In this document: positions 1 through 64,000 of the stretch, in pieces
Layout: every line of letters starts with the position of its first letter
How positions within the stretch are numbered: the first letter of the stretch is position 1
NCBI GenBank assembly: GCA_003169845.1
Contig: PNAG01000028.1
Coordinates: forward strand, 207,490-271,489
From: Candidatus Dormiibacterota bacterium
GTDB lineage: Bacteria; Chloroflexota; Dormibacteria; Dormibacterales; Dormibacteraceae
Direction of reading: 5' to 3'
DNA length: 64,000 nt
Program-made: the position numbers and the translations under genes
Notes under the pieces: model-generated
What the model was told of the DNA's origin: nothing
Databases searched by the model: none
Seen by the model: only the letters and a program-made list of their open reading frames with translations

Positions 1-16
1 GCTCGAGGTCTGGCGC

Positions 17-937
17 GTGCCAGCCAACGTGCTCGAGCAGGCCCAGGACGATGCCACGGTGGTGGCGATCCGGGACATGGAGCGCGCGGGCATCGACATC
101 ATCACGGACGGCGAGGTGCGACGAGAGAGCTACTCGAATCGTTTCGCCACCGCGCTCGAAGGCATGGACCTGGACAACCCGGGCACCGCCCTGGATCGCA
201 CCGGCCACCCCAACCCGGTGCCCCGGGTCGTCGGCCCGATCCGGCGCATTCGCCCGGTCGAGGTGCGCGACGTGACGTTCCTACGCGCGAACACCGACCG
301 CCCGATCAAGGCGACCCTGCCCGGTCCTTTCACCATGTCGCAGCAGGCGCAGGACGACCACTACCACGACGAAGAGGCTCTCGCGATGGCGCTGGCTGAA
401 GCGGTCAACGCCGAGGTGCGCGACCTTTTCGCCGCGGGCGCCGACGTGGTGCAGCTTGACGAGCCCTACCTGCAGGCGCGGTCAGAGAAGGCAGAGCGCT
501 TCGCGATCAAGGCCATCAACCGCGCGCTGGAGGGAATCACGGGCACCACGGCGCTGCACACGTGCTTTGGTTATGCGCACATCGTGCACTCGCGGCCGAA
601 CGGCTATCCATTCCTGGAGCAGCTCGCGGAGGTGTCCGCGAACCAGATCTCGCTCGAGTCGGCACAGCAGAAGGTCGACCTGTCGGTGCTGAGATCGCTG
701 CGCGACAAGACGCTGATCGTCGGGGTCATCGACCTCGCCGACGAGAGTCCTGTCGAGGATGTGGAGACCATCGCGGTCAGAATTCGCAACGCGCTGGAGT
801 TCGTCGACGCCGGCAGGCTGATCCTCGCCCCCGACTGCGGCATGAAGTACCTGCCGCGCCGGAAAGCGTTCGAAAAGCTGGCGGTCCTGGCGCGAGCGGC
901 GGCGAAGGTCCGGGCGGAGATTGGCGGAGGCGGATGA
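17..937 (+). CDS. MetE-like cobalamin-independent methionine synthase family protein (5' end probably outside window)
   Basis: Motifs GEVRRESYSNRF, LPGPFTM, VQLDEPYLQ, LHTCFGYAHIV, LAPDCGMKYLPR are typical of the MetE C-terminal domain; ORF open near the window edge. Confidence 0.8.
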   Translation: MPANVLEQAQDDATVVAIRDMERAGIDIITDGEVRRESYSNRFATALEGMDLDNPGTALDRTGHPNPVPRVVGPIRRIRPVEVRDVTFLRANTDRPIKATLPGPFTMSQQAQDDHYHDEEALAMALAEAVNAEVRDLFAAGADVVQLDEPYLQARSEKAERFAIKAINRALEGITGTTALHTCFGYAHIVHSRPNGYPFLEQLAEVSANQISLESAQQKVDLSVLRSLRDKTLIVGVIDLADESPVEDVETIAVRIRNALEFVDAGRLILAPDCGMKYLPRRKAFEKLAVLARAAAKVRAEIGGGG

Positions 938-959
938 TTTCTCGATCCGGCCTGTTCGA

Positions 960-1370
960 TCACCTTGTAAGCCACTGCCTCGCTTCCTCGGGCGTCGCAA
1001 AGTAAGCAACCTCGAGCGCGTTGGCGGCGACCTTGCCGAGGCTGTCCTTGAGGTTCAACTCCGCCAGCACGCTCGACGGCACCACCACCGCAAACCGCTT
1101 CAGGCCCGCCGCCAGCGCCCGAGGTAGCCATTCCTGGTTGCCTCGATCCTGGTCCGCGGGGTTGAGCACCTTCTGCCGCCGGCAGTCGGCGAGCACCCGG
1201 GAGCTTCGGTGCTTCCGCAAGGCAGTGATCTCGGCCTCCAGGAGTGCAGAAAACTCGCTGGAGTTGGCCCAGCCCTCCCATTCGACAAGGACGACCTGAG
1301 CCTCCTCGTCCCATCTGACGGAGGCAACGCCGGGGGTGTTGAAGTAGACGCTGGCGGCAGCCGGGTCCAT
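960..1370 (-). CDS. SpoIIAA/STAS-like small protein
   Basis: 136 aa; VASVRWDEEAQVVLVEWEGW...RVLADCRRQKVLNPADQDR resembles STAS-like single-domain proteins. Confidence 0.5.
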   Translation of the reverse strand: MDPAAASVYFNTPGVASVRWDEEAQVVLVEWEGWANSSEFSALLEAEITALRKHRSSRVLADCRRQKVLNPADQDRGNQEWLPRALAAGLKRFAVVVPSSVLAELNLKDSLGKVAANALEVAYFATPEEARQWLTR

Positions 1371-1385
1371 GCCACGCCCAAGAAT

Positions 1386-1416
1386 AAGAGAGGCCCGGAG
1401 TGCCCGGGCCTCTCTT
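1386..1416. terminator. Hairpin terminator downstream of the 446-aa secreted protein gene
   Basis: Perfect 13-bp inverted repeat AAGAGAGGCCCGG-AGTG-C-CCGGGCCTCTCTT between two minus-strand genes. Confidence 0.8.
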
Positions 1417-1439
1417 CGGTTATGCGAGTTGTGTCGGGC

Positions 1440-2780
1440 TCAGCAGCCGGTGGCCGGCTGGCGGAAACCCGGGAACGGGTTGAGGTCGCCCATCAGGGTG
1501 TAGCGGCCGATGTTGGCCGACGGGCTCTGAGTAGGCTCGGACACGTTGTTCGGAGCGGTACGCATGAACCAGGGAAGGTAGGCCTCGTCTTCGGGGTGGT
1601 AGTACCCGTCGGCGCTCTGGCTGCCGTTCGGGTTCGGTCCCTGCTCGAAGCCGTTGGTGCCCATGGCGAAGCCGATCGCGACTACCGGGTCGCCCGTCTC
1701 GAGGATACCGGTGCACCCGTACTGAGGTGCTGTGGGCGTGAGCCACGGCTCAACGAGGTTGTTCACGAAGGGGTCGTCCGCCCACTCCGAGATCTCGTGG
1801 GTCAGGGCGTGGATGTCCTGCAGCGCCCAGTCGGTGCCCCCGTTCGGCCGGGAATACACACCCGGCTGGACCCATGAGGCCCACGCGAAGGTTTGCACCT
1901 TGGCGTTGCCGTTGCTGTTGTTGCTGCCGTTGCCACGACCCGACGCGCGAGTGCCGTGAAAGCCGATGACGCAGCAGTTGAGGATGTTCGGGCCGATGTG
2001 AAGCAGGACGTTGTCCGTGAGGTAGATCGGCAGGTGAGTTGGGTCAGCGCTGCTCTCCAGATTCTGGATCTGTGCTGACCACCAGGTGATGTTGATGTCC
2101 GCAAAGATGACTCCGCGGCCACTTTGAAGCAGCGTCCCCTGGTTGCTGGGAACATCGATCGTCACCGCGGGCAAGACGTTCGGGTGCAGGATCAGATGGA
2201 AGCCGCTCGAGCCGGTTTTGTTGAACTGCGCACGCATCGTCGCGTCCTGGAGCTGCAGCTGATTGCCGGCGTCACCCTGGGAAAGAGCGCCGCCTGGGCC
2301 GCGAACCAGCGTCCCCGCAGCCGGAGCAGTTGCCGTCGCTGCGGTAGCGGCGGGCGTCGTTCCGTAGTCGTTGTTGGCGAACTGCGGCGAAGCCAGCGTC
2401 GCATCCAGCACGTTGTTGCCGCTGAAGGTGCGGCCCGCGACGTTCACGACGATTGGCGTGATGTCGGCCTGGATCGTCGCCGAGCACGCGGAGCCGGTGC
2501 AGTTGTTCGGGTCGGCCCCGACCATGTTGTAGCCATACGTGACGCCGTTGTGCGGATCGAGCGTCGAGCCGGACCAGTGCGCGACGGTGCGGTCGGTCGT
2601 CAGCGGCGAAGCCCCCCCGCCGATCGTGGTCGACATCGCCTGTAGCGTCGAGTCGTCGATGACCTGGATCGAGGACGAGGAGCCGGCGGCAACGCTGACC
2701 GAGGCCGCTACGAGGGCCACGGCCGACGCGGCCATGGCAACGACTGAAAACCGGACAGGACGAACCGACATTGGCCACAC
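1440..2780 (-). CDS. Secreted protein, possible metallopeptidase-like (HEISEW motif)
   Basis: N-terminal signal peptide-like hydrophobic stretch; LTHEISEWADDPF motif; long ORF ending just before the hairpin terminator. Confidence 0.6.
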   Translation of the reverse strand: MWPMSVRPVRFSVVAMAASAVALVAASVSVAAGSSSSIQVIDDSTLQAMSTTIGGGASPLTTDRTVAHWSGSTLDPHNGVTYGYNMVGADPNNCTGSACSATIQADITPIVVNVAGRTFSGNNVLDATLASPQFANNDYGTTPAATAATATAPAAGTLVRGPGGALSQGDAGNQLQLQDATMRAQFNKTGSSGFHLILHPNVLPAVTIDVPSNQGTLLQSGRGVIFADINITWWSAQIQNLESSADPTHLPIYLTDNVLLHIGPNILNCCVIGFHGTRASGRGNGSNNSNGNAKVQTFAWASWVQPGVYSRPNGGTDWALQDIHALTHEISEWADDPFVNNLVEPWLTPTAPQYGCTGILETGDPVVAIGFAMGTNGFEQGPNPNGSQSADGYYHPEDEAYLPWFMRTAPNNVSEPTQSPSANIGRYTLMGDLNPFPGFRQPATGC

Positions 2781-3128
2781 CCTCTCTTACAACCCCAGTT
2801 GACGGCACTCTCCGCCTCGCGGCGGCTTAACCAAATGGTAATCCGGGCCCTGAAGAGACAGTGCAAATTAACGTGAATTGGCCGGGGAGCCGGCCACCGG
2901 CACCTTTGTTCACCTCGCACGGGCCCGTGGTTGCCTTCCGGGAGCGTTCGAAGTCGCTGACCAAGCGATCCAGGGTCGGGCCAGGGGAACCGCCGCCCAG
3001 GCGCTGGGGAAAAACGAACCACCTTCAGCCCATGTTCACCCCTCCCTCTAATGTCCCTCGTGACCCATGTCCACATCTGGTTATGACTTCATTGCCGAGC
3101 TAAGATGGAATTTGAATAAACATTCGCT

Positions 3129-3140
3129 TTACAGTTGTAA
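3129..3140. promoter_or_regulatory. Palindrome TTACA-GT-TGTAA upstream of LuxR-family regulator
   Basis: Perfect inverted repeat in the short AT-richer region about 60 bp upstream of the start at 3199. Confidence 0.35.
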
Positions 3141-3198
3141 CAGCGTAATGGCCGAATTCCCAGCCGACCGAATGGTGTGTTGCCCTCGAGGGTAGACA

Positions 3199-3903
3199 TT
3201 GACGACGCTGCGCAACTCTGAGCCCGATACCCAAGGCGAACCTGTAGCTCGCCGGGTCCAGGTCCTGATCGTCCAGGACCATCCTCTGCTGGCCTCAGCC
3301 ATCGCCAGGGTCCTTGAAGGACACTCCGACCTGGCCGTTTCGGGGGTGTCCGGCTCCGGAGCGGCCGCCGTCGAAGCCGTGTCACACCACCGGCCCGATG
3401 TCGTCCTGATGGATTTCCGGCTCCCGGACGTGACCGGACCGGCGGCGGCGCGCACGATCAAGGGCGCCCACCCGGACGCGGCGATCGTCTTCCACAGCGC
3501 CGACGAGTCGGAGACCGCACTACTTGACGCGATCGACGCCGGCGCAACCGCCTACTTGACCAAGGATGCAACCGCGGACCAGATCGTCGAAGCGGTTCGC
3601 AGAGCTTCCCTGGGCGAGGTGCTGATTCCCGTGGAGCTGTTCGCCCGCGCCATCGCGCGGCAGCGGGCGGTCGTGGTCAAGAAGCGGGAGCGGGAGCAGC
3701 TCCTCGCCGAGTTCACGCCACGGGAGCTGGACATATTGCACCTGCTGGCCGAAGGGCTCGACACGACGGCGATGGCAAGGCGGCTCGGAATCGCCCCCCA
3801 TACGGTCGAGTGGCACGTCCGCCACGTGATCGAAAAGCTCCAGGTCCACTCCAAGTTGCAGGCAGTCATCGCTGCTGCGCGCAAGGGGCTGATCGAGCTC
3901 TAG
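3199..3903 (+). CDS. LuxR/NarL-family response regulator (REC-HTH)
   Basis: REC domain (VLIVQDHPLLASAI, DVVLMDFRLPD, YLTKDATADQI) plus LuxR HTH (FTPRELDILHLLAEGLDTTAMARRLGIAPHTVEWHVRHVIEKLQV). Confidence 0.9.
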   Translation: MTTLRNSEPDTQGEPVARRVQVLIVQDHPLLASAIARVLEGHSDLAVSGVSGSGAAAVEAVSHHRPDVVLMDFRLPDVTGPAAARTIKGAHPDAAIVFHSADESETALLDAIDAGATAYLTKDATADQIVEAVRRASLGEVLIPVELFARAIARQRAVVVKKREREQLLAEFTPRELDILHLLAEGLDTTAMARRLGIAPHTVEWHVRHVIEKLQVHSKLQAVIAAARKGLIEL

Positions 3904-3918
3904 CCAGGTCCCCCCCGG

Positions 3919-3963
3919 CCATCCTCTTGCAGGGGTGGGCGGCCGGGTTGAAGCATGGCGACA
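3919..3963 (+). promoter_or_regulatory. Recurrent 45-bp upstream element, copy 1
   Basis: CCATCCTCTTGCAGGGGTGG-N15-CATGGCGACA, upstream of the lipoprotein gene; same layout at 4506 and 14573. Confidence 0.6.
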
Positions 3964-3992
3964 CCGCCTGACGACCGACGTAGTACGAAGGG

Positions 3993-4469
3993 GTGACTGA
4001 GCGAAGGCAGCTGTTTTGGAGACGCCTGTCCAGGCGGACCGGGCTCGCATTTCTGGGCGTCCTCGCCGCCGCCGCATGCGGCGGAGGAACAGCCACCAAC
4101 ACAGCAACGACTTCAGCAGCCATCAACTTCACGATGACCGCTCAAAACGACAGCAAGGTGTCCGGCACAGGACAGATCGTCAAGGGGGCCGGTTCATTCA
4201 CCGTCACGATCAAGCTCACCGGGCTGCCGCCTGGCTCGAGCCATGTGTCTCACGTTCATGCCGGAAGCTGCGCCGCTCCCGGCGGCATCGCGTATGCGCT
4301 GCAGGAGGTCATCGCCGACTCGTCGGGTGCCGCGACCACGACCAGCACCGTGCTGACCACTTACTCGATTCCGGCCTCGGGTTGGTATGTCAACGTCCAC
4401 CACGAGCCGGACTTCACCGAAGCCGGATACGCCCCAAGCGACTCATGCGGAGATCTCGCGGCAGCCTAG
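3993..4469 (+). CDS. CHRD-like secreted lipoprotein
   Basis: Lipobox-like LAAAACGGG; SHVSHVHAGSC and GWYVNVHHEPD motifs as in CHRD-domain proteins; GTG start. Confidence 0.6.
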   Translation: MTERRQLFWRRLSRRTGLAFLGVLAAAACGGGTATNTATTSAAINFTMTAQNDSKVSGTGQIVKGAGSFTVTIKLTGLPPGSSHVSHVHAGSCAAPGGIAYALQEVIADSSGAATTTSTVLTTYSIPASGWYVNVHHEPDFTEAGYAPSDSCGDLAAA

Positions 4470-4505
4470 AGCGGAAAGAGCGGCCCTCCATCAAGCGCCC
4501 CCAAG

Positions 4506-4550
4506 CCATCCTCTTAGAGGGGTGGCGCGCAGTGCTCACCCATGGCGACA
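4506..4550 (+). promoter_or_regulatory. Recurrent 45-bp upstream element, copy 2
   Basis: CCATCCTCTTAGAGGGGTGG-N15-CATGGCGACA, 29 bp upstream of the first MCP start. Confidence 0.6.
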
Positions 4551-4579
4551 AAACAGGCCGTCCAGCGTACTAAAAGAGC

Positions 4580-6532
4580 ATGCAGCTGAGGAGGGGGCCG
4601 CCTGGAGCCCTGACGCCCGTCGCCCACGTACCGGCGCTGCGCCTGGTGAAGTCACCGGCCGCAGTACCCACGCCCGCCGGTTGGAGAGCATGGAGGCCGC
4701 TCATCGGCTACACCCTTCGCGTCGTGGCCGGGATCATGCTGGTGTCGATTCCGCTGTCGATCATCCTCGGGCTCGTGATCTCCAACTGGAGCGCGCAGAC
4801 CAGCATCAATCAGACGAAAGCCCGTGCGGAGGCGACCGCCGAGAGTGCCGCCGTCCGGATCGACGACTGGGTTTCCGAGCGCCAGGCCGAGCTCCGTACC
4901 CTGGCCGAGGCTCAAGCCGGCATCCTTGCGACGCCTGGCCTTCAACCCGAGCTGGTCGCCGCTGCCCCGTCGCATCCTGCGTTCGAGGCCCTCCAGATCT
5001 TCGACGCGAAAGCCAACGTGGTCGCGTCGTCGCAACCGGGCGTCGTGATCTCGCCGACGCCGTCGGGCTTGACGTTCGCCAACAGCCTCAGCGTCGAGAC
5101 GCTTGGGCCGATTCAGATCGGCGGCGACGGGGTCGAGTGGTTCATGACTGCACCGATCCTGGGCCGTGACGAGCTCCCTCAAGGCGTGGTGGCAGGGGAC
5201 CTCAACGTCACCACCATCGAAACGCTGCTCAACCCATACGGCCGGGACGTCGTCATCGGCCTGGACCAGGAGACTCACATCGTCAACGCTGCGCACCTGC
5301 TGGTCTACAGCTCGGATTGGACTTCGCTCCCCGACGATAGCGCCGCATTCGCCAAGGGCTCCCTGAAGACTCCCGCCGAGGCCGCCGTTTACGACCAGGC
5401 AATCACGGTCGGCGCCGGCGCCGCCGAGATCGTCGACTATCGAGGCCACCACGTCCTGGCCGGCTATCAACCGATTCCAACTCTCGGCTGGGTGGTCGTC
5501 GCATCGGTGGAAACGTCGACCGCGCTGGCGCCGGTGCAGCAGCAGGAAGTCCGGACGTCGCTGCTGCAGGTTCTGAGCACACTCCTGCTGATTGGATTCG
5601 CCATCGTGCTGGCCATCCTCATGACGCGACCGATCGTCACCCTCTCCCGCGCCGCGGCCAGGGTCGAGGCCGGCGATCTGTCCGTCCGAGTCAACCTGTC
5701 CGGGGGCGCGGAGGTCCGCCGCCTCGGCGACACGTTCAACGCCATGATCGAGCGCCTGAGTGCGGTCTTGCTGCGCCTCCGAGGCGAGGTCACCGAATCA
5801 GCCGGCAAGCTCGCCTCTGCCGCAGAGCAGCTGGCCTCCGCGACCCTCGAGCAGACGACCGCGGCCACTGCGACGTCGGCCAGCATGGAAGAGGTTGCGC
5901 GAACCTCTTCTGCGATCGCCGACACCGTGGACCGGGTCGCGATCCAGGCCGCCGAGGTGCAGACCAACCTGGAGCTCGCTCAAACCGACCTCAAAACCTC
6001 CGGCGACCGCACCCTCGCCCTGGCTGGGCGCGTAAACGAGATCGAAGGCATCCTCGAGCTCATCAACGACATCGCCGACCAGACGAACCTGCTCGCCCTC
6101 AACGCCGCCATCGAGGCGGCGCGCGCCGGCGACGCAGGTCGTGGTTTCGCGGTCGTTGCCGACGAGGTGCGCAGGCTGGCGGAGCGATCCAAGGCGGCCG
6201 CCGCACAGATCGCCAAGCTCGTGGAAGGCGCACAGGCGCAGAGCGCCGAGACGGTCATGGCGCTGGAGAAGGGGGTCAAACAGATGGAGCGCGGGCTGAA
6301 GATGATGCAGGCCATGACTGAGGTCAGCGGCCAGGTGCAGGTCGCGAGCCAGCAGCAGCGCAGCTCCACCGAACAGGTCGTGCTCGCCATCGAGCACATC
6401 GCCGAGGGCAGCAGGTCGGTGGCGGTCACCGCCCAGGAAATCGCTTCGGCCGCGGCACGGCAGGGCGCCCTTGCGGCCGACCTCGCCGGCTCGGGCTGGG
6501 AAAGCTTGATCGAGGACGACCGTGGAGCTTAA
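4580..6532 (+). CDS. Methyl-accepting chemotaxis protein with extracytoplasmic Cache-like sensor
   Basis: Two TM segments flanking a large sensor region, HAMP, and MCP signalling tip [41 protein letters not shown]. Confidence 0.95.
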
Positions 6533-7715
6533 GAAACCGGAGCTCGTACCCGTCGTCCTCAGCACGCCTTCGACCGTGCCTGTGTTGAGAGTTGTCGCCG
6601 CCGATCCGGAGGCTGTGCTTGACGGCCGCCCTTATGCCAGGGCGTGGAACACCTTTTTCGCGAGGATGCTGGTGAGTCTGCTCGGGGTGGCGCTCCCGTT
6701 CTTCATCATCGCCGGCCTGGTCCCTAACTTTCTCGGGCAATGGGGGGTTGGGCCGCAGGTCCTTGCCATCGTCCTTCTGATCGGGGTCACCGGTTTGACC
6801 GCGCGCCTCATGATCCGCCCTGTCGCAGCTCTCGCGCGAGCGGTCGCCCGAGCGCAGACAGGTGACATGACAGTTCGTGTCGTACCCGGCGGCAGCGATG
6901 AGATGCGCTTGCTGGGTCTCGCGTTCAACTCCATGCAGAGCCTCGCCGGCATGCAGGTCCGGATTCGCGGCGAGGTCGCCGGTGCCGCCGTTCAGCTCGC
7001 CGAGGCAGCACAACAGCTTGCCGCCGCAACCCGGGAGCAGATGGCCGCCGCGAGCACGACCTCGGCCACCATGGAGGAGCTGGCCCGAAGCGCCGTCTCG
7101 ATCGCCGAAACCACAGCCGGCGTGACCGGCCAGGTCACCGATGTGCGGGCCCGGATCGCGAGCGCGCTAACCGAGCTGCAGGCAGCCGGCGAACGTGTGC
7201 AGTCGTTGTCGCAACGGGTCGGCGAGATCGAGGGGATCCTCGTCCTCATCAACGACATCGCCGATGAGACCAACCTGCTGGCGCTGAACGCGGCGATCGA
7301 GGCTGCTCGCGCCGGCGAGTCAGGCCGCGGATTCGCCGTCGTCGCCGACGAAGTCCGCCGCCTGGCCGAGCGATCCAAGGCCGCCGCGGCACAGATCGGC
7401 ACCCTGGTCGGGGACGCCCAAACGCAGGCTCGCTCGACAGTCACCGCGGTCGAAGACCGTCGCGGCCAGATGGAGCTTTGGCTCGCGATGATGATCAAGG
7501 TCGCGGACGCAAGCGGCCGGGTGCAGCTCGCCACGCAGGACCAGCGTTCGGCTGTCGAGCAGGCCGTGGGGGCGATCGAGGAGATCGCCATCAGCAGCCG
7601 GTCCGTCTCCAAGACCGCCCAGGAGATCGCGCTTGCGGCCACGCGACAGGGCGATCTCGCAGCCGAGCTCGCGAGCTCGCCGAACGGGATCGGGGAGACG
7701 GTACATGGTGAATAG
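6522..7715 (+). CDS. Methyl-accepting chemotaxis protein, no large sensor domain
   Basis: Two closely spaced TM helices, HAMP-like region, canonical MCP signalling tip; overlaps the preceding ORF. Confidence 0.93.
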
Positions 7716-8865
7716 GCTGCCGCCCGAAATCGACTTCCCGTACCAGGCGGCGACCAACCTTCGCGTGTTGAAGCTCCCGGTTGCCGATCCGCGACCAGAT
7801 TCCGGCGGGGTCCCGGGCCGCAAGCCCTTGGACAGCTTTTTCGCGCGGATGCTCCTCAGCTCGCTCGCGGTCGCTCTGCCTTTCTTCGTTCTTGCAGCCT
7901 TCTTGAACCTCGCCCAGCGGGGCCTTGGAACCGAGTTGACCGCCGCCCTCGTTCTCATCGGATTGCTTGCGCTGGTGACATGGTGGACAGCTCGACCGGT
8001 GGCCGCGCTGTCGCGAGCGGCGAGCGCCGTGGAGTCGGGAGACCTCTTTTCGCCTGCGATGGGGGGAGGTGGCGGAGAGACGCGCCGGCTGGCCGGGACG
8101 TTCAACATGCTCGTCGACAGCTTCGCCGCGGACCGCCCAGGTTTGCGCCGCGAGAGGGCCGAGACGGACAGCAGAATTGCCGTGTGGGCCAGCCAACTCG
8201 CGGCTGCAACCGTGGAGCAATCTGATGCCACCGCCCGCACCTTCGCCTCCCTGGAGGTCCTCGTTCGCGATTCCGCCGCGGTTACGGGAGCGGTGAGGGC
8301 TGTAGTCGCACAGGTCGGCGAGCTGCATTCCAACATCCAGCGCGCTCAGACCGACCTGCAGGCCTCGAGCGATCGCACGCAGGCGAACGCGCGGCGCGTC
8401 GACGCGATCCAGGCGGTGATCGAGCTCCTGAACGACATCGCGGACCAGACGGCCCTGCTTGCGCTCAACGCCGCGATCGAAGCTGCTCGCGCCGGAGATT
8501 CCGGACGAGGCTTCGCGGTGGTCGCCGACGAGGTGCGCCGCCTGGCTGAGCGTTCCAAAGCGGCGGCGGGAGAGATCTCCAAGCTCGCCGAAGGCGCGCA
8601 GACCACCAGTGCCGAGGCGGTCGTCGCGATCGAGCGCCGCGGTCAGCAGCTGGACCGTTGGATGGGCTTGACCCAGGCCATGGCCGACCTGAGCGCAAAG
8701 GTCGAGCCGGCGGTGACGCAACACCGCCTCGACGCGGAGAACGTGGAGCTCGCCGTCCAGGTCGCCGCGCAGAAGAGTCACGCGGTGAAGGTTGCTTCGG
8801 AGGAGCTCACCGCGGCCGCGGCGGCCAACAGGGTGCTCGTGGTGGAGCGAGAGCTCAGCCAATGA
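7705..8865 (+). CDS. Methyl-accepting chemotaxis protein, no large sensor domain
   Basis: ATG at 7705 ([11 protein letters not shown]); MCP signalling tip [41 protein letters not shown]. Confidence 0.92.
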
Positions 8866-9272
8866 CACGCGTGCTCGTGATTGCGGCCAGCTCGGCGTAC
8901 TTCGCCGTTCCGATGGCAAGCGTGCACCAGGTCCTAAGGCACCCGTTGGTGACCCGCATACCCCTTGCGCCGCCCAGCCTCGTCGGCGTGGTGAACGTTC
9001 GCGGTGAGATCGTCCCACTGCTCGACACAGCTGTCCTGACGGGGACCGGCAGTCTCCACGAACCGCCATTCGCCGTGCTCGTGCGGAGCGGAGAGAACAT
9101 GGTCGCGCTGGGTGCGGAAGCATTGCCGATCGCCGCCGATTTCGAGGAGCCGGTTGGTGCAGGTGCTCAGCCGGGCGAGGTCGCGATCTACAGCGACGGC
9201 GGACGCCTGGTGGTGCTCATCGATGTGGAGGAGCTGGTGAAGAACCGGCTGGATTTGAAACGGGCGAGCTAG
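8862..9272 (+). CDS. cheW: CheW-like coupling protein
   Basis: CheW-fold sequence [15 protein letters not shown]...[17 protein letters not shown] at 8862 overlaps the MCP stop. Confidence 0.88.
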
Positions 9273-9289
9273 AGGACGAGTTCCGACCC

Positions 9290-11608
9290 CTGTTTGTCGA
9301 GGAGGCCAAGGGCCATCTCGAGCGGATCGCTTCCGGCCTGATCGCGCTCGAGGTGGCACCCGACGATCACGCCGTGATCGACGGGATCTTGCGCGAAGCG
9401 CACACGATGAAGGGAGCGGCGGGCATGGTCGGGATGATGAGGGTGAGCCGGCTCGCTCATCGACTCGAAGACCTCCTGGTCGAGCTCCGTTCGGGGACGC
9501 GCCGGTCGACTCCGGAGCTGACCGATTCGATGCTGATGGTCGTCGACGGTCTGGGGCGGCTCATCGCCAACCCATCGAACCGAGAGCAGGACGCGAGCGA
9601 TGAGGCGGCGATGGAACGGCTGCTGCCGACGCCGGTGGTTGCGGTCTCCGTCCCGCTGCCCGTTGCGGTCTCCATCTCCCCCCACCCGGCCCTGCGCGCC
9701 ACACTCCCCCTTGCGGGGGAGGAAGCTGTTCCAGTCCCTACAACTGGCCTTCTTCCGATAGCCCCGGTTGCGGTTTCCGCCTCCCCCCACCCGGCGCTGG
9801 GCGCCACCCTCCCCCTTGCGGGGGCGGAAGCGCCTCCCGCTCCTCCCCTGCCGGCGCGTGAGGACGTGGCTGCTCCGCCCACGGTCCTCGAACCTGTTCC
9901 CCCGACCACGCCGGCAAGTGCGACGGCATCAGCCGTCCATGTCGATCGGAAGAAGGCGGAGACGGCGACGCTCGAGGTCCCTGTGGCTCGGATCGATGAG
10001 CTCAACCGGCTGGTCGGCGAGGTCTCGGCCGCTCAATTGAGAGTGGGCCACGTGTTCGGCACCCAGCTGGGCACCGACCCGGATTCCAACACCGAGTATC
10101 GCGAGCTCACCAAGGTGATCAACCAGCTTCAAGAGGTCACCGAGCGCACCCGCATGGTGCCGGTTGGAACCCTCGGCGCGATCCTGCACCGGACCGTGCG
10201 TGACACCGCGCGCTCGCTCGGCAAGAAGGTGCGCTGGGAGCTGATCGGCGAAGACATCGAGGTCGACCGCGGGGTGCTGGAGCAGCTCGTCTCACCGCTT
10301 CTCCACCTGGTCCGGAACTCGATCGGCCACGGTATCGAGACGGCCGCGCAGAGATTGGCGGCCGGCAAGCCCGAAGAGGCGGTGGTCCGCCTGCACGCGA
10401 CGCAGGTCGGGTCGAAGGTCGTAATCGCGATCAGCGACGACGGTGACGGCGTCGACGTGGCGGCCGTCCGCGCGGCGGCGCTGAAGCGGGGCCTCGAGAT
10501 CGACGGACTCACGGAGGATGAGTCGCTGCACCTGATCTTCCACACAGGCGTCTCGACCGCCAAGACCCTCACTGAGACGTCGGGTCGAGGGGTCGGACTC
10601 GACGTCGTGAAGACCGCCGTGGAAGCCGTGCACGGCGAAGTCCAGATCGTCAACCACCCTGGCGCCGGGGCGGAGTTCCGCATCGTGGTGCCCATCACGC
10701 TGACAGTCGTCCCTTGCCTCATCGTCTCGATCGCGGGCCAGTCGTTCGCCCTGCCTCTGCACCGGATCATCCGCATGCTTGAGGCGCAGAACGTCCAGGT
10801 CGTGAGCGGCAAGAACCTCGCCGTCATCGATGGGCGCGCCGTTCCGGTTTCCGACCTTGCCTTGCTCCTGGGTCTGCCGGCCGCTGCCGTAGGGCCGTGG
10901 GTCCTGCTCGGCACTGCGGCGAGCCCTCACGCGTTCCAGGTCGAAACCGTGATGCAGAAACGCGATGTCGTCGTCCGCGGGTTGACCGGCCGCCTGCGCG
11001 ACTTGAAGGCGGTCAGCGGAGCCAGCATCGAACCGAACGGGAGCATCCTCCTCGTGCTCGACGTTTCCACCCTCATCGAACGCAGCCTCTCAACGGTCGC
11101 AACCGGATCCAACGGCACCGACAAGGCCGCGGGCCCGCCGCCTCAGCTGTCGGTGGTCGTGGTGGACGACACCTTGATGGTGCGCGAGCTGCAGCGTTCG
11201 ATCCTCGAGCGCGGGGGTTACAACGTCCGGACCGCCAGCGACGGGGCCGAAGCCTTCGCGATGCTGACCGAAGTACCCGCGGACCTGGTGGTGACCGACG
11301 TCGAGATGCCCAACATGGATGGTCTGCAACTCATCGCGAACATAAGGGCACATCCTCGGCTGGCCAACGTTCCCGTATTGATCGTGTCCTCGCATGGAAC
11401 CGATGAGGATCGGCAGCGCGGCCTCGACGCCGGTGCGGACGGCTACATCGTCAAGACCTCTTTCGACGAGGCAGGCCTGCTCAGCGCGGTTTCTCGCCTG
11501 CTCGGCCGGACCGGAAGCCCGAACCCACAGACGCGAAACGGAGCACGCGGTCCCGCGGCCGCTCGAAACCTGCAGCCCGCGGCGCCCGCCGGCGTGAACC
11601 GTCCATGA
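9290..11608 (+). CDS. cheA: CheA histidine kinase with C-terminal receiver domain (start codon uncertain)
   Basis: Hpt (AHTMKGAAGMVG), P3 dimerisation, HATPase (HLVRNSIGHGIE, DDGDGVD, GRGVGLDVVK), CheW-like and REC domains. First canonical start in track is GTG 9353, but Hpt helix A (LFVEEAKGHLERIASGLIALE) lies upstream in frame, so a CTG at 9290 is proposed. Confidence 0.88.
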   Translation: MFVEEAKGHLERIASGLIALEVAPDDHAVIDGILREAHTMKGAAGMVGMMRVSRLAHRLEDLLVELRSGTRRSTPELTDSMLMVVDGLGRLIANPSNREQDASDEAAMERLLPTPVVAVSVPLPVAVSISPHPALRATLPLAGEEAVPVPTTGLLPIAPVAVSASPHPALGATLPLAGAEAPPAPPLPAREDVAAPPTVLEPVPPTTPASATASAVHVDRKKAETATLEVPVARIDELNRLVGEVSAAQLRVGHVFGTQLGTDPDSNTEYRELTKVINQLQEVTERTRMVPVGTLGAILHRTVRDTARSLGKKVRWELIGEDIEVDRGVLEQLVSPLLHLVRNSIGHGIETAAQRLAAGKPEEAVVRLHATQVGSKVVIAISDDGDGVDVAAVRAAALKRGLEIDGLTEDESLHLIFHTGVSTAKTLTETSGRGVGLDVVKTAVEAVHGEVQIVNHPGAGAEFRIVVPITLTVVPCLIVSIAGQSFALPLHRIIRMLEAQNVQVVSGKNLAVIDGRAVPVSDLALLLGLPAAAVGPWVLLGTAASPHAFQVETVMQKRDVVVRGLTGRLRDLKAVSGASIEPNGSILLVLDVSTLIERSLSTVATGSNGTDKAAGPPPQLSVVVVDDTLMVRELQRSILERGGYNVRTASDGAEAFAMLTEVPADLVVTDVEMPNMDGLQLIANIRAHPRLANVPVLIVSSHGTDEDRQRGLDAGADGYIVKTSFDEAGLLSAVSRLLGRTGSPNPQTRNGARGPAAARNLQPAAPAGVNRP
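9662..9834 (+). repeat. Two copies of a palindromic REP-like element inside the cheA linker coding region
   Basis: TCTCCCCCCACCCGGCCCTGCGCGCCACACTCCCCCTTGCGGGGGAGGAAGC (about 9676) and CCTCCCCCCACCCGGCGCTGGGCGCCACCCTCCCCCTTGCGGGGGCGGAAGC (about 9780); both read in frame as SPHPAL(R/G)ATLPLAG(E/A)EA. Confidence 0.75.
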
Positions 11609-12732
11609 CCTCGCTCGACCTGGCCACTTCGCTCTTGCGGTCGCGTGCCGGCCTCAAAGCCGAGCCGGCGAGCCAGGCCAGGCTCAAGCGGTTGCTTCAA
11701 GAGAGCGCGACCCTCGCGGGCATCCCGGTGGACGCTTACGTCAGCATCGTCGACACACAACCCGCCGCGTTCGACGACCTGCTCGACAGGGTCACCGTTC
11801 AGCACAGCTCGTTCTTTCGGGATCCCGCTCAATTCATTGCCCTTGACGGCCTCGTTCGCGGAGCAAATCACCTGGAGCACGTGCTCTGGAGCGCCGGGTG
11901 CGGCAACGGCCAGGAACCGTACAGCCTGGCGATGGCACTCGATGAGGCCGGTCGCGACGATTGGCACGTGGTGGCCACCGACGTCTCGTTTCGCGCGCTT
12001 GCCCGAACGGAGAAGGCCCATTACAGCGAGTCCGAGGTCCACGGCTTGTCGAGCGAGCGCAGGCGTCGATATCTCACCGCGAGCCGCGACGGATACGACG
12101 TCAACCCTTCGATCCGGCGCAAGGTGCGCATCGCGCACCACAACCTGGCGATCGACGATGCAAGCTCGATCGTTCCCAGGCCGGCGGTCGTGTTCTGCCG
12201 CAACGTCCTCATGTACTTCGGACGCGAAGAGTCGATGGCCTGCATTCAGCGCATAGCCTCTGTGATGGATCCAGGCGGGCATCTCTTCCTCGGCCATTCG
12301 GATTCGCCAGGACCGATGAACCGGTACTTCGCAGAGGTCCGGGTGGCCGGGGCTCATTGCTACCAGCGGCTGTCTGCCGCTCCGGTTGCGTCAGTGGTTG
12401 GAAAGCCGGCGGCCGGTATGCGCCCACCGCGCGACCTGCCCGGCCTGATGACCGAAGGAGATCGCGCCGCCGCCAGCGGCGACATTCGGACCGCAGTCCG
12501 CGCGTTCCGGCAAGCGACATATCTCGACCCTAACGTCGCGATCGCCTACTTTCAGCTCGGCGCGGCGCTCGAGCTCGCGGGCGATGCGCGCGAGGCGCGA
12601 CGCGCTTTCGGCGCGGCCGGCCTGGCGATGGTCAACGGAGACGGCACCGAAGACGACTCGGGGCTCGGGGGCTACACGCGCCGCGACCTGGCCAGCGCCA
12701 TCGCTTACAAGCTCACAGGCGGGCAGCACTGA
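11605..12732 (+). CDS. cheR: CheR-type MCP methyltransferase with C-terminal TPR-like region
   Basis: SSFFRDPAQF, WSAGCGNGQEPYSLAM, VFCRNVLMYFG, LFLGHSDS motifs; C-terminal repeat AIAYFQLGAALELAGDAREARRAF. Confidence 0.9.
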   Translation: MTSLDLATSLLRSRAGLKAEPASQARLKRLLQESATLAGIPVDAYVSIVDTQPAAFDDLLDRVTVQHSSFFRDPAQFIALDGLVRGANHLEHVLWSAGCGNGQEPYSLAMALDEAGRDDWHVVATDVSFRALARTEKAHYSESEVHGLSSERRRRYLTASRDGYDVNPSIRRKVRIAHHNLAIDDASSIVPRPAVVFCRNVLMYFGREESMACIQRIASVMDPGGHLFLGHSDSPGPMNRYFAEVRVAGAHCYQRLSAAPVASVVGKPAAGMRPPRDLPGLMTEGDRAAASGDIRTAVRAFRQATYLDPNVAIAYFQLGAALELAGDAREARRAFGAAGLAMVNGDGTEDDSGLGGYTRRDLASAIAYKLTGGQH

Positions 12733-13898
12733 TGGCGACAGAAGACATCGTCCTGGTCGACGACGACCGCGTGATCCAGAAGATGGTCGGGAGCTTCCTG
12801 GAGCGAAGGGGCTATTCCGTGCGCAAGGCGCACGACGGAATCGAGGCCCTCCGGTTCGTCCGCGACCGCATTCCAGACCTGGTCATCACCGACGTCCGGA
12901 TGCCGGAGCTCAACGGGATCGAGCTGACATCGCGGCTGCGTGCCCATCATCGGACGGCCAGTGTTCCGATTCTCATGTTCTCGGAGCTCGGCAGTTCGCC
13001 CGACGCCCTCGCGGGATACGCGGCCGGCGCGGACGACTATCTGCCCAAGCCCTTCGAGCTCGAGATCCTCGAAGCCAAAGTGCAGTCCCTGCTCCGGCGA
13101 TCGGCAGGCGCGACGGCAAAACGCAACCGCGGCAAGGTGATCCTGTTTGCACACGCGAAAGGCGGCGTCGGCACGACGTGCCTTGCGGTCAACACAGCGG
13201 TGCTGCTGGCCGCGCAATCCGCGAAGCCGGTCGGGCTGCTTGACCTCGATGTCGAGTTCGGCGACTCGGCGGTCTATCTCAACCTCCACCCGAACCGGAC
13301 GCTGGCCGACCTCAAAGCCCCGCCCGGCGCCCTTGTCGACGAGACGTCGTTCGAGGGTTTCGTGACCGAATCCGGAAGCGTCCGGCTGGTGGTCGGATCC
13401 GACTTCCCGGAGCGGGCCGAGCTGGTAACCCTACCGGCGATCCAGCTTGCGATCGATCGCCTTAGCGCCACGTGCCAGTACGTGCTGGTCGACTCGCCGG
13501 CATCGTTCAGCGAACGCACCCTGACAGCCCTCGACACATGCGACCTGATCTGCCTGGTCACCTCGGCATCGATGCCCTCGCTCAAGGCGACTCGCCGGTG
13601 CCTCGTGCTCTTCGACACTCTTGGCGTATCACCCCAGAGGGTGCGGCTGATCCTCAATCACAGCACGGTCCATGCCACGGACGTCACGGTCGCAGCCACC
13701 GTGCTGGGCCGCCACCCAGACTTCGTGATTCAGAACTCTGCGAGTCTCGAGCGGGCGGCGAGCAACGGACGGCCCCTGGTCACCGCCGATCCGGGCGACC
13801 CGCTGGTGGCGGACCTTAGAAAGCTTGCTGACTCGATCTTCGCCAGTCTCCCGTTGACCCTCGACGCGCCCGACTCGAGACCCCGCGAGGCTAGCTGA
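12732..13898 (+). CDS. Receiver domain fused to ParA/MinD-like ATPase (CpaE/TadZ-like)
   Basis: REC (ILVDDD-like IVLVDDDRVIQK, DLVITDVRMPE, PKPFE) followed by AHAKGGVGTTCLAVNTAVLLA (deviant Walker A), LLDLDVEFGDSAVYL, VLVDSPASF. Confidence 0.87.
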   Translation: MATEDIVLVDDDRVIQKMVGSFLERRGYSVRKAHDGIEALRFVRDRIPDLVITDVRMPELNGIELTSRLRAHHRTASVPILMFSELGSSPDALAGYAAGADDYLPKPFELEILEAKVQSLLRRSAGATAKRNRGKVILFAHAKGGVGTTCLAVNTAVLLAAQSAKPVGLLDLDVEFGDSAVYLNLHPNRTLADLKAPPGALVDETSFEGFVTESGSVRLVVGSDFPERAELVTLPAIQLAIDRLSATCQYVLVDSPASFSERTLTALDTCDLICLVTSASMPSLKATRRCLVLFDTLGVSPQRVRLILNHSTVHATDVTVAATVLGRHPDFVIQNSASLERAASNGRPLVTADPGDPLVADLRKLADSIFASLPLTLDAPDSRPREAS

Positions 13899-14469
13899 CG
13901 ACCCTGATCCTCGGGCTCTCCAGTCGCCCGGCGACGTGCATCTGGTATTCGTAGGCTCTCGTCATCCGCTGCAGCCCGGTATCGGCGCTCGACCTGATGA
14001 TCTTCCGCGCCACGCTCGAGACCGCGTATCCCACGCGCAGCCGGGCGACCTCTTCGTTCAAGACTCGGAGATTGGTGTCACGCCACAAGACATAAGATCG
14101 CGCGAGGACCGCGAGCGAGAGGCCGTAACGCGCAGCGATGATCCCGACCCGGCTGATGAAGTTCCTCTCGGTCTCGGTCGTGCCCTGGCCTGAGATCAGG
14201 AACCTCGCGATGGCTCGGCTCGTCAACGCGTTGACGTCGCGAATCTGCCTGGCGAAACGCGGCGAGGTCAGCTCGATCAGCCCGGTTGCGGCCGCCGCCC
14301 CGGCAGTCAACCTCGTGATCTCCGTCACGCGGGCGGCGAGCGCCTGGCCGAGCCTCACCTGGGCCGGATCCGCTGCGATGTGTGGCGGAAGAGGCAACCC
14401 GAAGCTGCGACCTCGGACGATGGCCGCCGGCCGCAAGGCTTTTCGCGCCTGATTGGTGACCATGCGCAA
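13891..14469 (-). CDS. Helical regulatory protein, possibly RsbRD-N/PucR-like
   Basis: 192 aa; RNFISRVGIIAARYGLSLAVLARSYVLWRDTNLRVL resembles the helical N-terminal modules of RsbR/PucR-type regulators; convergent with the REC-ParA gene. Confidence 0.4.
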   Translation of the reverse strand: MRMVTNQARKALRPAAIVRGRSFGLPLPPHIAADPAQVRLGQALAARVTEITRLTAGAAAATGLIELTSPRFARQIRDVNALTSRAIARFLISGQGTTETERNFISRVGIIAARYGLSLAVLARSYVLWRDTNLRVLNEEVARLRVGYAVSSVARKIIRSSADTGLQRMTRAYEYQMHVAGRLESPRIRVVS

Positions 14470-14517
14470 GTAATACGCCCGCCCGATCGTTATGTCTCCC
14501 TGCGAAATCAGGTCTTC

Positions 14518-14539
14518 CGCCCATGCAAATCGATGGGCG
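14518..14539. promoter_or_regulatory. Perfect inverted repeat CGCCCAT-N8-ATGGGCG in divergent intergenic region
   Basis: 7-bp perfect arms between the divergent genes starting at 14469 (-) and 14647 (+). Confidence 0.45.
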
Positions 14540-14572
14540 TGCGACCCCCATTGGCGTCTTTGCGAGCCGGCA

Positions 14573-14617
14573 CCCTGCGCATTGAGGGCAGGCGTCCAGT
14601 GTCAGCGCATGGCGACT
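14573..14617 (+). promoter_or_regulatory. Recurrent 45-bp upstream element, copy 3 (diverged)
   Basis: CCCTGCGCATTGAGGGCAGG-N15-CATGGCGACT; same spacing and same CATGGCGAC box as copies 1 and 2, upstream of the 14647 operon. Confidence 0.5.
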
Positions 14618-14646
14618 TTTCGACCCCTTGCCCGTAAACCTGGACC

Positions 14647-14829
14647 ATGGGTCTGGCAGGCGTTGTCTTTGCCTTGTTCACAGTGGGATACATCCTTGGC
14701 GCCTGGACCGCGTTCGCTGTCCTGAAGCAGCCTCAGAGGGCTTATGAGGACGCCGTCCTGATGCCTTCAACCGACGCTCCTGTGATCCTGCTTCGCGATA
14801 CATCGCACAACCGGACGCGGCGGCCATGA
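14647..14829 (+). CDS. Small single-pass membrane protein
   Basis: 60 aa, one hydrophobic segment (GLAGVVFALFTVGYILGAWTAFAVL), stop overlaps the following kinase start. Confidence 0.6.
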   Translation: MGLAGVVFALFTVGYILGAWTAFAVLKQPQRAYEDAVLMPSTDAPVILLRDTSHNRTRRP

Positions 14830-15995
14830 ACCGCCCGAGCCCAACCCCCCGTCAGCTCAAGGTCCTGAGAATCCCGTCGGCCGTCGCCAATCGCGAGCGG
14901 CGCAACCATGAGCGCCGGACCGAAGCGGAACCCCCTGACGACCTGGTTTCGCTCAGCAGCCACGAGCTCCGCAACGCCGTCTCGAGCATCGTTGGCTGTG
15001 CCGAGCTCATCGACTCCGGCGACCTGGCAGATGACGCGCTCCATCTGTACACGGGAATCTTGCTGCGGGAAGGTCGACGCCTGAGCGCGTTCGTCAACAG
15101 CGCGGTGACGCTGCAGCGCCTCGAGCACGGTCACCGGGAGCTGGCCCTGGCCCCGGTCGATGTGCGGTCTTTGATCCTGCGCGCCGTGCTCGCAGCCGGA
15201 GAGGACGACCTGAGGCCGATCGAAGTCGACGTGCCCGACGCGCTTCCCCTCGTCGCGGCCGAGGCCGAGGCCATCCTCGACGTCCTGGCCAACTTCATAT
15301 CGAACGCGCGCCGGTTCTCACCCGACGGTGGCTCGATCGGGATCGCGGCCCGCCAGCTCGGCGACATGGTCGAGGTCGAGATCCGCGACCACGGCGTCGG
15401 CATCGAAGCCGACGCGCTGCCCAAGCTGTTCCGTAAGTTCTACCGAGCGGACAGCGGCGTCGGCAGGCTCGCGCCCGGCGCCGGCCTCGGCCTGGCCATC
15501 AACCACAGGATCGTCGAAGCCCATGGTGGCAAGCTCGTGGCCAGCTCCAGAGGCGTGGGCAAGGGCGCGCGCTTCCAGTTCACCCTCCCGATCTCGCGAC
15601 CGAGCGCAACCTCCGGAAAGATTCTCATCGTCGAGGATGACGGTGGATTCGCCAGCCTGCTGAAGGCGGAGTTCGCGGCTGCGGGACTCAGCACTGTGCG
15701 GGCCGCCGACGCTGAAACAGCCGAGCGACTTCTGGTGGACACGTCACCGCTCGCAATCGTGCTCGACCTGGCTCTCCCGGGCCTGCAGGGCGAGGACTTT
15801 CTCGCTCGGATGTGGGCGGTCGGCGGAGCGCGACTTCCGGTGGTGGTGCTGACGATGAAGAACCTCAGGCCTGATCAGATCTCGGCGCTCGAGCTCACAG
15901 GCGCCACGGCCGTCCTGCCGAAGGAGGCTGGTGCGCCACAGGCTGCCGTGGCCGTGATCTTCAACGCACTGGCGGTAAGCCCCACCGCCGGATGA
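14826..15995 (+). CDS. Hybrid histidine kinase (HisKA-HATPase-REC)
   Basis: SHELRNAVSSIVGCAELI, NARRFSPDGGSI, GVGIEADALPKLFRKFYR, GAGLGLAI, then REC (ILIVEDDGGFASLL, AIVLDLALPG). Confidence 0.9.
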   Translation: MNRPSPTPRQLKVLRIPSAVANRERRNHERRTEAEPPDDLVSLSSHELRNAVSSIVGCAELIDSGDLADDALHLYTGILLREGRRLSAFVNSAVTLQRLEHGHRELALAPVDVRSLILRAVLAAGEDDLRPIEVDVPDALPLVAAEAEAILDVLANFISNARRFSPDGGSIGIAARQLGDMVEVEIRDHGVGIEADALPKLFRKFYRADSGVGRLAPGAGLGLAINHRIVEAHGGKLVASSRGVGKGARFQFTLPISRPSATSGKILIVEDDGGFASLLKAEFAAAGLSTVRAADAETAERLLVDTSPLAIVLDLALPGLQGEDFLARMWAVGGARLPVVVLTMKNLRPDQISALELTGATAVLPKEAGAPQAAVAVIFNALAVSPTAG

Positions 15996-16390
15996 TCAGT
16001 CGCACCCCACCCGAGCTGGAGGTCCTGCGCACGGTCCTCATCGCGGATGACGAGTCGAGCATCCGCCTTCTGGTCCACGCCACCATCGAGTCCGACGACT
16101 ACAGGGTGGTCGAAGCCGCCGACGGAGCGCAGGCCTGGGCGCTGACACAGGAACTCAAGCCCTCACTAGTGCTGCTCGACGTGCAGATGCCAGGGCGGAG
16201 CGGACTCGAGGTGCTGCGGTCGATCAAGGCTGATGCGAACCTGAAGGCAACCCGCGTGATCCTGCTCACATCGAAAGCGCAGGAGCGAGACATCGAGATC
16301 GGGCTGATCGCGGGGGCAGACTTCTACCTGACCAAGCCCTTCTCGCCGTTGGACCTCCTGACTCGGGTCGAAGAAGCACTCGAGCTCTGA
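15992..16390 (+). CDS. Single-domain response regulator
   Basis: 132 aa REC: VLIADDESSIRLL, LVLLDVQMPGRSGLEVL, LLTSKAQERD, YLTKPFSPLDL. Confidence 0.9.
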   Translation: MISRTPPELEVLRTVLIADDESSIRLLVHATIESDDYRVVEAADGAQAWALTQELKPSLVLLDVQMPGRSGLEVLRSIKADANLKATRVILLTSKAQERDIEIGLIAGADFYLTKPFSPLDLLTRVEEALEL

Positions 16391-18966
16391 TGGGCCTGCC
16401 AGCACGCGAGCTCGAGCCGGGGGACCGACCTCACCCTCGGGGTTGGTCGGTGAGGCGCTACATGGCCCTGTTCACGGTGGTGCTTCTGGCGGTCTCCGCC
16501 GTGGCCGGTGTTGCGGTTCGAACCATGGGCCAGCAGGACGCGCGACAGTCCGCGATCGCGGATGCAACCTATGCGGCGCGGGTTGCGGCAGCTCAGATCT
16601 CCGGCGATCTCCTCCTGCTCCAGCAGACCACGGCCAGGCTGGCGGCCGATCCGGAAGTCGCGACGATTCTCGGGTCACCCACCGGACCGTGCAGTCTCAC
16701 ATTTGCGGGCGCCGGCCCTTTTTCGACCGGGCATGTCGACGTCATCAAGGCCGACGGATCGGTGAAGTGCTCCTCTCAAGCGGTTCAAAGCGGCGCGGTG
16801 TATGCCGGGGCGGGTTGGCTGCCGGCTTCGACGCGCAGCGCCGTCACAGTCGCCCCTTTCCTCGACCCGATGACAAACCAGCTCTCCGCGGTGGTCGCGT
16901 CCCCAGTGGCCGGCGCATTGGGCACTGTGGCCGCGATCCTCCAGCTAGCGCCGGTGGGACCCAACCTTGCGGCGACGCTGGGCGGCGTGCGTCAGCTCGA
17001 GTTCCTGGTTACGACAAAGGATGGCAGCACGGTGCTGGCTCGATCTCTGCAACCGGCGCGTTGGGTCGGAAAACCCGTGGCGGGCACTGCCTTTGCCGGC
17101 GCCGCGGGCCAGCTCGAACACCCCGACCTGGAAGGAAGGACTCGCCTGTACGCCAGCTCGGCCGTTGAGTCCATACCCTGGCTGGTCTATTCCGGAGCGG
17201 ACGAAGCGGCCGCGCTGGCGGCCGGCGACCTGTCATCCAACCGCGGGCTTGCGATCGTCCTGGGCGGTATGGGCATCATGCTCATCGTCGTCTTCGTGGT
17301 CTACCGCCGGATCGTGGACCCGATTCGACAGCTGAGCCTGGTCATCCGCAGGTCAACGCCAGGCGAAACGGTGGGCACCATCGAAAGGCTGGGCGCGACC
17401 GAGGTCACTGGCCTCGCGGATGACTTCGCCAAGCTCATGGCGACCGTCAAGAGCGAGCAGGTGGAACGGCTCACAAGCGAACAGGAGGCCCTGGTCTCCG
17501 AGCGCAACTACCGGAGGCTCTTCGAAGGCCATCCTGAGCCGATGTGGCTGTACGACGTTGACACGCTTGCGTTTCTCGAGGTCAACGACAGCGCGCTGGC
17601 GCGTTACGGGTATTCGCGCGACGAGTTCCTGGCCATGACGATCCGGGACATCCGGCCCCCCGAAGACGTTCCGAAACTGCTCGAGCACGAATCAAAGCCG
17701 CTGCCCAGCTCCGACCGAACGGGCCCCTGGCGCCACATTCTCAAGAACGGCTCCATGATTCAGGTCCTGGTGACGTCACACGCCGTCACCTTCGGCGACC
17801 ACAACGCCCGCTTCGTCCTGGCCGAGGACCTGACCGAAAGCCAGCGACTCGAGCTGGAGCTCGCGGAGTCGCACGCGCATGCGGACAGCAACGCTGAGCT
17901 CAGCTGGGCCAAGGACGAGGTGATTTCGATGGTGAGCCACGAGCTGCGCACGCCGCTGGCCAGCATCGTCGGATTCGCGGAGTTGCTGGCGACGCGCGAC
18001 GTGACGGTTGCGCAACGCAAGGACTATCTCGCCGTGATGCTCCAGGAGGGCCGCCGGCTGACCGCGCTTGTCAACGACTTCCTCGATCTGCGCCGTCTCG
18101 AGGGCGGCCACCTGTCGATGCGCTTCGCGCCGGCGGACATCTCCGCGCTCATCGAGCGCGCCATCGAGCTCTTCAGTGATCCGAGCGGCGTGCCGATCGA
18201 AACGCGGCTGCCGGACGACCTTCCGCTGGTACGGGTGGACAGCGATTCCTTGTTCCGCGTGCTGGCCAACCTGCTCTCGAACGCCCGCAAGTACTCTCCG
18301 CTCGGTGGCTCGATCGTCGTCGGTGCGAGCGTCGTCGCAGATATGGTCGAGGTCTATGTCCAAGACAGAGGGCTTGGCATTCCGGCCGACGCCATCTCTT
18401 TGCTTTTCGGCAAGTTCTATCGCGTGGAGTCCTCAGACCGCCGGGCCATCGGTGGCACCGGACTGGGACTTGCCATCTGCAAGAACATCGTCGAGAGCCA
18501 TGGGGGCAAGATCGGTGCTCGCTCGGAAGGCCTCGGAAAGGGCGCGCGCTTCTCCTTCACTGTGCCCATGGTTCGGGAGTTGGCGCAAACCGGCGATGTC
18601 CTGGTCGTCGAAGATGACGCGGGATTCGCCGACCTGCTCGAGGCGGAGCTGCACGCGAGGGGCCTGACCTCCCTGTGGGCGCCAGACGCGGAGACCGCAA
18701 AGCACCTGATGTCGAAGTCGCGCGCGGTGGTGCTCGACCTCGTGCTGCCGGGGCTCACCGGCGAAGGTTTCTTGCACGACCTGCGCGCGGCGCGAGGGCC
18801 CGGCATCCCGGTGGTAGTTGTGACCCTCAAGGACCTCGATCCGGCGGCCGGCCTGTCACTGCAGAAGGCGGGTGTCACGGCAGTGTTGCGCAAGGGTCCG
18901 GGCACTGCCGCCACGGCCGCGAACCTGATCGCCAGGTGTCTGGCTCCCGAGCTGGTGGCGATTTGA
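16390..18966 (+). CDS. Membrane hybrid histidine kinase (Cache-like sensor, HAMP, PAS, HisKA, HATPase, REC)
   Basis: TM segments, NYRRLFEGHPEPMWLYDVDT (PAS), SHELRTPLASIVGFAELL, GTGLGLAICKNIVESHGG, REC DVLVVEDDAGFADLL. Confidence 0.92.
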   Translation: MGLPARELEPGDRPHPRGWSVRRYMALFTVVLLAVSAVAGVAVRTMGQQDARQSAIADATYAARVAAAQISGDLLLLQQTTARLAADPEVATILGSPTGPCSLTFAGAGPFSTGHVDVIKADGSVKCSSQAVQSGAVYAGAGWLPASTRSAVTVAPFLDPMTNQLSAVVASPVAGALGTVAAILQLAPVGPNLAATLGGVRQLEFLVTTKDGSTVLARSLQPARWVGKPVAGTAFAGAAGQLEHPDLEGRTRLYASSAVESIPWLVYSGADEAAALAAGDLSSNRGLAIVLGGMGIMLIVVFVVYRRIVDPIRQLSLVIRRSTPGETVGTIERLGATEVTGLADDFAKLMATVKSEQVERLTSEQEALVSERNYRRLFEGHPEPMWLYDVDTLAFLEVNDSALARYGYSRDEFLAMTIRDIRPPEDVPKLLEHESKPLPSSDRTGPWRHILKNGSMIQVLVTSHAVTFGDHNARFVLAEDLTESQRLELELAESHAHADSNAELSWAKDEVISMVSHELRTPLASIVGFAELLATRDVTVAQRKDYLAVMLQEGRRLTALVNDFLDLRRLEGGHLSMRFAPADISALIERAIELFSDPSGVPIETRLPDDLPLVRVDSDSLFRVLANLLSNARKYSPLGGSIVVGASVVADMVEVYVQDRGLGIPADAISLLFGKFYRVESSDRRAIGGTGLGLAICKNIVESHGGKIGARSEGLGKGARFSFTVPMVRELAQTGDVLVVEDDAGFADLLEAELHARGLTSLWAPDAETAKHLMSKSRAVVLDLVLPGLTGEGFLHDLRAARGPGIPVVVVTLKDLDPAAGLSLQKAGVTAVLRKGPGTAATAANLIARCLAPELVAI

Positions 18967-19679
18967 TCACAGCTCCCGACACGGAACGAGAGGCGGCGGA
19001 CCACACCGATGATCTCGCCAGGCTCGTCCGCCTGCGCCAGACCTATCTGCTCCCGGGTCCTGATCTCCTTGCCCTGCCAGGTATCCCGACCCCGGTGGTG
19101 CGAACCGCGTCGATCCTGTTCACCGACATCCGCGGCTTCAGCCGCCTGACCGAGCGCTTCGGGGACGACCCCGCCGGCCTGCTCGATGTGCTCAACGCGC
19201 ATATGAAAAGAGTCATTCGCTCCATCTCGATCTGCGGAGGTGTGATCGAAAAGTTCGTCGGGGACGGACTCATGGCCACCTTCGGCGCCACCGAAAACCA
19301 GCCAGACCACGTGCATCGGGCGATGGCCGCGGCGATCGGGCTTGTCGGCGCCAACGAGGCCCTGAACCGGCGATGCGCCGCGGGATGGGGATTTCGACTC
19401 GAAGTCGGCGTGGGCATCGCATCAGGTCCGGTGGTCATCGGCTCGATCGGGTCGGCCGAACGCTCGGAGCTCGGTGTCCTGGGCGACGCGGTCAACGTGG
19501 CCGCGAGGCTGGTGACACATGCTGGTCCAGGCGAGGTGCTGATGACTGGCACGGTTTATCGCCAGGTGGCAGACATGCTGCAGAGCGAGCTGACCAACCA
19601 GTCGGCGGTTCGAGGCCGCACCGGCACGCTCGAGATCTACCGGATGTCATTGCTCGGCGGTCGCGGCGCCATCGCCTGA
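18963..19679 (+). CDS. Class III adenylate/guanylate cyclase
   Basis: ILFTDIRGFSRLTERFGD, VIEKFVGDGLMATFGA, ELGVLGDAVNVAARL; TTG start overlapping the upstream TGA. Confidence 0.9.
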   Translation: MITAPDTEREAADHTDDLARLVRLRQTYLLPGPDLLALPGIPTPVVRTASILFTDIRGFSRLTERFGDDPAGLLDVLNAHMKRVIRSISICGGVIEKFVGDGLMATFGATENQPDHVHRAMAAAIGLVGANEALNRRCAAGWGFRLEVGVGIASGPVVIGSIGSAERSELGVLGDAVNVAARLVTHAGPGEVLMTGTVYRQVADMLQSELTNQSAVRGRTGTLEIYRMSLLGGRGAIA

Positions 19680-19726
19680 CCTCCGGCACGACTCAGAGGG
19701 CAGATGCGACCCCTCATACCTAGGTA

Positions 19727-20848
19727 CTAGTTAACTCCCGCCGGAACCGCGGCGCGCAGGATGTGGACGTCCACCCCTGACAGTCTTTGAATCACCTCAC
19801 TGGTCGTGTTGCCTGGCAGCCAGCGGGTCCGGCGGCGGTGGCCGAGGATCACCTCCGTCGCAAGCGACTCGCGGATGTACTCGACCAGGGTGGAGGCGAC
19901 CGACCGCCCATGCAGGTGCACGTACTCACCGCCCAGCTGATGGGTCAGCGCGGCATAGCCCCCCATCCACTCCTTCTCCTCGTCGCTGAGCTGCCTTGTT
20001 CTCACCGAGACCACCGAGAACTTCGCATCCTGGGCGGCCGCATATGCATGAGCCCGCCTGATGCGGGCTTCGAGACCACGTTGCACCGGGACGCACAGCA
20101 CGATCCGGCCGCGTACCTCCCACGGCACGTCGACCCCAGTCTCATGCATGAAGCGGACGAGCTGGCGGTCGGCATGCTCGGCGATGACACGAAAGGCGGA
20201 TTCACGAAGGGCTTCCAGCGTGCCCAGGCGCAAGTCGAGCTGCAGCGCGACAGCAAGCTCCGCCGGGGTCAAGACCCGCTGCTCTCGCAACCGCTGCAGC
20301 AGGTCGGTGGGAGTGAGGTCCACGAGCTCCAGCTCATCGATCGCTTCCAGGGCACCGTCCTCGATGACCGGGCGCGATGGCTCTTTGCCCACAACCGATG
20401 TGAAGGCTGTGGCCGCGCTCTTGATCGAAAGCACGTGCACTGTGGCAAGCACCGTGATCCCGGCCGCGAGGAAACGCGCAACGGCTTCCAGCCGCGGCGG
20501 ACCCGCGGTCTCCGGGTCGGCCAGGTCGTCGATGCAGACGACCTCTGGGTTGCGAGCCAGCACGGCGTCTACGTCGAGGCGCATCTTCGCCGGCCTGTGG
20601 CGCACGGCGCCAAGTACCTCGAGGTCCCGGAGCGCCCGGTCAGCATCCCCGTGCACGGAGTGGGCGGCTACGAGCACATCTGTTCCCCGGCCGGATCGCC
20701 GGCGGGCTTCATCGAGCATGGCCGTGGTCGCGCCGGCGCCGCGCGCGTACCCGAGGTACACGCGGAAAAGGACCCGGCGCCGCGTCTCCGCCGAGACTCG
20801 CTTGAGCACCTCCATCGGGTCTGGTCGCGCGGCATCGCGACCGCTCAT
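19727..20848 (-). CDS. KdpD-like N-terminal sensor/USP protein with degenerate Walker A
   Basis: Paralogous to the adjacent KdpD N-domain protein; GYARGAGATTAMLDEARRR replaces the GxxPGxGKT motif; ATG at 20848 overlaps the upstream stop. Confidence 0.75.
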   Translation of the reverse strand: MSGRDAARPDPMEVLKRVSAETRRRVLFRVYLGYARGAGATTAMLDEARRRSGRGTDVLVAAHSVHGDADRALRDLEVLGAVRHRPAKMRLDVDAVLARNPEVVCIDDLADPETAGPPRLEAVARFLAAGITVLATVHVLSIKSAATAFTSVVGKEPSRPVIEDGALEAIDELELVDLTPTDLLQRLREQRVLTPAELAVALQLDLRLGTLEALRESAFRVIAEHADRQLVRFMHETGVDVPWEVRGRIVLCVPVQRGLEARIRRAHAYAAAQDAKFSVVSVRTRQLSDEEKEWMGGYAALTHQLGGEYVHLHGRSVASTLVEYIRESLATEVILGHRRRTRWLPGNTTSEVIQRLSGVDVHILRAAVPAGVN

Positions 20849-21921
20849 TGCGCCAGCCTCGCGATGACGTGTACATCCGAGCTCGGCAGCTGGTCGATGA
20901 TCCGGTCCACGATGGTCGGGCGGAAGCGATTCAACACCGATGACGTGACCATCTCCCCCACCACCACGTGCTCCACGGCCGAGTCGCGAGCCGCCTGGAT
21001 GACCGCGGCGGCGACGTCGGACCCGCCGAGCACCGCGAACGAGGCTCCAAGCTGCGTGGCGAGCATCCGATAACGGATCAGTTGGGATGCCGGCGGCGTC
21101 GCCTCCGTCTGGACCGTGACGACCATGCACGTCCCGCCCAGCCGCCGCGCCAGGCGTGACCCGCGCCGGATCAAATCCTCGGAAGAAGGGCCGCCCGAGA
21201 CCGCGACCAGCACATCCTCCGGAGACGCGAGCACGTGGCGCGAGCGGGCCATCGAGTCGGCGACCAGACGCAACCCGATCTGACGCATGGCCGACAGGTT
21301 CTGGGGACGAAAGAAGTTCGACAACGCTGTTTCGACCTTGTCGGGGGCGTAGACGTTGCCATGCCGCATCCGTTTGCGCAGGGCCTCGGGGGTGATGTCG
21401 ATGAACTGGATCTCGTCCGCGCTGTCCAGCTCCCGGTCGGGAACGGTCTCCCGAACGACGATCCCGGTTACCTTCTCGACCAGGTCTTTGACGCTCTCCA
21501 CGTGCTGCACGTTCACCGTCGTGATCACGTCGATGCCGGCCTCTCGCAGCTCCTCGACGTCTTCCCACCGCTTGGTGTGACGAAGGCTCGGGACGTTGGT
21601 ATGCGCCAGCTCGTCGACGAGAGCGATCTCGGGCCGGCGCGCCAGGACCGAGTCGAGGTCCATCTCCTCCAGAACCGTCCCTCGATATGGAATCGTGACG
21701 CGGGGCACCACCTCCAGACCGGCCAGCAACTCGACGGTGCGGGGGCGGTTGTAGGTCTCCACGTACCCGACGACCACGTCGTGGCCGTGTCGCACGAGTT
21801 GATGCGCCTCGCCCAGCATCGCGTAGGTCTTGCCCGCGCCGGGGGTCGCGCCCAGGTAGACCTTCAAATGGCCGCGTCGCTTCTCGACCGCCGCGGCATC
21901 GGTCTGCGCGTGGGAGCGCAT
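20845..21921 (-). CDS. kdpD: KdpD N-terminal sensor domain + USP domain protein (no kinase)
   Basis: GHLKVYLGATPGAGKTYAMLGEAHQL, ALVDELAHTNVPSLRHTKRWEDVEELREAGIDVITTVNVQH; ends after the USP region with no HisKA/HATPase. Confidence 0.9.
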   Translation of the reverse strand: MRSHAQTDAAAVEKRRGHLKVYLGATPGAGKTYAMLGEAHQLVRHGHDVVVGYVETYNRPRTVELLAGLEVVPRVTIPYRGTVLEEMDLDSVLARRPEIALVDELAHTNVPSLRHTKRWEDVEELREAGIDVITTVNVQHVESVKDLVEKVTGIVVRETVPDRELDSADEIQFIDITPEALRKRMRHGNVYAPDKVETALSNFFRPQNLSAMRQIGLRLVADSMARSRHVLASPEDVLVAVSGGPSSEDLIRRGSRLARRLGGTCMVVTVQTEATPPASQLIRYRMLATQLGASFAVLGGSDVAAAVIQAARDSAVEHVVVGEMVTSSVLNRFRPTIVDRIIDQLPSSDVHVIARLAQ

Positions 21922-21934
21922 CGTCAGGGTAAGG

Positions 21935-22519
21935 CTAACCCGCTTCTCCGTTGTCCAGCGCAAGGTTCAGGTCCAGCACGTTGACGTACTGTTCGCCGAA
22001 GATCCACAGGATCCGGCCGTGTACGTTTTTCTCGACCAGCGCCCGCACCTTCGCCTCATCCAGGTTGCGTGCCTGCGCCACGCGATGGACCTGTAGCAGC
22101 ACGGAGGCCTCCGTGATGTTGGGGTCGAAGCCGCTGAAGTCGCCGGTCACTATGTCAACCGGGACCTGGTCGTTCGGGCCCAACCCGTTGGCCTGGCGAA
22201 AGGCCCGGGCCGAGCTTGCCACGCGGTCGATGAGCGCCTGGTTGCTGGGCCCAAGGTTGCTGCCGAACGAGTTGTCGGCGGCGTACCCGTTGGCGGAGTA
22301 CCGGCCCTGGAAATACTTGTCGGCGCTGAACTGCTGGCCGATCAAGGTGGAGCCGACCACCTGCCCGTTCTGGACGATCAGGCTACCGTTGGCCTGACCG
22401 TGGAAGAGGACCTGAATGAGGCCGGTCATGGCGACTCCGTAGACGAGGCCGGTGACGACCGCGAAAACCAGCGTCAGCCTGATGGCTTGAACGATTTCCC
22501 TTGGCAGTGACTTCAACAC
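21935..22519 (-). CDS. kdpC: Potassium-transporting ATPase subunit C
   Basis: GSTLIGQQFSADKYFQGRYSA, VDIVTGDFSGFDPNITEASVLLQVHRVAQAR. Confidence 0.95.
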   Translation of the reverse strand: MLKSLPREIVQAIRLTLVFAVVTGLVYGVAMTGLIQVLFHGQANGSLIVQNGQVVGSTLIGQQFSADKYFQGRYSANGYAADNSFGSNLGPSNQALIDRVASSARAFRQANGLGPNDQVPVDIVTGDFSGFDPNITEASVLLQVHRVAQARNLDEAKVRALVEKNVHGRILWIFGEQYVNVLDLNLALDNGEAG

Positions 22520-22533
22520 TATTTCGGAGGCTC

Positions 22534-24630
22534 CTAAGCGGCCAGATTGACCGCTGTGACGATGATGTCGATGATCTTGATGCCGATGAACGGGGCGACA
22601 ATGCCGCCGAGGCCGTAGATCAACAGGTTGTTGCGCAGCAGGGCGGACGCTCCGATCGGCCGGTACCGCACACCCCGTAGGGCGAGCGGGACTAGGGCGA
22701 TGATGATCAGCGCGTTGAAGATCACAGCCGACAGCACCGCGCTGTTGGGACTGTGCAGCTGCATGATGTTCAGCGCTTTCAGCTCCGGCAGCGCCACGAA
22801 GAACATCGCGGGAATGATCGCGAAATACTTCGCGACGTCGTTGGCGATGCTGAACGTCGTGAGCGCGCCGCGCGTGATCAGCATCTGCTTGCCTGCCTCG
22901 ACGATCTCGATGAGCTTGGTCGGGTCGCTGTCGAGGTCGATCAGGTTGCCGGCCTCCTTGGCTGCCTGCGTCCCGGTGTTCATGGCGACGGCGACGTCGG
23001 CCTGAGCGAGTGCCGGGGCGTCGTTCGTGCCGTCCCCGGTCATCGCCACCATACGGCCGAGCGCCTGCTCGTCGCGGATCAGTTTCAGCTTCATCTCGGG
23101 CGTCGCCTGCGCGAGGAAGTCGTCGACGCCGGCCTCTTTCGCGATCGCGGCGGCGGTCAGAGGGTTGTCGCCGGTGATCATCACGGTGCGCAGGCCCATG
23201 CGGCGCAGCTCCGCGAAGCGATCGCGGATGCCGGGCTTGACGATGTCCTTCAGGTGAATCGTGCCGAGCACGACCTTGTTCTCGCCGACGACCAGCGGCG
23301 TGCCCCCGGAGCGGCCGATTGCGTCGACCCTTGCGCGCACGTCCACGGGAAGATCCCTCTCGCTCCAGCGGCCCATGGCGTCGTCGGCGCCCTTGCGGAT
23401 CGTCCGCCCGCCAAAGTCGACGCCGCTCATACGGGTGGTCGCCGAGAAGGCTATGAACGTCATCCCTGCCTTGTCCAGGGCGCGGCCACTCGAGCCAAGG
23501 CGGTTTGCCAGGGCCACGATCGACTTACCCTCCGGCGTCTCGTCCGCCAGGCTCGCAAGCTCAGCCGCCTCGACCAGCCGCTCCATCGCCACTCCCGGCG
23601 CCGGGAGGAACTCGGAGGCCTGGCGGTTGCCGAAGGTGATGGTGCCCGTCTTGTCGAGCAGCAGCGTGTCGACGTCGCCCGCGGCCTCTACCGCCCGGCC
23701 CGAGAGCGCGATCACGTTGCGCTGCATCAGGCGGTCGATGCCGGCGATGCCGATCGCCGAGAGAAGCCCGCCGATGGTCGTGGGGATGAGGCAGACGAGC
23801 AGCGCGATCAGCACGGTGATCGTGACCGAGGTGCCGGCATAGATCGCGAAGGGCTGCAGGGTCACGGTGGCGACCATGAAGATGATCGTCAGCGCGGCGA
23901 GAAGGATGTTGAGGGCGATCTCGTTGGGGGTCTTCCGGCGAGAGGCGCTCTCGACGAGGTGGATCATGCGGTCGAGGAACGTCTCGCCGGGGTTGGCGGT
24001 GATCTGAATGACGATCCGGTCGGAGAGCACCCTGGTTCCGCCGGTGACGGAGCTGCGGTCGCCCCCGGCCTCGCGGATCACGGGCGCGGACTCGCCGGTG
24101 ATCGCCGACTCGTCGATCGAGGCGATGCCCTCGATGACGTCACCGTCGCCCGGGACGATGTCGCCAGCCTCGCACACGACGAGGTCGCCCTTCTTCAGCT
24201 GGGTCGAAGAGATGCGCTCTTCCAGACCATTGGTCTGACAGTTGGTCAGTTGGCCGTCGACGAGACGCCGTGCGATCGTCTCCGAGCGAGTCTTCCGCAG
24301 AGAGGCGGCCTGAGCCTTACCCCTGCCTTCGGCCATCGCCTCCGCGAAGTTCGCGAAGAGCACTGTGAACCACAGCCAGACGGTGATCTGACCGACGAAC
24401 AGCTCGTTGTTGGGCCCCCTCAAGACAGGAGTCCCGTTGAAGAGGTCGAGGACGAAGATGATCGTCGTGATCACCGCACCCACCTCGACCACGAACATGA
24501 CCGGGTTGCGTGCGATCCACCGCGGGTTGAGCTTGGCGAAGCTCGCTCGGATGGCCGGCACGAGGATCGTGCGGTCGGACAGACTGCTTCGTCCTTTCCG
24601 CCGTTCGCGCTTCTGGATGGTGTCTTTCAT
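22534..24630 (-). CDS. kdpB: Potassium-transporting P-type ATPase subunit B
   Basis: [70 protein letters not shown]. Confidence 0.98.
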
Positions 24631-24636
24631 CTCTCT

Positions 24637-26361
24637 CTAGTGAAGGTGTCCGGCAGCCAGCTGGAATTGCTCGAGCAGGGGGCCGAGCGCGAGCGCCGGG
24701 AAGAAGGTGAGCGCGCCGACGATGATGATCACGCCGATCAACAGGCCGACGAACAGAGGCGTGTCCGTGCGGAACGTGCCGGGGCCGGCCGGAACCACCT
24801 TCTTGCCCGCGAGCGCGCCCGCAAGGGCGAGGATGGGGATGTAGAAGATGTAGCGGCCAGTCCACATGGCGATGCCGAGTGCGGTGTTGTAGTACACGGT
24901 GTTGCCCGTCAGGCCCGCGAAGGCGCTGCCGTTGTTCCCGTTCGTGGACGAGAAGGCGTAGAGGATCTCCGTGAACCCGTGCGCGGCGGGGTTCAGCGGT
25001 CCCTTCAAGCCGGCCGGGACGAGGACAGAGATCGCCGTCCACACCAGGATGTTGAAGGCGCTGGTCAGGATGACCAGCGAGGCGAGCCGCACCTCCTTCG
25101 ATTCGATCTTCTTGCCCAGGTACTCCGGCGTACGACCCACCATCAGGCCGGCGATGAAGACCGCCAGGACAGCGAAGATCAACATCCCGTAGAGGCCCGC
25201 GCCGACGCCGCCGGGTGTGACCTCGCCGAGCTGCATGAGGACAAGGGGCACCATGCCGCCGATCGGCGTGAAGCTGTCGTGGCTCGAGTCGACCGCCCCC
25301 GTGCTCGTGCCGGTCGTTGCCGCGGCGAAGTTAGCGGAATAGATGGGACCGAAAGCGACGGACTTGCCTTCCATATTGCCGCCGGCCTGGGTCGCGGTAT
25401 TGGCTTGACTGACGCCGATGTTCGTGAGCGCCGGGTTGCCCGACTGCTCGGCCCACGCGGCGATGCCCGTGGCGGCCACGAGCACGATACCCATCGTCGC
25501 GGCGATGGCGATGCCCTGCTTGATGTTCCCGACCCAGCGGCCGAACATCAGCGCCAGCGCAAAGGGGATCAGGAGCTCGAGGAAGATCTCGAGCTGGTTG
25601 GTGAATCCGTTCGGGTTCTCGAACGGGTGGGCCGAGTTCGCGTTGAAGGGGCCACCGCCGTTGTTGCCGAGGTCCTTGATCACTTCCTGGGAGGCGAAGG
25701 GACCGACCGCGATCGTCTGGGCGGCGCCCTCGAGCGTGTGGGCGACGGGGTAGCTGGAGAGCGTCTGCACGGCGCCCTGAGACGCGAGTACCAAGGCGGC
25801 CACGAAGGCGATCGGGAGCAGGACGTAAAGGGTCGCCCGTGTTACGTCGACGTAGAAGTTGCCGAGCGTCTTCAGCTGCCTGCTGGAAATGCCGCGCACC
25901 AGGGCGATCGCCATGGCGATGCCCGTGGCCGCCGATAGGAAGTTGTGCATGACGAGGCCGACCATCTGGGAGAAGTAGGACATCGTCTGCTCGCCCGTGT
26001 AGTTCTGCCAGTTGGTGTTGGTAGTGAAGCTGACCGCCGTGTTGAAGGCGAGATCGGCGGGCACCGGACCGAAGCCCTGCGGATTGAACGGCAGCTTGTC
26101 CTGGAGCCTCAGCACTAGGTAGGTGAAGATCAGGCTCACGATCGTGACCGCGAGAACCGAAACCCCGTACGCGATCCAGCTCTGCTCTTTTGTCTCGTCG
26201 ACCCCCATCAGCCTGTAGGCGCCGCGCTCGACGGGCCGCAGCACCGGGCTCAGGAAGACACGCTGGCCCTGGAAGACCTTGACCAGGTGAGGGGCGAGGA
26301 ACCAGGCTCCCATGGCCACAGCGAGGTAGGTGATGACGACGCCGATGATGTCGACGACCAC
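24637..26361 (-). CDS. kdpA: Potassium-transporting ATPase subunit A
   Basis: SFTTNTNWQNYTGEQTMSYFSQM, NNGGGPFNANSAHPFENPNGFTN, MVGRTPEYLGKKIE. Confidence 0.97.
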   Translation of the reverse strand: MVVDIIGVVITYLAVAMGAWFLAPHLVKVFQGQRVFLSPVLRPVERGAYRLMGVDETKEQSWIAYGVSVLAVTIVSLIFTYLVLRLQDKLPFNPQGFGPVPADLAFNTAVSFTTNTNWQNYTGEQTMSYFSQMVGLVMHNFLSAATGIAMAIALVRGISSRQLKTLGNFYVDVTRATLYVLLPIAFVAALVLASQGAVQTLSSYPVAHTLEGAAQTIAVGPFASQEVIKDLGNNGGGPFNANSAHPFENPNGFTNQLEIFLELLIPFALALMFGRWVGNIKQGIAIAATMGIVLVAATGIAAWAEQSGNPALTNIGVSQANTATQAGGNMEGKSVAFGPIYSANFAAATTGTSTGAVDSSHDSFTPIGGMVPLVLMQLGEVTPGGVGAGLYGMLIFAVLAVFIAGLMVGRTPEYLGKKIESKEVRLASLVILTSAFNILVWTAISVLVPAGLKGPLNPAAHGFTEILYAFSSTNGNNGSAFAGLTGNTVYYNTALGIAMWTGRYIFYIPILALAGALAGKKVVPAGPGTFRTDTPLFVGLLIGVIIIVGALTFFPALALGPLLEQFQLAAGHLH

Positions 26362-26364
26362 GGG

Positions 26365-26460
26365 CTAGAACCTCTCCGGATAGAGCAGCGCGATGAAAAG
26401 GTAAGCCGTCACGATCAGCGCCACGATGCCGGTGATGATGTAAGGAAGCTGGGCCTGCAT
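26365..26460 (-). CDS. kdpF: KdpF small membrane subunit (not in ORF track)
   Basis: MQAQLPYIITGIVALIVTAYLFIALLYPERF directly upstream of kdpA; YLxxALLxPERF ending is KdpF-like. Confidence 0.85.
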   Translation of the reverse strand: MQAQLPYIITGIVALIVTAYLFIALLYPERF

Positions 26461-26567
26461 CAGGGCAGCTCTTCGAGGCCCCTGACGTAAAGCAGGCTCA
26501 CGACGGTCAGCACCAGGATCAGGATCAGCATCCATGCGTCGAGCGGCATGGACGGCATCTTATGCAT
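26460..26567 (-). CDS. Small membrane ORF translationally coupled to kdpF (not in ORF track)
   Basis: MHKMPSMPLDAWMLILILVLTVVSLLYVRGLEELP; its stop overlaps the kdpF start (TGATG). Confidence 0.55.
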   Translation of the reverse strand: MHKMPSMPLDAWMLILILVLTVVSLLYVRGLEELP

Positions 26568-26570
26568 CGG

Positions 26571-26717
26571 TGCGTCAACGATGGATCAACAAAATGGCCG
26601 GTAACAGAGCCGTTATGAGCCCCCTGACACACTTCTGAGCCGGCCGTTTCGGACGTTGACTCGACCTTGATCTGGTCAGTCCTACCCTGACGGCCGATCG
26701 TTGACGCATCGTTGACG
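26571..26717. promoter_or_regulatory. kdp/PRC-barrel divergent control region with ATCGTTGACGCA repeats
   Basis: TGCGTCAACGAT (26571-26582) is the exact reverse complement of ATCGTTGACGCA (26697-26708), followed by a tandem ATCGTTGACG (26708-26717). Confidence 0.6.
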
Positions 26718-26739
26718 TTGGGGCTCCTAGCGTGGGGAC

Positions 26740-26994
26740 ATGTTGATCACGCACGTCAGGCCAAGCAAGCTGTGGGGCAAGAAGGTCTACGACACCAACG
26801 GCGAATTCCTCGGCGAGGTGATCGCAATCGCGAGCCGAAGAGGTGTCGTCCGCAAGGTCGTTGTCCAGCGGGCAGGTGACGGCCTGCCGGTGCGGTTGCT
26901 TCCGCCCCCCGAGACCCTCGTCGACGCGACGACGATGATGATTCCTGCTCCGCGGCCAGCGACACGACCCGACCTGCGGGTGGTCCGCCGATGA
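26740..26994 (+). CDS. PRC-barrel-like protein
   Basis: KLWGKKVYDTNGEFLGEVIAIASRRGVVRKVVVQ pattern of PRC-barrel domains. Confidence 0.55.
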   Translation: MLITHVRPSKLWGKKVYDTNGEFLGEVIAIASRRGVVRKVVVQRAGDGLPVRLLPPPETLVDATTMMIPAPRPATRPDLRVVRR

Positions 26995-27245
26995 TCGAGG
27001 TGAGCGAAAGCACGATCAAGGCGCGGGCGCGGCTCGCGGACGTCCTCGCCCTCGTCATCGAGGCGGACCCACGGGTGAGGCGCTGGCGCCGGGTGGAGTT
27101 CGCCGAGGACGGCGGCGTGCTGGTTGTCGTCGAGCTTCAGCCGAATCCGGGCAGAATCGCCGCCGAGGTCATCGCGCGCGAGCTCGAGTTCGCGGCCGCC
27201 AGGGCGCTAGCGAAGCTTCCCTGGGTCCGCGTTCAGGTCGCCTGA
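26991..27245 (+). CDS. Conserved small hypothetical protein
   Basis: 84 aa, start overlaps upstream stop (ATGA); no recognised family. Confidence 0.5.
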   Translation: MIEVSESTIKARARLADVLALVIEADPRVRRWRRVEFAEDGGVLVVVELQPNPGRIAAEVIARELEFAAARALAKLPWVRVQVA

Positions 27246-27934
27246 TCCGTCGTCGCGGGCGGCCCGAAGCGGTAGCCGCGTGCGCCGACGGTCACGATGA
27301 GGTCCGGGTTCCTGGGGTCGTTCTCGAGCTTCGATCGCAGCCGCTGGATGAAGGTGCGCAGGTAGTTGCGCTCGTCGCCGTAGGTCGGCCCCCAGACTGT
27401 GCGCAGCAGGGTGCGGTGGTCCATCACCTGGCCCGCGTGCTGAGCAAGCGCCGAGAGGAGTCCATATTCGGTCGGTGAGAGCTTGACCTCTGCGCCGTCA
27501 CGGACGACTGATTGCCCGGCGAGGTCGATCGTAACGCCGCCGGAACGCACGATACGGCTCGGTCCCGGAGCCGGCTGAGCGCGCCTCAACACCACGCGAA
27601 TGCGCGCCAGCAGCTCGTCGGCGCCGAACGGCTTCGCAAGATAATCGTCGGCTCCCATGTCCAGCGCGCGCACCTTGTCGCGCTCCTCACCGCGCGCGCT
27701 GATCACGATCACTGAAGGGAGACGCTTACCCTCCAGCGTCTCGAGGATCCGCCATCCGTCGACGAATGGCAGGCCGATGTCGAGCAGAACCAATTCGAAC
27801 GTCCCTGACTGAAGCTCCCGCACTCCGGCTGAGCCGTCGGCCGCCACCCGGACTTCATGGCCGCTGCGCTCCAGGATCTGGCGAACCGAGGTCCTGAGTG
27901 CGACGTCGTCCTCGACGAGCAGGATGCGGCTCAC
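27233..27934 (-). CDS. kdpE: KdpE-type OmpR-family response regulator
   Basis: ILLVEDDVALRTSVRQIL, LVLLDIGLPFVDGW, DDYLAKPFGADELLARIR, winged-helix DHRTLLRTVWGPTYGDERNYLRTFIQRLRSKLE. Confidence 0.9.
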   Translation of the reverse strand: MSRILLVEDDVALRTSVRQILERSGHEVRVAADGSAGVRELQSGTFELVLLDIGLPFVDGWRILETLEGKRLPSVIVISARGEERDKVRALDMGADDYLAKPFGADELLARIRVVLRRAQPAPGPSRIVRSGGVTIDLAGQSVVRDGAEVKLSPTEYGLLSALAQHAGQVMDHRTLLRTVWGPTYGDERNYLRTFIQRLRSKLENDPRNPDLIVTVGARGYRFGPPATTDQAT

Positions 27935-29127
27935 GATGCATGGTCCGGAGCCAAGGGCAAGGTGAACCGGAAAACCGCGCCAACTCCCGCGGGTGACTGA
28001 TCGAGCGCCACCGATCCGGCATGCGCTTCCACCAGGCCTTTCACGATGGCGAGCCCGAGCCCGGTGCCGGTGCTTTCCGATGAGTCGGCCTTCGAGTCGC
28101 CGCGAACGAAGCGTTCGAAGACCCGTTCGCGCAGATCGGCCGCAACGCCTGGACCCCGATCGATTACGCGGATCGTCGCCAGCCCCGCCTCCCCCTTCGA
28201 CACCTCAACCACGATCGGGGTGCCGGGCGGTGCGAAACGGTCGGCGTTGGCCAGCAAGTTGTCGAACACCTGGCCCAGCCGGGCCCAGTCGGCCAGCACC
28301 TCGACGTTCGCGGCGCCACGGTCCCAATCCACGACACGTTTGGGAGATGCGTGGCGCAATCGTTCGGCCGCGGCGTCAATCGCGTCGTCGAGGCCCAACG
28401 GCTCGAGGTCGAGGTCCAAAGCGCCGCCTTCGATTCGCGCCATGTCGAGCATGTCGTTGACCAGGGCCTCCAGGCGCCTGGCCTCAGCGGCCACCGTGGC
28501 GAGGCGACGCTCCGCCACCTCAACCGTCAATACCGCAGAGCGATCGGTGCTCTCGGTGAGGATGGTGCCCAGCGGCGTGCGTAGCTCGTGCGAGACGTTT
28601 GCCAGCAGCTCTCGCCGGAGCCGGTCCGCCTCCTGCAGCGCCCGGATTTGCTGCTCGCTCCGAGCCAACCGGAGGGCGGCCTGAGCCGCCTCCGCCTGCT
28701 CTTTGTTCAGGCGGACGAGCTCAGAGTTCACCTCCCGAAGCTGGCTTGCCAGGGCCTGAGATTCGAGCAGCGCTCGGCGCCCGCGTGACGCGAGGAACCC
28801 CACCACGCCCGCAATAACCAGGAAGGCGAGAAGGTTGACGATGTCCTGCTCGTCGGCGATCGTCAAGGTCCCAACCGGAGGAACGAAGAAGTAGTCGACC
28901 ATCAGGAAGCTGACGGCCGCGCTGACGAGCGCCGGCCACAGGCCGCGCAGAACTCCCACCACCGCGACCAGGCCGAGGTAGATGAAGACGTAATCGCGCT
29001 GGACCTGGTGGTTGTAGCCGACGAGCGCGGCGGTGACTACCGCCGGGCCGGCCAGCCCGATGAGCCAGATCGCCCAGTCGGGCATCTGCCGGCGGTTTGC
29101 CCCTTTCGCCCTCAGTGGTTGGTTCAT
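27931..29127 (-). CDS. DUF4118-HisKA-HATPase kinase (KdpD C-terminal half as a separate protein)
   Basis: Membrane region VQRDYVFIYLGLVAVVGVLRGLWPALVSAAVSFLMVDYFFVPP; NVSHELRTPLGTILTES; GTGLGLAIVKGLVEAHAG; coupled to kdpE. Confidence 0.88.
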   Translation of the reverse strand: MNQPLRAKGANRRQMPDWAIWLIGLAGPAVVTAALVGYNHQVQRDYVFIYLGLVAVVGVLRGLWPALVSAAVSFLMVDYFFVPPVGTLTIADEQDIVNLLAFLVIAGVVGFLASRGRRALLESQALASQLREVNSELVRLNKEQAEAAQAALRLARSEQQIRALQEADRLRRELLANVSHELRTPLGTILTESTDRSAVLTVEVAERRLATVAAEARRLEALVNDMLDMARIEGGALDLDLEPLGLDDAIDAAAERLRHASPKRVVDWDRGAANVEVLADWARLGQVFDNLLANADRFAPPGTPIVVEVSKGEAGLATIRVIDRGPGVAADLRERVFERFVRGDSKADSSESTGTGLGLAIVKGLVEAHAGSVALDQSPAGVGAVFRFTLPLAPDHAS

Positions 29128-29188
29128 TCAGATCCGCACGCCACTGTAGGGCCGCGAGAGTTCGTCCGGAGCGCAGCATTATCAATGC

Positions 29189-29908
29189 ATGAAGCTTTAT
29201 GGAGAGTTGGCGGATTGGTGGCCGACCTTCTCGACCCCTCAGGAATATCGGAAAGAAGCTGCCTTCTTCGCTCGCGCGCTCACCAGGTCGGGCGATCCTC
29301 CACCGCGGCGGGTGCTGGAGCTCGGATCGGGCGGAGGGAACAACGCCTTCCACCTCAAGAAGAAGTTCGCGATGACTCTCGTCGATCTTTCCCCGCACAT
29401 GCTCGCGGTGAGCCAGGCGCTCAATCCTGAGTGCGAGCACCAGGAGGGCGACATTCGCACGATCCGGCTCGGCCGGACCTTCGACGCGGTCTTTGTCTAC
29501 GACGCGATCTGTCACATGACCAACGAAGCGGACCTGCGGGCCGTGATGCGGACCGCGTTCGAGCACTTGCGCCCGCGAGGCGTCGCGCTTTTCGTCCCGG
29601 ACTTCGTGCGCGAGACCTTTGTCGAGAACACCGACCATGGTGGCAACGACACCACGCGCGGCAGCGTGCGATTCCTGCAGTGGACCACCGACCCCGATTC
29701 GCGCGACACGACTTACGTGGTCGACTTCGCGATCCTGATCAGGGATGCGGAAAGCCAGACGCGCCTCGTGCACGACCGCCACACTTACGGACTCTTTCCC
29801 CGCGCTACATGGCGCCGGCTGCTGCGTGAGGCCGGGTTCGAGCTGAGGTCGGTCCAGCTGCCGGACGGCTTTGGGAGAGACCTATTCGCGGGGAGGCGGC
29901 GGCGTTAG
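29189..29908 (+). CDS. Class I SAM-dependent methyltransferase
   Basis: VLELGSGGGNNAFHLKKKF, DAVFVYDAICHM, AFEHLRPRGVALFVPDF. Confidence 0.85.
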   Translation: MKLYGELADWWPTFSTPQEYRKEAAFFARALTRSGDPPPRRVLELGSGGGNNAFHLKKKFAMTLVDLSPHMLAVSQALNPECEHQEGDIRTIRLGRTFDAVFVYDAICHMTNEADLRAVMRTAFEHLRPRGVALFVPDFVRETFVENTDHGGNDTTRGSVRFLQWTTDPDSRDTTYVVDFAILIRDAESQTRLVHDRHTYGLFPRATWRRLLREAGFELRSVQLPDGFGRDLFAGRRRR

Positions 29909-30705
29909 GGCCTGGCCACCGGCACAGACCACTCGGTGCGCCGCGCCCAGCCTTCGGCAGCGACCATCAGCTCGTGTATCTGGTGGTCCTTCGCGTCGGT
30001 GTAGGCAACCCGGTCATCGCTCCATCGTTTCGCCGCAAGATTCTTGGAGGTCGCGTAAGCCTCTCGGGCTGGGGCGTCTGCCCGCAGGTAGTCCCGGAAC
30101 AGCAGGTGACGCTTCTCCCATTCACCGGCAAGAGCACAGACGTGGATGTGAACCTCCCGGGGCAATCCTGAGAACGGCCGGAAAAAGCGGTGCTCTGAAT
30201 CTCGGCTGCGCAGCTGAACACCGAGGGACTCGATCGCTGGAACGTATCCGGACTCACCCTCCAGGTCGTTCACGCTCACCTGGATATCGATTAGCGGCTT
30301 CGCGGGCATACCGGGTACTGCTGTCGAGCCGACGTGCTCGACCCTGCGGGCCGTGCCGCCCAGGACCCCGGCCAACCGCGTTCGCCAGCCTCCAAAGCGC
30401 TCTGGCCAGGTCTCGTCGTAGGAAACAACCTCGATGGGATCTCGTTGGGCACGCCCGCTGCCCGCGATGAACTCGAAGCCCTCACGTATTAGCGGTAGCG
30501 CGCGGGCGACCAGCTGCTCGCGCTCGGCAACCGGAAGCTCATGCGCCTGGAGCCCGCGGAGATGAGCGACCAGTTCATACAGATCGATCACATTGACCTC
30601 TCGACCGTAGGCGTCTCTCAAGCGGATCCAGAGCTCAAAGGGATCCGCATATCGGTCAGGGTTTGAGCCAATGCCGGCGACCTTGCGGCTCAGTGCCTGC
30701 TCCAT
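29905..30705 (-). CDS. GrpB-family (UPF0157) nucleotidyltransferase-like protein with N-terminal helical extension
   Basis: VEHVGSTAVPGMPAKPLIDIQV, REVHIHVC, FRDYLRADAPAREAYATSKNLAAKR typical of GrpB. Confidence 0.8.
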   Translation of the reverse strand: MEQALSRKVAGIGSNPDRYADPFELWIRLRDAYGREVNVIDLYELVAHLRGLQAHELPVAEREQLVARALPLIREGFEFIAGSGRAQRDPIEVVSYDETWPERFGGWRTRLAGVLGGTARRVEHVGSTAVPGMPAKPLIDIQVSVNDLEGESGYVPAIESLGVQLRSRDSEHRFFRPFSGLPREVHIHVCALAGEWEKRHLLFRDYLRADAPAREAYATSKNLAAKRWSDDRVAYTDAKDHQIHELMVAAEGWARRTEWSVPVARP

Positions 30706-30749
30706 GTCCCTGAGTCTATGAGTCCCCGTGCGCCATTCGGTGGACTGTT

Positions 30750-30760
30750 ATACTCAGTAT
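30750..30760. promoter_or_regulatory. Palindrome ATACTCAGTAT at antitoxin start region
   Basis: Perfect ATACT-C-AGTAT just upstream of the RHH antitoxin start; candidate autoregulatory operator. Confidence 0.4.
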
Positions 30761-30764
30761 TACA

Positions 30765-31019
30765 GTGACCAAACGAGCTTCCCAGGTGATCGCCGTATCA
30801 GTGCCGCCCGAATCCGCTCAGGACTTCGAGCGGATTGCCAAAGACGAGGGCCGGAACAAGAGCGAGCTGTTCCGCGAGATGCTGCGCGTCTACCGGGCTT
30901 ACCGAGAGGCCGGTCTATTCGAATCCCTTCAGCGGTACGGCGCCTCGCGCGCTCGGGTCCTTGGCGTCCGCGACGAAAGTGACGTGGAGCGACTGATCAA
31001 AGCAGCCCGTGGCGATTGA
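30765..31019 (+). CDS. Ribbon-helix-helix (CopG-like) antitoxin
   Basis: VIAVSVPPESAQDFERIAKDEGRNKSELFREMLRVY; immediately coupled to a PIN toxin. Confidence 0.8.
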   Translation: MTKRASQVIAVSVPPESAQDFERIAKDEGRNKSELFREMLRVYRAYREAGLFESLQRYGASRARVLGVRDESDVERLIKAARGD

Positions 31020-31426
31020 GGGTCGTCCTCGATACCAACGTTCTGATTTCCGCGCTGATATTCCCGGGTGGTGCTCCTGAATTCGTTTACCGCCTTGCAC
31101 TCGAGGAGCGGATCGAGCTGGTGACCTCGCGGACCCTCCTGGCCGAGCTGGGCTCGGTTCTGGAGACAAAATTCGGTTGGGCGCCTGCGCGTGTGGAGCA
31201 GGCGGTGAGCCAGGTCGCGCGTGTCGGTGTCGTGGTCGAACATGCTTCAACCGTCACCGAGATTGGGGCCGACGAAGCCGACAACCGTGTCCTCGAGGCA
31301 GCCGCCTCCGGCGGCGCATCAGTGATCGTTTCCGGCGACGGGCACCTGCTCTCACTTACGAAATGGCAGGAAATCGTAATCGTGACGCCGGCCGATTCTC
31401 TAAAGGACCTCGCCAGCGATATCTAA
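31016..31426 (+). CDS. PIN-domain toxin (VapC-like, COG1569 type)
   Basis: MRVVLDTNVLISALIFPGG...DNRVLEAAASGGASVIVSGDGHLLSL. Confidence 0.85.
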   Translation: MRVVLDTNVLISALIFPGGAPEFVYRLALEERIELVTSRTLLAELGSVLETKFGWAPARVEQAVSQVARVGVVVEHASTVTEIGADEADNRVLEAAASGGASVIVSGDGHLLSLTKWQEIVIVTPADSLKDLASDI

Positions 31427-31484
31427 CGGCCTGAACGCCAATACATTGGACGCAGCGATCAGGCGACGGTGTGACCGTTGACCG

Positions 31485-31832
31485 TCAGCTTGATTCGCTC
31501 CGGTCGCCAAGTCGTAACGTGGCTCCGACCACCACGGTCAGGATGGCCAACACCCCTGCGGTCAAGGCAAGCCGCGGCACCCAGAACCCGATGAGCAATG
31601 CCACGATAAAGGTGACAACGGCCACGAGACCCGGCGCATTGACGATGAGCGAACGACGGGGTTCACGCGTCGCCGCGGCGACGATTCCGGACACGAACAG
31701 CAACACGCCCAAGGCGTAAGCGGCCGGTGAGGCCAGATGGTGCGATGTATCGCCCAAGACAAGCGGTGCTATGAAGAGAAGCACGCCGAACGCCATCGTG
31801 GCGTAGTCCTGCCACCGCTTCCAAGAAGTCAT
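31485..31832 (-). CDS. SPW-repeat-like membrane protein
   Basis: About 4 TM segments; W-x-D..FGVLLFIAPLVLG..(S)HHLASPAAYALGVLLFVSGIVA pattern. Confidence 0.55.
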   Translation of the reverse strand: MTSWKRWQDYATMAFGVLLFIAPLVLGDTSHHLASPAAYALGVLLFVSGIVAAATREPRRSLIVNAPGLVAVVTFIVALLIGFWVPRLALTAGVLAILTVVVGATLRLGDRSESS

Positions 31833-31911
31833 GACGATCCTCCTCCAAACGCTTCAGTACCCCTACAACAGGGCGAACCCGCCGGCTATTCTCAGGCGCT
31901 GCCGACCGGTG

Positions 31912-33867
31912 TCAGGTCAATCCGGTGCCGGTGGCCGCGCCGACCTCTTCCGCGGCTGTGGGTACGCGGTGCAGGCCGGTTACGGACAGGATCTGGTCCT
32001 CGCCCAGCGAGTCCTCGGCCAGCAAGGCGCGAGCGAGCGCGTCCAGCCTGTTGCGGTTCTCGGTCAAAAGTCTCACCGCTTCGGCAAAACACTCGTCCGC
32101 GATCCGTTTGATCTCGAGGTCGACCTCTCGGGCGGTGGCCTCGCTGTACGGACGCACCATCGAGAGTCCGTTGCTCTGGCCGTCCTCGGCGAAGGCAAGC
32201 GGGCCGATCTTGGCGCTCATCCCCCACCGAACCACCATCTCGCGAGCGATCATCGTCACCTGTTGCAGGTCGTTCGAGGCGCCGGTTGACACGTCTTCGT
32301 AGACGAGCTGCTCGGCGGCTCGACCACCCAGCGCTCCGATGATGCGAGCCCGCAAGTAGACCTCGCCGTAGTTGAAGCGATCGTCGATCGGGCTCTGAAC
32401 CGTGACTCCCAGCGAGCCGCCATGCGGGATGATCGTCACCTTCCGGACGGGGTCAGCTCCGGGGAGCAGCAGTCCCAGCAGAGCATGCCCTGACTCGTGA
32501 TAGGCGATGCGCTCGCGGTCGGTTTGCGAAAGCATGAGGTGGCGCTCGGTGCCTAGAAGGATCCGGTCGATGGCCTCGTAGAAATCTGTCGAAGTTACGA
32601 CGCTCTCGCCTTTTCTCGCCGCACCCAGGGCAGCCTCGTTGACGAGGTTGCGCAGGTCGGCCCCGACCAGGCCGGGGGTACGGCCCGCGACCTCGTTGAG
32701 GTCGACGTCCGGACCCAGCGGAACGCCGGCGCTATGGAGCTTCAGGATGGCAGCCCGACCTCGCCGGTCCGGTGGCTGAAGCGTGACACGACGGTCGAAC
32801 CGCCCCGGCCGCGTGAGGGCGGGATCGAGGATCTCGGCCCGGTTGGTGGCCGAGAGGACGATCACTCCCGCGCCGGCCTCGAACCCGTCCATCTCCGTGA
32901 GGATCTGGTTGAGCGTCTGCTCCTGCTCATCGTTGCTGCCCAACCGGAGACCTGAGCTGCGGCTGCGGCCGATGGCGTCGAGCTCGTCGATGAAGATGAT
33001 CGCCGGCGCCGCCTTGCGCGCCTTCTCGAACAGGTCGCGAACACGGGCTGCGCCGACACCGACTATCGCTTCCACGAACTCCGATGCGGATTGGCTGAAG
33101 AATGGAACCTTCGCCTCGCCGGCGACGGCTCGAGCCAGGAGGGTCTTGCCCGTTCCCGGCGGCCCGATGAGCAAGACTCCTTTGGGCACGCGACCGCCAA
33201 GCTTCTCGTACTTCTGCGGTTCCTTCAGGAAGTCGACGAGCTCTTCGAGCTCCTGCTTCACCTCGTCGATTCCGGCCACGTCTGCGAAGGTGGTGGCGGG
33301 CCGTTCCGCGTCGTAGAGACGAGCCCTGCTCTGGCCGAACGAGCCCAGCAGGCCGCCCGCGCCCGCGGCGGCTGAACGCCTGAGGAGGTAAACAAGGCCA
33401 CCCACGATGAGAAGCGTCGGTCCGAAGCTGAGGAGGAGCTGTTCCCAGAACGGGAGGGGAGGATTCTCAGGTTTGGCGTTGATGGTGACCCCGTGCTGCT
33501 CGAGCAGAGTCTCCAGGTTGTCATTGGCGAACGACGGATGCTGCGTCGTGAAGTGCGTGGCCTTGGTCCCGGTACCAGGCTCTGCAACCGCAGTCTTGGT
33601 CACGCCGGTGATCGCATCGCCGGTGGTCGTCACCGTGACGACGTTGTCGGCGGTGACCTGGTCTTTGAAGACGTTGTACGGCAGCGTGATCGTGGTCGGC
33701 TGCGCGGGAGCCAGGAGGACGTTCGTTATGAAGAGGTTGGCCGCGAGCAGGATCAGCAGCGTGATCCAGAACCGTCTCGAGCGAAATGGATTCGTCGCCC
33801 GCGGAACCGAACCCCTGGAGGCGGTCGGCTGTCCCGGAGCTCGGGCGGAGCCTTGCGATGCAGCCAT
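31912..33867 (-). CDS. ftsH: ATP-dependent zinc metalloprotease FtsH
   Basis: GVLLIGPPGTGKTLLARAVAGEA, FIDELDAIGR, RPGRFDRRV, HESGHALLGLL zinc motif. Confidence 0.97.
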   Translation of the reverse strand: MAASQGSARAPGQPTASRGSVPRATNPFRSRRFWITLLILLAANLFITNVLLAPAQPTTITLPYNVFKDQVTADNVVTVTTTGDAITGVTKTAVAEPGTGTKATHFTTQHPSFANDNLETLLEQHGVTINAKPENPPLPFWEQLLLSFGPTLLIVGGLVYLLRRSAAAGAGGLLGSFGQSRARLYDAERPATTFADVAGIDEVKQELEELVDFLKEPQKYEKLGGRVPKGVLLIGPPGTGKTLLARAVAGEAKVPFFSQSASEFVEAIVGVGAARVRDLFEKARKAAPAIIFIDELDAIGRSRSSGLRLGSNDEQEQTLNQILTEMDGFEAGAGVIVLSATNRAEILDPALTRPGRFDRRVTLQPPDRRGRAAILKLHSAGVPLGPDVDLNEVAGRTPGLVGADLRNLVNEAALGAARKGESVVTSTDFYEAIDRILLGTERHLMLSQTDRERIAYHESGHALLGLLLPGADPVRKVTIIPHGGSLGVTVQSPIDDRFNYGEVYLRARIIGALGGRAAEQLVYEDVSTGASNDLQQVTMIAREMVVRWGMSAKIGPLAFAEDGQSNGLSMVRPYSEATAREVDLEIKRIADECFAEAVRLLTENRNRLDALARALLAEDSLGEDQILSVTGLHRVPTAAEEVGAATGTGLT

Positions 33868-33954
33868 CAGCTGATCGAATCCGAGTGTTGCAGCCGCGGT
33901 GATCTCAACCTGTTTCCCACCCGCGGCAACCCTACGCCGCGCAGGTTTAGCGCG

Positions 33955-35208
33955 TCAACGTGAAGACTCGGTCGCGGCGGCGGCTAGCCGTGTGGTCTCG
34001 ACGGAGATCACCTCGATCTCACCGTCCTCAGCCGCGTCGATGCGGCCGAGGTGGCGATTGCCCGCGAGCAGCACAACGAGGGCGAGGACGATGGTCGCCG
34101 CCCCAACGAAGAAAGGCACGTGAGGGTTGAACATCTCGCCGAGCCGGGCCGCCAGATAGGGCGCGATGGCTCCGCCGATGAAGCGAACGAAGCTGTAGCC
34201 GGCCGACGCGATCGGTCGCGCGACGACCGACACCTTCATCACCCCCTGTGTGATCAGCGCGTTGTTGACACCAAGGAACAGCCCTGAAACGACGACCACC
34301 GCGATCAAGGTCGGCCGAGACGTCGTGAAGACGCCGGCGATCAGCATCAGGATCGCGATCGCCGCCAGGACCACGTGGGTGGTCCTCAAGGTGCCGAATC
34401 GCGCGCGGAGACGGGGGGCCACGAACACCGAGGTCAGCGCGACGCCGATACCCCATCCGAAGAAGACCAGCCCGAGGCCGTGCGCGTCCAGACCGAGCGG
34501 AAACGGTGTGTAGGCGAACAGGGTGAAAAAGCCGAAGTTGTAGCAGAGCGCGGTGAGGGACATCGTGCGCAGACCAGGTTCGCGAAGCGCGCGCAGCGGC
34601 GCGAGGATCGACACCCGATGAGCCGGCCTTTCGGTCTTGGGCAGCGTGACGACCGTGGCCACCAGCGCGACCACCATGAGGCAGCTCGCTCCAAAGAAGG
34701 GTCCGCGCCAGCTGATGCCGCCGAGCACCCCTCCGAGGATCGGACCGGTCGCGATCCCGATCCCGATCGCCGCCTCGTACAGGTTGATGGCGGAGCCGAT
34801 TCCGCCGCGGGCGGCGCCCACGATGGCAGCGAGCGCGGTCGCGACGAATAGGGCGTTGCCAACTCCCCAACCAGCCCGGAACCCGACGATTTGAGAGATC
34901 GATCCTGAGGCGCCGGCCAGCGCGCTGAACGCGATGATGAGGACAAGTCCGGCGATCATCGTCCGCTTGATCCCGATCCAGCTCGAGACGGTGCTCGTCA
35001 CCAGCATGGCGAGTGCCATGCACAGGATGTAGCTGGTGAACAGCAGCTCCACCTGAGACGGCGTCGCTTGCAACTGCCTGGCCAGCGTCGGCAGGATGGG
35101 ATCGACGAGGCCAAGACCCATGAAGGCGATGACGCAGGCGAACGCCACTGCCCAGACGACGCGCGGCTGCCCGCCCAGGCCGGCGCTAGGCGAGCGCCGC
35201 GACAGCAT
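33955..35208 (-). CDS. MFS transporter
   Basis: 12-TM-like hydrophobic pattern; VVWAVAFACVIAFMGLGLVDPILPTLARQL, SWIGIKRTMIAGL; ATG 35208 within MarR 3' end. Confidence 0.85.
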   Translation of the reverse strand: MLSRRSPSAGLGGQPRVVWAVAFACVIAFMGLGLVDPILPTLARQLQATPSQVELLFTSYILCMALAMLVTSTVSSWIGIKRTMIAGLVLIIAFSALAGASGSISQIVGFRAGWGVGNALFVATALAAIVGAARGGIGSAINLYEAAIGIGIATGPILGGVLGGISWRGPFFGASCLMVVALVATVVTLPKTERPAHRVSILAPLRALREPGLRTMSLTALCYNFGFFTLFAYTPFPLGLDAHGLGLVFFGWGIGVALTSVFVAPRLRARFGTLRTTHVVLAAIAILMLIAGVFTTSRPTLIAVVVVSGLFLGVNNALITQGVMKVSVVARPIASAGYSFVRFIGGAIAPYLAARLGEMFNPHVPFFVGAATIVLALVVLLAGNRHLGRIDAAEDGEIEVISVETTRLAAAATESSR

Positions 35209-35648
35209 TTCGCTCCTCCATCGTCTTGAGTAGCCGCGCCAGCGCCGGCAGCGCCGCTGCAATCGCAACCCTGTCTTGCGCCTTGAGGTCGTTTAGAGCA
35301 CGCTCGAGGCTCTCAGATCGCCGCTCGATCAGCCGCCCGAGGCAGCGACGCCCAGGGGCGGTGATCGACACGAGCACGGTCCGTCCGTCGCTCCCATCTC
35401 CTGTCCGCTTCACGAGACCGTCGGCCACGAGGCGGCCGATGAGGTCCGACATGGTCGGCTGTGCCACCTGCTCGGCCAGTGCGAGATCGGTGAGGCGCCG
35501 AGCCCCATCCCGGTCGAGCGTCGCCAGCGTGCGCGCCCGCGCCAGGCTGACTCCTGCCTCCACGACATCGCGCCGGAGGCGCGAGTTGAGACGGGAGATC
35601 GCGTCCCCGAGGTCGCCGGCCAGACGGGAATCAGGCGGGGACGGCACG
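35186..35648 (-). CDS. MarR-family transcriptional regulator
   Basis: VARARTLATLDRDGARRLTDLALAEQVAQPTMSDLIGRLVADGLVKRTGDGSDGRTVLVSITAPGRR; GTG start proposed because the operator lies in the longer ORF. Confidence 0.85.
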
Positions 35649-35659
35649 CGGGCTATTTT

Positions 35660-35678
35660 ACATAGACCACCTATGTAT
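35660..35678. promoter_or_regulatory. MarR-type operator
   Basis: Perfect inverted repeat TACATAG-ACCAC-CTATGTA immediately upstream of the marR-MFS pair. Confidence 0.7.
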
Positions 35679-35783
35679 CCGCGGGAGCGTGGTCGTCCAT
35701 CGTTCCTCGTCCTCTCGCCGGGATCCGTCAAGACGCTGACGTAAGTGATCCAACGGATGTGACAGCGACGTTGATGCGGATCG

Positions 35784-37649
35784 TCAGCGGACGAACGTGA
35801 AGAACCTGTGCCCGCGTCGCCACGGCGCTGGGGCGGCGCCCAGGCGCATCGTTCCGATACCCGAAAGGCTGGCGTTGTCGGGCGCGTCGAAACTCAGTTC
35901 CTCGAACCCGCTCTCGACCAACCATCGGCGAATTTCTCGATTGAGGTCGGGCTCGCGTCGGTGGCGCGTCCAGATGACCGCCGCTCCCCGATTGCAGAGC
36001 ATGGACAACGTTCGCACCGTGTTCTCGACGTCCGCGCCGGACACATTGCCAAAGATCCCGCAGGCCAAAACAACGTCTGCGGGCACGAACGACTCGTAGA
36101 TGTCGCTTTTGGAGGCGTCGCCTTCGATGACCTCCAACGACGTCAGTCCCGCATCCGTGGCCGCCTCGCGCGCCAGGCTCACGTTTGCGGGATCCAACTC
36201 GACCAGGACTCCTCTCACATCTGACCGCCTCTCGTGTCCAGGCAGCACCCCGATGACGTCACGCCCCTGGCCCGCACACATGCTGATGAGCCGGATGGGG
36301 CCTGCCGGCGCTGCGGAAAGCAGCTCACCGAGTCGGTGCTGGACAATCCGAAGGCGCTCCGCCAGGGGGCTGGTCGGGTCGTCGTACTGCTCATGCCAGG
36401 ATCGGTAGTCTCGAAGCAATTCCGATCTGATTGTGGCGCGCCAGGTCAGGCGACGATGGTGATCGAGTTCGCCCCAGTGTCGAATGCGGTTACTGCCGAC
36501 TCGGATCGCGAGGATCACGAGCAGAGCCGGGACGATGAGGAATGCCGAGCGAAGCCCAATCGCATCGGACAGCTGCGCCAGCAGAAAAGGCGCACCGCCG
36601 ATCGCGATTCCTGAAGCCAGGGCCGCCCGCGCTGCGGCACGGTCCGGCGCCTGCGGCCAGGCCGCCACCACCCGGCTCACGGTCGTCGGATAGAGAAGGG
36701 CGACTCCGAGGCCGGCCAGGAGCAGGCCGGCACCGGCGAGTGCGAGCGTCGGCGCGGCCCAGAACAGCACGAAGCCGGCCGCCGCGATTGCGGTGCATGC
36801 GAGCACGAGAACACGCGGTTCATGGATCCGGCGGATGATCCGTGCCGACAGGGCGCGGGCGGTGGCCATGCCGACCAGGAACAGCGCCGCCACCGCGGGC
36901 GCCTGGCTGAGTGATGCATGGTCCCAGGTAATCACGGCGGATGCGGCCCAGAAGACAAAGCAGAACTCCACGCTCACGGACAGCAGCAGGTCCACCCAGC
37001 GGCCGAGCATGGGCGCCGCCGTGCTGGACTGCGAGGCCGTGATGGAGCTGGGGGCATTCGGAAGTACGAGCCGCCATACAGGCAAGGTGAGGGCGGCGAG
37101 CGCCACGAGGGGAGCAACCAGGTAGCCGGCTCGCCATCCGAGGCCCGCCGCGAGCGCTGCCGCGACGGCCAGCGGCGCAAGGACCGACGCTGCGCTCGCC
37201 AGGCCGTTGGCCTCACCGATCGTCGCGGCCGGCGCGCGTGGCTGCATCGCGGCCAGCAGCGCGGGGACCAGCTGGATCAACAGCGCCGCGCCCAGGCCGA
37301 GCGACAGCGCGCCGAGCAGCGTCGTGACCCGCGACGGCGCGGCGATCAACAGCCCGCCCAGCATCATTCCGGCAACGGACAGCCGGAGCGCCGCGGCTCG
37401 CCCGATCCGGCCGACAAACTGTCCACCGGCCAGGCCGACCACGAGCAGCCCCAAAGCGAAGAGGCTGGGGTAGAACGCCACCTGTCCGCGGGTGACGCCG
37501 AGCTCCTTTTGAAGCGGGGCGAGCACAGCTCCCATTCCGTTGAGCAGGAAGGCCATGCTGCTGAACACCACGTAGAGCAGCCACGTGCTGTAGCCGCGCG
37601 ACAGCCGTCTGGGGCGGTCCACGATCGGGAACCTAACACGCACCCGCAC
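35784..37649 (-). CDS. MFS transporter fused to C-terminal class I SAM methyltransferase
   Basis: Continuous 621-aa ORF: 12-TM MFS region then RLISMCAGQGRDVIGVL...GVLVELDPANVSLAREAA...VIEGDASKSD..VPADVVLACGIFGNV. Confidence 0.85.
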   Translation of the reverse strand: MRVRVRFPIVDRPRRLSRGYSTWLLYVVFSSMAFLLNGMGAVLAPLQKELGVTRGQVAFYPSLFALGLLVVGLAGGQFVGRIGRAAALRLSVAGMMLGGLLIAAPSRVTTLLGALSLGLGAALLIQLVPALLAAMQPRAPAATIGEANGLASAASVLAPLAVAAALAAGLGWRAGYLVAPLVALAALTLPVWRLVLPNAPSSITASQSSTAAPMLGRWVDLLLSVSVEFCFVFWAASAVITWDHASLSQAPAVAALFLVGMATARALSARIIRRIHEPRVLVLACTAIAAAGFVLFWAAPTLALAGAGLLLAGLGVALLYPTTVSRVVAAWPQAPDRAAARAALASGIAIGGAPFLLAQLSDAIGLRSAFLIVPALLVILAIRVGSNRIRHWGELDHHRRLTWRATIRSELLRDYRSWHEQYDDPTSPLAERLRIVQHRLGELLSAAPAGPIRLISMCAGQGRDVIGVLPGHERRSDVRGVLVELDPANVSLAREAATDAGLTSLEVIEGDASKSDIYESFVPADVVLACGIFGNVSGADVENTVRTLSMLCNRGAAVIWTRHRREPDLNREIRRWLVESGFEELSFDAPDNASLSGIGTMRLGAAPAPWRRGHRFFTFVR

Positions 37650-37704
37650 GACTAGAGAGAACGGCTAGACAGCCGCCCAGCAGAGCCGGCGATTTGGGAG
37701 CGCG

Positions 37705-38676
<972 letters not shown>

Positions 38677-38709
38677 GTTGATAACAACCGTCCGTGCTGA
38701 CCGCCTTAT

Positions 38710-39273
38710 TCACTCGGGCTTGAACGCGCAGCCGTTGATGTGATCGTCCACGACGCCGACGGCTTGCAGCAGCGAAAGGACAATCGTGGAGCCCACGAAC
38801 GTGAATCCCCGGCGCTTGAGGTCCTTGCTGATGCGGTCGGATAGCTCGGTGGTGGGACGGAGGTCGGCGAGAGTTCTGGGGTGGTTGACGATCCTGGTTC
38901 CGTCGACCCAGTTCCAGAGATAGGTGGCGAAGGACCCGAACTCGGATTGCACACGGATAAAGGCCTGCGCATTGGTTCGGGCGCCGTAGATCTTGAGGCG
39001 GTTCCGGATGATCGAAGGGTCCTCGCGCAGCCGCTCGAGCCGCCGGTCGTCGAACGCCGCCACCTTGACAGGATCGAAGTTGGCAAAGGCGCGCCGATAC
39101 CCGTCGCGGCGATTGAGGATGGTGACCCAGGAAAGGCCGGCCTGCGCGCCTTCGAGGATCAGCATTTCGAAGAGGTGGCGGTCGTCGTGCGACGGGACGC
39201 CCCATTCGCGGTCGTGGTAGTCACGCATGGCCGCAGAGCCATCCGCCCACGGGCATCTCCGCGGCTCAGTCAT
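38710..39273 (-). CDS. tag: DNA-3-methyladenine glycosylase I
   Basis: RCPWADGSAAMRDYHDREWGVPSHDDRHLFEMLILEGAQAGLSWVTILNRRDGYRRAF. Confidence 0.95.
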   Translation of the reverse strand: MTEPRRCPWADGSAAMRDYHDREWGVPSHDDRHLFEMLILEGAQAGLSWVTILNRRDGYRRAFANFDPVKVAAFDDRRLERLREDPSIIRNRLKIYGARTNAQAFIRVQSEFGSFATYLWNWVDGTRIVNHPRTLADLRPTTELSDRISKDLKRRGFTFVGSTIVLSLLQAVGVVDDHINGCAFKPE

Positions 39274-39337
39274 AGAGGGGCAGGTTAGTGGTCCGGCCCA
39301 AGAGAAGGTGCTGAGAAAAGGGCGAGACCGGACGCTC

Positions 39338-39470
39338 CTACAGCGCTCCGTCGACGTAGAGGCCGACCTTCTCGTTGTAAAAGCAGAGCAGGCTCTCGAT
39401 CTTGGGAATCTCCGGAATCGGGGGGCATGGCTCCACACGAAGTCGCGGTACGCTTTGTCGCCCAGCCGCG
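39338..39470 (-). pseudogene. Frameshifted 3' remnant of a DUF427-like gene
   Basis: Minus strand reads DKAYRDFVWSHA(P) then, after a 1-nt shift at a CCCCC run, PIPEIPKIESLLCFYNEKVGLYVDGAL-stop, resembling the DUF427 C-terminus. Confidence 0.5.
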
Positions 39471-39510
39471 GCCTGTGCCGATGGCTGCAGTTACGGCCAC
39501 ATCTTTGTGG

Positions 39511-40563
39511 TCAGGCCGGATAGACCCCCACATCGGTCGATTTGAAGGAGAGCCAGACCACTTCCCCCTCGATCAGGTCCAGCTCCTTGAGTGCGCCCGG
39601 CGTCACCTCCGCCACCAGGGGGACCTCACCGTCGATCCGGACGCGCACCCGGTTGCCCATCAGCTCGATGTTGCTGGCCCGCCCCTGCCACACGTTGCGC
39701 GGGCTCCCTTCGGGGTGCGTCCTGTGAAGGGCGACCGCGCGCGGGTGAATCACCGCGAACACCTCGCCCGACTCGGCGGCGGCGACCGAGACCACCGGTC
39801 CGCCTGGGAGCCGCACGATTCCATGGTCGGCTTCTCCCTGGAGCAGGTTCACTCCAACGAGGTCGGCGACGTACTGGGACCTTGGGCGTTCGGTGACCTC
39901 CGCCGGTGTGCCCGTCTGCACTAGATGCCCCTTCTCCATGACGATCAGGCGATCCGCAAGCGCCACCGCCTCGAGCGGATCGTGGGTCACGAGCAGCCGG
40001 ATTCCCCGGAATGACGCCAGGTGGCGCTTCAGGTCGCGGCGGACCTCGGCCCGAGTGGTCACGTCGAGCGCGGCCAGCGGCTCATCGAGCAGGAGGAGTC
40101 GCGGATCCGGCGCGAGCGCGCGGACCAGCGCCACACGCTGGCGCTGGCCTCCGGACAGCTCCGCCGGCTTCGCGCGTGCGTAGGGTTTCAAGCCAACCCG
40201 CTCCAGCCATTCGCCTGCTTTTTCGGCGGCCTCCCGCCGCGGTGTGCCGCGCGAGCGGAGGCCGAACGCGACGTTGTCGAGGACGCTGAGGTGGGGAAAG
40301 AGGAGATAGTCCTGAAACACGAAACCGATCGGCCGCCGCTCCGTGGGGAGGTACTGCCCGGTGGCAGTGTCTTCGAGCACCCGTCCGTCGAGGCGGACAT
40401 GTCCTGACCTGAATGGAACCAGCCCGGCGACAGCCCGGAGAAGGGTGGTCTTCCCTGCCCCATTCGGGCCCAGCAGTGCGACGACCTCGCCCTCCTCGAT
40501 CGTGAGTTCCATGTCGAGGTCGAGCGGGCCGAGAGTGAGCCGGATCGACGCATCGAGGCTCAC
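39511..40563 (-). CDS. modC: Molybdate ABC transporter ATP-binding protein with C-terminal TOBE
   Basis: LLGPNGAGKTTLLRAVAGL, LSGGQRQRVALVRALA, LLLLDEPLAALD; adjacent to ModB/ModA; C-terminal TOBE-like region. Confidence 0.9.
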   Translation of the reverse strand: MSLDASIRLTLGPLDLDMELTIEEGEVVALLGPNGAGKTTLLRAVAGLVPFRSGHVRLDGRVLEDTATGQYLPTERRPIGFVFQDYLLFPHLSVLDNVAFGLRSRGTPRREAAEKAGEWLERVGLKPYARAKPAELSGGQRQRVALVRALAPDPRLLLLDEPLAALDVTTRAEVRRDLKRHLASFRGIRLLVTHDPLEAVALADRLIVMEKGHLVQTGTPAEVTERPRSQYVADLVGVNLLQGEADHGIVRLPGGPVVSVAAAESGEVFAVIHPRAVALHRTHPEGSPRNVWQGRASNIELMGNRVRVRIDGEVPLVAEVTPGALKELDLIEGEVVWLSFKSTDVGVYPA

Positions 40564-41340
40564 GCCGAGCCGAGCCAGCGGTGCCTGAGTCCGACCAGCA
40601 CCGCCAGCGAGATCACCAGCAGGACCAGGCTCAGGATGAACGAGGTGTTTGTATCCAGGAGGAGGTAGACCGCAAGCGGCATCGTCTGCGTGACACCGGG
40701 AAAGTTGCCCGCGAAGGTGATGGTGGCGCCGAACTCGCCGAGCGCCCGAGCCCAGCACAGGACCGCGCCCGCGAACAGCGATGGGCCGATGAGAGGGAGG
40801 GTCACCCGGGTGAACACCCTCCAGCGGCTCGCGCCCAGGGCACGCGCGGCCTCCTCGTAGCGGCGGTCCATCGAGCGCAGGCCCGCCTCCACAGTAAGAA
40901 TGAGGAACGGCATCGCGACGAACGTCTCCGCCATCACGACGCCGACGGTCGTGAACGGCAGGGTAATGCCGAAGGTGGTGTCCAGCCACGATCCGAACAG
41001 GCCGCGTCTGCCGAAGGCGAGCAGGAGGGCGATGCCGCCCACGACCGGAGGAAGCACCATCGGCAGGGTGGTCAACGCGCGGAGCAGGTCTCGACCTGGG
41101 AACTCAACTCGCGCGTAGATCCAGGCCAGCGGCACCCCGAGCAGCAGCCCCGCCGCGGTCGCGGATAGCGAGGCGAGCAAAGACAGCTTCAGGGCGTCGA
41201 CAGTTTCGGGCGCGGTCAGCGCGGTGACCGCGTCCCGCCACGGAGACCGGACGATCAGCCCCACCAAAGGCAGGATGAAGAAAGCAGCGCCGATCGCCGC
41301 GAGCACGACGACGACGATCGGGACGCGTTCCCGCCTCACC
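40560..41340 (-). CDS. modB: Molybdate ABC transporter permease
   Basis: SLLASLSATAAGLLLGVPLAWIYARVEFPGRDLL, LPPVVGGIALLLAFGRRG, EEAARALGASRWRVFTRVTLPLI; start overlaps ModA side, GTG 41340 proposed. Confidence 0.92.
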
Positions 41341-41346
41341 TGCGGA

Positions 41347-42135
41347 TTAAGCGGCTGAGAGGAAGCCAAAGCTCGCCAGCATCGACTGGCCGGTGGTAGA
41401 GAGGACGTAGGCGATGAATGCATCGGCAGCGGCCGAATTCTTCGTGCCTTTGACCGCAACCATGGGATAGGTCGCGATCACGTTGTCGGCGGTCGGGATC
41501 TGGATGCCCTGCACCTTGTTACCGGCCGCATTGATGTCGGTCGTGTAGACGATGCCTGCGTCGGCCTCGCCAAGCTCGATCTTGCTGATCACCGCGGTGA
41601 CGCTTGTCTCGAGGCTCTTCGGGGTGACCTTGACGCCCGCGGTCGCCAGGGCTTGAAGCGAGTACTTCCCGGCCGGCACGGTGGGTCCCTCCGAAATGTA
41701 GATCACGCCAGGCTTGGCCAGGTCGGCCAGTTTCGTGATGCCCTTGGGGTTGCCGGGCGCCACCACGATCTCCAGCTGGTTGTGGGCAAAAACCCTGGAC
41801 GTGCCCATCGTGAAGCCGTCTGCCGACAACTTGTCCATGCTCGTCGTGTCGGCTGAGGCGAAGACGTCGGCCGGCGCACCCTGCTCGATCTGGGTCACCA
41901 GTGTCGGCGTACCGGCATAGATGAGATTCACACCGACCCCAGGGTTAGCCCTGTGAAACGAGGTGCCTAGAGCGTTGAAGGAGGCGTTCAACGACGCCGC
42001 CGCGAAGACCGAGATGTACCCGCTCAACGAGGTGGATGTGGATGAATTCGATGCGGCGTTCCCTCCGCTTCCGCATGCGGCGAGAAACGCGGCCGCCACG
42101 ATCAACAACGAGACCCGACTGCGCATCCGCCCCAC
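41347..42135 (-). CDS. modA: Molybdate-binding lipoprotein
   Basis: Lipobox-like FLAACGSGG; ISVFAAASLNASFNALG, INLIYAGTPTLVTQIEQGAPADVFASAD. Confidence 0.95.
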   Translation of the reverse strand: MGRMRSRVSLLIVAAAFLAACGSGGNAASNSSTSTSLSGYISVFAAASLNASFNALGTSFHRANPGVGVNLIYAGTPTLVTQIEQGAPADVFASADTTSMDKLSADGFTMGTSRVFAHNQLEIVVAPGNPKGITKLADLAKPGVIYISEGPTVPAGKYSLQALATAGVKVTPKSLETSVTAVISKIELGEADAGIVYTTDINAAGNKVQGIQIPTADNVIATYPMVAVKGTKNSAAADAFIAYVLSTTGQSMLASFGFLSAA

Positions 42136-42137
42136 CC

Positions 42138-42542
42138 TCAGCTGCGCGGCAGCTCGATCCCGACATTAGTTGCTTTGACGGACGCGACAGCCACGACGCC
42201 AGGTTTCAGCCCGAGCTCGTCAGCGGATTCCCTTGTGATCAGCGACACGATCCGGTGCGGGCCCGCCTGCATCTCGACCTGTGCGGCCACGCCGTCCTTG
42301 ATCACGCGCGTGATGATTCCTGTGAAACGGTTGCGGGCGGATTCGCTCGCCGCCGCCGGAGGATCCGGGCGGGGCAAGGCCGCCATGTAACGGGCGAGCG
42401 CAACCCCGTCGATCTGCCGCTGACCTCCAGCCGACCGGCCCGTCTTGATATGGCCGGAATCGATCAAACGTCTCACCGTGTCCGGGCTGACCCGCAGCAG
42501 CTCGGCAGCCTGGCCGATCCTCAAGTGCGTGGTCACGATCAA
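42138..42542 (-). CDS. HTH (excisionase/MerR-like) + TOBE molybdate-responsive regulator
   Basis: RIGQAAELLRVSPDTVRRLIDSGHIKTGRSAGGQRQI then a single TOBE-like domain NRFTGIITRVIKDGVAAQVEMQAG. Confidence 0.8.
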   Translation of the reverse strand: MIVTTHLRIGQAAELLRVSPDTVRRLIDSGHIKTGRSAGGQRQIDGVALARYMAALPRPDPPAAASESARNRFTGIITRVIKDGVAAQVEMQAGPHRIVSLITRESADELGLKPGVVAVASVKATNVGIELPRS

Positions 42543-42788
42543 ACAATAGCAAATGCGGCATTCTCAAGCTGTGGAAGGCTATTAGCCGAGGTGTTGGGAT
42601 CATTTACCTTGGGTCTGCGAGATTGTGGTACGGCACTGTTGCGCGTAAAAGCGAATCTCGAGAAGACCCGGACACGTGTCTCGGACTGCCTGCCTTCGCG
42701 TACGGGCCGGGCAGCCTGGCGGTGGCGCACCAGGCGAACGAGTTCGTCGACCTGCAGCCGCCGAAGAATTCGAGGATAGGAAGGCCGG

Positions 42789-45503
42789 TCAGTGAGCGCC
42801 CAGGGCCGGGCGCAAGGCCGCTTGAACCACCCGAATCCGAGCATCCACCACAACTGCTCCGGCCTCATGCACGATGAGGGGGTTGAGGTCCATCTCGGCT
42901 ATCTCCGGATGAGCTTCAACAAGCGCGCTCACGCGAAGAAGGACGTCTTCGAGAGCGCCCACGTCTGCCTTCGGCGTCCCGCGGTAGCCATCAAGCCGCG
43001 GGAAGGTCTTGAGCGAGTGGACCATTCGACTCGCCTCGCCTCGCGTAATCGGCGTGATACTCACGGCGACGTCTCTAACGAGCTCGGTCGCGGTCCCACC
43101 TGCTCCGCACGCCAGCACGGGACCGAAGTGCTGGTCCTGGACCACCCCCACGAGCATCTCCACTCCCGCTGCCACAATCGGCTGCACCTGGTACCCGGTG
43201 ACGAGGCGCCCTGACTGTTGGAGGCGGGCAGCCATCTCGGTGGCGGCGCGCTCGACGGCGCGGGCGCCCTTGAGGCCGAGCGCGACGGCACCTTCGTCCG
43301 ACTTATGCAACAGGCCGGGCACGATCGCCTTGAGCGCGACAGGCGATGACAGGCGACTCGCCTCCCGTCCGGCCTCGCGGGGCGAGGCGGCCAGACGCGT
43401 GTCGACCACGGGGATGCGATAGCACGAGAGCAGTTCCATCACCGCACCTGGCGCCAGCCAGCCCGGATCGCCGGCCAGAGCCGCGGCGATGACCGCCGTG
43501 GCGCGGTCGGGTTCGATGCCGTCCAGGATGGCTAGCGGTTCCTCCGGAATCGCGCGCCATGCGCCGTAGCGGGCGGCGAGACTCAAGGCACGGGCGGCCT
43601 CCTCTGGGAACGGGTAGTGGGGTACGGCGACGCCTCCAGAGGAGATCACGCGGGGGCCAGTCTGTTTGGACATGAAAACGCTCAGTAGAGGAATGGGCCG
43701 GGACAGATTGCGCGCCGCACGCTGGATTGCCCGCACGACGTCGGCTGCCTTGGTCACCAGCGGTGGCGTGAAGATCACGATCAGGGCGTCGATCTCCGAG
43801 CATGAACTCAATGTCGCGATCGCGCGGCTGTAATCCTCGCCCGTCGCCGCGGCCAACATGTCGACCGGGTTGGCGGTCGAGCCGGCCGGCGGCAAAAATG
43901 CGGCGAGCTCTTCGCGCACGCCATCTGGCAATCCGGGGACGACGAGGCCGTTGGCCTCGCACGCATCTGCGCAGAGGATCGCCGGTCCGCCGGCGTTCGT
44001 GAGGATGGCTACCCGGTTGCCGGCGGGAAGTGGCTGGCTGCTCAGCAAGAGAGCGGCATCGAAAAGCTCGGCCAGCGTGTCCGTACGGATGACGCCCGCC
44101 TGCCGGAACAGAGCGTCCACTGTGATGTCCGACGCCGCAAGCAGCGCACCCGTGTGCGACGAAGTGGCGCGGTTCCCGGCCGGAGTCCGCCCGCCCTTGA
44201 CGGCCAGAATCGGCTTTGAGCGGCTGACGCGACGAGCGATGCGCGCGAACTTACGCGGGTTTCCGAACGACTCCAGGTAAAGCATGATCAGGTCGGTTTC
44301 ACCATCGGCCTCCCAGTACTGGATGAAGTCGTTACCGGAGAGGTCTGCCTTGTTGCCGACGGACACGAACGATGAGATGCCTGAACCCAAGGCCTGCGCG
44401 CGGGCCATCACCGCGATGCCGAGGCCGCCGCTCTGCGACAGAAAGCCGATTCGTCCGCGAACCGGCCTATCCGGAGCGAACGTAGCGTCAAGGCTAACTT
44501 CGGGCGCAGTGTTGATGACGCCCATGCAGTTGGGGCCCACGAGTCGCATTCCGGCCTGGTGGCACACATCCAACAGTTGCCCCTGGAGCTCGGCGCCTTC
44601 CGGCCCGGCTTCGCCGAATCCCGCCGAGATCACAACCAGCCCACGCACTCCTTTCGCTCCGCACTCACGCGCAGCATCCAGGACGGCTGCGGCCGGCAGC
44701 GTGATCACGGCCATCTCGACATCACCTGGAATATCGAGGACTGACGCGAACGCTGGAAGATCCTCGATCTTCGACGCGGCGGGGTTGACCGGGTAGACGG
44801 ATCCTTTGAAGCCAGTCGTGACCAGATTGTGGAGAAGCTCGGCACCAATCCCGCCCCGCTGGCGCGATGCTCCGATAACCGCCACAGAGCGAGGGGCCAG
44901 CATGTGGCCGACCGCTGCCACGGCAGCCACGCGGTCGCGGTCCTCGAATTGACGCAGACCCTCGGGAGTGAGCGCCGTAGGCAATTCGGCGTGTACCTGA
45001 CCCGGTTCAGAACGACCATGAACCGGGAAGCCGCTCTCCCGCAGCATGTTGAGCATCGTGTGGTTCTCCGGCATGACGATGGCTTCGAACACATCGATCC
45101 CAGAAGCCGCGGCAATCTCCGCCAGCTGGCCCAGGAGAATCGTGCCCAGGCCGCGGCCCTGGTAAGAGTCGGCCACCGCCAGGGCCAGCTCGGCTTTTCC
45201 CGGCTCGATCTCGACGTACATCGCGTGAGCCACGATTTGTTGTGGTAGGCCGGCCACCGCCACCAGTCCGTACCGCGATTTGTAGTCGACCTGGACCATT
45301 CTCTTGGCCGAGGCGTCGGCGTTGGCGACGGGAGCGAAGAAACGCAGAATGCGGGACTCCATGGACAACGCGGAGAAAAAGCGGGCCAATTCCGTCTCGT
45401 CCTTCGGCTTGATCGGGCGCAACGAGAGCGTGGAACCGTCCCGAAGTACGATCGTCGATTCTCGATCAGCGGGATAGACCACGGCTATTGGCTCAGCAGG
45501 CAC
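42789..45503 (-). CDS. Bifunctional GNAT acetyltransferase / acyl-CoA synthetase (ADP-forming) family protein
   Basis: N-terminal GNAT (LALAVADSYQGRGLGTILL), CoA-binding/ligase domains (SVAVIGASRQRGGIGAELLHNLV, LVGPNCMGVINT), ATP-grasp (VALKAIVPGLLHKSDEGAVALGL). Confidence 0.9.
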   Translation of the reverse strand: MPAEPIAVVYPADRESTIVLRDGSTLSLRPIKPKDETELARFFSALSMESRILRFFAPVANADASAKRMVQVDYKSRYGLVAVAGLPQQIVAHAMYVEIEPGKAELALAVADSYQGRGLGTILLGQLAEIAAASGIDVFEAIVMPENHTMLNMLRESGFPVHGRSEPGQVHAELPTALTPEGLRQFEDRDRVAAVAAVGHMLAPRSVAVIGASRQRGGIGAELLHNLVTTGFKGSVYPVNPAASKIEDLPAFASVLDIPGDVEMAVITLPAAAVLDAARECGAKGVRGLVVISAGFGEAGPEGAELQGQLLDVCHQAGMRLVGPNCMGVINTAPEVSLDATFAPDRPVRGRIGFLSQSGGLGIAVMARAQALGSGISSFVSVGNKADLSGNDFIQYWEADGETDLIMLYLESFGNPRKFARIARRVSRSKPILAVKGGRTPAGNRATSSHTGALLAASDITVDALFRQAGVIRTDTLAELFDAALLLSSQPLPAGNRVAILTNAGGPAILCADACEANGLVVPGLPDGVREELAAFLPPAGSTANPVDMLAAATGEDYSRAIATLSSCSEIDALIVIFTPPLVTKAADVVRAIQRAARNLSRPIPLLSVFMSKQTGPRVISSGGVAVPHYPFPEEAARALSLAARYGAWRAIPEEPLAILDGIEPDRATAVIAAALAGDPGWLAPGAVMELLSCYRIPVVDTRLAASPREAGREASRLSSPVALKAIVPGLLHKSDEGAVALGLKGARAVERAATEMAARLQQSGRLVTGYQVQPIVAAGVEMLVGVVQDQHFGPVLACGAGGTATELVRDVAVSITPITRGEASRMVHSLKTFPRLDGYRGTPKADVGALEDVLLRVSALVEAHPEIAEMDLNPLIVHEAGAVVVDARIRVVQAALRPALGAH

Positions 45504-45649
45504 TTGAGCAGCTGTTCAAAAACAGCTGTGCAAGCACGATGCTTATCAACGGCGATGCCTTGCACCATCACGCTCCATCCGCCGCCGGAGGAATCGTACT
45601 CGTCGAACTCGAAGCAGACTTTCGAAGTCGGTCGCCGTGTTCGTACCCA

Positions 45650-46195
45650 TCAGATGAAGAGCGTGATCGCGCCCTGCGCCTGGGCCAGGGCCAGGGTCGC
45701 GCCCGCCGGCTCATCCAGGCCGTCGATCAGGTCCTCGCGCTTCAAGCCAAGCAGATCCATGGTCATCTGGCACGGAACCAGGTGGACGCCCATTTCCTTG
45801 GCCACTTCCAGGAGCTCGTGTGGGCTGGCGACGTTGTGCTCCTTGGCGAGGTGGTTCATCATCGCGGGACCCGCGCCGGCGAAGTTCATCTTGGACAGCT
45901 TCAAGTGCTCGTCTCCACCGCGGTTCATCATCGAGAGCATCTTCTGCATCCAGTTCTCGCCTGTGATGCGGACCTGGTTCTTGACCAGAGGAAACAGTCC
46001 CCAGAACGTGAAGAAGACGGTGGTCTCCTTCCCCATCGCGGCGCCGGTCGTGGCCAGGATCAGGGTCGGCCAGATCTTGTCCAGCTCACCGCTCCAGGCG
46101 AAGATGACGAGTTTCTCGGCCACTTCCGGCTTCTTCTCGGCCAGCTGCGGCGCTGGTTGCTCAATCGGCGGCGTTTCAATCGTTGCGATGCTCAT
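45650..46195 (-). CDS. DsrE/DsrF-like family protein
   Basis: KLVIFAWSGELDKIWPTLILATTGAAMGKETTVFFTFWGL, LVPCQMTMDLLGL with the conserved Cys. Confidence 0.85.
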   Translation of the reverse strand: MSIATIETPPIEQPAPQLAEKKPEVAEKLVIFAWSGELDKIWPTLILATTGAAMGKETTVFFTFWGLFPLVKNQVRITGENWMQKMLSMMNRGGDEHLKLSKMNFAGAGPAMMNHLAKEHNVASPHELLEVAKEMGVHLVPCQMTMDLLGLKREDLIDGLDEPAGATLALAQAQGAITLFI

Positions 46196-46196
46196 T

Positions 46197-46436
46197 TCAG
46201 ATCTCCTTCTTTCTCAGGACGAAGCGAAAGACCCCGCCCTCCTGGCTTGATTCGACGAGTGGATTGCCCGTGGTCTGTGCCCAAGCCTTGAAATCGGGAA
46301 CGGAACCCGGGTCGGTGGCGAACGCCTCGAGCAGCTGGCCGGGAGCCAGCTGCTTCATGGCCTTGGCCGTCTTGATGATCGGCATAGGGCACGACAGCCC
46401 CTTCAAGTCCAGGCTCATCGCGATCGTGATGCTCAT
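46197..46436 (-). CDS. TusA-family sulfur carrier protein
   Basis: LDLKGLSCPMPIIKTAKAMKQLAPGQLLEAFATDPGSVPDFKAWAQTTG; AGGAG 6 nt upstream of ATG 46436. Confidence 0.88.
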   Translation of the reverse strand: MSITIAMSLDLKGLSCPMPIIKTAKAMKQLAPGQLLEAFATDPGSVPDFKAWAQTTGNPLVESSQEGGVFRFVLRKKEI

Positions 46437-46450
46437 TGCCATCTCCTGTG

Positions 46451-47587
46451 TCACGGCAGCCGCCCTTGGGGGACGGTGTGCCAGTAGGTCTTGTTGAAGA
46501 GGGCCTTGGCCCAGTGCCACCGGCGAGCCGGCGTTGGCGACACCGGAGGGTGGTCGTAATCGAAGCTGATCGTCGTGGCCTCCCCCCGGCCGGTCTCCAG
46601 GAAACACATCACCTTTCCGTCGTAGACGTGCGCGGGAGGGAGTTCGCCCTTCAGCTCGGCCACGATCTCAGCCGCTGCGACGGTGGCCTCGTAATGCGCC
46701 ACCGAGCCGCTCTTGGAGATCGGGATGTTGGTCGTGTCCCCGATTGCCCAGATGTGCTCGAACTTCGTGTGCTTCAAGGTGTTCTTGTCGACCGGAACCC
46801 AACCGCGCTCGTCTCCGAGACCCGAGTCCTCGATCACTTTCTGGCCACGGTGCGGTGGCACCAGCACCAGCAGGTCGTAGGCAACCGTCTCGCCTTCGAG
46901 CGAGCTGACGGTCTTCGCGACGGGATCTACCGACTCGACGTTGAAGAAGCCGGTCAGCTCAATGCCGCGCTCATTGAGAATCGGCTGCACCAGCCTGGAC
47001 GTTGCCTCGATGGTGAACGCTCGGTTGAGCGGAGACAGTAGCTTGATCTGGGCCTTCTCGCGGACGCCCCGAGCTCGCAGATAGTCGTCGAGCAGAAACA
47101 CGAACTCCACCGGGGCGGGAGGGCACTTGTAGGGAATGCCGGCGACCCCGATGACGATGGTTCCACCCTGGAAACCCTCCAGGGCGTCGAACAGCCGAAC
47201 GGCTCCATCCATGGTGTAGAAGTCGTGGGCTTCGTTGGCTCCGGGTACTTCGTCCATCAATGTTCGGCTGCCCGTGGCGAGCAGCAGCTGGTCGTAACGC
47301 AGAGTCCGGCCCGATTCGAGCAGAACTTTCTGTCCGATCGGATCGACCCGGGTGGCAACATCCACGATTAGCGAGACACCACGGCGGAGCAGGTGCGCCT
47401 CTGCGCGCTGCAGCGCCGACGGCTGTTCTTGGCCTATGGCGACGTACAGGAATCCGGGCTGGTAGACGTGAATCCCTGTGGCGTCCACCACCGTGACGTG
47501 CGCCCTGCCTGAACTCTGCTTGGCGACCAGGTTGGCCACGATCGTCCCTCCGACACCGCCACCCAGGATCACGACATCAGCAGCCAT
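46451..47587 (-). CDS. FAD-dependent oxidoreductase, sulfide:quinone reductase-like
   Basis: VVILGGGVGGTIVANLVAKQSSGRAHVTVVD, YDQLLLATGSRTLMDEVPG, FEHIWAIGDTTNIPISKSGSVAHYEA. Confidence 0.88.
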   Translation of the reverse strand: MAADVVILGGGVGGTIVANLVAKQSSGRAHVTVVDATGIHVYQPGFLYVAIGQEQPSALQRAEAHLLRRGVSLIVDVATRVDPIGQKVLLESGRTLRYDQLLLATGSRTLMDEVPGANEAHDFYTMDGAVRLFDALEGFQGGTIVIGVAGIPYKCPPAPVEFVFLLDDYLRARGVREKAQIKLLSPLNRAFTIEATSRLVQPILNERGIELTGFFNVESVDPVAKTVSSLEGETVAYDLLVLVPPHRGQKVIEDSGLGDERGWVPVDKNTLKHTKFEHIWAIGDTTNIPISKSGSVAHYEATVAAAEIVAELKGELPPAHVYDGKVMCFLETGRGEATTISFDYDHPPVSPTPARRWHWAKALFNKTYWHTVPQGRLP

Positions 47588-47590
47588 GTC

Positions 47591-47842
47591 TCACCTCGCC
47601 TTACGCACGACAAAGTGCGTATAGCCGTTGTCCTGGACTACCTCAACAAGGTCGTGCCTGGCCTTGGCCAGCCAGGCCGGTATGTCGGTCTTGGAGCCCT
47701 CGTCGCTCGAGAGAACCTCGAAGACCTGCCCGACCTGTCCCTGGCGAATGGCGCCGATCAGGTTCATCAGCGGACCGGGGCATGCCATCCCGCGAGCGTC
47801 GATCGTCTTGTCGATCTGCAGTTTGCCCACCAATGTGCTCAT
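47591..47842 (-). CDS. TusA-family sulfur carrier protein
   Basis: KTIDARGMACPGPLMNLIGAIRQGQVGQVFEVLSSDEGSKTDIPAWLAKARHD. Confidence 0.88.
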   Translation of the reverse strand: MSTLVGKLQIDKTIDARGMACPGPLMNLIGAIRQGQVGQVFEVLSSDEGSKTDIPAWLAKARHDLVEVVQDNGYTHFVVRKAR

Positions 47843-47854
47843 TTCGCTCTGTCC

Positions 47855-48286
47855 TTAGATGAATACGACCTGGCCATCTGAGGCCGAGGCCATGAATGCA
47901 GCGACTCCCTCGATGCCGTCCACGATCGGGTCGAGGTCTTCACGCCCGATACCGAACATGTCCATCGAAAGTGCGCAGGCCTGGATGTTCACCTCGCCGA
48001 CGTCCTTGGCCTGCTTGAGGAGCTCGCTCCAGTGCTGGCCTTTGTGAGCGCGAATGAGCGGAGCCTGTGACACCGTCGCCTCGGGGGACAGGGCGTGGTC
48101 CGCATTGACCCGGCCGGCTCGAAAAGCATCGAGGGCGTAGTACTGCAGGAAAAGGTTCACCGGCCGGCCCATGACGGCGGCTCCCACGGCCAGCACTGCG
48201 GCCGCCGTCAGCTTGTCATCGGTCCCCGAGAACATCACGAGAGAAAGCGGCTTTTCGTGATCGTCGACCATCAGGTTTGCCTCCAT
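47855..48286 (-). CDS. DsrE-family protein
   Basis: LSLVMFSGTDDKLTAAAVLAVGAAVMGRPVNLFLQYYAL, IQACALSMDMFGI. Confidence 0.85.
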   Translation of the reverse strand: MEANLMVDDHEKPLSLVMFSGTDDKLTAAAVLAVGAAVMGRPVNLFLQYYALDAFRAGRVNADHALSPEATVSQAPLIRAHKGQHWSELLKQAKDVGEVNIQACALSMDMFGIGREDLDPIVDGIEGVAAFMASASDGQVVFI

Positions 48287-48575
48287 TGCTACGTGTCCAC
48301 TGCTACGAGTTTCGATGGCGAAGCCGACTCAGGCCAGAGGCAGCGGTCCCGTGCGCTGAGGGCCATATGACTCCCATGTGGAGCTAGTTACAGAGCCACG
48401 GTTCAGCCGCATCATCCCGTTTGTGGAGTGACCGGAATGTGTGCGCGGACGACCCTGCCGGCACGGCTGAGGTTGGCGGCATTTTACGGGCATCGAAGTC
48501 AGAGGGTTTCCCGGCTAAGCTATCAAACAAGCTGTCAACTTCGAACTGCAACGTAGCCACTGCAGGGGCAGGCCG

Positions 48576-49388
48576 GTGAGAAGCCAGAGGTTCCGATCAA
48601 TACGTCGCTGCCGCGGCGCAATCCCCTCCGCGGCCGTGGTTCTGCTGGCGGCTTGCTCGCTTGGGCAAGCGCAGTCCACACCAACTCCAAGCCCTCCACC
48701 GGGTCTCCAGACTGCATCAGTCGCCAATGGTCGCTTCAGCGTTTTCTATGGGGTTGATGCCATCGCTTATGCGAAGAGCGTGCAGCGCGACCTTCCCCAC
48801 ATTGTGGAAACCTCGCTCCAGCACATCGATCACCTGCTGCCCGGTCCGCGGGCTACGGTCATCATCCAGGTCTGCGATGCCCCGATTGCGGAGACCGGAA
48901 CCTGTGGATTGACCTCTGGCACGGGCTTGGTCAGCGAGGTTGGATTCGCAGCTACACCCGGGATCACCATTGAAACGGCGTTGGACACATGGCTGCCGAG
49001 GACGCTGGCGCACGAAGTCCACCAGGAAGTGCGAAGTCAATCATCCACCGGACGTCGAACCCTGCTGGCCGATCTTGTTTTGGAGGGCACCGCCGACGTT
49101 TTCGACAATCAGGCGTTTCCCGGTGAGGCCAACCCGTGGGATTTGGCAATTACGCCCTCTCAGGAGCACGCACTGTGGGCCCAAGCGCAACTATCGCTGA
49201 CTTCAGTCGGCCTCTATCAAGACTGGATGTTCGGGGACAGCTCCATGGGTATTCCCCATTGGGCAGGTTTCACCATCGGCTACCACATCGCGGCCGACTA
49301 CCTTTTGCGACACCAGGCGACCACAACCAGCACTCTTGCGACGCTGCCGGCGGCGTCGATTCTGGCAGGGAGGGACTACAGCCCGTAA
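48576..49388 (+). CDS. Secreted lipoprotein, possible Zn-peptidase (DUF2268-like)
   Basis: Lipobox-like VLLAACSLG; LAHEVHQEVRS followed by LLADLVLEGTADVF. Confidence 0.5.
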   Translation: MRSQRFRSIRRCRGAIPSAAVVLLAACSLGQAQSTPTPSPPPGLQTASVANGRFSVFYGVDAIAYAKSVQRDLPHIVETSLQHIDHLLPGPRATVIIQVCDAPIAETGTCGLTSGTGLVSEVGFAATPGITIETALDTWLPRTLAHEVHQEVRSQSSTGRRTLLADLVLEGTADVFDNQAFPGEANPWDLAITPSQEHALWAQAQLSLTSVGLYQDWMFGDSSMGIPHWAGFTIGYHIAADYLLRHQATTTSTLATLPAASILAGRDYSP

Positions 49389-49782
49389 CGCATTCCCAAC
49401 GTGCCCAGGTGGCGGGGTGCGCAGCTCGTCACCCCCGCGCTCGCACGATGGTGAGCCGGGCCCCGGGCATAGGACCTGTGGCGGCGGGCTTGATCACGGG
49501 TCGTCGGGTGGTTAGGCGCCCGCCGTTTGGCGATCCGCACTGCCGCTGAGCCGCGCCATGAGCTCCTGCAGCAACGTCAGCTCCCCCACCGTCAGTCCCT
49601 TCGGATCATGGTTCAGCGCGGCACTCAATGCGATAGCGACTGTCTGTAGCGAAGGATTCAGGGTGACCCCATATGGGCCGGATCACCGCAAACGCCTTTG
49701 ACGGCCGCGGGTTGCAGTTTGGTGGCGCGAATCCTGAGGAGAGAGGGGCGGTGTCAGCGCCGGCCGCCCCTCTCTGAACGCC

Positions 49783-50325
49783 CTACGGACAGGTGGTTCT
49801 CAGGATGGAGAACGTCTGCACGATCCCGGAGGCGCTCACGCTTAAGTGGTCGACCACGTGGTACGTGATCTGCGATCCGTCAGAGCCTGTCAGGACAATG
49901 TTGCCGGCGTCGTGCATAACAGAGTTGTTCTTGTTCAAGCTGTCGCCGAACCAGAACGTCATCTCCCCCCGGTAACTGGGAGCTCCAGAAGCGTTGGGGG
50001 CGTTGGGCACAAAGGTGAAGTGAGAGGTCGAAGTCCCCGTGATCCAGAGATCTCCTGCTGCGTTGACGGTTATATGAACGACTGAGTTTGTGATCGTGGT
50101 GGCCGTGCCTACGACGCCCGAGCAGGGGTTCACGTTGGCGGTATCCACCGAGACCACGCCGTGGAGAGTCGCTGTGTAAGTGCAGCTCGGCACCGAGGCG
50201 CCTGTGACCGCGTCGAAGCAGAACGGAGTATGTACCTCGGCCGCCGCGGCGGGCATCGGAACCGCGAGTGCGCCCAACACGAGCGCCGGGATGAGCAGCT
50301 GCCGCCATCGATGTGTCATTTGCAA
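49783..50325 (-). CDS. Secreted hypothetical protein
   Basis: Signal peptide-like N-terminus (LLIPALVLGALAVPMPAAAA), beta-rich remainder. Confidence 0.55.
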   Translation of the reverse strand: MQMTHRWRQLLIPALVLGALAVPMPAAAAEVHTPFCFDAVTGASVPSCTYTATLHGVVSVDTANVNPCSGVVGTATTITNSVVHITVNAAGDLWITGTSTSHFTFVPNAPNASGAPSYRGEMTFWFGDSLNKNNSVMHDAGNIVLTGSDGSQITYHVVDHLSVSASGIVQTFSILRTTCP

Positions 50326-50470
50326 GACACCTCCTTGAGTGATGTCCTAGACCGTGGCAGCCGCCCGCCGCTCCTGGATTCCGTCCAGCCTCGGCATCCG
50401 GATGTCCATTGCTGAATCGACAAGCTAGGGCATGGCTGAATCGCTGTCGTCCCTACTGAGGCGGACCTGT

Positions 50471-50505
50471 CCTCAGCACTGAGGATGTCATCCCTCCGGG
50501 GGATG
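50471..50505 (+). promoter_or_regulatory. Two adjacent palindromes upstream of NarL-type kinase
   Basis: CCTCAG-CA-CTGAGG (50471-50484) and CATCCCTCCGGGGGATG (50489-50505) just before the kinase ORF. Confidence 0.45.
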
Positions 50506-50537
50506 CCGTTCTACTGATCCGCCTTACGCTGGGCGGG

Positions 50538-52592
50538 ATGGCAGGGCGCTTTCGCCGGCCGCTCCACGCCGTAAGCGGCCTGTTTGCGGGGATGACCCGT
50601 GGAGATCTCTTGATTGGGCTGGGCTTCACGCTCGCCGGGGCCCTCGCGCTCCCCGGCACTTTCCTGTCGAACCCGGCCCGATTCGTGACCGCTGTCCCAG
50701 TCCTGGCCGCGCTGTTGAGCATCACCCTTCGACGGCAACGGCCCGTGCTGCCCATCGCGGCCATAACGGCTGTTTCCGCCACGGGCGCGATTGCATCGTG
50801 GCTGATTCCAGGATTCACTCAGGGCAATACCGGGCCCGGGGTCGCCATCTTCGCCCTACTGTTCACGACCTTTTCGCTGGGGATGCATGGGAATCGGCGG
50901 GACCTCGCCATCGCTTCGCTGCTGCCGCTGCTGATGATCACAGCGATCAACTTGCTGGACCCGGCCAACTATTCGCTGGTCGGCGGTCTTGCTTTCACGG
51001 CTGTCTTCGTGGTGGGGGCTCCGCTGCTGGCCGGCCGACTGCTCCGGGACCGCTCCAGGCTGGTGGCGGAACTCCGCCAACAGGAAGCGCTGCTGCGCGC
51101 TGAGCGGAAGGCCAGTGCCGAGGCGGCTCTGGCAAGCGAGAAGCTAGAACTCGCGGCCCAACTGCAAGCGATCCTGGAGACCGGGATGGACCGTCTCGTT
51201 GCGCAGGTGAACCTCGCGCAAGTCGCAGACCAAGGGCACCGTCAGTCGGCGATCGGCGGCATTGAGGCCGTGGCGCGCGAGCTGCTCGGCGAGCTGCGCC
51301 ACGTGCTAGCGGCGATCTCTCCCGGCGCTGATGTCTCGCAGTGGACGGGTGTAGGTTTGCGAGCTGCGCTCGATCGAGCGCGAGTCCCGGTGCCAGACGC
51401 CGATCCGGCCAGGCCGGCGGCTGTGCAGGTGTCCGTAACCCAGATACGCAGACAACTCCAATCGAAGCGATGGCGGGGCCTCGCCCGCTGGGATCTCTGG
51501 CTGGCTGCAGCGGTCTTCGTCGGACTTGTATTTGACGTGCAGACCAACCTACGTGCCGGCGTGGCCACGGTTGTCGCCATCCTCGCCTGCATCGCCGTGG
51601 CGGCGCCGTTGTCCGTAGCCGGCCGGCGGCCGCTCCTGGCCGTTGCGGCTTCGACCGCCGGCGCGGCGATTTTCTCAATCTCCGTCCGGCCGCTCACCCT
51701 CACAAATCTCCTGACCGCAATCACTCTTCTTTTCGCGTTTCCCTTTGTGATAGCCACCTTCGAAGATCGGCGCCGAGCTGTTGCGGGCCTCACCATCTGT
51801 CTTCTCGGCACCCTTGCAACTCGAGGCCTCGATTCGATTGCAGGGATCGCTCCGCTCCTGATCGGGGCCTGGTTTGCCGGGCGAGTGTTCCGTGATCGGA
51901 GTCGGCTAGCTTCGGTTCTACGGGAGACCAATCGGCGGCTCGAGCTGGAACGCCAAGAGAACAACCGGCGAATCGTGTTTGAGGAGCGGGCGCGAATAAC
52001 TCGCGAGGTTCATGACGTTGTCGGCCACAGCCTGACTGTGATCGCACTTCAAGCCGGCGCTGCCCGGCGGCTGTGGAACCGGGACCGTGAAAAGGCCGAG
52101 GGCGCCCTGGTCACTATCGCGCGAGTCGCCGAGGAGGGCAGGCGCGACTTGAGTCGCAGCGGCGATATGAATGGCAACCTCCAAGCCGCAGCCGCCGAAC
52201 CGCCACGACATTTGGAGATCCACGACCTGGTCGAGCGAGCTCAACTCGCCGGACTGACGGTTGGAGTCCAGGTTCAGGGGTCGGAGGTCGACCTTGACCC
52301 CGCTGCAGAGCTCGCCGCCTACCGGCTGGTCCAAGAGGCCTTGACGAACGTCCTCAAGCACGTGCCCGTAGCGACTGCGGAAATCAGCCTGCGCTATCGG
52401 GAGACTGGACTAGAAGTAGCCGTCAACAACGCCATCAGGGTGTTGCCTGCGTCCGACCGCGCCCTCGGGCGAGGCCTTAGTGGCATGCTCGAGAGGGTAA
52501 CCGCATGTGGCGGAACGCTGGAATGGGGACCAAATCCAGCCGGGGAATTCGAGGTGCGGGCCTGGTTCCCGGCGGCGGCAGGCGCCCGTTGA
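50538..52592 (+). CDS. Membrane sensor histidine kinase, NarL/HisKA_3 type
   Basis: Multiple TM helices; ITREVHDVVGHSLTVIALQAGAARRL; LAAYRLVQEALTNVLKHV; RGLSGMLERVTACGGTLEWG. Confidence 0.9.
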   Translation: MAGRFRRPLHAVSGLFAGMTRGDLLIGLGFTLAGALALPGTFLSNPARFVTAVPVLAALLSITLRRQRPVLPIAAITAVSATGAIASWLIPGFTQGNTGPGVAIFALLFTTFSLGMHGNRRDLAIASLLPLLMITAINLLDPANYSLVGGLAFTAVFVVGAPLLAGRLLRDRSRLVAELRQQEALLRAERKASAEAALASEKLELAAQLQAILETGMDRLVAQVNLAQVADQGHRQSAIGGIEAVARELLGELRHVLAAISPGADVSQWTGVGLRAALDRARVPVPDADPARPAAVQVSVTQIRRQLQSKRWRGLARWDLWLAAAVFVGLVFDVQTNLRAGVATVVAILACIAVAAPLSVAGRRPLLAVAASTAGAAIFSISVRPLTLTNLLTAITLLFAFPFVIATFEDRRRAVAGLTICLLGTLATRGLDSIAGIAPLLIGAWFAGRVFRDRSRLASVLRETNRRLELERQENNRRIVFEERARITREVHDVVGHSLTVIALQAGAARRLWNRDREKAEGALVTIARVAEEGRRDLSRSGDMNGNLQAAAAEPPRHLEIHDLVERAQLAGLTVGVQVQGSEVDLDPAAELAAYRLVQEALTNVLKHVPVATAEISLRYRETGLEVAVNNAIRVLPASDRALGRGLSGMLERVTACGGTLEWGPNPAGEFEVRAWFPAAAGAR

Positions 52593-53272
52593 TCAGAGTC
52601 GCCATCGCCGACGACCAGCAATTGGTCAGGGCCGGCCTTCGCATGATCCTGGAGGGCGAGTCGGACTTCGAGGTTGTCGGCGAGGCCGCCGATGGCGAGG
52701 AGGCAGTTGCGCTTGCAACGCGCGAGCAGCCGGACGTGCTCCTGCTCGACGTTCGCATGCCAGGTCTGGATGGGTTTGCAACCGCCCAACGAATCCTGGA
52801 GGACGGGTCTCATCAAAACATCCGCGTGCTGATGCTCACGACCTTCGATCTCGACGACTACGTCTTCGCGGCGCTGCGCGTCGGAGCGTCCGGCTTTCTG
52901 CTCAAGGACATGGCCGGGGAGGACATCGTCGCCGCAGTCAGGCAGGCGGCCCGAGGCGGGGACTCGATTCTCGCGCCGGCCGTAACGCGGCGCCTGATCG
53001 AACGCTTCGCGACCCGTCGCGGCGGGGTCCATACACCAAATGCCTCGGTTGGCCACCTCACGGCGCGCGAGCTCGAGGTCCTGCGCCTGATCGCGGGAGG
53101 CTTGTCGAACGCAGAAATCGCCCGATCCTTGAAAATCGGGGAGGCGACCGTCAAGACGCATGTTGCGCGGGTGCTGATGAAGCTCGAGCTGCGCGATCGC
53201 GTTCAGGCTGTGATCTTCGCGTATGAAAGTGGATTGGTGAACGGGGTCGACCGGATTCAGGACACGCCGTGA
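52589..53272 (+). CDS. LuxR/NarL-family response regulator
   Basis: VAIADDQQLVRAGLRMIL, VLLLDVRMPGLDG, LTARELEVLRLIAGGLSNAEIARSLKIGEATVKTHVARVLMKL; TTG start overlapping kinase TGA. Confidence 0.92.
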   Translation: MIRVAIADDQQLVRAGLRMILEGESDFEVVGEAADGEEAVALATREQPDVLLLDVRMPGLDGFATAQRILEDGSHQNIRVLMLTTFDLDDYVFAALRVGASGFLLKDMAGEDIVAAVRQAARGGDSILAPAVTRRLIERFATRRGGVHTPNASVGHLTARELEVLRLIAGGLSNAEIARSLKIGEATVKTHVARVLMKLELRDRVQAVIFAYESGLVNGVDRIQDTP

Positions 53273-53305
53273 CGTCAAAAGGGTTCGGTTACCCTACCTA
53301 TCGGC

Positions 53306-53350
53306 GCTGGCGTAGCTCAATTGGCAGAGCAGCTGTTTTGTAAATAGGTG
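53306..53350 (+). tRNA. Truncated tRNA-Thr (anticodon TGT), lacking T-arm and 3' acceptor
   Basis: GCTGGCG-TA-GCTCAATTGGCAGAGC-A-GCTGT-TTTGTAA-ATAGG matches tRNA 5' half; no GGTTCGA T-arm or CGCCAGC 3' strand follows. Confidence 0.65.
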
Positions 53351-53456
53351 GTCTGCCGCTGAATGCGAAATCGGCCCAAAAGGGCCTTATGACCCGTTGT
53401 TTAAAACAACTGAACTGCACTTCGTGCCGCTGCGGTAAGAATGCCTTGATGACCGA

Positions 53457-53693
53457 TCAGTCTTCGGGAAGAGCCGCAAAATCACGCCTTGTTTTCATAT
53501 ACCAGGCCATTCCTGATATGGGATTTTTCCACCTACCCTCCATCCTCTTCAGGGCGCTTTTGTGCGTTTCATCACCCCCTGCGACCATTTCTTTTAGATG
53601 CTTATCTTCCGCTTTTATAACGTCATCAGCCGCAATTCCATGAAACGGGACATCACATGGTCCACCCATTTGTTTACATGTCATTGTTTTCAT
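53457..53693 (-). CDS. DUF1059-like small protein in a low-GC foreign-looking segment
   Basis: MKTMTCKQMGGPCDVPFHGIAADDVIKAEDKHLKEMVAGGDETHKSALKRM; strong SD AAAGGAGG; base composition clearly lower in GC than flanks. Confidence 0.7.
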   Translation of the reverse strand: MKTMTCKQMGGPCDVPFHGIAADDVIKAEDKHLKEMVAGGDETHKSALKRMEGRWKNPISGMAWYMKTRRDFAALPED

Positions 53694-53796
53694 AAGTCTC
53701 GCCTCCTTTCATAGGTATCCAACGGAAACAGCGGCGCGATGCTCCTGGACCGAGCGGCACGGGCTACGCAGCGACATTCGCCATCGGCCTCAATAC

Positions 53797-54132
53797 TCAG
53801 GGCGACTGCATCAGCCCGATTACGTTGCCATTCGCGTCCTTCACTTTCGCGATCAGCTTGCCGCCACCGACGTCCTTGACGTCCTGGTCGGTCACTGCTC
53901 CCGCGTCTACCAGCTCTTGCAGCCTCGCCGTGATGTCCTTGACCTCCCAGTAGGCCAGGGGTCCTGACGTTTGCGCGTGGGGATCGAGGCCGATCTCCAG
54001 TTCGCCGGTCCGGAAGCCGACGTAGTACGGCGCGTCCGCGTACGGCTCGACCCCCAGGAGCTCGCGGTAGAACGCCTTCGCTTTGGCAATGTCCTTTACC
54101 GGGTAGACGAGCAAGCGCATTCCTTGATTCAC
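53797..54132 (-). CDS. VOC-family (glyoxalase/bleomycin resistance-like) protein
   Basis: MRLLVYPVKDIAKAKAFYRELLGVEPYADAPYYVGFRTGELEIGLDP; AGGAGGT upstream of GTG 54132. Confidence 0.88.
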   Translation of the reverse strand: MNQGMRLLVYPVKDIAKAKAFYRELLGVEPYADAPYYVGFRTGELEIGLDPHAQTSGPLAYWEVKDITARLQELVDAGAVTDQDVKDVGGGKLIAKVKDANGNVIGLMQSP

Positions 54133-54168
54133 GGGCGACCTCCTGTTGGTGCAGGTAGTTTTGCCTGT

Positions 54169-54188
54169 ATATGCCTTGACACGCATAT
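54169..54188. promoter_or_regulatory. ArsR-like operator
   Basis: Perfect inverted repeat ATATGC-CTTGACAC-GCATAT between divergent VOC and ArsR genes. Confidence 0.55.
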
Positions 54189-54211
54189 GCTCTGGGGAGT
54201 ATATCAAGAGA

Positions 54212-54556
54212 GTGAAATCTGTGTTCGAAATCATTGCGGAGCCGAACCGCCGCGCGATACTGAGCCTCCTGGTCTCGTCACAACAGTCGGTTGGAGAGAT
54301 CGAGCGTCGGCTTCGTATGCCGCAGCCGACCGTGTCAAAGCACCTGCGAGTGCTGCGCGAGGCCGGTTTCGTGGAATCCACGGTGGACGCACAGCGCCGG
54401 CTCTACCGAATGAAACCTGAACCACTGCAGGAGGTGGATGTCTGGCTGGCTCCGTTCCGCCGGTTCTGGTCCGCTCACGTAGATGCTCTCGAACGCCACC
54501 TCGACCACATGGAGCAATCCACACCAACGAAAAGGAAGACAACGAGAAGAAGATGA
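54212..54556 (+). CDS. ArsR-family transcriptional regulator
   Basis: VKSVFEIIAEPNRRAILSLLVSSQQSVGEIERRLRMPQPTVSKHLRVLREAGFVE. Confidence 0.9.
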   Translation: MKSVFEIIAEPNRRAILSLLVSSQQSVGEIERRLRMPQPTVSKHLRVLREAGFVESTVDAQRRLYRMKPEPLQEVDVWLAPFRRFWSAHVDALERHLDHMEQSTPTKRKTTRRR

Positions 54557-55122
54557 CCGATCGCGATCAGTACACACCGGGTCCGGCCGGCGGGGCTGAG
54601 GTGCGGAAGGACGGAGAAAAGTGGACGCTCATTCTCGTCAGAGAGCTGCGCCACTCGCCGGAAAAAGTCTGGCAGGCGCTAACCGACCAGGCGCATCTGC
54701 GCGAGTGGGCGCCCTTTGAAGCCGATGGGAGCCTGGGTACCGTTGGAACCACGGTGAAGCTCACCACGGTGGGAGCGCCCACGCCGCACGTTTCCGAAAC
54801 AACAGTGACGCGAGCCGACGCTCCCAAGGTGCTTGAGTACAACTGGGGGGCTGGCAACGATATCCGGTGGGAACTCGAAGCCTCTGGTGGCGGCACACGC
54901 CTGACGCTGTGGCACAACATCGATCGCCGCTTCATCTCAATGGGTGCTGCCGGGTGGCACATTTGTTTCGATGTTCTGGATCACCTTCTCAGCGGAACTC
55001 CCATCGGCCGCATCGTTGCTGGCGAGGCGATGAAGTTCGGTTGGCCTCGGCTCAACTCGGAGTACGCCCAGCAATTCGGTATCGAAGTTCCGAGCTGGCC
55101 ACCCAAAGTCGCCCAATCCTGA
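54553..55122 (+). CDS. SRPBCC/AHSA1-domain protein
   Basis: LILVRELRHSPEKVWQALTDQAHLREWAPFEADGSLGTVGTTVKLTT; coupled to the ArsR gene. Confidence 0.85.
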   Translation: MTDRDQYTPGPAGGAEVRKDGEKWTLILVRELRHSPEKVWQALTDQAHLREWAPFEADGSLGTVGTTVKLTTVGAPTPHVSETTVTRADAPKVLEYNWGAGNDIRWELEASGGGTRLTLWHNIDRRFISMGAAGWHICFDVLDHLLSGTPIGRIVAGEAMKFGWPRLNSEYAQQFGIEVPSWPPKVAQS

Positions 55123-55416
55123 GCCGAGGAAACCTGTATGAGATTCTTCGAGGGTCTTGCGAACACAGCAAAACTACTACACGAACTGGCTCTACTAGCG
55201 CTCGGCATGGCAACCAGGGCGGGGAGCCGCTTCGGCCGGTTGCGAATTCAGTTTAGCCCCCGATCCCCCTGTCAGAAATCATGAACTCTTGGGCTCCCCG
55301 CGCCCCCAAGATCCTTCTGGGAGGGCACCGAAACCGCCGAGCTGCCACCTCGCGCTCAAACGTGGCCTCGACGGACCGACTGAACCCGACAGGTCGGAAG
55401 TCCTAGCCTGGCGATC

Positions 55417-55857
55417 CTATCCTTCGGTCATCCTGACCGCCAGCCAGAAGATCCCCAGCGTCACAACCAAAAGCAACACGGATACCACGCGGGACACGGC
55501 GATCGCACGACGAGAATCCATGCGGCGCCCGGCCACGGTGTGAACGGCGGTGAGCGCCACGACCAATAAAGCAAGGCTCGTCTTCGTTTCCAGGAGTCGG
55601 CCGAAGTCGGTTCGTGGCAGCGCCGAGAGGTTGTAGCCGAGCCGGGGCCACGCCATCGCAGCTCCCGAGACTGCGATCAGGGCCCACGCTATGACGGACC
55701 CGAGCAGGAAGGCTCGCCCGGTTCGTGACATCAAGCACCGGAAGGTTGGCCGGTCCAGAGTTCGCGCCGCGATCACGGCGACCACCGCGAGGAAGATCAT
55801 GCCGCCGAGCCAGAAAGCCGCAGCGACCAGATGAATCAGCCGCCAGGTCTCGTCCAA
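55417..55857 (-). CDS. CopD-like membrane protein
   Basis: LIHLVAAAFWLGGMIFLAVV...; four hydrophobic segments. Confidence 0.6.
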   Translation of the reverse strand: MDETWRLIHLVAAAFWLGGMIFLAVVAVIAARTLDRPTFRCLMSRTGRAFLLGSVIAWALIAVSGAAMAWPRLGYNLSALPRTDFGRLLETKTSLALLVVALTAVHTVAGRRMDSRRAIAVSRVVSVLLLVVTLGIFWLAVRMTEG

Positions 55858-55972
55858 CCTCTCGACACATGATGGGGTCCCGGCGACGGGGAGGTTGGGC
55901 GGCAGCGACCTCGAGTCACCGTGAACAAGGGATCAACTGATTCGGACAGGCGTTTCCTCGCCAGTCTCGGCA

Positions 55973-56665
55973 TCAGAAGGGCAACACCCAGCCGACCAGG
56001 GCCGCCAATGCAAACAGCGCCAGGACCGCGTTGGTTGCTCCGGGTCGCGCAAGCCCTCTACGAAGTGGTCCCCCAAAGGCGAGGACCAACCAGGCCAGCG
56101 GCATCGCCACCAACTCCGCGACTCCAGCGGTGGTCGCCTGCCCTGAGTAGCTCGGATAGACGAATGCGTTTGCAAGCTCAGCCAGTACGAGCGGCCACAT
56201 GACCACGTTGGCACCGATGAACAGGGCTGCTTTCCGTGCCCCGCTGAGCTGGGGTACCGCCCAGCCCATGGCACCGCCTCCGATCAGCAGCGTCGCGTGC
56301 GCGAATATGTGTGCGGCTTGATTGGACTCTGCCCAGTTGAGCAGAGGCGGCAAGTGCCACGCGAACGCGGCGGCCAGTCCCGCCCAGGCCACAAGAGTTC
56401 GCCCCGGAAGCCTCACCAGATCGCGGAACTGGTAGCCCACGATGGCTCCGGCGACAACCCACAGCCAGTGCGCGAAGTGATGCACGACCAGGCTGTGAGC
56501 ACTCGGACCCGCCACTGTCGGCGACACAAGAATCAACAGCAGCAGCGGCCCGGTAAGCCAATCTCGGGCGCCCGCAGACGCCGATCTAGACCTCGCTGGG
56601 TGCAAGCTCAGGGCCAGGTGCAGGCTCAGGCAGGTTGTAGCGGGGTGAGTCCAAGAAGACGTCAA
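55973..56665 (-). CDS. His-containing multi-pass membrane protein, possible oxidase assembly/accessory factor (start uncertain)
   Basis: HSLVVHHFAHWLW, AFAWHLPPLLNWAESNQAAHIFAHATLLIGG; overlaps 3' end of the heme-copper subunit gene. Confidence 0.5.
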   Translation of the reverse strand: MTSSWTHPATTCLSLHLALSLHPARSRSASAGARDWLTGPLLLLILVSPTVAGPSAHSLVVHHFAHWLWVVAGAIVGYQFRDLVRLPGRTLVAWAGLAAAFAWHLPPLLNWAESNQAAHIFAHATLLIGGGAMGWAVPQLSGARKAALFIGANVVMWPLVLAELANAFVYPSYSGQATTAGVAELVAMPLAWLVLAFGGPLRRGLARPGATNAVLALFALAALVGWVLPF

Positions 56666-58115
56666 TCAGGTCCTTACAGACCATCACGGCACCCGTCAGC
56701 GCGACCGCGGCGCACGCGACCGCGATCCACGCCAGAACCTCTGTCCCCGACAAGGGATAGAGATACCGCCTGGGCGCGGACATGCTTCCCGAGATGTACC
56801 AGCACAAGACCAGACCGTAGCCGCCGAAGCCCATCAGCGCCGCCGCACGGCGCCCGACGTTTTCCTTCATCTGCCGGCCGGTGAGTTTCGGAACGACGTG
56901 ATAGGTGGCGCCGATCAAAAAGAACATCACTCCCAGCGCCATGTAGGTGTGAAAGTGAGCGGGCACCCAGAGCGTGTTGTGGAATAACTGGTTGAGCGAG
57001 ATGGTGGAATCGATCACAGCCCCGAACCCGCCGATCGCCCAGCCGGCCATGGCCATGAGCGTAAACAGCGGAGCTGCGCTCCATCTGATGCCGGAGCGCC
57101 ATACCAGCACCAGACCACCGTAGATGGTCACGGTCATCGGGGGGATGGCCGCGGCATACGAAACGACGTTTCCCACCCACTGCACGGCTTCGGGCTGGGC
57201 GAAGTCCTGGTACAGGTGATGGAAGAACGCCAGCATGACGATCGCCAGCGTGGCGAGCCAGCCGGCAACCAAGGCACGGCTCAAGCGCCAAGGACGCTTC
57301 GTGTAGAGGGGTAGAACGCTGTAGGCGATGCCGGCAGCCACGTAGATCTGGAGGTTGGCGAGCGTGTGGCCGGTGAAGTAGATCATGTTCTTCGCCACCA
57401 GCGCGTTCAGGGTCAGGCTGGGGAAGACCAGGCTGGTCAGCATTAACACCACGATCAAAGTGCCGATGACGCAAGCGCTGAGGCCGAGGATCGCACATAC
57501 GGTGCCGGCGATGAGGCTCGGGTTGGTCGTGGTCGGATCGTTCTCACCAGAGTGACCGTGGCCTGCCGAGCCGAAGACGTAGAAGCCGAGAAGCCGCTGG
57601 AGACTGCCGCAGCGCTTGAGGCCCGCCCGCAAGAAGTCGAGGCACCAGAGCAGGAAACCGACGACCGCCAGCGCCAGCCCGATCAGGTAGGCGGCCGCGC
57701 CGATCGCCGCGGTCACAATTCCTGAGCCGGGGTGCTCGGGCAATGGGTACAGGAACGTCCAGGCGGACGAGTAGCCGAAAACCATGACCGCGAGCACGAT
57801 CATGACCAGGCCGCTCAGAGTCAGTAGAAAGACGATTCGGTTGACGGGGACGCTGAGCTCGACCTCATTGCTCACCAGATACCAGAGCACCCCCGCCCCG
57901 GCCATCAGGCCCACAACCACCATTCCACTGCCGTGGACGCTCATCACCTCGTAGAAGACATCGGCGCTGAAGAGGTTGCCGCCGCCGGCTTGAGCGAGTC
58001 GCATGGAGCCGCCGGCCAGGGCCAAGCCCAGCAAGACCAAGCCGCTGGTCACCAGCCAGATCCTGGTGATCCGCTGGGCGCGGAGCTGCCTCAGCAGCAG
58101 CAGCCGGTCGTGCAT
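56586..58115 (-). CDS. Heme-copper oxidoreductase catalytic subunit (B-type-like), helix-VI Tyr replaced
   Basis: Heme/Cu ligands VMSVHGSG, YFTGHTLANLQIY, FFHHLYQDF, FHNTLWVPAHFHTYM; the HPxVY-type motif reads HTLAN. Confidence 0.88.
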   Translation of the reverse strand: MHDRLLLLRQLRAQRITRIWLVTSGLVLLGLALAGGSMRLAQAGGGNLFSADVFYEVMSVHGSGMVVVGLMAGAGVLWYLVSNEVELSVPVNRIVFLLTLSGLVMIVLAVMVFGYSSAWTFLYPLPEHPGSGIVTAAIGAAAYLIGLALAVVGFLLWCLDFLRAGLKRCGSLQRLLGFYVFGSAGHGHSGENDPTTTNPSLIAGTVCAILGLSACVIGTLIVVLMLTSLVFPSLTLNALVAKNMIYFTGHTLANLQIYVAAGIAYSVLPLYTKRPWRLSRALVAGWLATLAIVMLAFFHHLYQDFAQPEAVQWVGNVVSYAAAIPPMTVTIYGGLVLVWRSGIRWSAAPLFTLMAMAGWAIGGFGAVIDSTISLNQLFHNTLWVPAHFHTYMALGVMFFLIGATYHVVPKLTGRQMKENVGRRAAALMGFGGYGLVLCWYISGSMSAPRRYLYPLSGTEVLAWIAVACAAVALTGAVMVCKDLIDVFLDSPRYNLPEPAPGPELAPSEV

Positions 58116-58645
58116 GTGGAAACGTGAAGGGCCATGAACATGGAGCTGTGGCCGGGACCGCAGTACTCGAGGCAACGGACGGTGTAATCACCCGGCTCGG
58201 ACAACTGCAGAACCAGGTGATTGGTGTATCCGGGCATTGCTTGCACCTGTCCGACCAGGTGACCGGAGGGGTCGTAGAGCCCAAAGTCATGATTGACGTC
58301 CACGCTGGTGACCGCGAAGTCCACCTTGCCCCCAGTCCCGACCGTTCCGTCGAGCCGCCAGGAGTACTGGCTGCCGGCAACATTGACGTGCATCGCAGCC
58401 GGTCCCGAGGCGAGTCGGTAGTTCGCGTATGGGACGTAGGGCAACGCGGTTAGGAACACCGCCGCCAAGATGCCGCCGAGTGCGAAAAACCAGAACAGTC
58501 GCAGCCGGTAAGCCCGTCCGGCCACCTCCGGATAGGGCGTCGGACCACGGCGCGCCACTTGCGAAGCCACTACGAAAACGCAACCGAGTACCAGCGCACC
58601 GGCCAGGAAGATCCCAAAGGCCAGGTAGGTGATCATCAGCTCCAC
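58091..58645 (-). CDS. Cytochrome c oxidase subunit II-like protein with CuA site
   Basis: DVNHDFGLYDPSG and CLEYCGPGHSSM CuA-binding motif. Confidence 0.88.
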   Translation of the reverse strand: MELMITYLAFGIFLAGALVLGCVFVVASQVARRGPTPYPEVAGRAYRLRLFWFFALGGILAAVFLTALPYVPYANYRLASGPAAMHVNVAGSQYSWRLDGTVGTGGKVDFAVTSVDVNHDFGLYDPSGHLVGQVQAMPGYTNHLVLQLSEPGDYTVRCLEYCGPGHSSMFMALHVSTCTTGCCC

Positions 58646-58762
58646 CCTCCAGCACCGCCGGTGGTGGCGGCGTCATTTTCGATCTTTATGGTCGTCATCG
58701 TCCGGCTTCGATTTTCACGTCATCCATATTATTCACTATTGATACCGTATAATTCAAGGCCC

Positions 58763-59488
58763 ATGACCGACGTCTCCGTGAAGACGCACAAGGCCCTAGC
58801 TGACATCAGCCGCTTCCGGATTCTCGAGGAGCTGCGTGGGCAGGGCCCTCTCGACTCGCGCGAGCTCGGGAGTTTGGTCGGGCTCCACCCCAACACCGTC
58901 CGCTCGCATGTCGACCAGCTCATCGAGGTGGGCCTGGTCCGCGCCGTGACTGCGCCGGCCAATGGTCGCGGGCGCCCGCGCGTCCTTTATGAGGCGATCG
59001 CGGATTCCACCTCAGTGCAACAAGGCGGTTACCGACTTCTGGCCCAGATCCTGGCCAGCTATCTCGCCAGCACCGACCAGCCGCAGGCAGTCGCCGAGAG
59101 CGCAGGCCGCGCCTGGGGCGGCTACCTGACCGAAAAACCGCAGCCGTTCAGTGGGATCTCGGCCGATGAAGCCACGCAGAAGGTGGTTGACCTCTTCGAC
59201 CAGCTTGGATTCATGCCCGAGGCCGTGGAGGAATCCGCGGAGCGCAAGATCCTGCTGCACCATTGTCCCTTCCGAGAGGTGGCGGAGTCGAATCAGAGAG
59301 TCGTGTGCGCCGTCCACCTGGGCATGTTGAAGGGCGCGCTGGCGGAGATGGGTGCCCCGCTGCAGGCCACCCGGCTGGAGCCCTTCGTGAAGCCCACCCT
59401 ATGCATCGCCCACCTTCGAGGAGGCGCCGCTGCGCGACCGTCAGGAGGTATCCGCCTTGCACGTTCAAGACATCCAGCCATCGCCTGA
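58763..59488 (+). CDS. HTH transcriptional regulator with C-terminal Cys/His motif (COG2345/SufR-like)
   Basis: KALADISRFRILEELRGQGPLDSRELGSLVGLHPNTVRSHVDQLIEVGLV; C-terminal HHCPFREVAESNQRVVCAVHLGMLKG. Confidence 0.8.
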   Translation: MTDVSVKTHKALADISRFRILEELRGQGPLDSRELGSLVGLHPNTVRSHVDQLIEVGLVRAVTAPANGRGRPRVLYEAIADSTSVQQGGYRLLAQILASYLASTDQPQAVAESAGRAWGGYLTEKPQPFSGISADEATQKVVDLFDQLGFMPEAVEESAERKILLHHCPFREVAESNQRVVCAVHLGMLKGALAEMGAPLQATRLEPFVKPTLCIAHLRGGAAARPSGGIRLARSRHPAIA

Positions 59489-59624
59489 CCCCGAGTTCAT
59501 CGAGTGCCCACGATGCGGGCAGCCGGTGCTCATGGACAACCTGTCATGGCAATGGAACGAGTGGGCTCAGCTCTGCCGGTGTGAGTCGTGCGGCTCCTTC
59601 GAGGCCGGCTGCCATGCACTTTGA
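59457..59624 (+). CDS. Small zinc-ribbon protein (not in ORF track)
   Basis: TTG start after AGGAGGT: MHVQDIQPSPDPEFIECPRCGQPVLMDNLSWQWNEWAQLCRCESCGSFEAGCHAL; two CxxC pairs. Confidence 0.65.
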   Translation: MHVQDIQPSPDPEFIECPRCGQPVLMDNLSWQWNEWAQLCRCESCGSFEAGCHAL

Positions 59625-60288
59625 CGACCCAGTCCCAACGCCGATTCCCGACCTGCAGGGTCTGCCTGCAACGACCCAGAGAATCCTCGACACCGTGCGG
59701 CAGATCACTCGGGACCTTACTGAAATTCCGGCGCGTGTCTTCACGTCAAGGCTGGAGGGCTTGATCGACGAGCTGGTCTCGAGCCTGGTGCCACTCATGG
59801 CCGCCGAGGAACGCGTTCTGTGCCACAGGGTAGACCGCGCTCTTGGTGACCCAATGAGAGAAGACCACCGGGAGATACGCCGATTAATCGAACGGTTGAG
59901 CATGCTGTCGGAGGGTCTCGAGCGGCGCTCCCGCCGCGCGACCAAAATCGAGCAGGTACTGCTGACGGCTCTGCAGCAAATGACGATCGCCCTGGACGCC
60001 CTGCGCACTCACCAACAGGCGGCCCTACGCCATCTCAGTGACACTTTGCCGCTTGACGAGCAGGCGCGTCTTGCAGCGACGTTGGAGGCAGCCGCACTCG
60101 ACGCTCGCGAACAGACGATGTTGATCTTCCGGCCTGCAATACCGCCTACGGCCGCCCACGTACTTCGTAACCGGCCGGATCTAAACGCCGCTTACGCTGT
60201 GAGCCTGGCCGAGATCGAGCGGCGGGTGCATGGAGGCGCAGCTTCCAAAGGAGAAACGAACCATGTCGCAAGACCACCCTCTCGATGA
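59614..60288 (+). CDS. Hemerythrin-like helical protein
   Basis: EERVLCHRVDRALGDPMREDHREIRRLIERL and ALRTHQQAALRHLSDTLP are consistent with an HHE-type four-helix bundle; overlaps preceding ORF. Confidence 0.6.
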   Translation: MHFDDPVPTPIPDLQGLPATTQRILDTVRQITRDLTEIPARVFTSRLEGLIDELVSSLVPLMAAEERVLCHRVDRALGDPMREDHREIRRLIERLSMLSEGLERRSRRATKIEQVLLTALQQMTIALDALRTHQQAALRHLSDTLPLDEQARLAATLEAAALDAREQTMLIFRPAIPPTAAHVLRNRPDLNAAYAVSLAEIERRVHGGAASKGETNHVARPPSR

Positions 60289-60676
60289 GTTGGCCGGATC
60301 GCGTCCGGCCGGCCGCATCTCGATTCCGGTCGTCACCACCAACATCGACTCCGAGCTCGCGGCGCTCCGCCGCTCGGCCTCCTACCAACGCAACGATCAC
60401 GCCTCGACCACGATCGTGAATCGACCCGGACTCGGCGTCGTTCTGGTCGCCTTGCCGAAGGGTGGGCACATGGCCAAACACCGGGCTGCACGGCCGATTG
60501 CGCTGAGGGTGTTGGAGGGCAGGGTCCGCCTCGAGCTCGGGAACCGGACGCTCGAGATGTCGTCAGGCGACCTGACCTCGCTCGCCCCGAACCTGGCCCA
60601 CGAGGTGAGCGGCGTCGAGGACAGTGCCTTCTTGCTCACGATCGGAGGCGGTGCCAGCAAGACCCCCTCCCAGTAA
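60263..60676 (+). CDS. Cupin-domain protein
   Basis: LGVVLVALPKGGHMAKHRAARPIALRVLEGRVRLELGNRTLEMSSGDLTSLAPNLAHEV. Confidence 0.75.
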   Translation: MSQDHPLDELAGSRPAGRISIPVVTTNIDSELAALRRSASYQRNDHASTTIVNRPGLGVVLVALPKGGHMAKHRAARPIALRVLEGRVRLELGNRTLEMSSGDLTSLAPNLAHEVSGVEDSAFLLTIGGGASKTPSQ

Positions 60677-60711
60677 CGATCCTCCGCCGTACTCACCGCC
60701 AAGGAGCACCC

Positions 60712-61026
60712 ATGCCGCACATCGCAGTCGCCGACGCAACCAGCGCCGTCTCGATCCAGCCCGGCGCGATCGTTTCAAAGGTGATCCACCGCGATGGCCA
60801 GTTGAACGTCACGGTGTTCGGCCTGGACGCAGGCGAGGAGCTCACCGAGCACCGGGCCTCGAGCGCCGCCATCGTCCAGGTCCTCGCCGGCCGTCTGCGG
60901 TTCACCGCCGACGGCGAGGAGCTCGATGCCGGGCCGGGGTTCTGGCTTCACATGGCGCCGGAAACGCCGCACGCGGTGGTTGCACTGGAGCCCGCCGTAA
61001 TGCTCCTCACCCTGGTCGCGCGCTGA
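60712..61026 (+). CDS. Cupin-domain protein
   Basis: LNVTVFGLDAGEELTEHRASSAAIVQVLAGRLRFTADGEELDAGPGFWLHMAPETPHAV. Confidence 0.85.
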   Translation: MPHIAVADATSAVSIQPGAIVSKVIHRDGQLNVTVFGLDAGEELTEHRASSAAIVQVLAGRLRFTADGEELDAGPGFWLHMAPETPHAVVALEPAVMLLTLVAR

Positions 61027-61136
61027 CGGCAGCGGGGGCACGCCGGTGTGGGCGAGTTAGTAACCGCGATCCACGGAATGCAATTCAGGTGGGCACGCTT
61101 CCGAGTCGATGCCGCCGGTCGGTGTACGGTTTGGGA

Positions 61137-61307
61137 GTGCCCCGCCGCAAACGCAAAGCTTCTGGACCTCAACCAACGGCGAAGCCGCAGAGCAGCGATC
61201 AGGCGCCCGGCGAAGAGGTGGTCCAAGTCAACGACCAGTACAGGGGCGGCGAGCCCGCCCCCGACATGCAGCAAGAGGAGCAGGCGCAGCACCAGACCGG
61301 GGGGTAG
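61137..61307 (+). CDS. Small charged hypothetical protein
   Basis: GTG start; VPRRKRKASGPQPTAKPQSSDQAPGEEVVQVNDQYRGGEPAPDMQQEEQAQHQTGG. Confidence 0.35.
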   Translation: MPRRKRKASGPQPTAKPQSSDQAPGEEVVQVNDQYRGGEPAPDMQQEEQAQHQTGG

Positions 61308-61453
61308 CCCAAATCCGGCCATGTGACCAACAATCCGTGCCGTTTTGCAGTCCGTCTCCAATTGAGAGGTCTTTGGATTTGGCTTGAGCTATCCTCGGGT
61401 GGGCGTCCGCTGTGCGCGATTTCCTTGGCGATACGCGAGGTTGGCATAGTTTG

Positions 61454-64000
61454 ATGGCCGCCACCGGGCAGGACGACCGGCATCCTGCCGCTGGCCTCAG
61501 TAGCCCTTCTGGGATAAGAGCGCAGTTCACGACAAGCGGAACCCTGCGCCGGCTGGAAGTGGCTGGTCGGAGCATTCTGCTGTACCCGGCCGACGACCTC
61601 GAGGCAGGACCGGCAAACCTCTATCTGCGGCTCAAGGGCCCGGTCGTCGAGACCACCCCGATGCTCGGACCGCAGGCGGGCGGCAGCCTGCAATGGACCG
61701 CAGAAGGTCTCGTAGTGACAGGCCTATGGCGCAATCTGGAGTACCGGGTGACTTTTCGTCTGGCCGCCGCCGTGACGGCCTGGTTCTGGCACGTCGAGGT
61801 GACCAACCGCGGACCTGATGCCATAGACGTCGACATCCTTCACACGCAAGACGTCGCCCTCGCTCCGTACGCGGCGGTGCGGACGAACGAGTACTACGTA
61901 AGCCAGTATCTCGACCTCACGCCGGTTCAAACCCAGACGGTGGGGACGGCGGTCGCGGTGCGGCAGAACATGCCAGGTCCCGCCGCCCCCTGGGTGCTCC
62001 TTGGCTGCCTGCGTGAGGGGGTCGGCTGGGGAACGGACGCCCTCCAGCTCGGACGTGCGCATTGGGCGGGGGATCCGCCTCCCGGCCTACTCGCCGACCG
62101 GCTGCCCAGCACCCGCCTGCAGCACGAGCACACCCTCGTCCTGCTGCAGGATCGGACCACCCAACTGCGCCCCGGCGAGCGGCTGACATCCGGCTTCTTC
62201 GGGATCCACAAAGCCAACCATCCGGGAGCGACGTCCGCCGCCGACGCGGTCGAGGCCGCCGAAGCTCTCCGTCAGCCAGAGGCCCGACCGCCAGAGCCTG
62301 CGGGAGCAGATGGTGCGGTTTCGGTGGTGGGGTCGCTGTTCTCATCGTCTCCAGTCCTCCACTGCCGCGACCTCGCCGACGGCGAGATCGGAGCCCTGGT
62401 GGGTTCCAGTCGACGCCACGCGGAGCGTGATGGCCGGGACATGCTCAGTTTCTTCACCGAGGACGGCACTCACGTCGTGCTGCAGGCGAAGGAACGTGCG
62501 GTGCTGCGGCCTCACGGGCACATCCTGCGCACCGGGAACGGCCTGGTGCCGGATGAGGGCAGCTTGACCTCTACGGCGTGGATGGCTGGTGTCTTTCACT
62601 CGCAGGTCACCCAGGGGCACGTGAACCTCAACCGGATGCTGTCCACGAGACGGGGCTACGTCGGGCTGCGGCGCGCCTACGGGCTGCGGGTGTTCGTGGA
62701 GGCGACTGCAGCGCCCGGGGGCTGGGTCCTGCTCGACGCGCCGAGCGCATGGGCGGTCGCCCTGGATTCCTGCCGGTGGTGGTACGGGCATGCTCAGGGG
62801 TTGATCGAGGTGGTCGTCACCGCACCCGCGGCGAAGCACGAGCTCACCCTCCAGGTTCGGGTGCGGGAGGGTGCCTCGTGCCGCCTCCTCGTCTGCGCCA
62901 ATGTGGCCCTCGGCGATGACGACGGCCAGGACCCTGACCCTCCCCCGCTATCAATCGACGCGAGCGGTGTCACGGTCCGACCGCCAGCGGGCTCGGCGAC
63001 CGCGAGTCGCTTTCCGAGCGGCTCCTTCCGGCTCTCCTGGCAAGCGGGTGCCGTCGAGCTGGTGCAGCGCGACGAGGCCCTGTTCCTGGACGGGCGATCG
63101 CACAACCTGCCTTGGCTGACAATGCGGACTCCTCCGACCCATGACCTGAGGCTCACGCTGACCGCCCATCTGGTGCCGGACGCTGATCGCGCCACCCAGG
63201 CTCTCGGCGATCCGGCTTGGCCCGAGTTCTGGCCTGGGCTGGGCGGATCCTTGCGGCTGGTCCCGCCGCCGGGCTCGCCGCTGGCTGACGAGGTGGCGCG
63301 GCTCGATGCCGTCCTACCCTGGTTCGCCCACAACGCGCTCGTGCACTACCTTTCCCCGCGCGGCCTGGAGCAGTACACGGGCGGAGGTTGGGGCACCCGT
63401 GACGTCTGCCAGGGCCCAGTCAGCCTGCTCCTCGCCCTCGACCGCATGGCGCCCCTGCGCGACCTGCTCACGCGCGTGTTCCGCGCTCAGAACGCGCGGG
63501 GCGACTGGCCCCAATGGTTCGAGTTCTACCCCCGGGAGGCAGCGCCGGGGCAGCGCGACGCCCACGGCGACGTCGTTTTCTGGCCCCTTTTGGCGCTCGG
63601 GGAGTACCTCGCAGCCAGCGGTGACCGTAGTCTCCTGGAGGAGCGTCTCCCCTACGTCGGCGACGACGGGGCGACCGCGGCCGAGCCGGTGCTCGAGCAC
63701 GTGCGCCGGGCGCTGGCCAGGATTGCGGCCGACACCGTCCCCGGCACACCCCTTCCGGCGTACGGCCTTGGGGACTGGAACGATTCTCTGCAGCCTGCGG
63801 ATCCCGCCTTGGCCGTCCGGCTTTGCTCCACCTGGACCGTGACTCTTCAGATCCACGCGTTGCGCACGCTGGCAAATGCTCTCCGTGCTGTCGGAGAGCA
63901 CGATGCAGCCGACGGAGGGACCGCTGCCACGGCCGCCGCCGCCGAGCACACGGCCGCGGAGTCTACCAAGGCGATGCGTGACCTGCTCGTACGCGACGGC
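61454..64000 (+). CDS. GH94-type glycoside phosphorylase (cellobiose phosphorylase-like), truncated by window end, not in ORF track
   Basis: ATG 61454, open for 849 codons to window end; YLSPRGLEQYTGGGWGTRDVCQGP, RGDWPQWFEFYP, AYGLGDWNDSL typical of GH94. Confidence 0.88.
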   Translation, partial: MAATGQDDRHPAAGLSSPSGIRAQFTTSGTLRRLEVAGRSILLYPADDLEAGPANLYLRLKGPVVETTPMLGPQAGGSLQWTAEGLVVTGLWRNLEYRVTFRLAAAVTAWFWHVEVTNRGPDAIDVDILHTQDVALAPYAAVRTNEYYVSQYLDLTPVQTQTVGTAVAVRQNMPGPAAPWVLLGCLREGVGWGTDALQLGRAHWAGDPPPGLLADRLPSTRLQHEHTLVLLQDRTTQLRPGERLTSGFFGIHKANHPGATSAADAVEAAEALRQPEARPPEPAGADGAVSVVGSLFSSSPVLHCRDLADGEIGALVGSSRRHAERDGRDMLSFFTEDGTHVVLQAKERAVLRPHGHILRTGNGLVPDEGSLTSTAWMAGVFHSQVTQGHVNLNRMLSTRRGYVGLRRAYGLRVFVEATAAPGGWVLLDAPSAWAVALDSCRWWYGHAQGLIEVVVTAPAAKHELTLQVRVREGASCRLLVCANVALGDDDGQDPDPPPLSIDASGVTVRPPAGSATASRFPSGSFRLSWQAGAVELVQRDEALFLDGRSHNLPWLTMRTPPTHDLRLTLTAHLVPDADRATQALGDPAWPEFWPGLGGSLRLVPPPGSPLADEVARLDAVLPWFAHNALVHYLSPRGLEQYTGGGWGTRDVCQGPVSLLLALDRMAPLRDLLTRVFRAQNARGDWPQWFEFYPREAAPGQRDAHGDVVFWPLLALGEYLAASGDRSLLEERLPYVGDDGATAAEPVLEHVRRALARIAADTVPGTPLPAYGLGDWNDSLQPADPALAVRLCSTWTVTLQIHALRTLANALRAVGEHDAADGGTAATAAAAEHTAAESTKAMRDLLVRDG

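What the first reader, a model, noticed from the sequence alone, without database searches (positions are those of the whole stretch)
56586..58645. B-type-like heme-copper oxidoreductase lacking the helix-VI active-site tyrosine
Seen directly: all heme and CuB histidine motifs are present (HGSG, GH, HH, HxxxWVPxHFH), but where B-family oxidases have GHPxVY (the Tyr crosslinked to a CuB His) this protein reads GHTLAN. A CuA subunit lies next to it (CLEYCGPGHSSM). Established: helix-VI Tyr is required in A/B-type O2 reductases, and its loss is typical of nitric oxide reductase lineages; C-type oxidases move it to helix VII. Inference: this may be a CuA-type NO reductase or an oxidase with a relocated Tyr, not a standard cytochrome c oxidase.
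Basis: partly seen in the sequence, partly recalled or inferred. Interest (0 to 1): 0.78.

Follow-up and report, generated by a model that had tools for sequence, protein, structure and literature searches.

The report
sNOR-type CuA nitric oxide reductase
This looks like a copper-dependent enzyme that turns toxic nitric oxide into nitrous oxide, from a known but little-studied family (sNOR and relatives), found here in a soil bacterium with none of the other denitrification enzymes we searched for; it is a distant new member rather than a new kind of enzyme.

Summary
Window 58115..56586 (-) encodes an intact heme-copper subunit I. All six metal-binding histidines are present, but Asn stands where O2 reductases carry the cross-linked helix-VI Tyr (GHTLAN). 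An overlapping upstream gene encodes a CuA subunit II.

Asn here is the published mark of sNOR and bNOR. Relatives include Ruegeria and Nitrosomonas, recognised sNOR hosts. In my tree the protein falls inside a 64-row all-Asn clade (support 100), apart from ba3 (Tyr), eNOR (Gln) and A-type oxidases (Tyr). All 89 aligned members have Asn, and none has Tyr at the C-type helix-VII position, so a relocated Tyr is not supported. A 12-helix subunit I and two-helix subunit II match 'type II' CuA NOR, not bNOR.

It is a deep branch with two Actinomycetota sequences, outside the Nitrosomonas-type clade: a divergent member of a known kind. The host, a Dormibacterota-like MAG, has no detectable NirK, NirS, NarG or NosZ, which suggests NO detoxification. 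The four-gene block appears horizontally shared between genera. In the papers I could read, NO reduction by sNOR itself is not directly shown; a published rival view makes it an oxidase.

The parts
56586..58115 (-). Subunit I, heme/CuB catalytic subunit, 509 aa from the ATG; Asn254 (codon 57356..57354) at the helix-VI Tyr position
   Evidence: Pfam COX1 2e-56; alignment of 89 members; trees; AlphaFold2 model with 12 long helices, pLDDT 88
58091..58636 (-). Subunit II, CuA cupredoxin with two N-terminal TM helices; overlaps the start of subunit I by 25 bases
   Evidence: Pfam COX2 4e-6; CLEYCGPGHSSM and two hydrophobic helices; best plasmid matches are the partner subunits of Thermomicrobium, Parasedimentitalea and Ruegeria
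55973..56665 (-). DUF1404 membrane protein, possibly a CtaG-like copper-centre assembly factor; start uncertain
   Evidence: Pfam DUF1404 3.7e-10; hhalign against CtaG of other loci of the family, probability 56%, E 1e-4; kept in G008 and G025
55417..55857 (-). CopD/DUF4149-like membrane protein, last gene of the shared block
   Evidence: Pfam CopD 7e-7, just under its cut-off, and DUF4149 1.9e-6; DNA similarity to G008 and G025 stops here
58637..58762 (.). 126-bp divergent intergenic region; promoter-like site on the minus strand at 58757-58728
   Evidence: consensus scan only, no functional evidence
58763..59488 (+). Divergent winged-helix regulator, weakly SufR-like with C-terminal Cys residues; candidate Fe-S NO sensor
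   Evidence: NCBIfam SufR_cyano 6.8e-7, below its cut-off; Pfam HTH_20; translation. Link to the enzyme is inferred from position only

Best explanation
The two genes encode a CuA-type nitric oxide reductase of the sNOR kind. Electrons from a periplasmic donor enter at CuA in subunit II, pass to the low-spin heme in subunit I and reach the high-spin heme/CuB centre, where two NO are joined to N2O. This takes two electrons and no Tyr radical; Asn254 sits one turn beyond a CuB His where oxidases hold that Tyr. In this organism, where no nitrite or nitrous oxide reductase was found, its likely job is to remove NO made by neighbours or by chemistry, possibly under the divergent SufR-like regulator. 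Shown here: residues, subunit make-up, place in the tree, purifying selection. Inferred: substrate, electron donor, role and regulation.
For: Asn at the Tyr position in 89 of 89 relatives, against Tyr in 15 ba3 and 4 A-type and Gln in 7 eNOR sequences; Asn is the published sNOR/CuANOR residue (PMC8756737 Table A4; PMC3475470). One all-Asn clade, SH-aLRT 100, containing Nitrosomonas and Ruegeria. Both subunits have sNOR-type pairs as best plasmid matches. 12-helix subunit I and two-helix subunit II, as described for type II CuA NOR. CuA subunit next to subunit I in 88 of 92 loci, SCO in 40, Rrf2-type regulator in 8. Purifying selection. Asn-bearing bNOR of Bacillus azotoformans is a purified NO reductase.
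Against: No activity data for any member of this subclade. In the papers read, sNOR function is disputed: a transcriptome study suggests an oxidase (PMC6967387). No NO-producing nitrite reductase was found in the genome. No SCO/SenC gene beside it.
Confidence: 0.8

Rival explanations
1. It is a high-affinity terminal oxidase that reduces O2 without the usual helix-VI Tyr, using another residue (for instance the invariant Tyr258 further along helix VI) or none as the fourth electron donor.
For: sNOR genes of N. europaea rise under O2 limitation and the authors propose an oxidase role (PMC6967387). Tyr258 is invariant in 89 of 89 members and unique to the family; Tyr265 and Thr330 align with ba3 K-channel residues. 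The genome is that of an organism with two A-type oxidases and no nitrite reductase found.
Against: No Tyr at the helix-VI or helix-VII cross-link position in any member. Loss of the Tyr is the mark of characterised NORs.
Confidence: 0.12
2. It is an NO reductase but belongs to nNOR, or to an unnamed fifth lineage, rather than to sNOR.
For: The Asn clade has four groups and the query lies outside the Nitrosomonas/Ruegeria group, which is closed at 100/100. nNOR is named in PMC11388526 and PMC12569097.
Against: The paper that defines nNOR (10.1073/pnas.2316422121) was not held, so this could not be tested. It is a matter of naming and is compatible with the best explanation.
Confidence: 0.45
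3. It is a bNOR (CuANOR type I, the Bacillus azotoformans enzyme).
For: bNOR also has Asn at the Tyr position.
Against: bNOR is described as close to ba3, with 13 helices and a one-helix subunit II; here there are 12 and two, and ba3 is on another branch. No bNOR sequence was at hand for a direct test.
Confidence: 0.03

Closest known systems
sNOR / NorSY (Nitrosomonas; Ruegeria pomeroyi SPO_RS20755 and SPO_RS20760)
   Same: Asn at the Tyr position, CuA subunit II, short subunit I, all histidines, invariant Tyr258; about 37% identity to Ruegeria subunit I over 78% of the query
   Different: Outside the Nitrosomonas/Ruegeria clade; no SCO/orf1 beside it but DUF1404 and CopD-like genes
Thermomicrobium roseum plasmid pair TRD_RS11245/11250 and Chloroflexota relatives
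   Same: Asn, CuA subunit, CtaG-type gene downstream
   Different: Separate group in the tree, 100/100
Actinomycetota sequences L018 (Nocardiopsaceae MAG) and L019
   Same: Sister group, 100/100; up to 47% identity
   Different: L018 lies beside an aa3-type subunit I gene and a UbiA/CtaB-like gene; not in Dormibacterota
bNOR / qCuANOR type I (Bacillus azotoformans)
   Same: Asn at the Tyr position, CuA subunit
   Different: 13 helices, one-helix subunit II, close to ba3
ba3-type (B-family) O2 reductase
   Same: Overall fold, histidines, CuA subunit, one K-channel Tyr and Thr
   Different: Tyr always present at the cross-link position; separate branch

Membership tests
sNOR-type CuA NO reductase | Asn in place of the helix-VI Tyr | tested here: met
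   89 of 89, query included
sNOR-type CuA NO reductase | All six heme and CuB histidines | tested here: met
   H61, H250, H299, H300, H387, H389
sNOR-type CuA NO reductase | CuA subunit II with two TM helices and short 12-helix subunit I | tested here: met
   type II description in PMC3475470
sNOR-type CuA NO reductase | Nests with Nitrosomonas/Ruegeria sNOR | tested here: inconclusive
   Same all-Asn clade (100) but outside their closed group (100/100)
sNOR-type CuA NO reductase | senC/SCO gene in the operon | tested here: not met
   None in the window operon; present in 40 of 92 loci, so common but not defining
sNOR-type CuA NO reductase | No proton channel | tested here: inconclusive
   Two ba3 K-channel positions kept (Tyr265, Thr330), others lost
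sNOR-type CuA NO reductase | NO reductase activity | not testable with these tools
   needs biochemistry
bNOR (CuANOR type I) | 13-helix subunit I and one-helix subunit II | tested here: not met
   12 and two (definition)
eNOR | Gln at the Tyr position | tested here: not met
   Asn; seven eNOR sequences form another clade
gNOR | Asp at the Tyr position | tested here: not met
   Asn; no gNOR sequence in the tree
nNOR | Nests with published nNOR | not tested
   Defining paper not held; no reference sequences identified
B-type (ba3) O2 reductase | Helix-VI cross-linking Tyr | tested here: not met
   Asn; outside the ba3 clade
C-type (cbb3) O2 reductase | Cross-linking Tyr on helix VII | tested here: not met
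   Aligned position Val, Ile or Thr in 89 of 89

The most novel reading that the evidence does not exclude
The Asn-type CuA family, this member included, is at least in part an O2 reductase that does without the His-Tyr cofactor and uses the invariant Tyr258 or another group instead, which would break the rule that heme-copper O2 reduction needs a cross-linked Tyr.
Probability: 0.07. Interest if true: 0.85.

Novelty: new member of a known kind. Interest (0 to 1): 0.33.

Why it matters
Genes of this family are routinely annotated as cytochrome oxidases, so NO reduction and N2O formation are easily overlooked. This case places an Asn-type CuA NOR in a Dormibacterota-like soil bacterium with no recognisable denitrification pathway, in a gene block that appears to have moved between genera. 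It also gives a simple residue pair (Asn254 and Tyr258) that separates the family from every outgroup sequence tested here.

Tried and rejected
Sequencing error or pseudogene: rejected (copies in three genomes, dN/dS 0.07-0.12). A-, B- and C-type oxidase, eNOR and gNOR: rejected by residue and, where sequences existed, by tree. An in-genome denitrification pathway: NirK, NarG, NirS and NosZ gave nothing above cut-off. Rfam in 52-64 kb: no match. Conserved NO-related neighbours in the query's subclade: among 99 neighbours scanned only the CuA subunit recurs widely (14), plus four cytochrome c-like proteins. SufR-like, hemerythrin and cupin genes: no relative found in other family loci, and the upstream side is cut off by contig ends in G008 and G025. 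Inverted repeat in the divergent intergenic region: none. ARAGORN calls no tRNA for the tRNA-like fragments. One search was a mistaken search with a made-up placeholder sequence and is not used. The defining paper for nNOR was not held. One subunit II dN/dS value was out of register and is replaced.

Full report
OBSERVATION. The finding covers two overlapping minus-strand genes. Subunit I runs 58115..56586 from its ATG (509 aa) and subunit II 58636..58091. Pfam gives COX1 (2e-56) and COX2 (4e-6). All six histidines are present, and the residue four after the CuB His of helix VI is Asn (N254 counted from the Met, N274 in the 529-aa frame; codon 57356..57354). Subunit II has CLEYCGPGHSSM, an upstream His and two TM helices. 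The same Asn is in copies from two other genomes, 95 and 98% identical.

RELATIVES. In the PDB, phmmer reaches only oxidases, A-type and ba3 first, at modest E-values. In plasmids, the best matches of both subunits are the gene pairs of Ruegeria pomeroyi, Parasedimentitalea marina and Thermomicrobium roseum. Ruegeria pomeroyi was formerly Silicibacter (own knowledge), a published sNOR host (PMC8756737). A scan of one genome per species found 519 relatives; the best 80 include two Nitrosomonas, in which genus NorSY/sNOR is described (PMC4940428; PMC6967387; PMC3475470).

RESIDUES. In a joint alignment position 274 is Asn in 89 of 89 family members, Tyr in 15 ba3 and 4 A-type sequences, and Gln in 7 eNOR sequences. 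The eNOR sequences were pulled from the window's own phylum with a ba3 query and are called eNOR here by their Gln. This code agrees with the published table: O2 reductases Y, sNOR N, CuANOR (bNOR) N, eNOR Q, gNOR D. A second mark, Tyr258 (278 in the long frame), is in 89 of 89 members and in no outgroup sequence. The position aligned with the helix-VII Tyr of CcoN is Val (78), Ile (9) or Thr (2), so there is no C-type relocation. Tyr265 and Thr330 align with ba3 K-channel residues and are kept; the position of a second ba3 channel Tyr is lost.

PHYLOGENY. With 15 ba3, 7 eNOR and 4 A-type sequences the 64 Asn-type sequences form one side of a branch, SH-aLRT 100 (quick method; the program warns that the A-type and family branches are long). 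In a careful family-only tree four groups appear: Nitrosomonas/Ruegeria and other mostly proteobacterial sequences (100/100), a Bacteroidota/Acidobacteriota/Planctomycetota/Proteobacteria group (100/99), a Chloroflexota group with Thermomicrobium (100/100), and one with the query, Actinomycetota and Eremiobacterota (82/72). The query pairs with two Actinomycetota sequences (100/100) on a long end branch. No bNOR or gNOR sequences were at hand and the paper defining nNOR was not held, so the sNOR/nNOR border is open.

STRUCTURE. AlphaFold2 on 46 sequences gives pLDDT 88, pTM 0.89 and 12 long helices. Foldseek matches are cytochrome oxidases, TM-score about 0.8 by query length. Twelve helices with a two-helix subunit II fit the 'type II' qCuANOR of Bacillus azotoformans, not its 13-helix type I (bNOR) with a one-helix subunit II.

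CONTEXT. Downstream lie a DUF1404 protein and a CopD-like protein. DUF1404 weakly matches the CtaG proteins of other loci of the family by profile (probability 56%, E 1e-4; CtaG confirmed in Thermomicrobium), so a copper-centre assembly role is an inference. Divergent and upstream is a winged-helix protein weakly like SufR with Cys residues in its C-terminal part. M. tuberculosis SufR loses repression when NO damages its cluster (PMC9045647), so NO sensing here is plausible but unshown. A hemerythrin-domain protein and two cupins follow. Across the family, subunit II is beside subunit I in 88 of 92 loci, SCO in 40, and an Rrf2-type regulator in 8.

GENOME. The host is a Dormibacterota-like MAG, 94% complete (the nearest named copy is 'Candidatus Dormiibacterota' palsa_842). 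It has two A-type oxidases, this enzyme and a fourth weak COX1 match. NirK, NirS, NarG and NosZ were not found above cut-off. The enzyme is in 3 of 61 relatives and 8 of 399 genomes of the phylum.

SHARED BLOCK. The stretch 55396-58657 is 92% identical to G008, and its available part 95% to G025; both are other genera, and similarity stops at the end of the CopD-like gene. dS of subunit I is 0.20 and 0.16 against 0.66 and 0.53 for ctaD in the same pairs, and 0.30 for ctaD of G002, a same-genus genome in which the enzyme was not found. This points to recent horizontal spread; ctaD is the only control gene used.

FUNCTION. NO reduction to N2O takes two electrons and needs no Tyr radical, and the purified bNOR with the same substitution is an NO reductase. 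NO reduction is therefore the likeliest activity (0.8). Against this, a transcriptome study proposes oxidase function in Nitrosomonas. With no in-genome NO source found, detoxification or use of outside NO is the likely role.

VERDICT. It is a divergent member of a known family.

Noticed in passing
55396-58657; L152:61-3322; L153:11857-14255: Four-gene block (subunit II, subunit I, DUF1404, CopD-like) shared with two other genera at 92-95% DNA identity, about three times less diverged at synonymous sites than ctaD; looks recently transferred.
   Followed up: partly
53308-53412; L153:9442-9547 and 11632-11779; G008:C25:81235-81370: Repeat resembling the 5' part of a tRNA-Thr(TGT) gene, four or five copies per genome, lying near the block in the window and in G025 and on the same contig in G008. 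ARAGORN calls no tRNA there; possibly att-site remnants of an island.
   Followed up: partly
61111-61311; L153:9134-9334: 201-bp stretch 94% identical between the window and the G025 contig near the block, without explanation.
   Followed up: no
L020, L025, L026, L028, L030: In Solirubrobacterales and related Actinomycetota, subunit I reads 633-673 aa, well over 100 aa longer than in other members, perhaps a fused domain.
   Followed up: no
L145 (G174:C290:1-8787): A Chloroflexota genome carries an sNOR-type (Asn) and an eNOR-type (Gln) subunit I on one 8.8-kb contig.
   Followed up: no
L004 (G000:C29:1946-2143): Multi-helix protein with a weak COX1 match (33.7 bits), beside a frame that looks like a DUF59-type protein; reminiscent of NnrS-like proteins.
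   Followed up: no
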